A model generated the notes under the pieces. It had not been told where the DNA came from, searched no databases, and saw nothing but the letters and a program-made list of their open reading frames with translations. A DNA stretch of 34,166 nucleotides from Thermodesulfovibrio sp. (GTDB lineage Bacteria; Nitrospirota; Thermodesulfovibrionia; UBA6902): the NCBI GenBank assembly GCA_026982355.1, contig JALSHG010000003.1:1-34166 (forward strand), given 5' to 3'. This document shows positions 1-34,166 of the stretch, piece by piece. The first letter of the stretch is position 1; each line of letters begins with the position of its first letter. The translations under genes were made by a program, and so were the position numbers.

Positions 1-138
1 TATGAGTTGTTTTAACAACTCTCAGAGTATTGAGAGGATTGTTTATGCTGTACTAAATCACTTAAACGATAAATGGAGAATGACACCCTTAAAAGAATTT
101 ACACAGAAATCTTGACATTACCCGGATCCTTTCGAAAT

Positions 139-167
139 TTGATTTTTTCCCGGGGCATTAGTAAAAT
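139..167 (+). promoter_or_regulatory. Candidate sigma-70 promoter for rpmH
   Basis: TTGATT at 139-144 and TAAAAT at 162-167 are separated by 17 bases, placing a start near 174, about 45 bases before the rpmH start codon. A competing TTGACA at 112-117 has only a poor -10 (AAATTT) at 17 bases. The rest of 1-219 holds no gene that I can see. It includes a short inverted repeat, CTCTCA/TGAGAG, around 20-38, and no convincing DnaA-box cluster. Confidence 0.45.
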
Positions 168-219
168 ATTACGTTGAAATCCGGTAGGGGTTGCCAGTCG
201 AAAAAGCAAGGAGCGCATA

Positions 220-357
220 ATGACATATACTACATACCGTCCCCATAATAAAAAACGCAAGAGGACGCACGGCTTCCGTGCAAGGATGAGAACACCCGGC
301 GGCAGGAGGGTAATCAACAGAAGGCGCGCCAAGGGGCGCAGGAAATTGTCCGTATGA
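220..357 (+). CDS. rpmH: Large-subunit ribosomal protein L34
   Basis: This encodes the 45-residue ribosomal protein bL34, a very basic protein of the 50S subunit that binds 23S rRNA. The sequence shows the family hallmarks: an N-terminal [14 protein letters not shown] stretch followed by [19 protein letters not shown] and a short LSV tail, matching the usual 44-46 residue length. The ATG is preceded by AAGGAG at 208-213 with six bases of spacing, so the start is secure. It is first in the rpmH-yidD-yidC-mnmE series. In most bacteria rnpA follows directly, but here only 60 bases separate rpmH from yidD, so rnpA is absent from its usual place. The gene is below common ORF size cut-offs; identification rests on sequence pattern and context. 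Confidence 0.96.
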
Positions 358-417
358 TAACGGGCATCCGCATCTCTGTGATGATTTGCCGCCGGGTTAC
401 GGCAAAAAGGAAGAGAC

Positions 418-645
418 TTGAAGAAACCGGCAGTCTTTGCTATTGAAAAATATCAAAAATGCATTTCACCGTTTCTGCCTCATTCCTGCAGATTTTATCC
501 GTCCTGCTCGAGCTACTGCCGTGAAGCAGTAGAGAGATACGGCTTGCTGAAGGGATTGTGGCTGTTCAGCGGACGGATCATTAAATGCCACCCGTTTCAT
601 CCGGGCGGATATGACCCGGTGCGGCATCCGGGCGACTCCCGTTAA
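418..645 (+). CDS. yidD: Membrane protein insertion efficiency factor YidD
   Basis: This 75-residue protein belongs to the YidD (UPF0161) family, a small membrane-associated factor that assists YidC-mediated insertion of inner-membrane proteins. Visible family features are the [20 protein letters not shown] block with its conserved cysteines, then [18 protein letters not shown] and the C-terminal [13 protein letters not shown] motif. The start codon is TTG at 418, two bases after an AAGGAAGAG ribosome-binding-like stretch; no ATG lies in frame upstream. It sits between rpmH and yidC, the conserved position of the family, 29 bases before yidC, and is probably co-transcribed with it. Confidence in the family is high; the TTG start is somewhat less certain. 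Confidence 0.95.
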
Positions 646-674
646 CCGGTCTTTTTATTAAACGAAAGGGAATA

Positions 675-2240
675 ATGGATAAAAGAACGATTCTGGCAGT
701 TACATTGTCGCTTATTGTACTGATCGGCTGGTCATATTTTTTCCAGCGGAAACCAGCGCCGCATGCACCCGCATCCCCTCCCGGCGCACAGTCTCCCGTG
801 AAACCCGACACCGGGACTGAAACCGTAACCACCGGGGACGGAGCCGTGACTGAAGAGGCGCCCGTGAAGCCGCCGCTCGTTGAATACCCTGCCGCAAGAG
901 ATGCCAGGGCGAGTGACATAGTTGTTGACACAGACCTCTACAGGGCCGTTATATCCACGCAGGGGGCGATAATCACTTCGTGGCAACTGAAGACCTTCAA
1001 GGATTCCGGGGGCAGGCCGGTCATGCTGTTGAAAAAGCCGGGTGCAATCCCGCCTCTCGGCATTATATTTGAGAGCGGAGACCGCAATCTGCCGCAGAAA
1101 CTCATATATTCCGCCGACACAAAAAACATCATCCTCTCTGAACATGGGAAGACACGGGGAGAACTCACCCTGACATACAGGAACCAGTCAATGTATATCA
1201 CCAAGAAATTCGTCTTCCACAATGACAGTTATAATGTCGATTTTTACGTCAGGACCGTCAATACGCCTTCTTATCTTCTGCCTGTCGGCACGGGTTTCGG
1301 CCTTTTCGACAAAGAGGCCAGACAGGGCTCTCACCGGGGTCCCGTTGTTCTCAGCGGTTCCGACAAGACCGGGTTCACGGAAAAGTCGGACAATAAATAT
1401 TTTCCCGGGAGTGTCCGCTGGATAGCCCAGGAAGACCAGTACTTTACGGCGGCGATTATCCCCCTCGGCCGTATAGAGGGAGCCGAGTTCTGGAAGGAGG
1501 GTCCATCCCCGGAAATCGCCTTGAGACTCAAGCCCGGAGAGCATAAATTCATATTTTACGCAGGTCCCAAGGAATACGACCGGCTCAAGCAGTTGAACGC
1601 GGGACTGGAGCATATAATCGACTTCGGGTGGTTCTCCATCGTGGCAATGCCCCTTTTCTGGGTCCTGAAATTCTTTTATAAATATCTCGGCAACTACGGC
1701 TGGTCCATAATTCTCTTAACCATACTTGTAAGAGTGCCGTTCATACCCATTCTGCACAAGAGCCAGCAGTCAATGAAGAAGATGCAGAAGCTCCAGCCGC
1801 TGATGGCCGAATTAAAGGAAAAGTACAAGAAAGACCCCCAGAAACTGCAAAAGGAGACAATGCTGCTTTACAAAAAGCACAAGGTCAATCCCGTGGGCGG
1901 CTGCCTGCCCCTGCTGCTTCAGATACCTGTTTTCATAGCGCTGTACAATGTCCTCCTGAAGGCGATTGAGTTGAGGGGCGCGCCCTTTATACTGTGGATA
2001 ACCGATCTTTCGGCCAAGGATCCTTACTATGTGCTGCCTATCGTTATGGGGTTAACCATGGTCATCCAGCAGAAAATGACCCCCACAGCCATGGATCCGA
2101 AACAGGCGAAGATTATGATGCTCATGCCCATAGTCTTTACATTCATGTTTCTCACCTTCCCTGCCGGACTGGTCATATACTGGCTCGTGAACAACATCCT
2201 CGGTATCATCCAGCAGTATTATGCAAACAAAAAGGCATAG
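675..2240 (+). CDS. yidC: Membrane protein insertase YidC (Oxa1 family, with periplasmic domain)
   Basis: This 521-residue inner-membrane insertase folds and inserts membrane proteins alone or with SecYEG. The first TM (about residues 6-23, LAVTLSLIVLIGWSYFF) is followed by a Pro/Ala/Thr-rich linker and a large periplasmic domain (about 75-310), the Gram-negative arrangement. The C-terminal Oxa1 core begins near residue 325 and includes the amphipathic coiled segment KSQQSMKKMQKLQPLMAELK, the NPVGGCLPLLLQIPVFIALY helix, and the final PAGLVIYWLVNNILGIIQQYY helix. Length is close to the 540-550 residues usual for proteobacterial YidC. A purine-rich GAAAGGGAA precedes the ATG. mnmE follows after 35 bases; the jag gene often found between them is missing. 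Confidence 0.97.
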   Translation: MDKRTILAVTLSLIVLIGWSYFFQRKPAPHAPASPPGAQSPVKPDTGTETVTTGDGAVTEEAPVKPPLVEYPAARDARASDIVVDTDLYRAVISTQGAIITSWQLKTFKDSGGRPVMLLKKPGAIPPLGIIFESGDRNLPQKLIYSADTKNIILSEHGKTRGELTLTYRNQSMYITKKFVFHNDSYNVDFYVRTVNTPSYLLPVGTGFGLFDKEARQGSHRGPVVLSGSDKTGFTEKSDNKYFPGSVRWIAQEDQYFTAAIIPLGRIEGAEFWKEGPSPEIALRLKPGEHKFIFYAGPKEYDRLKQLNAGLEHIIDFGWFSIVAMPLFWVLKFFYKYLGNYGWSIILLTILVRVPFIPILHKSQQSMKKMQKLQPLMAELKEKYKKDPQKLQKETMLLYKKHKVNPVGGCLPLLLQIPVFIALYNVLLKAIELRGAPFILWITDLSAKDPYYVLPIVMGLTMVIQQKMTPTAMDPKQAKIMMLMPIVFTFMFLTFPAGLVIYWLVNNILGIIQQYYANKKA

Positions 2241-2275
2241 GTGTTTTTCCCCCCGCAAATAACACAAAGGACGGT

Positions 2276-3637
2276 ATGCATACCGAGGATACCATAGCGG
2301 CGATATCCACCCCTCCGGGCGCAGGCGGCATCGGGATCGTCAGGCTCAGCGGCAGGGACTCTTTAAAAATAGCGGACGGGATTTTCCGCTCACCCCGCAA
2401 AAAAAAACTCGCCAGCTCGCCGTCCCACAGAATCCTGTTCGGCCATATCGTGGATCCCGCAAGCGGGGAAATCCTGGATGAGGTCCTTGTCTCCGTAATG
2501 AAGGCGCCCAATACATATACGAGGGAAGACGTTGTGGAGATAAACTGCCACGGCGGGGCGGCGCCCCTGCGCAGGATACTGGAGCTTGTCCTGAACACAG
2601 GCGCGAGGCTTGCGGAACCCGGAGAATTTACGAAAAGGGCGTTTCTCAACGGAAGGATAGACCTTGCGAGGGCGGAGGCAGTGCTTGACGTTATAAATGC
2701 GCTCACTGAAGAGAGCCGGAGGGCCGCGCTCAGGCAACTCAGGGGCGCCCTCTCGGAAAAAATAGAGGCCGTAAGGCGGAAACTGACGGAACTTGCCGCC
2801 CTTGTGGAGGCATATATTGATTTCCCGGATGAAGACATAGAACCGGTGTCTCTGGAAGATATGCGGAAGACCGCCGCCGATATACGGAGTTCCCTCGGAA
2901 AACTCATAGACGGCGCCAGGTACGGGCTGATCCTGCGGGAGGGTCTTAAGACCGCAATAGTGGGAAGACCCAATGTGGGAAAATCCTCATTGCTCAATGC
3001 GCTGCTCCGGCAGGACAGGGCCATTGTCACGGAGACGCCGGGCACTACAAGGGATGTAATAGAGGAGTGCCTGAACATACGGGGACTTCCGGTGAGAATC
3101 ATGGACACCGCAGGGATAAGAAGCGCCTCGAGCACTGCCGAGAGGGAGGGCGTAAAGAGAAGCCTCAGCGCAATGGAGGAGGCCGACCTCGTGCTTCTTG
3201 TAATTGACGGAAGCAGGCCTCTTCACAAGACAGACAGGGAACTGATAAGAAAATCACGCCCGGACAAGACAATCATTGTCATAAACAAGACGGACCTTCC
3301 ACGGAAGATAAATTTAAACAAAAGCAATAAGCAGGAAATCTCCGCCCTCAACGGAACAGGTCTTGAAGAACTGAAACGGAAGATGGTGGAAACCGCCCTG
3401 GGCGGCGGGAGCACGGGCGGCGCTGAGATCGTGACGAATACAAGGCATGTCCGTGCCCTGGAGAAATCCCTGGCGTCGCTCGATTCTTTTCTATCCGGAC
3501 TCTCGGATAAAACGCCGCCGGAGTTTCTCTCCGTTGAATTAAGGGACGCCCTTGACGCGGTGGGGGAGATACTCGGGATCACCACGCCGGAGGATATCCT
3601 GAACAAAATCTTCAGTGATTTCTGTATCGGGAAGTGA
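2276..3637 (+). CDS. mnmE: tRNA uridine-5-carboxymethylaminomethyl modification GTPase MnmE
   Basis: This 453-residue GTPase works with MnmG to install cmnm5U or nm5U at the wobble position of certain tRNAs. The N-terminal formyl-THF-binding domain begins TIAAISTPPGAGGIGIVRLSG and includes VEINCHGG. The embedded G domain shows G1 GRPNVGKSS (near residue 228), G2 TPGTTRD, G3 DTAGIR and G4 NKTD. The C-terminal helical domain ends in FCIGK, whose Cys is the conserved functional residue of the family. The open frame extends about 280 bases further upstream into yidC, but the ATG at 2276 follows an AAAGGA and gives the canonical N-terminus, so the longer version is not real. A palindromic repeat follows directly downstream. 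Confidence 0.96.
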   Translation: MHTEDTIAAISTPPGAGGIGIVRLSGRDSLKIADGIFRSPRKKKLASSPSHRILFGHIVDPASGEILDEVLVSVMKAPNTYTREDVVEINCHGGAAPLRRILELVLNTGARLAEPGEFTKRAFLNGRIDLARAEAVLDVINALTEESRRAALRQLRGALSEKIEAVRRKLTELAALVEAYIDFPDEDIEPVSLEDMRKTAADIRSSLGKLIDGARYGLILREGLKTAIVGRPNVGKSSLLNALLRQDRAIVTETPGTTRDVIEECLNIRGLPVRIMDTAGIRSASSTAEREGVKRSLSAMEEADLVLLVIDGSRPLHKTDRELIRKSRPDKTIIVINKTDLPRKINLNKSNKQEISALNGTGLEELKRKMVETALGGGSTGGAEIVTNTRHVRALEKSLASLDSFLSGLSDKTPPEFLSVELRDALDAVGEILGITTPEDILNKIFSDFCIGK

Positions 3638-3647
3638 CAACCTGACT

Positions 3648-3745
3648 TAACCTTCTTGATGTTGCGTAAGCGGGCAGCGGAGTCCGCCGTAAAACCTTCA
3701 GACCCTCCCCTGCCCGCGTGCGGTGTTTTTATGCCGCTGCAAGGC
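3648..3745 (+). repeat. Palindromic intergenic repeat, copy 1
   Basis: About 98 bases begin TAACCTT and end CTGCAAGGC. Within are GTTGCGTAA, the core AGTCCGCCGTAAAACCT, a CCTCCCCTGCCCGC arm complementary to the GCGGGCAGCGGAG arm, and TTTTTATGCCGC. The element forms a long imperfect hairpin with a conserved unpaired core. It lies between mnmE and the CDF gene, in the same transcription direction. Confidence 0.85.
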
Positions 3746-3765
3746 AAAGGCAGGCCGGTTTGGTT

Positions 3766-3771
3766 TATAAT
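3766..3771 (+). promoter_or_regulatory. Perfect -10 box placed for a leaderless transcript
   Basis: A perfect TATAAT lies five bases before the ATG of the cation efflux gene, and no Shine-Dalgarno is visible. A start site the usual distance downstream would coincide with the ATG at 3777. No good -35 is visible, so this is tentative. Confidence 0.3.
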
Positions 3772-3776
3772 TTAGC

Positions 3777-4679
3777 ATGGCACGTCTTAAAAAAGTCAGG
3801 CGGGTGCTTTTATACACCCTCTTTCTCAACATAGCGGTTGCATCCGCAAAGATCATATACGGTTATGAAACGGACTCCATCAGCATGCTGTCCGACGGGT
3901 TTCATTCTTTTTTCGACGGCACATCCAATATAATCGGTCTCGTCGGCATATGGATCGCCTCCCGGCCTCCGGATGAAGATCATCCCTACGGGCACCGGAA
4001 GTTCGAAACCCTTGCCACAGTCGCCATAGCCGTCCTCATATTCGCCGCGGGCATAGAAATACTAAGGGAGGCATATTCAAGGATAAAGACCGTCCGCGAC
4101 ATACAGGTCACTTACATGAGCTTCGTGATTATGGCGATGACGCTCACGGTAAACATCGGTGTAATGACCTATGAGACCAGGAAGGGCCGCGAGCTGAAAA
4201 GCGATTTCCTCCTCGCGGACGCCACGCACACGAGGAGCGATATATTTGTATCCGTATCGGTTGTCGTAAGCCTTATCGCCGCAAAGATGGGGTACCCTGC
4301 AGTTGATGTTATTGCGGCCATTGTCATCACCGTGTTGATCGCAAGGATGGGTTTTTCCATACTTAAATCCGCCACGGCCGTGCTTACCGATTCCGCCTGC
4401 ATCAGTCCCGATAAAATAAAAAAGGTGGTAAACGGCATCAAGGGCATACAGGACTGCCACGGCATAAGGACGAGGGGCAACGAGGATTTTATAAACATCG
4501 ACCTTCACGTGCTTGTCGACCCTGAAATAAACGTCCGCGAGGCGCATGACGTGGCGCATTTGGTGGAGGAAGCCATTAAAGATAAGTTTCCTTCAGTTAT
4601 GGATGTGGTCATACATGTTGAGCCCTACCGCGGCAGGCAGGATAAAACAGTGGCGCCTGCGCCGGGCAGGGATACGTGA
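3777..4679 (+). CDS. Cation diffusion facilitator (CDF) family metal transporter
   Basis: This 300-residue inner-membrane transporter should export divalent metal ions (Zn, Fe, Mn, Co or Cd) by proton antiport. About six TM segments are visible, with the two metal-site motifs of the family: HSFFD within SMLSDGFHSFFDG in TM2, and HTRSD within ADATHTRSDIFVS in TM5. A cytoplasmic C-terminal domain follows, ending VVIHVEPYRG, typical of the ZT-dimer region. The length is normal. The ATG has no clear ribosome binding site but follows a TATAAT box by five bases. The gene lies alone between two palindromic repeats, with hemB next downstream. The pattern does not define metal specificity. Confidence 0.93.
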   Translation: MARLKKVRRVLLYTLFLNIAVASAKIIYGYETDSISMLSDGFHSFFDGTSNIIGLVGIWIASRPPDEDHPYGHRKFETLATVAIAVLIFAAGIEILREAYSRIKTVRDIQVTYMSFVIMAMTLTVNIGVMTYETRKGRELKSDFLLADATHTRSDIFVSVSVVVSLIAAKMGYPAVDVIAAIVITVLIARMGFSILKSATAVLTDSACISPDKIKKVVNGIKGIQDCHGIRTRGNEDFINIDLHVLVDPEINVREAHDVAHLVEEAIKDKFPSVMDVVIHVEPYRGRQDKTVAPAPGRDT

Positions 4680-4690
4680 TCTGTTATACT

Positions 4691-4785
4691 TAACCTTAAT
4701 GCGGCATAAACGTGCAGGGGAGTCCGCCGTAAAACCTCCGGGCTCCCCTGCACGCGGGCGGCATCTCCATGCCGCTGTAAGGTTA
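4691..4785 (+). repeat. Palindromic intergenic repeat, copy 2
   Basis: This is one of the cleanest copies. TAACCTTAATGCGGCATAA at the left pairs with the right end ATGCCGCTGTAAGGTTA. The inner arms CGTGCAGGGGAG and CTCCCCTGCACG are exact complements of 12 bases around the core TCCGCCGTAAAACCTCCGGG. It lies between the CDF gene and hemB. Confidence 0.88.
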
Positions 4786-4839
4786 ACGGCGGTTCAGGAT
4801 TCAGGGGTTAAGATATAAAACGATTGAAAGGAGCACATC

Positions 4840-5814
4840 ATGCCTTTTCCGGTACACAGGCCGAGAAGACTCCGGTCTGCAGATGCAATAAGAAAAATGG
4901 TCCGCGAGACGCACCTGACGCCGGACGATTTCATCTATCCCGTGTTTGTCACCCCGGGAAAGGGGGTGAGAAAAAAGATCGTCTCAATGCCCGGCTGCTT
5001 CCAGATGTCCGCGGACGAGATTGTGAAAGAGGCGCAGAAGGTCCATAAGCTCGGGATACCGGCGATTATTCTCTTCGGTATTCCGGAGCGTAAAGACGAA
5101 CGCGGCTCAGAGGCGTACAGCCCCAAGGGGATTGTTCAGAAAACCGTCAGGGCCGTCAAGGACAAGGTCCCCGGGCTTGTCGTAATCACGGATGTCTGCA
5201 TGTGTGAATACACGAGCCACGGCCACTGCGGCGTGGTGAAGGAAGGCAGGGTGTTGAACGACCCCACCCTTGAGCTGCTTGCCAGGGAGGCCCTGTCACA
5301 TGCAAAGGCAGGCGCGGACATTGTCGCCCCTTCCGACATGATGGACGGCCGCGTGGCTGCGATCAGGGATGCCCTGGATGCCGGGGGCTTTGATGATGTC
5401 CCCATAATGAGTTATGCGGCGAAATACGCATCCGCATTTTACGGGCCCTTCAGGGAGGCTGCGGAGTCAACCCCCGCATTCGGAGACAGGAGGTCCTACC
5501 AGATGGACCCCGCGAACAGGAGAGAGGCGATAAGGGAGGTGGCCCTTGACATAGAAGAGGGCGCCGATATCGTGATGGTCAAACCCGCCATGAGCTACAT
5601 GGACATAATCTCGGACGTGAAGGAGACCTTTGAGGTGCCGGTGGCGGCATATAATGTAAGCGGGGAATATTCAATGGTCAAGGCAGCCGCAAAACTGGGC
5701 TGGATAGATGAAATGAAGATAGTGATGGAGATTCTGACCTCCATCAAGCGCGCAGGCGCCGACCTTATACTGACGTATCATGCAGTGGATGCAGTAAAGG
5801 AGCTGAACAAATAG
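4840..5814 (+). CDS. hemB: Delta-aminolevulinic acid dehydratase (porphobilinogen synthase)
   Basis: This 324-residue cytoplasmic enzyme condenses two 5-aminolevulinate molecules to porphobilinogen, the second common step of haem, sirohaem and corrinoid synthesis. The two active-site lysines are visible at about K195 ([12 protein letters not shown]) and K248 ([12 protein letters not shown]). Cysteines at C120, C122 and C130 in [14 protein letters not shown] form the catalytic zinc triad, marking the zinc-dependent class. The ATG follows AAAGGAG with suitable spacing. The length is normal. The gene is flanked on both sides by palindromic repeats and appears to be its own unit. Its products would feed both the cytochrome and the corrinoid-dependent enzymes implied by the neighbouring genes. 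Confidence 0.97.
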
Positions 5815-5823
5815 ACATTACCT

Positions 5824-5898
5824 TAACCTTGATGTTGCATAAGCGGGCGGGAGACTCTCCCGCCCAGCCGGCAATGTTTTAATGCAACTGTAAGGTTT
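5824..5898 (+). repeat. Palindromic intergenic repeat, copy 3 (short form)
   Basis: This 75-base copy keeps the outer stems (TAACCTTGATGTTGCATAA and TTAATGCAACTGTAAGGTT) but has lost the AGTCCGCCGTAAAACCT core. GGGCGGGAG and CTCCCGCCC are brought together as a 9 bp hairpin with a three-base loop. It lies immediately after hemB and could act as a terminator, although there is no clean U tract. Confidence 0.85.
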
Positions 5899-5944
5899 AA
5901 TTTTACAGATCACGGGAACTTTTCAGACAGTAAAGGAAATTAAC

Positions 5945-7822
5945 ATGAACATCACCCTCACATCCGGCAAAACCATCGCGGCGGCTCCGGGCCGCTCCGT
6001 CCTGGAGGCCCTGAACGGGGCGGGGATTTACCTTACATCTTCATGCGGGGGCAAGGGTACGTGCGGAAAATGCAGGATCATCATCAAGTCGGGCCGTGCT
6101 GAAAGCAGGTCAAAGATGAAGCTTTCACAGGAAGAACTCGACAAGGGTTATGCCCTTGCATGCCGCACCTTTCCGTCCGAAGACATACTTGTTGATATAC
6201 CCAAGGAATCCATGCTCACTGTCGAGGGCAAGATCGCCACGGGAAAATCAAAAGACCTCCGGGAACTCCTGCGCTCGACAGGCGCTGAGATAGAGCCCAT
6301 TGCGGAGAGGACGGTCCTTGACCTCCCGCCGCCCTCGCTTGATGACAACATAAGCGACCTTGAGAGATTGAAACGCGAACTCCTGACAAAGAGGCTCGGA
6401 TGCCTGAGGGTGCCTTTCAGGTTCCTCGCGAACCTTGCAAGGACCGTGAGGAAGGAGAACTGGAAGATAACGCTCTGCACCGTGCACAGCGAGGACTGTG
6501 ATGAGATCACGAACATCTTCCCCGGCGATAAAAAGGCCCCGCGCTACGGCATTGCAGTCGATATCGGGACGACGACCGTCGTGGTCTATCTCGTGAATCT
6601 CTCAAACGGCGAACTTGTGGACGTTGCGTCCACCTACAACTCCCAGATAAGATTCGGCGATGACGTCATAACGAGAATCGTCAATGCAACCGAGCATAAT
6701 GAACTGAAAAACCTGCACAGGGCCGTTATATCGGACATCAACATCCTTGTTTCCCTGCTGAGGAAGTCACATCACATAGGCGTTGATTCCATAGACTGCC
6801 TCGTTGCCGCGGGCAACACGACAATGACGCATTTTTTCCTGGGGCTTGATCCTTCCTCGATTAGGGAAGAGCCGTATATCCCGACGGCAAACATATTTCC
6901 ACTCGCCTATGCCGGAGAACTCGGCATAAGGCTCAATCCCAACATGCCCGTATACTCATTTCCGTGCGTGGCAAGCTACATGGGCGGGGATATAGTCTCG
7001 GGCGTGCTTGCGGCAGGGATGCACAGGAAGGAGGAACTGAGCATTTTCATCGACATAGGCACCAACGGGGAGATCGTCATCGGCAACCGGGAATGGATGG
7101 TGTCGGCGGCATGTTCCGCCGGGCCGTGTTTTGAGGGCAGCGGGATCAAGCACGGCATGCGCGCCACCGACGGAGCCGTCGAGTATGTGAAAATCGACCG
7201 CCGCACCCTTGAACCCGAGATAAAAGTGATAGGCGACAACGCACCGCCCATGGGCATATGCGGCTCCGGGATGATCGACGCCGTATCCGAGATGTTCCTG
7301 AGCGGGATACTGGACCAGAAGGGTAAATTGCGCAAGGGCGTCTCCGGCCGGATCAGGGAGGGGGAGGACGGGCCGGAGTTCGTCGTCTGCTCCGGAGAAG
7401 GCGTGGATATCGTGCTCACCGAGCCGGACATAGAAAATATCATACGTGCAAAGGCGGCCATATACGCCGGTTTCAGCACGCTCCTGAAGGAAGTCGGCTT
7501 TACCTTTGATGATGTGCACAGGATATATATCGCCGGCGGCTTCGGCAAGTTCCTCGACATAGAAAAGGCCGTGATACTCGGCATGCTCCCGGAACTGCCG
7601 GAAGAGAGATTCGAGTACCTTGGCAATACGTCGGTTACGGGCGCCTATCTCTGCATTCTCTCCCGGAGGCTGCGTGCGGAGGCCGAGGACATATCAAGGA
7701 AGATGGCATATATCGAGCTTTCGGTCTCGCACTCTTTCATGGATGAATACGTGTCCGGGCTCTTCATCCCCCATACAAACATCAACGCATTCCCGCATGT
7801 CAAAGAGTTGATGAAGAGATAG
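5945..7822 (+). CDS. Ferredoxin/ASKHA-domain reductive activator of corrinoid proteins (RACE type)
   Basis: This 625-residue cytoplasmic protein matches the family that uses ATP and an iron-sulfur cluster to re-reduce inactive Co(II) corrinoid proteins. The N-terminal plant-type 2Fe-2S domain has C34, C40, C43 and C73 (SSCGGKGTCGKC, then ALACRTFP). A linker follows (about 85-190), then the ASKHA-fold ATPase with DIGTTTVVVYLV, DIGTNGEIVIG and IYIAGGFGKFLD. Substrates in the family include methyltransferase corrinoid proteins and the corrinoid iron-sulfur protein of the Wood-Ljungdahl pathway. No methyltransferase gene is nearby, so the partner is unknown. The gene starts at an ATG after GGAAAT. 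It ends 23 bases inside the 3' end of the convergent regulator gene. Confidence 0.92.
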   Translation: MNITLTSGKTIAAAPGRSVLEALNGAGIYLTSSCGGKGTCGKCRIIIKSGRAESRSKMKLSQEELDKGYALACRTFPSEDILVDIPKESMLTVEGKIATGKSKDLRELLRSTGAEIEPIAERTVLDLPPPSLDDNISDLERLKRELLTKRLGCLRVPFRFLANLARTVRKENWKITLCTVHSEDCDEITNIFPGDKKAPRYGIAVDIGTTTVVVYLVNLSNGELVDVASTYNSQIRFGDDVITRIVNATEHNELKNLHRAVISDINILVSLLRKSHHIGVDSIDCLVAAGNTTMTHFFLGLDPSSIREEPYIPTANIFPLAYAGELGIRLNPNMPVYSFPCVASYMGGDIVSGVLAAGMHRKEELSIFIDIGTNGEIVIGNREWMVSAACSAGPCFEGSGIKHGMRATDGAVEYVKIDRRTLEPEIKVIGDNAPPMGICGSGMIDAVSEMFLSGILDQKGKLRKGVSGRIREGEDGPEFVVCSGEGVDIVLTEPDIENIIRAKAAIYAGFSTLLKEVGFTFDDVHRIYIAGGFGKFLDIEKAVILGMLPELPEERFEYLGNTSVTGAYLCILSRRLRAEAEDISRKMAYIELSVSHSFMDEYVSGLFIPHTNINAFPHVKELMKR

Positions 7823-9248
7823 ACCCCGGCTCCCTGTTCAGCTTCCTCCTGAGGTTCCGCAGGCTGACCCCGAGCAGCGAAGCCGCCTTTGTTTTGTTGC
7901 CGTTCGTGTGCCTGAGGGTCTCTCTTATGAGCATGTCCTCCGCCTCGCTGAGGCGCGTGCCGACCGGTATGTATATCCCGTTGCCCCCTGCTGCTTCTTC
8001 AGCCCGCGGCACAGTGTCCATGCGCGACGATTCATCAAGATGCGGCAGCACATGGAAAGGAAAGATGCGGTTCGTGTCCGGGGGAAGCAGCGTTGCAATG
8101 CGGGTCATGACATTCCTGAGTTCCCTGACATTCCCTCTCCACCGGTAGTGTTCGAGAAGATAGATGGTCTCCGGCGTCAGGACAGGATACGGCTGGGGCC
8201 TGCCCATTTCCGCGAATGCCCTCTCCAGGTAATGTACCGCCAGCAGTGATATGTCTTCAACGCGCTCCCTGAGCGGCGGCAGGTGTATGCGGAGCACGTT
8301 CAGGCGGTAATAGAGGTCCTCGCGGAACAGGCCGTTGTCAACCGCCTTCCGGAGGTCGGTGTTGGATGCGGCAATGACGCGCACGTTTACGGGCAGGGGC
8401 GTCTCCCCCCCGATGCGGTAAATATTCCCGTCCTCCAGCGCCCGCAGGAGCCGTACCTGGAGGTTGAGCGGCATGTCGCCGATTTCATCAAGGAACAGGG
8501 TCCCCCTGTCGGCTGTTTCAAACTTGCCTTTCCGGGTTTTAACCGCGCCCGTAAACGATCCTTTTTCATGGCCGAAGAGCTCCCCCTCGATAAGGCTTTC
8601 GGGAACCGCCCCGCAGTTGATCGGCACAAACGGCCCCGCGGACCTCCGGCTCAGCACGTGAACGGCGCGGGCCACGAGTTCCTTGCCGGAGCCGGTCTCC
8701 CCTGTAATCAGCACCGTCTGGTCCGAGGCGGCTATCTGGGGAAGATAGGCCAGGGTGCGGCGCATAACAGGCGAACGGAAGATAAAATACGGCTTGACCT
8801 TTGCAATCAGGGGGTCTATGAGGGTCAATGACTTGTTCCTGTTGCCCGGCCTGCCCATGCTGGTCTGTACCATGGCGGCGAACCGTGCAATATCGATGGG
8901 TTTCCTTACGTAATCATCCACAACGAGCCGGACGGATTCCTGGGAGGTTTCAACGGAATCATATTCACGGCCTGTAAGGACATAGAATATGCTGCCGGGA
9001 TTACGCGACTTGTAATCCTTGATCATTTCGATGCAGTGCTCATCCACAAGGTCAAGGGCGGCCATGATAACGTCGATGTATTCGTGCGCCAGCAGTCCCG
9101 GCGCCTCCCTGGAGTCCCGCGCTGTGCGGACCCTCGCCCCGCCCTCCTTCAGTACACGCTCGATTTCCTTTAATGAAGCAGGGTCGTTTTCGATCACGAG
9201 GACGGAAATGCCTTTCAGACCTGTTTTGTTGTTTATATGAGCAGCCAT
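7800..9248 (-). CDS. Sigma-54-dependent transcriptional activator with degenerate receiver domain
   Basis: This 482-residue NtrC-like activator has an N-terminal receiver-like domain (about 14-130), a sigma-54-interacting AAA+ domain (about 160-400) and a C-terminal Fis-type helix-turn-helix ([21 protein letters not shown]). The ATPase domain is intact: Walker A GETGSGKE, the sigma-54 contact loop GSFTGA and Walker [11 protein letters not shown]. The receiver lacks the phosphoacceptor: aligning [17 protein letters not shown] ungapped on NtrC puts Ala64 where Asp is expected, and the acidic pair is Glu20-Asn21. The conserved Thr (VLTG) and Lys (VRKP) are present. GGAGG precedes the ATG by four bases. 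No histidine kinase is adjacent. It is divergent from the cytochrome gene, a plausible target. Confidence 0.93.
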
Positions 9249-9298
9249 TTATCCTCCACGGATATATTAACAAAAAATCCGCCAAATACTATACCTTG

Positions 9299-9382
9299 AC
9301 CTTGAATGCGGCATAAACGTGCGGAGGAGTCCGCCGGGAAAACCTCTGTCCGTCGCCTCCGGCATTTTATGCAACTGTAAGG
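9299..9382 (+). repeat. Palindromic intergenic repeat, copy 4
   Basis: GACCTTGAATGCGGCATAA begins and TTTTATGCAACTGTAAGG ends this copy, with the core AGTCCGCCGGGAAAACCT in the middle. It lies between two divergent genes, the sigma-54 activator and the cytochrome, so in this position it cannot simply be a 3' terminator. The remainder of 9383-9563 shows no gene and no convincing -24/-12 promoter. Confidence 0.82.
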
Positions 9383-9563
9383 GGCCCCCTGCCGTTTGAT
9401 CCCCCGTGAACCCTAAAGAAGTTGTTGCATTCTACCGAAAAAAAGACAACGATATGTCTATGACAGCGGAGTTTATGATGTCAGTGGTTGAACCGCGGGA
9501 CGGAACTTATCTGTTTTATTTATAAAAAAACCATGATAATCTTTTATGAAAAGGAATGACGGC

Positions 9564-10682
9564 ATGATTCGATCGGTTTTTCTCATATCACTTGTATTAT
9601 TTATCTGCATTTTATTACCGGCCGGCTCCATATCCGGGACGGATCTGAAAGCCGACGGCTGTGCCGGATGTCACGAGAAGGTATACACGGAAGCCCTTGC
9701 CAGCCCATATCCCCACAGCGTGGCGAAAGAGAGGTGTGAATTATGCCACATTGTCCGGGAAAGGGCACGGCCGGAAGCGCGGAGGACACTTGTAACCTTC
9801 CCGTTTTTTCAGAAGGAGGGGATATTGCACCTCGATAATATCAGGAGCGACCGCAGATACCTGCTGGAGGCCGTGTTGACGGATGAGGGCGGAACGGACA
9901 GCAGGCCTTACCGGATAAATTTGGCTCCACGGGAAGTGGAGGAATACAGCGATGGGGGTTTCTCGCTGAAGCGCATATCGGACGTGACGCTGGAAGAGAT
10001 AAAAAGGGGTGTCTTTGCAGAGGCCGCCGTCTCCTGGTTTACCGATGCCCCGGCGACTTCCGAGATCGAATACAGGGATGAGGAAGGTTATATACGCAGA
10101 TTGGCAACCGGAGAGCAGTTTACCAGGAAACACGTGATAGTGCTGAACGGCCTGAAAAACAACAATAAATACTATTACAGGGTCGTCTCCAGGGATATAT
10201 ACGGAAATCTGCTGAAGTCCGGGGAGCGGAGTTTTGATACCTCCGCGAACTTTTCCCGTGCCGCAACACCCGGGGAGGACAGGGGCGCCCTTCCCATGAT
10301 AAACAGCATAAGGCCCTTCAGGACACGGGATTCGGAAGGCATATACCTGATGGTGTCCGCAAACAAGCCGTCCGGGTTGTCGCTGCGGCTGAAGGAGCTC
10401 GCATCCGGCGGGGTGGATGAAAGACACGCCCCCGGTCTTGCCGGCGCAAGGTATTCGGCGATAGAGGCATGCAAAAAATGCCATATCCAGAATGCCTCCC
10501 ATCCGGTCGGCATAAGGGCAAAGGGAGATAAAGTCAAAACCCCGGAGGATCTCCCCACGATTGAAGACGGGGTGATAACGTGCGTCACCTGCCACCTGCC
10601 GCACGGCGGCCGGGAAAAGTACTTTGCAAGGATGGATATGAATAAGGATATATGCATTAAATGCCACATAAAGGGTTACTGA
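9564..10682 (+). CDS. Exported multihaem c-type cytochrome (five CXXCH) with a central Fn3-like domain
   Basis: The 372-residue product has an N-terminal signal segment (VFLISLVLFICILL) and five haem c attachment motifs: CAGCH and CELCH near the N-terminus (C33, C58), then CKKCH, CVTCH and CIKCH in the last 75 residues. The centre (about 115-220) is a beta-rich region with WFTDAPATSEIEY and GLKNNNKYYYRVVSRD, resembling a fibronectin type III or purple-acid-phosphatase N-terminal fold. It is likely a periplasmic electron-transfer protein. I chose ATG 9564 because AAAAGGA precedes it with seven bases of spacing; an in-frame ATG at 9546 has no ribosome binding site. Thirteen bases separate it from the HAMP gene. 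I do not recognise a named family. Confidence 0.88.
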   Translation: MIRSVFLISLVLFICILLPAGSISGTDLKADGCAGCHEKVYTEALASPYPHSVAKERCELCHIVRERARPEARRTLVTFPFFQKEGILHLDNIRSDRRYLLEAVLTDEGGTDSRPYRINLAPREVEEYSDGGFSLKRISDVTLEEIKRGVFAEAAVSWFTDAPATSEIEYRDEEGYIRRLATGEQFTRKHVIVLNGLKNNNKYYYRVVSRDIYGNLLKSGERSFDTSANFSRAATPGEDRGALPMINSIRPFRTRDSEGIYLMVSANKPSGLSLRLKELASGGVDERHAPGLAGARYSAIEACKKCHIQNASHPVGIRAKGDKVKTPEDLPTIEDGVITCVTCHLPHGGREKYFARMDMNKDICIKCHIKGY

Positions 10683-10695
10683 GAAAGGGGTGGAG

Positions 10696-11244
10696 ATGAG
10701 CGCGAGAAACAGGAGGAAAAAGATAAATTTCTCTGTCAAGAGACAGATGCAGACGAGACTCTTTTTCAGGGTCGTCTCAATCGCCGCGTCCGGTATCGGG
10801 CTTATGGCGGTGATATTTTATTTTTACAGTTACAGGGAGATAAGCGGCAGTTACCGCCAGTTTCACATACAGGCGCAGAATTTCCTGGATTATCTGCTGC
10901 CCGCCGTCATCCTGTCCCTGTCCGCCGCCATTGTTTTTGCTGCAGCCATAACCGTTTTTTTCCCCCATAAAATAGCGGGGCCCTTGTACAGGATAGAAAA
11001 GGACCTCAGGGACAAGGTAAGCAAAGGAGACCTTACGGTCAGATTCTCAATAAGGAAGGGGGACGAAGTCAGCGACCTCCCGGCGACTGTCAACCTGCTG
11101 CTGGACAAGCTCAGGAGCATGGTCGAAAAGGCGAAAACGCCCGCCGCCGAGCTCCACTCAATCACCTCGGGCACAGAGGCGTATAAGGATATCGAAGGTC
11201 TTGTAAAGCAGATAAATGATGCGCTGAGGGAGTTCAGGATATGA
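10696..11244 (+). CDS. Two-TM membrane protein with HAMP domain and no output domain
   Basis: The 182-residue protein has a basic N-terminus (RNRRKKINFSVKRQMQ), TM1 at about 22-44, a short extracytoplasmic loop of about 20 residues, TM2 at about 66-89 and a HAMP linker (PLYRIEKDLRDKVSKGDLTVRFSIRKGDE...) at about 92-142. It ends in a short helix with no kinase, cyclase or chemoreceptor domain. It may pass a membrane or redox signal to a separate partner, or be a truncated sensor. The ATG at 10696 is used because AAAGGGG lies five bases before it; an in-frame GTG at 10690 is too close. It follows the cytochrome by 13 bases, so the two are probably one operon. Confidence 0.82.
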   Translation: MSARNRRKKINFSVKRQMQTRLFFRVVSIAASGIGLMAVIFYFYSYREISGSYRQFHIQAQNFLDYLLPAVILSLSAAIVFAAAITVFFPHKIAGPLYRIEKDLRDKVSKGDLTVRFSIRKGDEVSDLPATVNLLLDKLRSMVEKAKTPAAELHSITSGTEAYKDIEGLVKQINDALREFRI

Positions 11245-11320
11245 TGGAGGCGGCGAGCGGATTCGAACCGCTGAATAAAGGTTTTGCAGACCTCTCCCTT
11301 AGCCACTTGGGTACGCCGCC
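11245..11320 (-). tRNA. tRNA-Cys(GCA)
   Basis: Read on the minus strand, the 76-base sequence starts GGCGGCG and ends CGCCGCC plus discriminator T and an encoded CCA. The anticodon loop is CTGCAAA (anticodon GCA) on a GAGGT/ACCTT stem, and the T arm is AGCGG-TTCGAAT-CCGCT. It starts one base after the HAMP gene stop, tail to tail. Confidence 0.95.
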
Positions 11321-11351
11321 GTCGGGAAGCGAATGGAGAACGGCTGTTTTA

Positions 11352-11427
11352 TGGAGCGGGAGACGGGATTCGAACCCGCGGCCCCAACCTTGGCAAGGTT
11401 GTGCTCTACCAACTGAGCTACTCCCGC
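11352..11427 (-). tRNA. tRNA-Gly(GCC)
   Basis: The minus strand reads GCGGGAGTAGCTCAGTTGGT through a loop with anticodon GCC (TTGCCAA) to GGGTTCGAATCCCG and an acceptor arm closing on CTCCCGC plus TCCA. CCA is encoded. It is 31 bases upstream of tRNA-Cys in the same direction, and the pair is probably one transcript. Confidence 0.96.
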
Positions 11428-11599
11428 AAATAAGGCGGTAAGGTTAAAATTTACAGACTCGGAACTCCGCGGCGCGACCCTCGTTCTCCGCCGTGAACAG
11501 TCATTACAGCAGGTCCCGCTCCTCACCCTGGAAAACGACTCCGCCCGCCGCACGGAATGAGGAGAAATCACCCCCGCCGGCTTTTTGTCCGGATCCTAC

Positions 11600-11628
11600 T
11601 TAACTTAATGCAATCAATAGTCTATAAT
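11600..11628 (+). promoter_or_regulatory. Candidate sigma-70 promoter for trpE-trpG
   Basis: TTAACT at 11600-11605 and TATAAT at 11623-11628 are 17 bases apart, giving a start near 11635 and a leader of under 40 bases before trpE. That leaves no room for a Trp-codon leader peptide or attenuator. The rest of 11428-11671 shows no gene; TAAGGTTA at 11440-11447 may be a worn end of the palindromic repeat. Confidence 0.5.
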
Positions 11629-11671
11629 AGACATCTAAAATAGTAATTTAAAAAAGCCGGTTTTGTCAAAT

Positions 11672-13201
11672 ATGCTGTATCCTGATTATAAAGAGTTCAA
11701 AAGGAAAGCGGAGAAAGGCAACCTCGTGCCTGTTTACACGGAGATACTTGCCGATCTGGACACCCCGCTTTCGGCCTTCCTCAAGCTGAGAGGCAGGCCC
11801 TCGTTTCTGTTCGAGAGCCTCGAGGGCGGTGAAAAGTGGGCGCGTTATTCCTTCATAGGGAGCAACCCGTCGCTGATAATAGAGGCTGAAGGGAGAAAAC
11901 TGACTGTCAAGAGGGGAAAACACAGGGAACTGATCGAGGCAGTGAAAGACCCCCTTGAGATCGTATCGGCGGAGCTGAAGAAATACAGGCCCGTGATTGT
12001 CCCCGGCCTGCCGAGGTTCTTCGGCGGCTTTGTGGGCTATATCGGATACGACACCGTCCGCTGTTTTGAGGACCTGCCGGATTATAATCATGAAGGGCCG
12101 GGGCTTCCGGATATATTCCTCATGCTTACCGACACACTGGTCGTCTTCGACAACATAACGCACAAGATCAAGGTGATATCAAACGCCCATATAGAAGATG
12201 CACCGGGGAAGGCCTATGAAAAAGCCCGGGAAAAGATTGACGGCATAGTGAAAAAACTCAGGTCGAGGGTCCCGGCCCCCCGGCGTGCGGGGTCTTCACC
12301 GGACAGGCCGGAGAGGGCGGAAGCCTTTAAATCGAATTTCTCGAAGAAGGATTTTCTGAGGGCGGTTGAAAAGACCAAGGAATACGTGAAGTCGGGGGAT
12401 GTGATACAGACGGTTATATCGCAGAATTTCGAGAGAGACACGGATATCCCGCCCATAAACGCGTACAGGGCGCTCAGGGTCATAAACCCCTCTCCGTACA
12501 TGTATTACATCGAGACGGGAAAGTGCACGATTGCCGGGTCATCCCCGGAGATACTTGTGAGGGTGGAGGGGGATACCATTGAGCTCAGACCCATTGCCGG
12601 CACGAGGAGGAGGGGGAAAACCCCCGAGGAGGATATGCGGATGGAGCAGGAGCTCAGGGCTGATCCAAAGGAGATAGCAGAGCATATAATGCTTGTCGAT
12701 CTCGGCAGAAACGATGCCGGAAGAGTGGCCGCCACGGGCAGTGTGAGGGTCACCGAGCTTATGAGCGTTGAAAGGTATTCGCATGTCATGCACCTTGTAT
12801 CAAACGTGGTCGGCAGGCTCGGCAGGAGATATGACGCCTTTGATGTCCTCAGGGCGTCGTTTCCGGCGGGCACGGTAACAGGTGCGCCGAAGATACGGGC
12901 AATGGAGATCATCGAGGAGATCGAGCCCACAAGGCGCGGCCCGTATGCCGGTTCGGTCGGCTACTTCGATTTCTCCGGCAATATGGACATGTGCATCACC
13001 ATAAGGACGATAATATTCAGGGACAAAAAGGCGTACATACAGGCTGGGGCGGGAATCGTGGCCGATTCCGACCCCCTGAAAGAATACAAGGAGACCGTAA
13101 ACAAGGCAAAGGGAATGTTCAGGGCGATAGAAATGGCTGAGAATGAATTGCAGGGGCGTACGGCACGCCGCCGGAGCGGGGAAGTTGATTTATGCTTTTG
13201 A
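11672..13201 (+). CDS. trpE: Anthranilate synthase component I
   Basis: About 509 residues form the chorismate-binding subunit that, with TrpG-supplied ammonia, makes anthranilate, the first committed step of tryptophan synthesis. The N-terminal domain holds FLFES in the position of the LLES feedback-inhibition element. The C-terminal chorismate-binding domain shows [70 protein letters not shown] and [11 protein letters not shown]. The frame is also open from a TTG at 11663; I prefer the ATG at 11672 for the canonical start (MLYPDYKEF), though neither has a good ribosome binding site. trpG overlaps its 3' end. A PabB role is a less likely alternative, because the Trp-type regulatory element is present. 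Confidence 0.95.
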
Positions 13202-13764
13202 TGATCGATAATTACGATTCCTTCACCTACAACCTCGTCCAGTATCTCGGCGAGCTGGGCGAGGACATAAAGGTTTTCAGGAACGACAGGATAACGGTTG
13301 CGGGGATTGAGAAACTGAATCCCGGCAGGATAGTCATCTCACCCGGGCCGTGCACTCCCAGGGAGGCGGGCATATCAATTGAAGTGGTCAGGCATTTCGC
13401 GGGGAAGATACCCATACTCGGCGTATGTCTCGGCCATCAATCTATCGGGGCGGCTTACGGGGCCGAGATAGTCAATGCACCGAGGTTGATGCACGGCAAG
13501 ACATCCATGATCCACCATGACGGCAGGACGATATTTGAGAATCTCCCGAACCCGTTTGAGGCGACAAGGTATCATTCGCTGATTATCAGGAAAGAGACAC
13601 TCTCCGGTGAGTTTGAAATAAGTGCATGGACGGACACGGGCGAGATCATGGGCATAAGGCATAAAAAGCTGGTTGTCGAGGGGGTACAGTTCCATCCCGA
13701 GTCCATACTGACAAAGGTCGGCAAGGACCTGCTGCGCAATTTCCTGAGACTCAAACAGCGCTGA
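13192..13764 (+). CDS. trpG: Anthranilate synthase component II (glutamine amidotransferase)
   Basis: This 190-residue class I glutamine amidotransferase supplies ammonia to TrpE, and in some organisms also to PabB. Visible features are the N-terminal [19 protein letters not shown], the nucleophile C79 in [10 protein letters not shown], the oxyanion region VISPGPC, and the His-Glu pair in VQFHPESIL near the C-terminus. The start overlaps the last ten bases of trpE, so translational coupling is likely; GGGGAAG lies about eight bases before the ATG. trpD and trpC, which often follow, are not in this window. A lipoprotein gene follows after 11 bases. Confidence 0.95.
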
Positions 13765-13775
13765 AGAGGATATTC

Positions 13776-14657
13776 ATGATTATGAAGCGTGTCATTATGA
13801 TGATATTAAGCCTTTCCATTGTGCTGTCCACCGGATGTGCTGCGGCTTCAGCCCGGATGTCTGAAACGGAAACAGCCGGTGATGCCGCCGGGACAATGAA
13901 CGGCGGAGGGAAACAGAAACCCGTGCGCCTGGACACGGATTACCTCGCCGGTTTTATCACGGACACGCGGGACATCCTCTCCTCTCCTTCAAGCTGGGGG
14001 AAATCCGGCTGGGTAAGGGCCTCCGTAGCGGCCGGAATAACACTGGGGCTGTATTCATACGACCGGGAAATACAGGACTGGGTGCAGGATCACAGAAACG
14101 GCGCAAGTGACAGGATCGCGGACTATGCCGAGCCGTTCGGCAACGGCATGTTCATCCTGCCGTCGCTTGGGGGGCTGTATCTCTACAGCCGCCTCTACAG
14201 GGACGAAAGGGCCGGCAGAGCGGCCCTGCTGGGGCTCAGGAGCGTGATAATATCCGGCCTCATTACAAACGCCATGAAATTCGCCGGCCACCGGCACAGG
14301 CCGGATTCAGGCGACGGTCATGATGTGTGGGACGGTCCGGGGCTCTCGGCCTCGAACCTGTCGTTCCCGTCCGGACATGCGACCTCCGCATTTGCACTGG
14401 CCTCCGTTATCGCGTCGGAATATGAAGACAAGGCGTATGTCCCGCCCCTGTCATACGGAATCGCCGCCCTGACGGCCCTGTCAAGGGTGAATGACAACAA
14501 GCACTGGGCGTCGGATGTCTTCATGGGCTCGGTCATCGGATATGCTGCGGGAAAAACAATTTACGCCCTGCAGCGCGGCAGGAATGCAAACCTGTCGGTC
14601 ATTCCCCTTGTCGAGCGCGACAGGACACTGGTGCTGCTCACCTTCCGCTGGCATTAA
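13776..14657 (+). CDS. PAP2-family phosphatase lipoprotein
   Basis: This 293-residue protein begins with a lipoprotein signal (MIMMILSLSIVLSTGC; lipobox LSTGC with Cys at residue 21). It is therefore probably anchored to a membrane, with its catalytic domain in the periplasm. The three PAP2 signature motifs are present: KFAGHRHRP, SFPSGHATSAF and SRVNDNKHWASD, carrying the His and Asp of the acid-phosphatase site. The family dephosphorylates lipid phosphates such as undecaprenyl pyrophosphate, phosphatidic acid or lipid A; the substrate cannot be read from the motifs. AGAGGA precedes the ATG by five bases. It follows trpG by only 11 bases and may share its transcript, though no tryptophan role is evident. 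Confidence 0.9.
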   Translation: MIMKRVIMMILSLSIVLSTGCAAASARMSETETAGDAAGTMNGGGKQKPVRLDTDYLAGFITDTRDILSSPSSWGKSGWVRASVAAGITLGLYSYDREIQDWVQDHRNGASDRIADYAEPFGNGMFILPSLGGLYLYSRLYRDERAGRAALLGLRSVIISGLITNAMKFAGHRHRPDSGDGHDVWDGPGLSASNLSFPSGHATSAFALASVIASEYEDKAYVPPLSYGIAALTALSRVNDNKHWASDVFMGSVIGYAAGKTIYALQRGRNANLSVIPLVERDRTLVLLTFRWH

Positions 14658-14697
14658 CCTTACCGGTTGCATTAAAACATTGCCCGTTCATGCAATC
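14655..14697 (+). repeat. Palindromic intergenic repeat, copy 5 (remnant)
   Basis: TAACCTTACCGGTTGCATTAAAA and TTCATGCAATCA are a short fragment with only the outer arms. It lies between the convergent PAP2 and htpG genes, and overlaps the last bases of the former. Confidence 0.5.
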
Positions 14698-14702
14698 ACG
14701 CG

Positions 14703-16628
14703 TCAATTCTTCACTGATGCCGCGGCCCCCTGCGCATTCTTTACCATCAGCCTTGTCACCGCGCCGGCGAATGCAGCGGGGTCCCTCGGTTTCGAGCCTT
14801 CAAGCAGCAGGGCCTGGTCGTAAAGCAGCCTGATGTACTCCTGCAGCATCATGCTCTTGGGGTCTTTTTCAAACACGCCTTTCATGGCTTCGAAAAGGGG
14901 ATGCGACGGATTGATCTCGAGTATCCTCTTTCTTTCCGGAATGTTCTGCCCCATGGCCTTCAGTATCTTTTCCATGTGGGGGTCGGGGTCTCCCTCTTCA
15001 CCCACGAGACAGCACGCGGTGTCTTTGAGCCGGCCCGAAAGACGGACGTCCTTCACCTCATCTTTCAATTCGTATTTAATGAGCTCTATGAGTTCTCTGA
15101 ATTTTTTGCGCGCGTCCTTTTTTTCCGATTCCGCAGCCTTATCGAGGCTGATATCACCCTTGATTACGGACTTTATCTTTTTGCCCCCGTACTCCTGCAG
15201 CGCCCCCATTATAAAGTCGTCGATTTCATCCAGCATGATGAGCACCTCGTATCCTTTTTCCCTGAAGGCCTCAAGATAGGGTGACGAGACGGCCTCATCG
15301 CGGGTGCTCCCGACGATGTAGTATATATCTTTCTGGTCCTTGGGCATGTTGTCGACGTATGCCCGGAGAGTGGTGTATTCGCCGGGGGATTTCTTCGTGG
15401 ATTCAAAAAGCAGCAGGTCCGCGATCGTCTCCTTCCTTGAAAAATCCAGGTGAACGCCCTCTTTCAGTACCCTGCCGAATTCCCTGTGGAATGAAACATA
15501 CTTGTCGTATTCGTTTTTTTTCATGTCGGACAGGGTGTCGAGCACCTTGCGGGTGATGTTTTTGTTGATGATTTCCACCTGCCGGTTGGACTGCAGCATC
15601 TCTCTTGAAATATTCAGGGGAAGATCAGAGGAATCAACCACGCCCCTGATAAACCTCAGGTACCGGGGTATCAACTGTTCGCAGTGCTCCATGATCTGCA
15701 CCCTTTTGACATAGAGGGTGGGTCCGATCTCGAAATCTTTAAAGAAAATGTCGAGAGGCGCCTTTGAGGGGATGTAGAGCAGGGCGGTAAATTCCGATGT
15801 GCCTTCAGCCTTGAAGTGAATCACCCCGGCGGGGTCCGAGAAGTCGTGGGAGATGTGCTTGTAAAATTCATTGTACTCCTCCGGGGTTATCTGCGACTTG
15901 TCCTTGAGCCATATGGCCTTTCTCGAGTTTAAGGTCTCCTCTTCCTTTATCCTGACTTTCTCCCCTTTCTTCAGTGTGCTGTCTTTTTCGCGTTCCACAT
16001 CCATTACTACGGGATGCTCTATATAATCCGAGTATCTCCTGACTATCCTCCTGATCTCCCACTCTTCAAGATATTTTTTTTCATCCTCCTTGAGATGCAG
16101 GATGACATCCGTCCCTTTCCTTTCTTTTTCCGCGTCCTCCACTGTGTAGAATCCGTCCGCCGAGGATTCCCATTTAACGCCCGCGCCTTTGAGCCCCGCC
16201 TTTCTCGTAACCACCGTAACCCTGTCCGCAACCATGAATGATGAATAAAAACCCACGCCGAACTGGCCTATGAGCTCGGGGTTGTCCTTTACTTCCCTGC
16301 TTTGCAGTGCGGCAAGAAACTCCCTGGTGCCCGACCGTGCTATGGTTCCGAGCGCTTCGATTATCTCGTCCCTTGTCATGCCGATACCGTTGTCGCTTAC
16401 GGTCAGTGTCCCGGCTTTTTTATCCGCAATGATTTTGATCTTCCATTCCCCTTCATTTTCCATGATTCCGGGGTTTGTAAGCGCCTCATAGCGGGCCCGG
16501 TCTATGGCGTCGGATGCATTCGAGATAAGCTCTCTCAGGAAAATCTCTTTATGGGAGTAGAGGGAATGGATCATTAAATCGAGCAGTTGTTTGACTTCCG
16601 TCCTGAATTCAAGATTGGTTCTGGTCAT
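14703..16628 (-). CDS. htpG: Molecular chaperone HtpG (Hsp90 family)
   Basis: The 641-residue cytosolic ATP-dependent chaperone has the GHKL N-terminal ATPase domain (ELISNASDAIDRARYEAL with its catalytic Glu and Asn, DNGIGM, GTIARSGTREF, GQFGVGFYSSFMVAD, GTDVILHL). The middle domain (RRYSDYIEHPVVM, YIPSKAPLDIF, YVKRVQIM, GVVDSSDLPLNISREMLQ) and C-terminal dimerisation domain (LEINPSHPLFEAM) follow. The length is typical for bacterial HtpG. The frame opens with a GTG four codons upstream, but ATG 16628 is preceded by AGGTGG at eight bases and is preferred. The upstream side holds a 131 bp MITE-like element, which may carry or disrupt its promoter. No heat-shock operator was recognised. Confidence 0.97.
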   Translation of the reverse strand: MTRTNLEFRTEVKQLLDLMIHSLYSHKEIFLRELISNASDAIDRARYEALTNPGIMENEGEWKIKIIADKKAGTLTVSDNGIGMTRDEIIEALGTIARSGTREFLAALQSREVKDNPELIGQFGVGFYSSFMVADRVTVVTRKAGLKGAGVKWESSADGFYTVEDAEKERKGTDVILHLKEDEKKYLEEWEIRRIVRRYSDYIEHPVVMDVEREKDSTLKKGEKVRIKEEETLNSRKAIWLKDKSQITPEEYNEFYKHISHDFSDPAGVIHFKAEGTSEFTALLYIPSKAPLDIFFKDFEIGPTLYVKRVQIMEHCEQLIPRYLRFIRGVVDSSDLPLNISREMLQSNRQVEIINKNITRKVLDTLSDMKKNEYDKYVSFHREFGRVLKEGVHLDFSRKETIADLLLFESTKKSPGEYTTLRAYVDNMPKDQKDIYYIVGSTRDEAVSSPYLEAFREKGYEVLIMLDEIDDFIMGALQEYGGKKIKSVIKGDISLDKAAESEKKDARKKFRELIELIKYELKDEVKDVRLSGRLKDTACCLVGEEGDPDPHMEKILKAMGQNIPERKRILEINPSHPLFEAMKGVFEKDPKSMMLQEYIRLLYDQALLLEGSKPRDPAAFAGAVTRLMVKNAQGAAASVKN

Positions 16629-16670
16629 ATCCGTATCCACCTCGCTTGATGATTCTGTTTTTAAAAAGAT

Positions 16671-16801
16671 GAGTCTCTTGCAAAAGTCCTCTGCCTGTCA
16701 CCTCCAGCGGAGAGAGGTTTTATAATTGATTGATACCAAAAGATTTCTCCCTCCGGTCGAAATGACATATGCAGGCATTTTCACACTTTTGCAAGAGGCT
16801 C
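16671..16801. mobile_element. MITE-like element with 17 bp terminal inverted repeats
   Basis: The left end GAGTCTCTTGCAAAAGT and the right end ACTTTTGCAAGAGGCTC are inverted repeats with one mismatch in 17, spanning 131 bases. The interior carries CTCCAGCGGAGAGAGG and AGATTTCTCCCTCCGGTCGA, which joins it to the hairpin-repeat family further downstream. No coding sequence is inside. It lies 43 bases upstream of the htpG start, and a second, half copy is at 32535-32599. Confidence 0.75.
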
Positions 16802-16929
16802 GGAGTTCAACTTCTTTTTATAATAAAACATCCGGTTAAAAGTCAAATTCGCCCTGTTGGGGGGGGCGGGCGCCCCGGCGCATCGCTGCCGACCCCTTTC
16901 CTTATTTAATTGCGCCTCCCGATTTTTCT

Positions 16930-17192
16930 ATTTGTGGAGTAGCCGTCAGGCTGAGAAATCTTATGGCTTTGCATATGGCTCAAGATTTCTCCCTCCGGTC
17001 GAAATGACAGAAACGATAGTCGAAATGACAAGAATGCAGGTCGGAACGACACAAGGTTTGCTGTCATTTCGAAGGAGCGGAGCGACTGAGAAATCTTACG
17101 ATGTCGCCCTCCTGTCACTTCGAGGCCGTCAGGCTGAGAAATCTTACGATGTCGCCTTCCTGTCACTTCGAGGTCTACAGAGCAGGAAATCT
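16930..17192. repeat. Tandem and inverted TCATTTCGA-type hairpin repeats, block A
   Basis: Multiple units combine TGTCATTTCGAAGGAGCGGA or TGTCACTTCGAGG with GAGAAATCTTA, facing inverted partners AAGATTTCTCCCTCCGGTCG...AAATGACA. About 210 bases here recur almost identically in block B at 17527-17738. The reading frames through it are repeat translations, not genes. 16802-16929 holds an A/T-rich stretch, a GC-rich GGGGGGGCGGGCG tract and no gene. Confidence 0.85.
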
Positions 17193-17483
17193 TTACCATT
17201 CCAAGCTCAGGTCCTTCCACCGCGGATTTACTTGGTTCACCAGTTGATTTTTCTTTTCTCTGCGCCATTTCTTTATCTCTTTTTCTCTTTGAAGCGCTGT
17301 CATTACATCTGTTGTTTCTTCAAAATAAACAAGCTTGTTTATTTTGTATTTTTCAGTAAATCCCTTTACCAACTTATTTTTATGTTCATATATCCGCTTT
17401 GTTAAATTACTGGTAACACCAATATACATTACTTTATTGTTCCAGTTTGTCAACAAGTAAACGTAATATTTTTTGTCTTCCAC
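17193..17483 (-). CDS. Standalone GIY-YIG domain endonuclease
   Basis: This 96-residue protein is a single GIY-YIG nuclease domain. YYVYLLTN is the GIY half and MYIGVTSNLTKRIYEHK the YIG half with its catalytic Arg; KINKLVYFEE and ALQREKEIKKWRREKK complete the fold, with the Glu of REKEIK at the metal-ligand position. It resembles the YhbQ/UPF0213-like class of unknown biological role. The start is GTG at 17483, and its probable ribosome binding site GAGGA lies inside a copy of the surrounding repeat. Base composition is clearly more A/T-rich than its neighbours, suggesting transfer. Blocks of hairpin repeats flank it on both sides, so it may be the enzyme that moves or maintains them. That role is inference. 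Confidence 0.88.
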   Translation of the reverse strand: MEDKKYYVYLLTNWNNKVMYIGVTSNLTKRIYEHKNKLVKGFTEKYKINKLVYFEETTDVMTALQREKEIKKWRREKKNQLVNQVNPRWKDLSLEW

Positions 17484-17838
17484 TAATAAGATTCCTCACT
17501 TCGTTCGGAATGACATCCACCACCCCTGTCATTTCGAAGGAGCGGAGCGACTGAGAAATCTTATGGCTTTACATACGGCTCAAGATTTCTCCCTCCGGTC
17601 GAAATGACAGAAACGATGGTCGAAATGACAACAGAGCAGGTCGGAACGACACAAGGTTTGCTGTCATTTCGAAGGAGCGGAGCGACTGAGAAATCTTACG
17701 ATGTCGCCCTCCTGTCATTTCGAGGCCGTCAGGCCGGGAAATCTTATGGCTTTACATACACCCCAAGATTTCTCCCTCCGGTCGAAATGACAGAAACGAT
17801 GGTCGAAATGACAACAGAGCAGGTCGGAACGACAAGAA
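17484..17838. repeat. Tandem and inverted TCATTTCGA-type hairpin repeats, block B
   Basis: The block begins with a different but related unit (GATTCCTCACTTCGTTCGGA, then ATGACA) directly at the start of the GIY-YIG gene. It continues with near-exact copies of block A: TGTCATTTCGAAGGAGCGGA at 17527 and 17672, and AGATTTCTCCCTCCGGTCG at about 17584 and 17766, each closed by AAATGACA. Head-to-head units would fold as hairpins of about 30 bp arms. Confidence 0.85.
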
Positions 17839-17863
17839 TGCACCATGTCACTTCTCAAATATC

Positions 17864-18040
17864 TCAAGTTGTTTTTTTCTCATACTTTGCCTTTTTCGCA
17901 ATGTTTTTCCCGGGTCCTACCGGAACAAATTCCGGAGCATCGGGATCAGCAGGCATGCTGACTATATTCAGACTGTAATCTTCTCTGCCGAACTCACAGC
18001 GGCCCGGAAGCATGTCCGGTATTTTTCCGACTGTTATATA
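17864..18040 (-). pseudogene. Unrecognised C-terminal gene remnant
   Basis: A 58-codon open frame on the minus strand has no good start; it reads PDMLPGRCEFGREDYSLNIV, then MPADPDAPEFVPVGPGKN, and ends in a Lys-rich tail. It follows the methyltransferase fragment directly but in another frame. The even amino-acid composition looks like the end of a real protein whose middle was deleted. I do not recognise the family. It could be the C-terminus of the neighbouring gene or of a different lost gene. Confidence 0.35.
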
Positions 18041-18183
18041 AGGTTATCGCCATAGATCAGCATATTCTCCGCATTTTTATCACCATATGACTTTTCCTGA
18101 TCCTCAATCAGAATGCGCGGCTCAAGCTTAGGCTGCTCGTCTTTCCCTATCCATGTGAGTTCTAATTTCTGTTTTTTGGGCAT
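18034..18183 (-). pseudogene. N-terminal fragment of a type III restriction-modification DNA methyltransferase
   Basis: The 49-residue frame starts at an ATG and reads KLELTWIGKDEQPKLEPRIL, then IEDQEKSY and LIYGDNLI before a stop. This matches the N-terminus typical of type III Mod adenine methyltransferases (K.KLELTWIGK...PRIL.ED...S....IFGDNLLALK); full-length members are 500-700 residues. It ends just at the GDNL motif, before the catalytic domain. No Res subunit or Mod body is nearby, so this is a deletion remnant. The identification rests on recognising the N-terminal signature; a similarity search would settle it. Confidence 0.65.
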
Positions 18184-18583
18184 TGTATTAAGAATATACA
18201 AAATTAATAAAAAATTCCCCCCTCACAGGGGCATTGCCGCTCATGGTGACGGCATGTCCCGGAGGACATTGCCTTGCTTTATTCGCCGGCTAAAAGCTAA
18301 AATATTTTCCAGTGTTTCGATATGCATCTTTAAGCTGAACTGATCATGAAAACGCCCGCATGTGTCATTCCGACCGGCAGGGGGGCTTCCGCCGCCAGAG
18401 AGGTGCAAGGCCTGTCCCTGGAGAAAGATTCCCCGCCGCTTCGCTCCCCTGAATACATTGAGCGAATGGGCGGGAAGGCGATAAGGAATCCCGGTGTGCG
18501 GCCGTCTGCAGGCTGACCGGCGGCGCTTTATGACACGATGTGAAACATGCCGGCTGATTTGATCTTCGGTGAAGGTTTTACCT
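18184..18583. other. Gene-free stretch upstream of tRNA-Leu
   Basis: No supportable gene is present. The first part is A/T-rich with a CCCCTCACAGGGGC hairpin near 18221-18236. From about 18360 there is a worn TGTCATTCCGACCGGCAGGG-like unit with GGAATCCC further on, another relative of the hairpin repeats. The strip 16641-18583 as a whole reads as eroded accessory DNA ending at a tRNA. Confidence 0.5.
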
Positions 18584-18672
18584 GCCGGAGTGGCGGAATT
18601 GGTAGACGCAAGGGACTTAAAATCCCTCGGCCATCCCCGGCTGTGCCGGTTCGAGTCCGGCCTCCGGCACCA
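18584..18672 (+). tRNA. tRNA-Leu(UAA)
   Basis: The 89-base sequence begins GCCGGAGTGGCGGAATTGGT and closes on CTCCGGC-A-CCA with the CCA encoded. The anticodon arm is GGGAC-TTAAAAT-CCC with anticodon TAA, a long variable arm (CGGCCATCCCCGGCTG) fits the class II tRNA fold, and the T arm is GCCGG-TTCGAGT-CCGGC. The convergent hpt gene ends four bases downstream. Confidence 0.95.
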
Positions 18673-18676
18673 TTAT

Positions 18677-19198
18677 TCAGGCGGTCTCCTTGAATACCGC
18701 GATGTAGGGAAGGTTCCTGAACTTGTTTTCATAGTCAAGGCCGTAGCCGACGAGGTATTTGTCCGGCACTTCATAGCCCGCGTAATCTATGTGTACGTCA
18801 ATTTTCCTGCGCGGCTTTTTGTCAAGAAATGTACAGATTCTCAATGATGCGGGATTTCTGTCGAGGAGCATGTTTTTTATATAGTTCAGCGTCAGGCCGG
18901 TATCGACTATATCTTCAATAAGAAGCACGTGCCTGTCCCCGACGTTCTCCCTCAAGTCCGCGTGTATCTTCATTTCACCGCTTGACCGTGTCCTGACATA
19001 ACTCGATACGATAAGAAAGTCGATATCCATCGGCACCTGAATATGTCTCACGATGTCCGCGAAGAACATGAAAGCGCCCTTTAAGATGCCGACGGCCAGG
19101 ATGTCCTTCCCCTCGTAGTCCCGGGATATGCTTTCAGCGAGTTCCCTGACCCTCGTCTGAATCTGTTCCACGGTCAGAAACGGTTTGCCTTTTATCAA
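18677..19198 (-). CDS. hpt: Hypoxanthine phosphoribosyltransferase
   Basis: This 173-residue cytoplasmic enzyme converts hypoxanthine (and usually guanine) plus PRPP to IMP or GMP in purine salvage. The PRPP-binding signature LLIEDIVDTGLTL is intact. The flanking elements LAVGILKGAFMFFADIVRHI (substrate loop), DFLIVSSYV and PDKYLVGYGLDYENKFRNLP are as expected for the family, and the length is normal. The start is TTG at 19198, with AAGGGG about ten bases upstream, inside the end of the preceding gene; an operon with it is likely. The 3' end stops only four bases short of the convergent tRNA-Leu, so there is no room for a separate terminator between them. Confidence 0.95.
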   Translation of the reverse strand: MIKGKPFLTVEQIQTRVRELAESISRDYEGKDILAVGILKGAFMFFADIVRHIQVPMDIDFLIVSSYVRTRSSGEMKIHADLRENVGDRHVLLIEDIVDTGLTLNYIKNMLLDRNPASLRICTFLDKKPRRKIDVHIDYAGYEVPDKYLVGYGLDYENKFRNLPYIAVFKETA

Positions 19199-19203
19199 TT
19201 TTG

Positions 19204-19773
19204 TTATCCCCTTGGTTTGGCGGCTATCTCCAGCACCCTGAGATCGAGAAACCTCTTGGAAGCGGCTGCACGTATTACCGAGACTGTGTCCGCGCCCCTG
19301 CCGGTGCCCGCTACCGTGACGATTTCTTCTCCCTCGGGAATAAGTCCTGCGTCAGCGGCCATCATGACCATCTCGCAGCACACCTTTATCCCCTCGCCCA
19401 GCCGCCTCAGGGACTGTGCAACAAGGAGGGTGGGATAGACTCCGCCGAATTTTTTTGCCAGCGCGGTTTCAAGGGAGTGGGTGATCATTGTGCCTGTATG
19501 AATCACGGCCCCCGCCGCCCGGATTTTTTCCATTGCCTCCGGGTTGAGCTCCGATGAATTAGGCTCCCTGAAACCGTGGGAATGGGTCACGATTACAAGA
19601 TTTACGTTTCCGTCTTTCAGACCCTCTGCAAAGACCAGTCCCGTAACGCCGGTGGTCGAGGCGACGACCACGTGTCTGTATCCGAAGCGGGCGATATTAT
19701 CTTTTACAATCTCAAGACACCGTGCCGTGTTTTCAGGGCCGGGTTTTTCAAAATAGGTTGTGGTCTTTTCCAT
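19204..19773 (-). CDS. Standalone pyruvate kinase alpha/beta (C-terminal) domain protein
   Basis: This 189-residue cytoplasmic protein matches the C-terminal allosteric domain of pyruvate kinase occurring as a separate polypeptide, without the catalytic barrel. Visible features are the N-terminal NTARCLEIVKDNIARFGYRH, VVVASTTGVTGLVFAEGL, LVIVTHSHGFREPNSSELNP, and EEIVTVAGTGRGADTVSVIR near the end. In pyruvate kinase this fold binds effectors; the function of the free domain is unknown. A TATAAT on the minus strand at 19789-19794 lies between lptD and this gene, so a promoter may start here even though lptD is only 39 bases upstream. hpt follows five bases later. Confidence 0.88.
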   Translation of the reverse strand: MEKTTTYFEKPGPENTARCLEIVKDNIARFGYRHVVVASTTGVTGLVFAEGLKDGNVNLVIVTHSHGFREPNSSELNPEAMEKIRAAGAVIHTGTMITHSLETALAKKFGGVYPTLLVAQSLRRLGEGIKVCCEMVMMAADAGLIPEGEEIVTVAGTGRGADTVSVIRAAASKRFLDLRVLEIAAKPRG

Positions 19774-19812
19774 GGTGTCTTATTTTACATTATATGACCG
19801 GGCCTATCAAGT

Positions 19813-21918
19813 TTACCGGTTGTCAGGGGTCAGGAGGAAGGGATTGTCACCCATGCCTCCCAGCCTTATATTGCCGAGACCGGCAAGGCCGACGGAGAAG
19901 ATCACCTGATATTCATCCGGTTTGACAATATAAGAAACCGTCATTCCCCAGCATTGATGCACATATGCGGCGTTCAGGTTCATCTCCTGCAATCCGCGGC
20001 CGTTGAGGTCGTACATCAGCCTGCCGCTGACACCCACCGGAAGGGATTTGCCGTATATTCCTATCGGCCTGTAAAGGCCGGCCTCAAAGCTGACCTGGTC
20101 GAGCGATGTGGAACGCCTGAAGTTCTTGCCTGTACCTATGTATCCTTTTTTGCCCTTCAGCCTGACGGATGCAATGCTGTCTGAAAATCTCCTGTCACGG
20201 ACATCGTATGAGGCATTGATGCTTAAATCCAGCCTGTTGCTTGACAGCGCCGCCTCTGCAAGCAGCGGCGTGAATTCCTTGTGGATGTCGAGCATGTTGT
20301 AACTCTGGGACAGCCTGAGACCGGCCTCCAGGCTGTTCGATGACAGTCCCGTGATTCTGTTGTTAACGGAATAATTGATCCTGCTTGTCTGTGATATTGA
20401 ATCTATTGAGTCGAAAAAGGGTATGCCGTCATTATCAACCGCCGGAACATATTCATATTCCACGGAGGGCTCCACAATGTGAATGAATCCGGGGTATTTT
20501 CTGAAAAACTTTGTTGTCAGCGCCGTGCTGAGGTCGAACAGCAGGCGGTTTTTGTTCCCGGTGGGTTTTCTGAGAAAATAGGCCGTCTCCCTGAGCCCCA
20601 CCCTCTGAGTGATATTAATCAACCTGCCGTAGCTGAAATACATGTTGGGGTTGATGTCGAGCCTCACGCCTTCCCGCCCCTTCTGCCTGTGGAAGTTGTT
20701 GCCTCTGACGGCCATGTTGAAGGAGAAATTGCCCCTCGATGCCGTGTTAAGGACAATGCCCGCCTCGGGAACATTCTGCGGAATCCCGCTTGAGCTGCCC
20801 TCCAGGCTCTGCCTGCCCTGTGCCAGGAGGTATGTCCGCCCCCGGAAAAAGGGCTTTGAAATGTGCAGGTCGGACTCAAGGTACTTCTGCAGTCTTTCTT
20901 CAGAGGCAAAACCGAACATGTTGGTTTTCCATGATGAGAGGCCGAACCTGCCGGAGGATGTCGAGCCCATTGTCTCGTAATAATCAAACCTGTTTATGAG
21001 GTGCAGTTTCAGGTAGCCCGAGATATTATGGGGAAATTTCTGGTTGTGGTATGATTTGAACTCGACAAGCTCCCTGGAGTCCGTCTTGTCCCGTATGTAA
21101 TACGCCCATATCTCCCCGCCGGTTTCGGGGCTTATAATGTACCTGTAGTCAAGGCCCTTGCCGAGGCCTTTTTCCCCGTAGTAGTCCAGGTAGAACGTGG
21201 CATCCTGGCTGTCTTTTACGGCCCAGAAAAAACCCTGCTTATAGTAATTGCCGAAAGCGCTGCTGTAGCCGAATGACGGGAAAAGCAGGCCCGTCTCCCG
21301 TTGCCTGTTGAGCGGCGCCCAGAAGAAGGGAGTGTATATCACGGGAATGTTTTTGATATTGAATGTGGTGTTCCATGCCGTCAGGCTCCTGTTTTGCCTT
21401 ATCGTGATGTCTTTTCCCGAGATGTGCCATGCGGGGGTTTCAGCATCACACGTGGTGACGGCGGCCCTGTCAAGGAAGAATGTCTTTCTGCCGATTTTCT
21501 TTATGTTTCCGGCGTGGAGGTGGAAGTTCTGATTCTTGTAAAAAATATAGCCGTTATATATGGTGCCGAGCTTTGTCTTTAAGTTCAGTTCCATCCTGTC
21601 GGCCGTTATTACGGCCTCCCCGTCCTCGTATACGACATTGCCGGCAGCCGCGGCATCGGAGGTATCGCTGTCGAGGCGCACCATATCGGCGGACAGTGTT
21701 GAATCTCTGAATTTTATTTTTACCGAACCTTTTGCAATGTATGTATTGTCACGGGCGAAGTACTCCAGGCGCGAAGCCGTAATGTCGGCCATCTCTTCAG
21801 CCGGGGCTGAAACAGCCTTAAATGAAAAGGCAAGGACTATGAGGAGAATGATGAGCGAGGCCGGGCCCGAGAGTGTTGCCGTGGTATCGCCTGCACTGTT
21901 GATCTCTGATTTTCTCAC
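19813..21918 (-). CDS. lptD: LPS-assembly protein LptD
   Basis: This 701-residue outer-membrane beta-barrel takes lipopolysaccharide from the LptA bridge and, with LptE, places it in the outer leaflet. A signal segment (ASLIILLIVLAFSFKAVSA) precedes an OstA/LptA-like beta-jellyroll (about 45-150: ITASRLEYFARDNTYIAKGS, ADRMELNLKTKLGTIYNG). The LptD barrel domain follows, with the hallmark NIPVIYTPFFWAPLNRQRET then GLLFPSFGYSS, and FYLDYYGEKGLGKGLDYRY. The length is in the usual 650-800 range. Start is GTG, overlapping the folC stop by four bases (GTGA), so the two are coupled. Its presence shows that the organism has an LPS outer membrane. Two spaced cysteines (TTCDAETP and HQCWGM) could form the maturation disulfide. 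Confidence 0.94.
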   Translation of the reverse strand: MRKSEINSAGDTTATLSGPASLIILLIVLAFSFKAVSAPAEEMADITASRLEYFARDNTYIAKGSVKIKFRDSTLSADMVRLDSDTSDAAAAGNVVYEDGEAVITADRMELNLKTKLGTIYNGYIFYKNQNFHLHAGNIKKIGRKTFFLDRAAVTTCDAETPAWHISGKDITIRQNRSLTAWNTTFNIKNIPVIYTPFFWAPLNRQRETGLLFPSFGYSSAFGNYYKQGFFWAVKDSQDATFYLDYYGEKGLGKGLDYRYIISPETGGEIWAYYIRDKTDSRELVEFKSYHNQKFPHNISGYLKLHLINRFDYYETMGSTSSGRFGLSSWKTNMFGFASEERLQKYLESDLHISKPFFRGRTYLLAQGRQSLEGSSSGIPQNVPEAGIVLNTASRGNFSFNMAVRGNNFHRQKGREGVRLDINPNMYFSYGRLINITQRVGLRETAYFLRKPTGNKNRLLFDLSTALTTKFFRKYPGFIHIVEPSVEYEYVPAVDNDGIPFFDSIDSISQTSRINYSVNNRITGLSSNSLEAGLRLSQSYNMLDIHKEFTPLLAEAALSSNRLDLSINASYDVRDRRFSDSIASVRLKGKKGYIGTGKNFRRSTSLDQVSFEAGLYRPIGIYGKSLPVGVSGRLMYDLNGRGLQEMNLNAAYVHQCWGMTVSYIVKPDEYQVIFSVGLAGLGNIRLGGMGDNPFLLTPDNR

Positions 21919-23270
21919 TTTCCGCTTCCCGTCGCGTGATATTCCCTTAATCCGCCCAGTATCCCCCGGCTGCCGGAGACTTCTTTTGCCTCCCCGGTGG
22001 TATAGAAAGAGCCGGTTACAAGGATAATGCCGTCTTCACGGCACCGTGCCTTTGCGAGCTCCAGCGCGCGGGCGACCGTGGCAGCGGTGTCGACTGTACA
22101 GTCAGGGCCGGTCAGGCCGGAGTCTCTGATTATCTCCAGGAGCTTTTCAGGGGGGGCGGCCCTTTCATATGCCGGTCTGGTGAGTATTACGGATCCGGCG
22201 AGCCGTACGAGTGGCCGCAGGATGCCCCGGGCATCCTTGTCATTCATGATGCCTGCAACAAGAATGATTTTTTTGCCGGGAAACAGCTCCTTCACCGAAG
22301 CGGCCAGTGAACTTGCAGCCTCCGGGTTATGGGCGCTGTCAAGGAACACGGGCGGAGACTCCGAGATCAGCTCAAGCCTTCCCTCGAGTTTTACGCTCTG
22401 CAGGCCGGCTCGTATCCGGATGGAGGTTGTACGGCATGTTTGCCGCCCCAATATTTCACAGGCCCTTATGGCCGTACACGCATTGTATATCTGGTAACGG
22501 CCTGCAAGGGGCATCGAGAGGTTCTTGTAATCAGCGTACCCGCTGTAGTCAAAGGCTGTACGGCCGCCGTCCATATGGAGCAGGGAACCTTTGAAATCCC
22601 TCCCGTAAACATGGATTCCGGCCCCGCGGCTTCGGGCAATGTCCGACAGGAGTCCGGCCACGCCGGGTGTCTGCGCGGCGGTTACGACCGGGACGCCGGG
22701 CTTTATGATCCCGGCCTTTTCAATGGCGATATCATGTATGCCGGAGCCGAGGAACTCGCAGTGGTCGCGGCTTACATTGGTTATAATGGCTATATCCGGC
22801 CTCAGCACATTGGTGGCGTCGAGTCTTCCGCCCATGCCCGTTTCCACTACGGCCCAGTCCACGTTCTGAACGGCAAAGTACTGAAACGCCATTGCAGTGA
22901 CAAACTCGAAGAAAGTGGGTTTCATATCCTCTCCCCTGATGGACTTTCTGATGCCCGAGGCCAGCCTTATAACATCGGACTCGGGTATCTGCCGGTTGTT
23001 GATCCTTATCCGTTCGGTAAAACTCACGAGATGCGGAGACGTGAAGAGACCGACCCTGAATCCGCTTTCAGCCAGGATCGACGCGATTATCGCGGATGTG
23101 GAGCCTTTGCCGTTGGTGCCCGCGATATGTATTGAGCGGAAGGCGTTCTGGGGTGAGCCGAGGATATTCATCAGTTTCCGGGTGTTTGCAAGGCCGAGCT
23201 TTATCCCGTGCTTTTGCAGGCCGTAGAGGTAATCCACTGTGTCGTTATAATTGTTCAGATCTGAAAACAT
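21915..23270 (-). CDS. folC: Folylpolyglutamate synthase / dihydrofolate synthase
   Basis: This 451-residue Mur-ligase-like enzyme adds glutamate to dihydropteroate and to reduced folates. Visible features are the N-terminal YNDTVDYLYGLQKHGIKLGL, the P-loop HIAGTNGKGSTSA, FTSPHLVSFTERIRIN, the Omega-loop region VVETGMGGRLDATNVL, NVSRDHCEFLG with the conserved His, and the C-terminal ligase domain with LDSAHNPEAASSLA. The length is normal. It shares a four-base overlap with lptD downstream. A reverse-orientation palindromic repeat separates it from accD upstream, and the start ATG has no clear ribosome binding site. Folate supply fits the methyl-transfer metabolism implied by the corrinoid activator. 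Confidence 0.95.
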   Translation of the reverse strand: MFSDLNNYNDTVDYLYGLQKHGIKLGLANTRKLMNILGSPQNAFRSIHIAGTNGKGSTSAIIASILAESGFRVGLFTSPHLVSFTERIRINNRQIPESDVIRLASGIRKSIRGEDMKPTFFEFVTAMAFQYFAVQNVDWAVVETGMGGRLDATNVLRPDIAIITNVSRDHCEFLGSGIHDIAIEKAGIIKPGVPVVTAAQTPGVAGLLSDIARSRGAGIHVYGRDFKGSLLHMDGGRTAFDYSGYADYKNLSMPLAGRYQIYNACTAIRACEILGRQTCRTTSIRIRAGLQSVKLEGRLELISESPPVFLDSAHNPEAASSLAASVKELFPGKKIILVAGIMNDKDARGILRPLVRLAGSVILTRPAYERAAPPEKLLEIIRDSGLTGPDCTVDTAATVARALELAKARCREDGIILVTGSFYTTGEAKEVSGSRGILGGLREYHATGSGK

Positions 23271-23310
23271 CGGGCAGATATACAGACACGGTTTTTGCCG
23301 GCCGTGTCAG

Positions 23311-23404
23311 CCTTGCAGAGGCATAAAAACACCGGAAGCCGGCATGGGGAATCTGAAGGTTTTACGGCGGACTCCCCTGCCTGTTTATGCATCATCAAGG
23401 TTTA
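23311..23404 (-). repeat. Palindromic intergenic repeat, copy 6 (reverse)
   Basis: Read on the minus strand this copy has TAAACCTTGATGATGCATAA, AGTCCGCCGTAAAACCTTC as its core, and GTTTTTATGCCTCTGCAAGG at the end. It lies between accD and folC, in the same orientation as those genes and inside their presumed transcription unit. Confidence 0.85.
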
Positions 23405-23405
23405 T

Positions 23406-23456
23406 TGAAATTCAAAATTCAAAATTCAAAAAAAGAACAGATTCCTGAAACAGGAA
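23406..23456. repeat. Short ATTCAAA tandem and a small inverted repeat
   Basis: ATTCAAA recurs about three times at 23409-23430, followed by a TTCCTG-AAA-CAGGAA hairpin at 23443-23456, just 3' of accD. The hairpin is short and lacks a U tract on the minus strand, so it is a weak terminator candidate at best. Confidence 0.4.
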
Positions 23457-23481
23457 ATTTCAAAAACTTCCGCAGGAGCTC

Positions 23482-24345
23482 TCAAGGTTCATTGTTTTTC
23501 GGACTGTATTTATCGGCTGCGGTAAAGGACAGAAGCCTGATAATGGTCTGCTTCAGTTCTTTCCTGTTTACAATCATATCTATCATTCCGTGTTTCAGCA
23601 GGAATTCCGCGGTCTGAAAGTTCTCCGGCAGTTGCTGTTTTATTGTCTGTTCAATGACCCTCGGACCGGCAAACCCGATCAGGCTTTTGGGTTCGGCGAT
23701 GATGATGTCCCCCAGCATTGCAAAACTTGCCGACACGCCTCCGAACGTGGGGTCGGCGAGTATCGATATGTAAGGCATTCCCTTCTCTTTGAACCAGGCT
23801 ACCGACGCCGAGGTTTTGGCCATCTGCATGAGAGATATTATTCCTTCCTGCATCCTCGCACCCCCGGATGAAGCCACGGAGATCAACGGCGACTCCTCTT
23901 CCGCGGCCTTTTCCGCGGCCATTGTGAATTTCTCACCCACAACGGAACCCATGCTTCCGCCCATAAACGCAAAGTCCAGGACGATTATGACGACGGGACG
24001 TCCGCCGATTAATGCGCTGCCTGCCGTGGCGGCATCATTGATGCCGGTCTTTTTGCGCGATTCATTGAGACGGTCCTTATAGGCTGTCTGGTCCCTGAAG
24101 TTCAACGGGTCATTTGATACCAGGCCCGAGCCGATTTCGGTGAAGCTCCCGTTGTCGGTCAACAGTGATATGCGCTCTCTTGCGGATATCCTGAAGTGGT
24201 AATTGCACTTGGGGCAGACCTTGAGGTTTCTGTCCACCTCTTTACGGTAAATAATCTCCTTGCAGGAGTTGCACTTCACCCATAACCCTTCGGGTATCTT
24301 GACTCGTTTGGATATTTTGTTTTTTTCTTTTTTGAACCAGGCCAT
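23482..24345 (-). CDS. accD: Acetyl-CoA carboxylase carboxyltransferase subunit beta
   Basis: This 287-residue subunit transfers the carboxyl group from biotin carrier protein to acetyl-CoA, giving malonyl-CoA for fatty acid synthesis; it works with AccA, which is not in the window. The N-terminal zinc ribbon has C25, C28, C44 and C47 (WVKCNSCKEII, VCPKCNYHFR). The crotonase-fold region includes GGRPVVIIVLDFAFMGGSMG, SASSGGARMQEG-like VASSGGARMQEGIISLMQM and ADPTFGGVSASFA, then GFAGPRVIEQT. The length is typical. Its place between trpA and folC is a common arrangement in several phyla. No strong ribosome binding site precedes the ATG. Confidence 0.96.
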   Translation of the reverse strand: MAWFKKEKNKISKRVKIPEGLWVKCNSCKEIIYRKEVDRNLKVCPKCNYHFRISARERISLLTDNGSFTEIGSGLVSNDPLNFRDQTAYKDRLNESRKKTGINDAATAGSALIGGRPVVIIVLDFAFMGGSMGSVVGEKFTMAAEKAAEEESPLISVASSGGARMQEGIISLMQMAKTSASVAWFKEKGMPYISILADPTFGGVSASFAMLGDIIIAEPKSLIGFAGPRVIEQTIKQQLPENFQTAEFLLKHGMIDMIVNRKELKQTIIRLLSFTAADKYSPKNNEP

Positions 24346-24371
24346 AACAATTAACAGTTAATACTTTCAAT

Positions 24372-24397
24372 GGCATAAAAATACCGCCGGGAAAGCC
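24372..24397 (-). repeat. Palindromic intergenic repeat, fragment
   Basis: GGCATAAAAATACCGCCGGG is the same half-unit as the right arm of copy 6, with no partner arm. It lies in the 71-base gap between trpA and accD. Confidence 0.5.
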
Positions 24398-24416
24398 TTA
24401 TCCGCGAGACAAATCT

Positions 24417-25199
24417 TCACCCCCGGCCCTGAACGGCTTTTCTTATGCTCTTTACGAATCTCTTTATATCCCTGCCCTCGGCGATTATCTTCACTATGGC
24501 GCTGCCGATGATAACCCCGTCGGCCAGCCTTGCGACCCGTGAGGCCTCTTCAGGGTTTGATATGCCGAACCCCACGGCCACGGGCTTTCCGGAAACCCTT
24601 TTTACGGAATCCAGCGTGTCTTTCATCGCCTTGTCCATGGACAGCTTTGAACCGGTTATTCCGGTGATGGATACATAGTATATGAATCCGGTGGACACGC
24701 CGGCTACCCTCCGGATTCTCTCTTTCGTGCTTGTAGGGGCGAGCAGGAAGACGGTGTCAAGGCCGTATCGTCCTGCGATTCCGGTTAATTCACCGGCCTC
24801 CTCGGGGATCAGATCGGGAATTATCACGCCGTCGACACCTGACCTGACCGCCTCCCTGATGAACCGCTTCACGCCGAGCTTGAAAACGGGATTGAAATAC
24901 GTCATCAGTATCAGGGGGATCCGGCAGGATTGCCTTATCTCCCTTACAAGGCCGAGAACTTTTTTCAGTGTCGTGCCCTGCTGCAGGGAGCGCTCCGCCG
25001 CCCTCTGTATGGTCGGCCCGTCGGCAAGCGGGTCACTGAAAGGGACGCCGATCTCGATAATATCCGCCCCTGATTTTTCAAGGTCGGCGACGAATTTTTT
25101 CGTGGCCTCAAGGGAGGGGTCGCCCGCCATTATGTATGGAATCAGGGCCTTTCCCCCTGTTTTCCTTAAGTCTTCAAAAACCTGTTCTATTCTGCTCAT
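24417..25199 (-). CDS. trpA: Tryptophan synthase alpha subunit
   Basis: This 260-residue TIM-barrel subunit cleaves indole-3-glycerol phosphate to indole and glyceraldehyde 3-phosphate and channels indole to TrpB. Visible features are ALIPYIMAGDPS, the catalytic Glu in GADIIEIGVPFSDPLADGP (which also carries the second catalytic Asp), LILMTYFNPVFKLG, GVDGVIIPDL, GFIYYVSITGITG and PVAVGFGISNPEEA. The length is normal. It begins one base after the trpB stop, so the two are tightly coupled. The next gene downstream is accD. Confidence 0.97.
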   Translation of the reverse strand: MSRIEQVFEDLRKTGGKALIPYIMAGDPSLEATKKFVADLEKSGADIIEIGVPFSDPLADGPTIQRAAERSLQQGTTLKKVLGLVREIRQSCRIPLILMTYFNPVFKLGVKRFIREAVRSGVDGVIIPDLIPEEAGELTGIAGRYGLDTVFLLAPTSTKERIRRVAGVSTGFIYYVSITGITGSKLSMDKAMKDTLDSVKRVSGKPVAVGFGISNPEEASRVARLADGVIIGSAIVKIIAEGRDIKRFVKSIRKAVQGRG

Positions 25200-25200
25200 T

Positions 25201-26403
25201 TTATAAGTCTATGCCTTTTATCCCCGCCACTTCCTGCACATCCTTGTCACCCCTGCCGGAGAGGTTTACTATGATTATTGATTTTCTGCTCATTTTCGAT
25301 GCCGTCTTCACCGCCTCTGCAATTGCGTGGGCGGATTCAAGCGCGGGGATTATACCCTCGGTCCTGCTCAGGAGTTCAAACGCCTTGAGCGCTTCCCGGT
25401 CCGTGGCATAAGTGTAGCGGACTTTTCCGATATCCCTCAGGTAGCAGTGTTCAGGCCCCACGGATGCGTAATCAAGCCCCGCCGAGACCGAGTGGGTCCC
25501 GAGAACATTGCCGTCCCTGTCCTGAAGCAGGTAGCTCTTGCAACCCTGGAAAATCCCGAGGGAGCCGCCTGCAAAACGGGCTGCGTGCATGCCCGTCCTT
25601 ATACCGTGGCCTCCGGCTTCAACCCCGGTCATTTTTATATTGTCCCTGAGAAACGCATGGAAGAGGCCGATGGAATTGCTGCCGCCGCCGACACACGCAA
25701 TAAGGCAGTCGGGCAGTCTCTGTTCGGCCTTCAGAATCTGACGTCTTGCCTCGGCTCCGATTATCGACTGGAAATCCCTTACCATGGCAGGGTAGGGGTG
25801 CGGCCCGAAAACCGTTCCCATGACATAATGTGTATTGCGCACATTCGTTGTCCAGTCCCTTAACGCTTCATTTATTGCGTCCTTCAGGGTCTTTGAGCCG
25901 ATGGACACCTCCGTGACCTTTGCGCCCAGCAGTCTCATTCTGAAAACGTTCAGCGCCTGGCGCCTGATGTCTTCCGAGCCCATGTATATTTCGCACTCAA
26001 GGCCCGTCAGCGCAGCGCCGGTTGCCGTGGCCACTCCGTGCTGGCCCGCGCCTGTTTCCGCAATAACCCTTGTTTTGCCCATTTTCCTGGCAAGCAGGGC
26101 CTGCGCCAGTGCATTGTTGATCTTGTGGGCGCCGGTATGGCAGAGGTCTTCCCTTTTCAGGTATATCCTGGCTCCGCCCACATGTTCTGTCAGGTTCCGG
26201 GCGAAATAAAGCGGTGTGGGCCTCCCGATGAAGTCCCTCTGAAGCGATTTCAGCTCTTTGAGGAAATCCGCGTCTTTTTTGTACTTCCCGTAGGCGTGCT
26301 CAAGCTCGATAAGCGCGGGCATGAGGGTCTCGGGCACGAACCTGCCGCCGTAAGGTCCGAAATGCCCTTTTCCGTCGGGCAGTTTATGAGGTTTTTTATT
26401 CAT
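25201..26403 (-). CDS. trpB: Tryptophan synthase beta subunit
   Basis: This 400-residue PLP enzyme joins indole with serine to give tryptophan. It starts with [19 protein letters not shown], has the PLP lysine in [20 protein letters not shown], the substrate loop [10 protein letters not shown], the phosphate-binding [10 protein letters not shown], and the C-terminal [12 protein letters not shown] and [12 protein letters not shown]. It belongs to the ordinary TrpB1 class that partners TrpA. The ATG at 26403 has a weak ribosome binding site. Directly upstream is a palindromic repeat and then the MNT/HEPN pair, which separates trpB from trpF and cls. Confidence 0.97.
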
Positions 26404-26404
26404 G

Positions 26405-26497
26405 GTTGTTGTTGTACTGATGCCGCCGGCACGCCGGGATGCCCCGCGTTTTTTTTGCGGCCGACTCTCCCGCCGGCTTATGCAACATTGAGGTTAA
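26405..26497 (-). repeat. Palindromic intergenic repeat, copy 7 (reverse), downstream of the HEPN gene
   Basis: Its 43-base right part (26453-26495), with GGCTTATGCAACATTGAGG, is identical to bases 27338-27380 in copy 8 on the other side of the MNT/HEPN pair. The left part (TACTGATGCCGCCGGC) is diverged. It fills the gap between HEPN and trpB. Confidence 0.82.
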
Positions 26498-26910
26498 TTT
26501 ATCGGTTCGTCTTTATCGATGATGTTCAGTGTTAATTCCCTGATGTCTTTTATGAAGTCTACGGCTGTTGCGAACCATTCCTCCACTTCTTTTTTTGGGA
26601 ATTCTATGAAATCCTTGTAATCACTTTTTTGCCGTTTCTCGAAAATTTCCGAATAAAATCTTCCCAAATCCTTATTTGCTTCACCCTTGTTTATAAATTC
26701 CCTGTTGAATAAGGCCCTTATTCCGCTGTGTTTTGATGACGAAAGATTTTTTGTTAAGAGCAGAGCAGTTACAGAATAAAACATTGCATAGTATATCCTG
26801 TTAACCGTGGAATGAAGACTTCCGCTTTCTAAAAGTTTCTCCGCATCCGATAAGGATTCTGCTGCGCGCTCCAGCCTGTATTTTATGATTGTTTTCGTTT
26901 CTGTTTTCAC
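26494..26910 (-). CDS. HEPN domain protein, partner of a minimal nucleotidyltransferase
   Basis: This 138-residue protein is an all-helical HEPN domain. Features are IKYRLERAAESLSDAEKLLE, STVNRIYYAMFYSVTALLL (typical helix 2), SSKHSGIRALFNREFINKGE, and LGRFYSEIFEKRQKSDYKDF, the helix where this class carries its R...DY motif. The RxxxxHxY catalytic motif of toxin HepT proteins is not seen, so RNase activity is uncertain. It starts at GTG overlapping the upstream MNT gene by four bases, a toxin-antitoxin-like organisation. Composition is A/T-rich relative to the trp genes on either side. Its role may be a toxin-antitoxin, an abortive-infection module or an uncharacterised one. Confidence 0.85.
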   Translation of the reverse strand: MKTETKTIIKYRLERAAESLSDAEKLLESGSLHSTVNRIYYAMFYSVTALLLTKNLSSSKHSGIRALFNREFINKGEANKDLGRFYSEIFEKRQKSDYKDFIEFPKKEVEEWFATAVDFIKDIRELTLNIIDKDEPIN

Positions 26911-27251
26911 AGAGTTACGCCCTCCTTCTCAATATTCCAATGAATGGGCATAGCTCTTGAGAGCGAAGAATCCCAGGAGTTTTTTGATTCGATCAGAAGT
27001 CCGAATACAATATTATGTTCCAATTCAATGTCATAGGCTAATCCTATAATCTCCTTTTCAATAGCGCTGGTAACATCATGTTCAAGTAATATGAGCAAAT
27101 CAATATCTGAAGATTTATCATAATCTCCCCTTGCCTTGGAACCGTAAATGATAATCTCGACCTGCGGGAATCTTGCCGATAATTTATATTTTAATTTCTG
27201 CAGAGCCTTTTTTTCGCTCTCTTTTAAAGATAATTCCGCAAAGCTTTTCAT
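26907..27251 (-). CDS. Minimal nucleotidyltransferase (MNT domain), partner of the HEPN protein
   Basis: This 114-residue protein is a DNA-polymerase-beta-like minimal nucleotidyltransferase. The signature IIYGSKARGDYDKSSDIDL holds GS at 37-38 and the metal-binding aspartates D49 and D51. A helix and HNIVFGLLIESKNSW follow in place of the third strand. In characterised MntA/HepT pairs the MNT enzyme inactivates the HEPN toxin by adding AMP residues. Whether this pair acts the same way is inference, because the HEPN partner lacks the RxxxxHxY motif. Start ATG at 27251 has little ribosome-binding sequence. Together with HEPN it occupies only 760 bases between two palindromic repeats. Confidence 0.88.
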   Translation of the reverse strand: MKSFAELSLKESEKKALQKLKYKLSARFPQVEIIIYGSKARGDYDKSSDIDLLILLEHDVTSAIEKEIIGLAYDIELEHNIVFGLLIESKNSWDSSLSRAMPIHWNIEKEGVTL

Positions 27252-27285
27252 GCTGCATCTTAAGGTTAACTGTTATTTTAATTTC

Positions 27286-27381
27286 ACCTTGCAGTTGCAT
27301 AGAAACATCGCCCGCGGGCAGAAGAGCGCGCGGCAGGTTTTGCGGCCGACTCTCCCGCCGGCTTATGCAACATTGAGGTTT
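27286..27381 (-). repeat. Palindromic intergenic repeat, copy 8 (reverse), upstream of the MNT gene
   Basis: ACCTTGCAGTTGCATAGAAA and GCTTATGCAACATTGAGGTT form the outer arms around a GC-rich interior. Bases 27338-27380 are identical to 26453-26495. An extra partial end (GCTGCATCTTAAGGTTA) at 27252-27269 suggests an older copy partly overwritten. The 27382-27458 remainder holds no gene. Confidence 0.85.
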
Positions 27382-27458
27382 ACAGGGCAATATTATATCA
27401 CAGCGCCGGGAAATAACGATAGGAGGCGGAATGCGGTTTGGAAGGGCGGATTCCGGAA

Positions 27459-28649
27459 CTACAGTTTTTTCAGCACCAGGTAAAAAAACTTTTCGAGTAT
27501 CTTCCGGTAAATCGGGCGCCGCGCCCATGTCTCCGGGTCTATCCTGACCGAATTCTCCAGATCACTGTAAAACGTATCGATCATCTGTTTTGCGAATCCG
27601 GTGTCAAGGATTCCCACGTTGCTTTCCTCGTTCCTCCTCAGGGACTGGATGTCAAGATTTGTGGAGCCTATTATGCTCCAGCAGTCATCGAACACCGCTG
27701 TCTTGGAGTGAAGCACCGAACCCTGGTAATTGTAAATCTCGATTCCTGCTTTGAGCAGCTTTGTATAATACGCCCTTCCGGCATAAAAAACCGACAGGAC
27801 GTCGGACTCACCGGGAAGCAGCAGCTTGAGGCTTACGCCCCTCCGGGCCGCCCGGACCAGCGCCCTCTGTATCCTGATGCCGGGCGTGAAGTAGGCTGTC
27901 GTTATAAGTATCTGTTTTCTCGCGTTCCGGATGCTGTATATCAGCAGCCTCCTCATCCTGCTCCTTGCCCGTCGCGAGTTTGCAAACACGGGGATGACGG
28001 GCACTCCCTGTTGATGTGCAGGCCTGTGCGCCGCCTTCCACTGAATCAGCCCGCCCTTCCATGTCTTCCAGCTTTTTCTGAATATGTTGAGCAGGGTGGA
28101 GGCTATGGGGCCCTCGAGGTAGATGCCCGTATCCCGCCATGTCTTTCTTCTTTTCCTCAGATAACCGTGGTATTCGTCCGCAATGTTGAACCCGCCGACG
28201 AACGCCTTTTCACCGTCAATCACCAGGAGTTTTTTGTGGTCGCGGTAGAGATAGCCCCTCGGGGCGGACCATCTGAACGGGTGGGAGGCCCTGATCTCCA
28301 CGCCTTTTTTTCTGAGGTCCATCCAGAAACGCCGCGAAGTCAGAAATGAGCCGAAGTGGTCGTAAAGCAGGTAGATGCTGACGCCTTCGCCCGCCTTCCG
28401 CTTCAGAAGCCCGGCGACTTTCTTGCCGGTGTCGTCATCCTTGAAGATATAAAACTCTATACAGATAATCCGCCGTGCGGCCTTTATGCAGTCGAGTATC
28501 TCCTGAAATGTCTCCTGCCCGCTTTTCAACAGCCGCACCCTGTTGTTGGCGCTGAAAGGCATTCCCAGGATGTTTTCAATGACCGCTTTGCTGAAAGCTC
28601 TTTCTGCCGGCATAATTGAGGAGTGCGGCGGCGGATTATCCATAAGCAC
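27459..28649 (-). CDS. Cardiolipin synthase-like phospholipase D family protein
   Basis: This 396-residue protein has two HKD motifs of the phospholipase D superfamily: HKKLLVIDGEKAFVGGFN and HSKTAVFDDCWSIIGSTN. The region IEFYIFKDDDTGKKVAGLLK, DTGIYLEGPIASTLLNIFRK and YYTKLLKAGIEIYNYQ resembles ClsB-type bacterial cardiolipin synthases, which join phosphatidylglycerol with another phospholipid at the inner membrane. There is no N-terminal TM pair, as in ClsB rather than ClsA. Start is GTG at 28649, overlapping the end of trpF by 14 bases, with GGAAAAG upstream; an ATG two codons later is also possible. Its place between trpF and the rest of the trp genes is not functionally obvious. Confidence 0.88.
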   Translation of the reverse strand: MLMDNPPPHSSIMPAERAFSKAVIENILGMPFSANNRVRLLKSGQETFQEILDCIKAARRIICIEFYIFKDDDTGKKVAGLLKRKAGEGVSIYLLYDHFGSFLTSRRFWMDLRKKGVEIRASHPFRWSAPRGYLYRDHKKLLVIDGEKAFVGGFNIADEYHGYLRKRRKTWRDTGIYLEGPIASTLLNIFRKSWKTWKGGLIQWKAAHRPAHQQGVPVIPVFANSRRARSRMRRLLIYSIRNARKQILITTAYFTPGIRIQRALVRAARRGVSLKLLLPGESDVLSVFYAGRAYYTKLLKAGIEIYNYQGSVLHSKTAVFDDCWSIIGSTNLDIQSLRRNEESNVGILDTGFAKQMIDTFYSDLENSVRIDPETWARRPIYRKILEKFFYLVLKKL

Positions 28650-29268
28650 GAAAGGCTTTTCCGGCGCGTTCTATAAACAGTTTTAATTTAACGTGATCTT
28701 TCCGGCCTTTCTCTCTGCCCTCAACACCTGATGACACATCGACCCCGTAGGGACGTACGAGACTTATCGCCCCTTCCACGTTCCCCGGATCAAGCCCGCC
28801 CGCGAGGATGATCCGGCCGAACCTCTTTGCTTCAACCGCAATCTCCCAGTTGAATGTCTCACCGGTGCCGCCCATTGCGGAGGGTGAATATGCGTCAAGG
28901 AGAAATGCGGACACGTTCCGGTACTGCCTCAGGATTTCAATATCCGCGCGGTGCTTCACCCTGACGGCCTTGATGACTTTCCTGCCGGTATCCCTGCATT
29001 TATCCGGAGATTCGGAGCCGTGAAGCTGTATCACGTCAAGACCTGCATAGGATGCGATCTCCTTCATCACGGAGGTTTCTTCATCAACGAACACACCCAC
29101 CGTGGTTATAAACGGCGGCAGGGATGAGATAATGGTTCTTGCGGTCTCAGGGGTCACCGCCCGGGGACTCCTGTGATGGAAGACGAAACCCACGGCGCCG
29201 GCGCCGTACCGGACCGCGGCAAGCGCGTCTTCAGGATTGGTGATTCCGCATATCTTTACAGTGCCCAT
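28636..29268 (-). CDS. trpF: Phosphoribosylanthranilate isomerase
   Basis: This 210-residue TIM-barrel enzyme isomerises N-(5-phosphoribosyl)anthranilate to CdRP in tryptophan synthesis. It shows VKICGITNPEDALAAV with the catalytic Cys, GAVGFVFHHRSPRAV, the FVDEE strand, DVIQLHGSES, a catalytic Asp in FLLDAYSPSAMGGTGETFNW, ILAGGLDPGNVEGAI and VDVSSGVEGREKGRKD. Length is normal. It starts at ATG 29268 with a weak ribosome binding site. It heads the minus-strand series, and cls overlaps its 3' end. A convincing promoter was not found in the A/T-rich stretch upstream. Confidence 0.95.
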   Translation of the reverse strand: MGTVKICGITNPEDALAAVRYGAGAVGFVFHHRSPRAVTPETARTIISSLPPFITTVGVFVDEETSVMKEIASYAGLDVIQLHGSESPDKCRDTGRKVIKAVRVKHRADIEILRQYRNVSAFLLDAYSPSAMGGTGETFNWEIAVEAKRFGRIILAGGLDPGNVEGAISLVRPYGVDVSSGVEGREKGRKDHVKLKLFIERAGKAFRAYG

Positions 29269-29598
29269 TCCAGATGTATTTTAGCATAAAAATATGTTAT
29301 TCTATGTTAATAACCAGCATTCAGCAACGCTTATCGCATTCAGCTTTCTGTCAGCCCCGGAGCCGTGAATACGGTGGACCAGTGAGCTGAATTACAAGTT
29401 CATCAACAAATCGTATGTTGTATAAACCGCCGGGCGCTCTGCCTAAGCACTTTTATGCAACGGTGACTATATTGCTCATTCATGCTGCTGACAGGCATGT
29501 CCGCGCCGGTCCCTTGTTACGAGGGGACAGACACAACGTTGGATGTCCGGATCGTTCCCGGTACGCGAGACGGATCCGGCATCTCCGGGGAGGAAAAA
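29269..29598. other. Divergent intergenic region with a degenerate palindromic repeat
   Basis: This separates trpF (minus) from the FG-GAP gene (plus). An A/T-rich part (29275-29320) lies next to trpF. TATGTTGTATAA at 29414-29425 and TTATGCAACGGTG at 29453-29465 are a worn copy of the palindromic repeat with most of its core lost. An open frame continues upstream of the FG-GAP start to 29482, but it lacks ribosome-binding sequence and a plausible signal peptide. Confidence 0.5.
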
Positions 29599-32298
29599 AT
29601 GTTAAAGTCCAGAGATTCCCGCTTAATCCGGCCGCGTAGTTTCCTGAATTTCGTATTGATCCTTTTCGTGATTTTTCCGGCGATATTTTTCTCAGCTTTT
29701 CCGTCCGGAACGGGCGAGGCGGCGAAGATAAGGGACGCTGCCGCCGGTGATTACGATGTTTACGTCAGCAGGCCGGGGTATGGACTGTGGTGCTGTCTGG
29801 GCCATACCGGCGGCATAACGGTCGGCGATGTCAATAATGACGGGATCAGTGACTTGATCGTCTCGTCAATAGCCGAAAAAATAGTAAGGGATGAATATTA
29901 TCTGCCCTGGGACCGGGATGCATGGACAGAGGAAAATGCACTTTCCATGTGGAGCGTAGCGTTTAATGGAACGACCCCGGTTGCAAGCCCTGACAGCATT
30001 GCCGGTGACACCAGTATCAGCACCACGCGGACAACCATAGGATCAGTGTCTATGAAGCTGAAATTCACTCAGGCCATTTCTCTGGACCCCGCAGACGATG
30101 CTCTGCATTTGCAGGTTTATGCCGGAGACAACAATGAACGTCTTACTGCGATAATAATACTTGCACCTGACTGGAATAATCGCTTTGAGTATGCTTATGA
30201 TCCCGACCTGTATTTAAACGACACGGGCTGGACGCGGGTTGATGCGGAGTTAACCGTTTTTAAAGCGGCCGCAGGCTCACCTGACTGGAATAATGTAACT
30301 CAGGTTACTATAGGGTTCTGGAACGAGACAGGATCCGGCAATGATATTAAAATCGATGAATTATACTTTGACCATTTCACCGCCGATGTGGTTACGCCTG
30401 CCGGCGCGGTCTACATGTTCTACGGTGGTTTGAAAAGCGGAACCCTTTCGGTTTATGATGATGCCGATGTCACCATTAAAGGCATTGATGCCATTAAGGA
30501 TATCGACGGCAAATACAAAAGTGATCTGACAGGCGAATACATAACCACCGGAGATCTGAACAACGACGGGTATGCCGATATTATAATAGGCACGACAAAG
30601 GATGACGGCCCGAACAATACAAGAAAAGATTGCGGGGCGGTCAATGTTATATTCGGCGGAAGTTCGCTGCCGCCCGTTATAGATCTGAAAAGGGAACCGG
30701 CTGATCTTATAATTTACGGGGCCGATGCCGGGGACAGCCTGGGGATATCGGTCCTTGCATCCGACATCAATGCCGACGGATTCGCCGACCTGATAGCGGC
30801 TGCCTCGAGCGGCGACGGCAGTGATAACAATGGATATGCAAATGGCGAAATACATATATTTCTCGGTTCGGAGCAACTTCGGGGTCTCCTGGATTTAAAT
30901 ACCGTTAATGCGGATATCTCTGTTTACGGCAAAATGTATGATAACCTCGGGACACAGGGGTCTATCGGGGTAGGTGATATCTTCAACGACGGACGGGCGG
31001 ATCTCATCATCGGGGTCTGGGGCGGGGAAAAAGACGCCGCCAGGCGCAATGCCGGTGAGATTGTAATTATAAACAACATCAGTGATTACATGGGAAAGAC
31101 AATCGACCTGGCCTCGTTGTCTCCTGACGCCGCGGTCATTTACGGCGCTGAGAAAGGCGACCGTTTGAGCAGGCTTGCCGTAGGAGATGTCAATAACGAC
31201 GGCATTGACGACATTATCGCCGGTGCGGTATACGCCGACGGGCCGGACAATCTCAGGTATGAGGCCGGCGAGGTCTATATATTCTTCGGCTCATCGTCGT
31301 TTCCCGGGGAGATTGACCTTGATACAACGGATCCGGATGTAAGGATAACAGGGGCGGACACCGGCGATTATATAGACGGGTACCATAACTTCAAGGATCA
31401 CTCCTACATTCCCGATCATCTGGGCCTGAGAATTTATGCCGCCGATATCAATAATGACGGCATAGACGATGTGTTGCTCATTGCCCTTGGAGGCGACGGA
31501 GAGGATAACCTGAAGACGGATGCAGGGGACGCATATGTGTTTTTCGGAAGACCCGACTGGCCCGCATCAATAGACCTGAAAACGGATTTGCCGGATATAA
31601 CCGTCTACGGCGCCGATGAAAAAGATAACCTGAGAGACATATTCGGGGGAGACATTAACGGCGACGGCATTGATGATCTGCTCCTTGGTTACAAGTGGGG
31701 GGACGGACCTGACAATAATTATACATATGCCGGCGATATAATCGCCTTCTACGGCGGCTTCGGCTCTCCTGGCAACTACCGGCCCGAGGCGCCTCAACTT
31801 GTCTCTCCGGCGGACGGCGAGACGGGGCTGGATACAACCGTTGAGTTTGTATGGGAAAGGAGCACGGACCCTGACGGAGATACCGTCACTTACAATCTCC
31901 ATGTATGCGAGGACAACGGATTCACAACAGGCTGTATAAGCAGGGAGAATATCTCCTCCGCATGGAACGGGGGCATTTATTACGCCGGAGCCGGTTCAGG
32001 GCTGTTGCTGTTCGTGACGATTTTTGCAGGCGGCGCTTTAATTTTAAAGAGGAAAGGAAAGACGGCGCTGCTGCTGGTGGTAATCTTGATAAGCGCTTCA
32101 GCGCTGGTTTCATGCGGTAGCGGAGGCGGCGGTAGCGGAGGCGATAATACTGACAACAGCGATCGGCTCACTCAGATTGTGTCAGGGTTAAAGGCAGGCA
32201 CCACGTACTACTGGAAGGTGGTCGCGGATGACGGAAGGGGAGCCGCAACCGCCAGCAGTGTAAGAAGCTTTACTACACGGCAGGCAACCGCAGGGTGA
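29599..32298 (+). CDS. Secreted FG-GAP repeat protein with split fibronectin type III domain
   Basis: About 899 residues. A signal segment (FLNFVLILFVIFPAIFFSAF) is followed by seven integrin-like FG-GAP units with calcium loops such as GDVNNDGISDLIV, GDLNNDGYADIII, SDINADGFADLI, GDVNNDGIDDII and GDINGDGIDDLLL, predicting a beta-propeller. An extra domain of about 110-120 residues (DEYYLPWDRDAWT... to IKIDELYFDHF), resembling a carbohydrate-binding sandwich, is inserted in the first unit. The C-terminus begins a fibronectin type III domain (PQLVSPADGETGLDTTVEFV) that resumes at DRLTQIVSGLKAGTTYYWKV. Between them (about 785-854) is an insert with a Gly-rich TM (GSGLLLFVTIFAGGALIL), KRKGK, and a lipoprotein-like LLLVVILISASALVSC. 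GGGGAGG precedes ATG 29599, so the upstream-extended frame is rejected. Its role is unknown, possibly surface adhesion. Confidence 0.85.
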   Translation: MLKSRDSRLIRPRSFLNFVLILFVIFPAIFFSAFPSGTGEAAKIRDAAAGDYDVYVSRPGYGLWCCLGHTGGITVGDVNNDGISDLIVSSIAEKIVRDEYYLPWDRDAWTEENALSMWSVAFNGTTPVASPDSIAGDTSISTTRTTIGSVSMKLKFTQAISLDPADDALHLQVYAGDNNERLTAIIILAPDWNNRFEYAYDPDLYLNDTGWTRVDAELTVFKAAAGSPDWNNVTQVTIGFWNETGSGNDIKIDELYFDHFTADVVTPAGAVYMFYGGLKSGTLSVYDDADVTIKGIDAIKDIDGKYKSDLTGEYITTGDLNNDGYADIIIGTTKDDGPNNTRKDCGAVNVIFGGSSLPPVIDLKREPADLIIYGADAGDSLGISVLASDINADGFADLIAAASSGDGSDNNGYANGEIHIFLGSEQLRGLLDLNTVNADISVYGKMYDNLGTQGSIGVGDIFNDGRADLIIGVWGGEKDAARRNAGEIVIINNISDYMGKTIDLASLSPDAAVIYGAEKGDRLSRLAVGDVNNDGIDDIIAGAVYADGPDNLRYEAGEVYIFFGSSSFPGEIDLDTTDPDVRITGADTGDYIDGYHNFKDHSYIPDHLGLRIYAADINNDGIDDVLLIALGGDGEDNLKTDAGDAYVFFGRPDWPASIDLKTDLPDITVYGADEKDNLRDIFGGDINGDGIDDLLLGYKWGDGPDNNYTYAGDIIAFYGGFGSPGNYRPEAPQLVSPADGETGLDTTVEFVWERSTDPDGDTVTYNLHVCEDNGFTTGCISRENISSAWNGGIYYAGAGSGLLLFVTIFAGGALILKRKGKTALLLVVILISASALVSCGSGGGGSGGDNTDNSDRLTQIVSGLKAGTTYYWKVVADDGRGAATASSVRSFTTRQATAG

Positions 32299-32302
32299 GG
32301 AT

Positions 32303-32376
32303 TTTGTATAAGGAAAACCGGCGTAAGACCTCTGGACCCTCCCGCCCGCGGGCGGTGTTTTTATACCACTGTATGG
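32303..32376 (+). repeat. Palindromic intergenic repeat, copy 9
   Basis: TTGTATAAGGAAAACCGGCG, TAAGACCTCTGGACCCTCCC, GCCCGCGGGCGG and TTTTTATACCACTGTATGG mark a variant copy with a shortened left arm, right after the FG-GAP stop codon. Confidence 0.7.
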
Positions 32377-32392
32377 ATAATTGTGAAGGTTT

Positions 32393-32421
32393 TTTACAAA
32401 TTATATATAATAAGGTATACT
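32393..32421 (+). promoter_or_regulatory. Strong sigma-70-like promoter upstream of the export gene
   Basis: TTTACA at 32393-32398 and TATACT at 32416-32421, 17 bases apart, each match the consensus at five of six positions, with an A/T-rich spacer. The predicted start near 32428 is about 240 bases ahead of the SLBB gene, so the next palindromic repeat and a half MITE would be in the leader RNA. Confidence 0.55.
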
Positions 32422-32431
32422 TATCGCTATA

Positions 32432-32534
32432 TAACCTTATATTGCACAAGCGGGCGGGAGAATCCGGTGTAAGATCTGGAGGTTTTCCCGCGCGGAGGCG
32501 GAATTTTCATGTCATTGTGAGCAGCAAACCTTAA
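32432..32534 (+). repeat. Palindromic intergenic repeat, copy 10, within the predicted leader RNA
   Basis: TAACCTTATATTGCACAAGC at the left, AATCCGGTGTAAGATCTGGA in the core position, and TTTTCATGTCATTGTGAGC followed by AAACCTTA at the right. It is more diverged than copies 1, 2 and 6 but still forms the long hairpin with CGGGCGGGAG and CCCGCGCGG arms. Confidence 0.75.
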
Positions 32535-32599
32535 CAAAGATTTCTTCCTCCGGTTGAAAAGACATACCAGAGGCATTTTCACGCTTTTGCGAGAGGCTC
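32535..32599. mobile_element. Half copy of the MITE-like element
   Basis: AAAGATTTCTTCCTCCGGTT, then GGCATTTTCACGCTTTTGCG and AGAGGCTC at 32592-32599, match the right half of the 131 bp element at 16671-16801. The left terminal inverted repeat is missing and the element abuts palindromic repeat copy 10. Confidence 0.7.
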
Positions 32600-32666
32600 G
32601 GGCGATAGGAAAGAGGAGGCATTTTCAGAAGAGTTTTCCGACCGGAGGGAAAAAAGGAATCAAATT

Positions 32667-34109
32667 ATGGGGGAGATAGCGGAAATGAAGGGAAGACGGA
32701 GACAAGGAATAATCAGAAAGGTGTTGATACCGGTAGTGATATTTTTAGTGATAGCGGGAAGCGGTGGCGCGCATGGAGCGGATGCGGAGGGCAAGGGAGA
32801 CAGTGGAGACGCGTACAGGGTGGGGATAAACGATGTAATAGACATAAGGGTGATAGACCATCCTGATCTGAGGACGGTGGCGCCTGTATCGTCGGATGGG
32901 ACGATAACGTTTCCGTATTTGGGGAGTGTATATGTAAAGGGGTTGAGTTTATCGGAGATACGTGAAGAGATAACGAAGAAGCTTGCGGAGGGATATGTAA
33001 AGTATCCTGTGGTGACGGTGCTGCTTGCGAAGTCGATGAGCCGGAAGATATACACGTACGGGCAGTTGAGCAAGCGAGGGGAGATAATGTATGAAGAAGA
33101 CATGACATTGCTGAAGGCGCTTTCCCTGGCCGGGGGGGTGACGCCTGAGGGGCTGTTTGGGAAAGTAGTAATCCGTCGGAGGGAGAAAGAGAGTCACCGG
33201 TACAAGAAGGTGCTGGAGACCTATCTTGACAACGGGATGTTGAGGAGCCGGAAGATAGAGGACACGCTGCTTGAGCCTGACGACATACTGATAGTGGAGA
33301 GGAACAAGACGATACTGATACAGGGGGAAGTGATGAAGCGCGGGAGGTTTCCGCTTGAGCGTGGCATGACGGTATTGAGTGCGTTGTTGCAGGCCGGGGG
33401 AGCGAACGACAACGGCAAGTACGGGAAGATAAAGCTGAGGCGGAAGTGGAGGGGGAAGAAGGGCGGCGGATACCGGGATGTAGTGGAGGCGAGGCTTAAT
33501 GAAGGAGTGATAGAGAGCGGCAAAGTGGAGGAGACGTTACTGAGGGCTGACGACATACTGGTAGTGGAGCGGAACAGGACATTTTTAGTAGAGGGGGAAG
33601 TGATGAAGCGCGGGAGGTTTCCGCTTGAGGAAGGCATGACGGTGCTGAGGGCGTTGTTGTCTGTCGGGGGAGTGAAGGACAGCGGCAGGTACGGCAAGAT
33701 CAGGGTAAGGAGGAAGGAAGAGGGCAGGACGGGCGGATACCGTGATTTAGTGGAGGCGAGGCTGAACGAGGGTGCGATAGAGAGCCGTGAAGTGGAGGAC
33801 ATGGTGCTTGAGCCTGACGACATACTGATAGTGGAGGGGAACGAGAAGTTTTACATATACGGGGAAGTCAACAAGAAGGGGGAGTTTGATCTCAAGAAAG
33901 ACATGACAGTGTTCAGGGCGATAACGATAGCGGGCGGATTCACGAAGTGGGGTTCTGAGAGCCGTGTCAGCATACTGAGGGCGAACAGGGAGGGCAGCGG
34001 ATTTGAGAGGATCAGGGTGGACATAGGGAAAGTGATCAAGGGTGATGCCACAGCGGACATCAGCCTTCAACCGGGAGATACGATAATAGTCTCGACGGGA
34101 ATTTTTTAA
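32667..34109 (+). CDS. Polysaccharide export protein with four tandem SLBB domains
   Basis: This 480-residue exported protein has a signal segment (VLIPVVIFLVIAGSGGAHG) and a Poly_export (Wza-like) domain (about 48-128: YRVGINDVIDIRVIDHPDLR, VSSDGTITFPYLGSVYVKGL). Four SLBB beta-grasp units follow (starting near residues 131, 216, 306 and 395). Units 2 and 3 are nearly identical: GEVMKRGRFPLE recurs with a 270-base period, and 38 bases are identical at 33322-33359 and 33592-33629. Wza has two such units, so this is an expanded variant likely to form a long periplasmic tube for exopolysaccharide. There is no obvious lipobox Cys. AAAAAGGA precedes the ATG. Purine-rich coding strand and simple codon choice differ from the neighbours. 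The next gene starts 16 bases later. Confidence 0.92.
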   Translation: MGEIAEMKGRRRQGIIRKVLIPVVIFLVIAGSGGAHGADAEGKGDSGDAYRVGINDVIDIRVIDHPDLRTVAPVSSDGTITFPYLGSVYVKGLSLSEIREEITKKLAEGYVKYPVVTVLLAKSMSRKIYTYGQLSKRGEIMYEEDMTLLKALSLAGGVTPEGLFGKVVIRRREKESHRYKKVLETYLDNGMLRSRKIEDTLLEPDDILIVERNKTILIQGEVMKRGRFPLERGMTVLSALLQAGGANDNGKYGKIKLRRKWRGKKGGGYRDVVEARLNEGVIESGKVEETLLRADDILVVERNRTFLVEGEVMKRGRFPLEEGMTVLRALLSVGGVKDSGRYGKIRVRRKEEGRTGGYRDLVEARLNEGAIESREVEDMVLEPDDILIVEGNEKFYIYGEVNKKGEFDLKKDMTVFRAITIAGGFTKWGSESRVSILRANREGSGFERIRVDIGKVIKGDATADISLQPGDTIIVSTGIF

Positions 34110-34125
34110 CTGGAGGATAAAATAA

Positions 34126-34166
34126 GTGGAGGCATACAAGAGCAGAGAAACAACTTTGCGGGATTA
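34126..34166 (+). CDS. Start of a probable exopolysaccharide chain-length determinant (truncated by window end)
   Basis: GGAGG at 34112-34116 lies nine bases before a GTG, from which the frame reads MEAYKSRETTLRD to the window edge. This short N-terminus, rich in charged residues and ending TLRD, fits the start of Wzz/Wzc-type chain-length proteins (commonly followed by YL.I..RRK), and the position right after a Wza-like gene supports it. Only 13 residues are visible, so the call is mostly from context. Confidence 0.45.
   Translation, partial: MEAYKSRETTLRD

Follow-up and report, generated by a model that had tools for sequence, protein, structure and literature searches.

The final fibronectin type III (Fn3) domain encoded by an FG-GAP repeat gene is interrupted by two hydrophobic segments, the second of which ends like a lipoprotein signal. 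This raises the question of what such a structure does in the middle of a domain. The DNA analyzed (the window, 34,166 nucleotides) is the entire contig C3 of a 2.6 Mb genome assembled in 119 contigs.

Anatomy of the split Fn3 domain

The longest open reading frame (29482-32298, 938 aa) contains all elements of the split domain in one frame. Its ATG at 29599 is preceded by GGGGAGG and is a likelier start than position 29482. The following features were located:

29599..32298, + strand: gene for an exported FG-GAP repeat protein with the split-Fn3 module (Pfam FG-GAP, 2.7e-27)
29599..29721, + strand: N-terminal Sec signal peptide MLKSRDSRLIRPRSFLNFVLILFVIFPAIFFSAFPSGTGEA, read directly from the translation
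30544..31683 (approximate), + strand: FG-GAP repeats, the cargo portion (Pfam PF01839/PF13517, 7-8 stretches)
31792..31956, + strand: Fn3 N-half, strands A-B-C-C′ (AlphaFold2 pLDDT 90-97 over most of it; Foldseek FnIII matches; pN/pS 0.15)
31978..32046, + strand: first hydrophobic segment YYAGAGSGLLLFVTIFAGGALIL, helix at about 31999-32049 (translation, AlphaFold2, hydropathy of 55 homologues)
32047..32061, + strand: basic loop KRKGK, predicted to be cytoplasmic (K/R peak in 55 homologues)
32062..32112, + strand: second hydrophobic segment TALLLVVILISASALVS, putative h-region and lipobox of an internal type II signal peptide (uncharged from -14 to -1)
32113..32115, + strand: lipobox Cys, predicted site of lipidation and of cleavage between S and C (conserved in 90/90)
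32116..32163, + strand: Gly/Ser-rich linker GSGGGGSGGDNTDNSD (mean of 5.5 G/S in the 7 residues after Cys)
32164..32295, + strand: Fn3 C-half, strands E-F-G, end of the protein (AlphaFold2 pLDDT up to 97; pN/pS 0.09)

The final Fn3 domain (31792-32298) is thus interrupted behind strand C′ by a hydrophobic helix, the loop KRKGK, a further hydrophobic stretch with LVSC at its end and a Gly-rich linker; strands E-G come after the linker and the protein terminates there. The series YYAGAGSG, LLLFVTIFAGGALIL, KRKGK, LLLVVILISASALVSC, GSGGGGSGG and DRLTQIVSGLKAGTTYYWKV is read in a single frame, which agrees with a sequence-only reading of this DNA that had described a transmembrane segment, basic patch, lipobox and Gly run inside the domain. 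That reading had correctly placed the lipobox Cys at residue 839, counting from the ATG at 29599 (residue 878 in the 938-aa frame). Its position for the break, after YNLHVCEDNGF, needs correction: in the AlphaFold2 (AF2) model the N-half runs about 18 residues further (TTGCISRENISS), to strand C′ (module residues 49-55, window about 31936-31956), and the true insert is at about 31957-32163.

Past the gene, the intergenic region at 32334-32465 contains an inverted repeat of 16 nt (88%), its arms 100 nt apart. Directly 3′ of the split-Fn3 gene, where the contig ends (32667-34109), lies a gene for a polysaccharide export protein (Wza-like, SLBB) that contains internal stretches nearly identical to one another.

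Predicted fold and selective constraint

AF2, run on the window module together with 31 relatives, placed the strands of both halves in one domain, with pLDDT mostly 90-97 in the block. The two helices of the hairpin (module residues 70-86 and 91-105) were predicted with lower confidence. A divergent Desulfuromonadales module gave the same single Fn3 from both halves, with low-to-moderate confidence for the hairpin. In Foldseek, FnIII structures aligned across the insert (for example 5dft, TMt 0.74), with modest E-values (best 3.6e-3), as is to be expected when the insert is absent from the targets. AF2 and Foldseek thus agree on a seven-stranded FnIII sandwich built from both halves. Scores with Pfam fn3 stayed under the cut-off (15.7-21.7 vs 25 bits), probably because of the insert.

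Comparison with the orthologue L030, which comes from a different MAG in the genus, gave pN/pS values of 0.15 for the N-half, 0.35 for the hairpin, 0.24 for the linker, 0.09 for the C-half and 0.35 upstream, the C-half being the most constrained region. With about 45 residues the C-half is unlikely to fold alone, and its strong conservation would therefore fit pairing with the N-half. The suggestion of the sequence-only reading that the halves re-pair is in line with this conservation, with their position and with the predicted single Fn3; the AF2 models are of the uncut chain and say nothing on cut halves staying together, and re-pairing after cleavage is a step that we infer.

Exactly two Cys residues, mostly 8-9 residues apart, are present in the N-half of 54/77 modules. 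The pair lies around strands C/C′ in most Nitrospirota modules (in the window at about 31906-31944) and possibly forms a disulfide that steadies the N-half alone. The C-half is free of further Cys in 74 of the 77 modules, so the halves are as a rule not disulfide-linked.

Recurrence and distribution

The same genome has three further genes ending in the module (C109:9919, 31901 and 39063; 48-59% identity). One of them encodes a related FG-GAP protein, and the other two have the module on quite dissimilar cargo. Among 296 sampled Nitrospirota genomes, 29 matched at E <= 1e-8, with up to 8 places per genome; one of these (G010) is a weak partial match to a short Fn3 only, which leaves 28 module genomes. 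The sequence-only reading had looked to genome and phylum for homologous inserts, and both supplied them. Of 194 genomes in the class to which a Desulfuromonadales MAG belongs, 57 matched at E <= 1e-10. The genome collection was scanned with the patterns [GA][TA]TY[YC]WKV and [TK]G[LV][DG]T[TA]VEF. Although the Cys and the hairpin lie outside both patterns, relatives aligning over the whole module still carry the hairpin and the lipobox.

The module occurs in Nitrospirota, in Desulfuromonadales and other deltaproteobacterial MAGs, in three Gammaproteobacteria MAGs, and in one MAG each of Spirochaetales and Nitrospinota; the nearest named relatives that bear it are Nitrospirota MAGs and one MAG labelled Deferribacteres. 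Matches in Flavobacteria, Thermotogota and Cloacimonadota failed the module search and were set aside as apparently ordinary Fn3. Several genomes from the Desulfuromonadales MAG's class (G492, G460, G369) have the module on megabase contigs, indicating that well-assembled, perhaps cultured, strains exist.

The cargo is diverse (subtilases, HYDIN/VesB-like Ig domains, PD40, FG-GAP), as expected for a sorting tag, and a basic and hydrophobic segment was present at the N-terminus in 20 of 22 relatives inspected. At one locus (L199, G257:C52:62000-80000) four genes of about 870-935 aa stand in a row, all ended by the module. At another (G456:C112:43027-43911) two module genes are convergent and their split-Fn3 ends adjoin.

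The internal lipobox

The Cys is kept in all of 90 distinct modules, preceded by S (63), A (21) or G (6), and in copies with the stop codon in view the module ends 0-9 residues ahead of it. In a set of 55 modules K/R residues peak at -22 to -18 relative to the Cys and charged residues are absent at -14 to -1; this hydrophobic/basic/hydrophobic profile suits a hairpin with both halves outside. In a set of 77, the basic loop has at least 3 K/R in 75, and the uncharged run from the last K/R to the Cys is 17 residues long in 39 and 14-21 in all. A PS00013-like lipobox pattern was fitted by 76 of the 77, which is far above chance: when the same residues were shuffled, 3.7 fitted on average and never more than 11. 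The first 7 residues past the Cys contain on average 5.5 G or S, and 47-80 residues follow it. By eye, the internal signal resembles N-terminal lipoproteins of the same genome, e.g. MGKKIVLLISLILSLGLMLTACGAGGGGGGG.

A type II signal with a lipobox, back to back with a preceding helix, as the sequence-only reading had it, has good support from conservation, from its position and from the predicted structure. Of the GG-basic patch-VSC pattern that it had proposed to look for, the Cys after S/A/G and the basic loop persist; the first helix, Gly-rich and followed by the loop, has no strict motif across phyla.

Search for a partner protease

The sequence-only reading also anticipated an unusual sorting protease co-occurring with the module; the searches gave no such enzyme. 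True rhombosortase (TIGR03902 over cut-off) was found in 3/296 Nitrospirota genomes and in no module genome, which rules it out as a general partner in this sample; the cognate enzyme expected of a GlyGly-CTERM system is thus missing from the module genomes. Of the 28 module genomes 16 have an exosortase, as do 120 of the 268 other Nitrospirota genomes. The 12 module genomes without a match, among them one estimated to be 100% complete with 4 modules (G194), rule it out as a required partner, and the module genomes in this respect do not behave as those of a PEP-CTERM system. Recurrent neighbours of named module loci included no conserved protease.

The genome under study has an exosortase at C109:25663-26427. 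Exosortase-EpsI genes lie near module genes in its own genus (C109, L031) and in two other genomes (L198, L151); the neighbourhood in three genomes exceeds chance expectation. At L014:5627-12368 (G000:C109:25627-32368) one strand encodes in a row exosortase, EpsI, a NodU-like carbamoyltransferase, a small SxtJ-like protein and a split-Fn3 FG-GAP protein, and the gene order at L031 is similar. Several genomes (L198, L203, L208) have genes for PEP-CTERM proteins close to the exosortase; these proteins are its likely normal substrates. The genome under study encodes a PEP-CTERM-like protein, VTPEPVSFILFIAGGLALTGRVLYRNRKKG, at L022:1723-2280 (minus strand; G000:C22), likely a normal substrate of its own exosortase.

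Proposed mechanism

The architecture, its conservation, the lipobox statistics, the predicted fold and the presence of an LspA gene in the genome point to one reading, to which we give a probability of about 0.6: the module contains an internal type II signal peptide, and a lipidated C-half made by Lgt and LspA anchors the large N-terminal part through the Fn3 sandwich that both share. The N-terminal signal peptide would direct the chain to Sec export and place the cargo outside. The first helix would then act as a stop-transfer sequence and lead the chain back to the cytoplasmic side, leaving the basic loop and second helix as a normally oriented, N-in/C-out lipoprotein signal in mid-chain; an internal signal would be workable because the upstream helix returns the chain inside. 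Lgt would lipidate Cys839 and LspA would cleave just before it, giving a 61-residue lipidated peptide that consists of the linker and strands E-F-G (roughly 50-80 residues across homologues). The large N-terminal part would end with strands A-C′ and the two halves would form one noncovalent Fn3 sandwich. In the Fn3 topology strand B pairs with E and C with F, here across the proposed cut, and fragment complementation has reportedly been described for fibronectin FnIII10. Since an uncut first helix would keep the protein in the inner membrane, release would need a second cut, in or beside that helix, by an intramembrane protease; the lipidated half of the freed complex could then be sorted to the outer membrane or the cell surface. 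LptD is encoded in the genome, which indicates that an outer membrane is present. A literature search returned neither an experiment on any member of the module nor a precedent for LspA acting on an internal signal peptide.

The wider statement, that bacteria of several phyla cut surface proteins inside their last Fn3 domain, with LspA yielding a small lipidated half, and leave noncovalent strand complementation of the half-domains as the sole membrane link of large exported proteins, we put at slightly less than an even chance. If true, a general C-terminal lipid anchor would be made from an N-terminal-type lipoprotein signal and would serve as a recurrent tag for unrelated cargo (subtilases, FG-GAP and Ig-repeat proteins), while lipoprotein enzymes make N-terminal anchors only. 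LspA would be able to process an internal signal, half-domain complementation would be a natural protein joint, and on-demand shedding of surface proteins could be allowed.

The strongest competitor, though an unlikely one, is an uncut hairpin: its two helices would hold the protein in the inner membrane, the folded Fn3 domain would sit directly outside, and the Cys would either be lipidated without a cut or carry no lipid. AF2 does fold the uncut chain with the hairpin leaving from one loop, and the searches for rhombosortase and exosortase gave no partner protease. A simple anchor, however, would require one helix and no cysteine, and the Cys with S/A/G at -1, the 17-residue K/R spacing and the Gly/Ser linker have all been kept while the helix sequences drift. 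Lower still in probability is a sortase-like event at the first helix, which would be a sorting signal for an exosortase, rhombosortase or CPBP-type enzyme; this enzyme would cut, and perhaps transfer, the large part and leave the lipopeptide as by-product or acceptor. The sequence-only reading had seen the first helix as a C-terminal sorting signal; in several members it does resemble a tripartite CTERM tail, with a Gly-rich helix and an RRRR end, and the exosortase-EpsI genes near module genes point the same way, but this role is at most suggested, as the helix has no strict motif, rhombosortase and exosortase are distributed as described above, and the PEP-CTERM proteins are the likely normal substrates of the exosortase.

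It is very improbable that the C-half is made separately from an internal translation start, as a small lipoprotein that pairs in trans. The codons of KRKGK, AAGAGGAAAGGAAAG, resemble a ribosome-binding site and the second helix has an in-frame ATG, GTG or TTG in 61/77 modules; the other 16 have none there, ATG itself occurs in only 27/77, the basic n-region would be lost, and no intact separate C-half gene was found. The candidates for such a gene (G138, G125, G316, G213, L191/L072) turned out to reflect contig ends, frameshifts or a Cys-less relic. One of them, L191:3108-3338 (= L072), is a 77-residue frame with a hydrophobic start, a Gly run and an intact Fn3 C-half, without lipobox Cys or upstream N-half; it is either a relic or an orphan half-domain gene. 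As to an artefact (an assembly join, a recent insertion element or a random in-frame fusion), a membrane segment in mid-domain is odd in a single sequence, yet the chance of this is close to nil. L030, the orthologue in the closest relative, carries the same insert (module 83% identical), the same loop is interrupted in paralogues and in several phyla, no flanking direct repeats of at least 12 nt were found, and the hairpin has a pN/pS of 0.35, equal to the cargo. Close homologues lacking the insert, or a join at its position, had been named by the sequence-only reading as what would speak against it; neither is what the data show, and assembly join and random insertion are rejected.

Comparison with known systems

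The module shares with type II lipoprotein signals (Lgt/LspA) the basic n-region, about 17 uncharged residues, the box [LVI]-x-[SAG]-C and a Gly/Ser-rich tether; [LVI][x][AGS]C stands behind an uncharged h-region and a basic n-region. It differs in being internal, near the C-terminus and behind an extra helix, rather than N-terminal: the Cys is residue 878 of 938 and a separate N-terminal signal exists. Beta-rich domains that are cut internally and whose pieces stay together are represented by the FnIII-2 insert domain of the insulin receptor, SEA and GAIN; these are eukaryotic, are cut by furin or autoproteolysis, and the cut creates no lipid anchor. The module would resemble them in the internally cut beta-rich domain and differ in being bacterial and, as proposed, lipid-anchored.

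GlyGly-CTERM/rhombosortase (PMC3237569, PMC6219818) is similar in that its exported proteins have, close to the C-terminus, a Gly-rich helix that ends in basic residues, and some cargo of both has VesB-like Ig domains. It is without a second helix, lipobox or split domain, and rhombosortase does not co-occur with the module. MYXO-CTERM/myxosortase (PMC11980579) is likewise a C-terminal sorting tag with an invariant Cys, a helix and an Arg-rich loop, for which lipidation and intramembrane cleavage are predicted in surface anchoring. In MYXO-CTERM the Cys is ahead of a single helix, the lipobox is undefined and the topology is inverted (PMC11980579); in the module a second helix precedes the Cys, the topology is that of a normal lipoprotein, and what follows the Cys is not a single C-terminal helix and Arg cluster but 47-80 residues with an Fn3 half.

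The closest counterpart is NF058595 of NCBIfam release 20.0 ('invert_tail', 'lipo-invert putative C-terminal anchoring domain'), whose visible model name says 'putative anchoring' only. One copy above its cut-off was found, in a Desulfuromonadales relative (G383:C232, locus L194, 37.8 bits), with the order Fn3 N-half, helix, RRR, helix, lipobox Cys, Gly run and Fn3 C-half, the architecture of the window module. In the first 22 genomes searched no copy passed the cut-off (best 36.2 bits), and 26 of the 32 A2 members matched at E <= 0.01. The window copy scored 21.4 bits as whole protein and 23.8 as module against a cut-off of 37, and is thus a divergent relative rather than a certified member. 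The lipo-invert HMM also scores ordinary N-terminal lipoproteins of the same genome (C8, C22, C112). A literature search found no paper using 'lipo-invert' or describing a split lipoprotein signal within a domain. Overall, the module is already known under its NCBIfam name; the present analysis adds the split-domain anatomy, the Cys in 90/90 modules, the spread over several phyla, a structural model and the negative results for rhombosortase and exosortase, and the mechanism would be surprising if confirmed.
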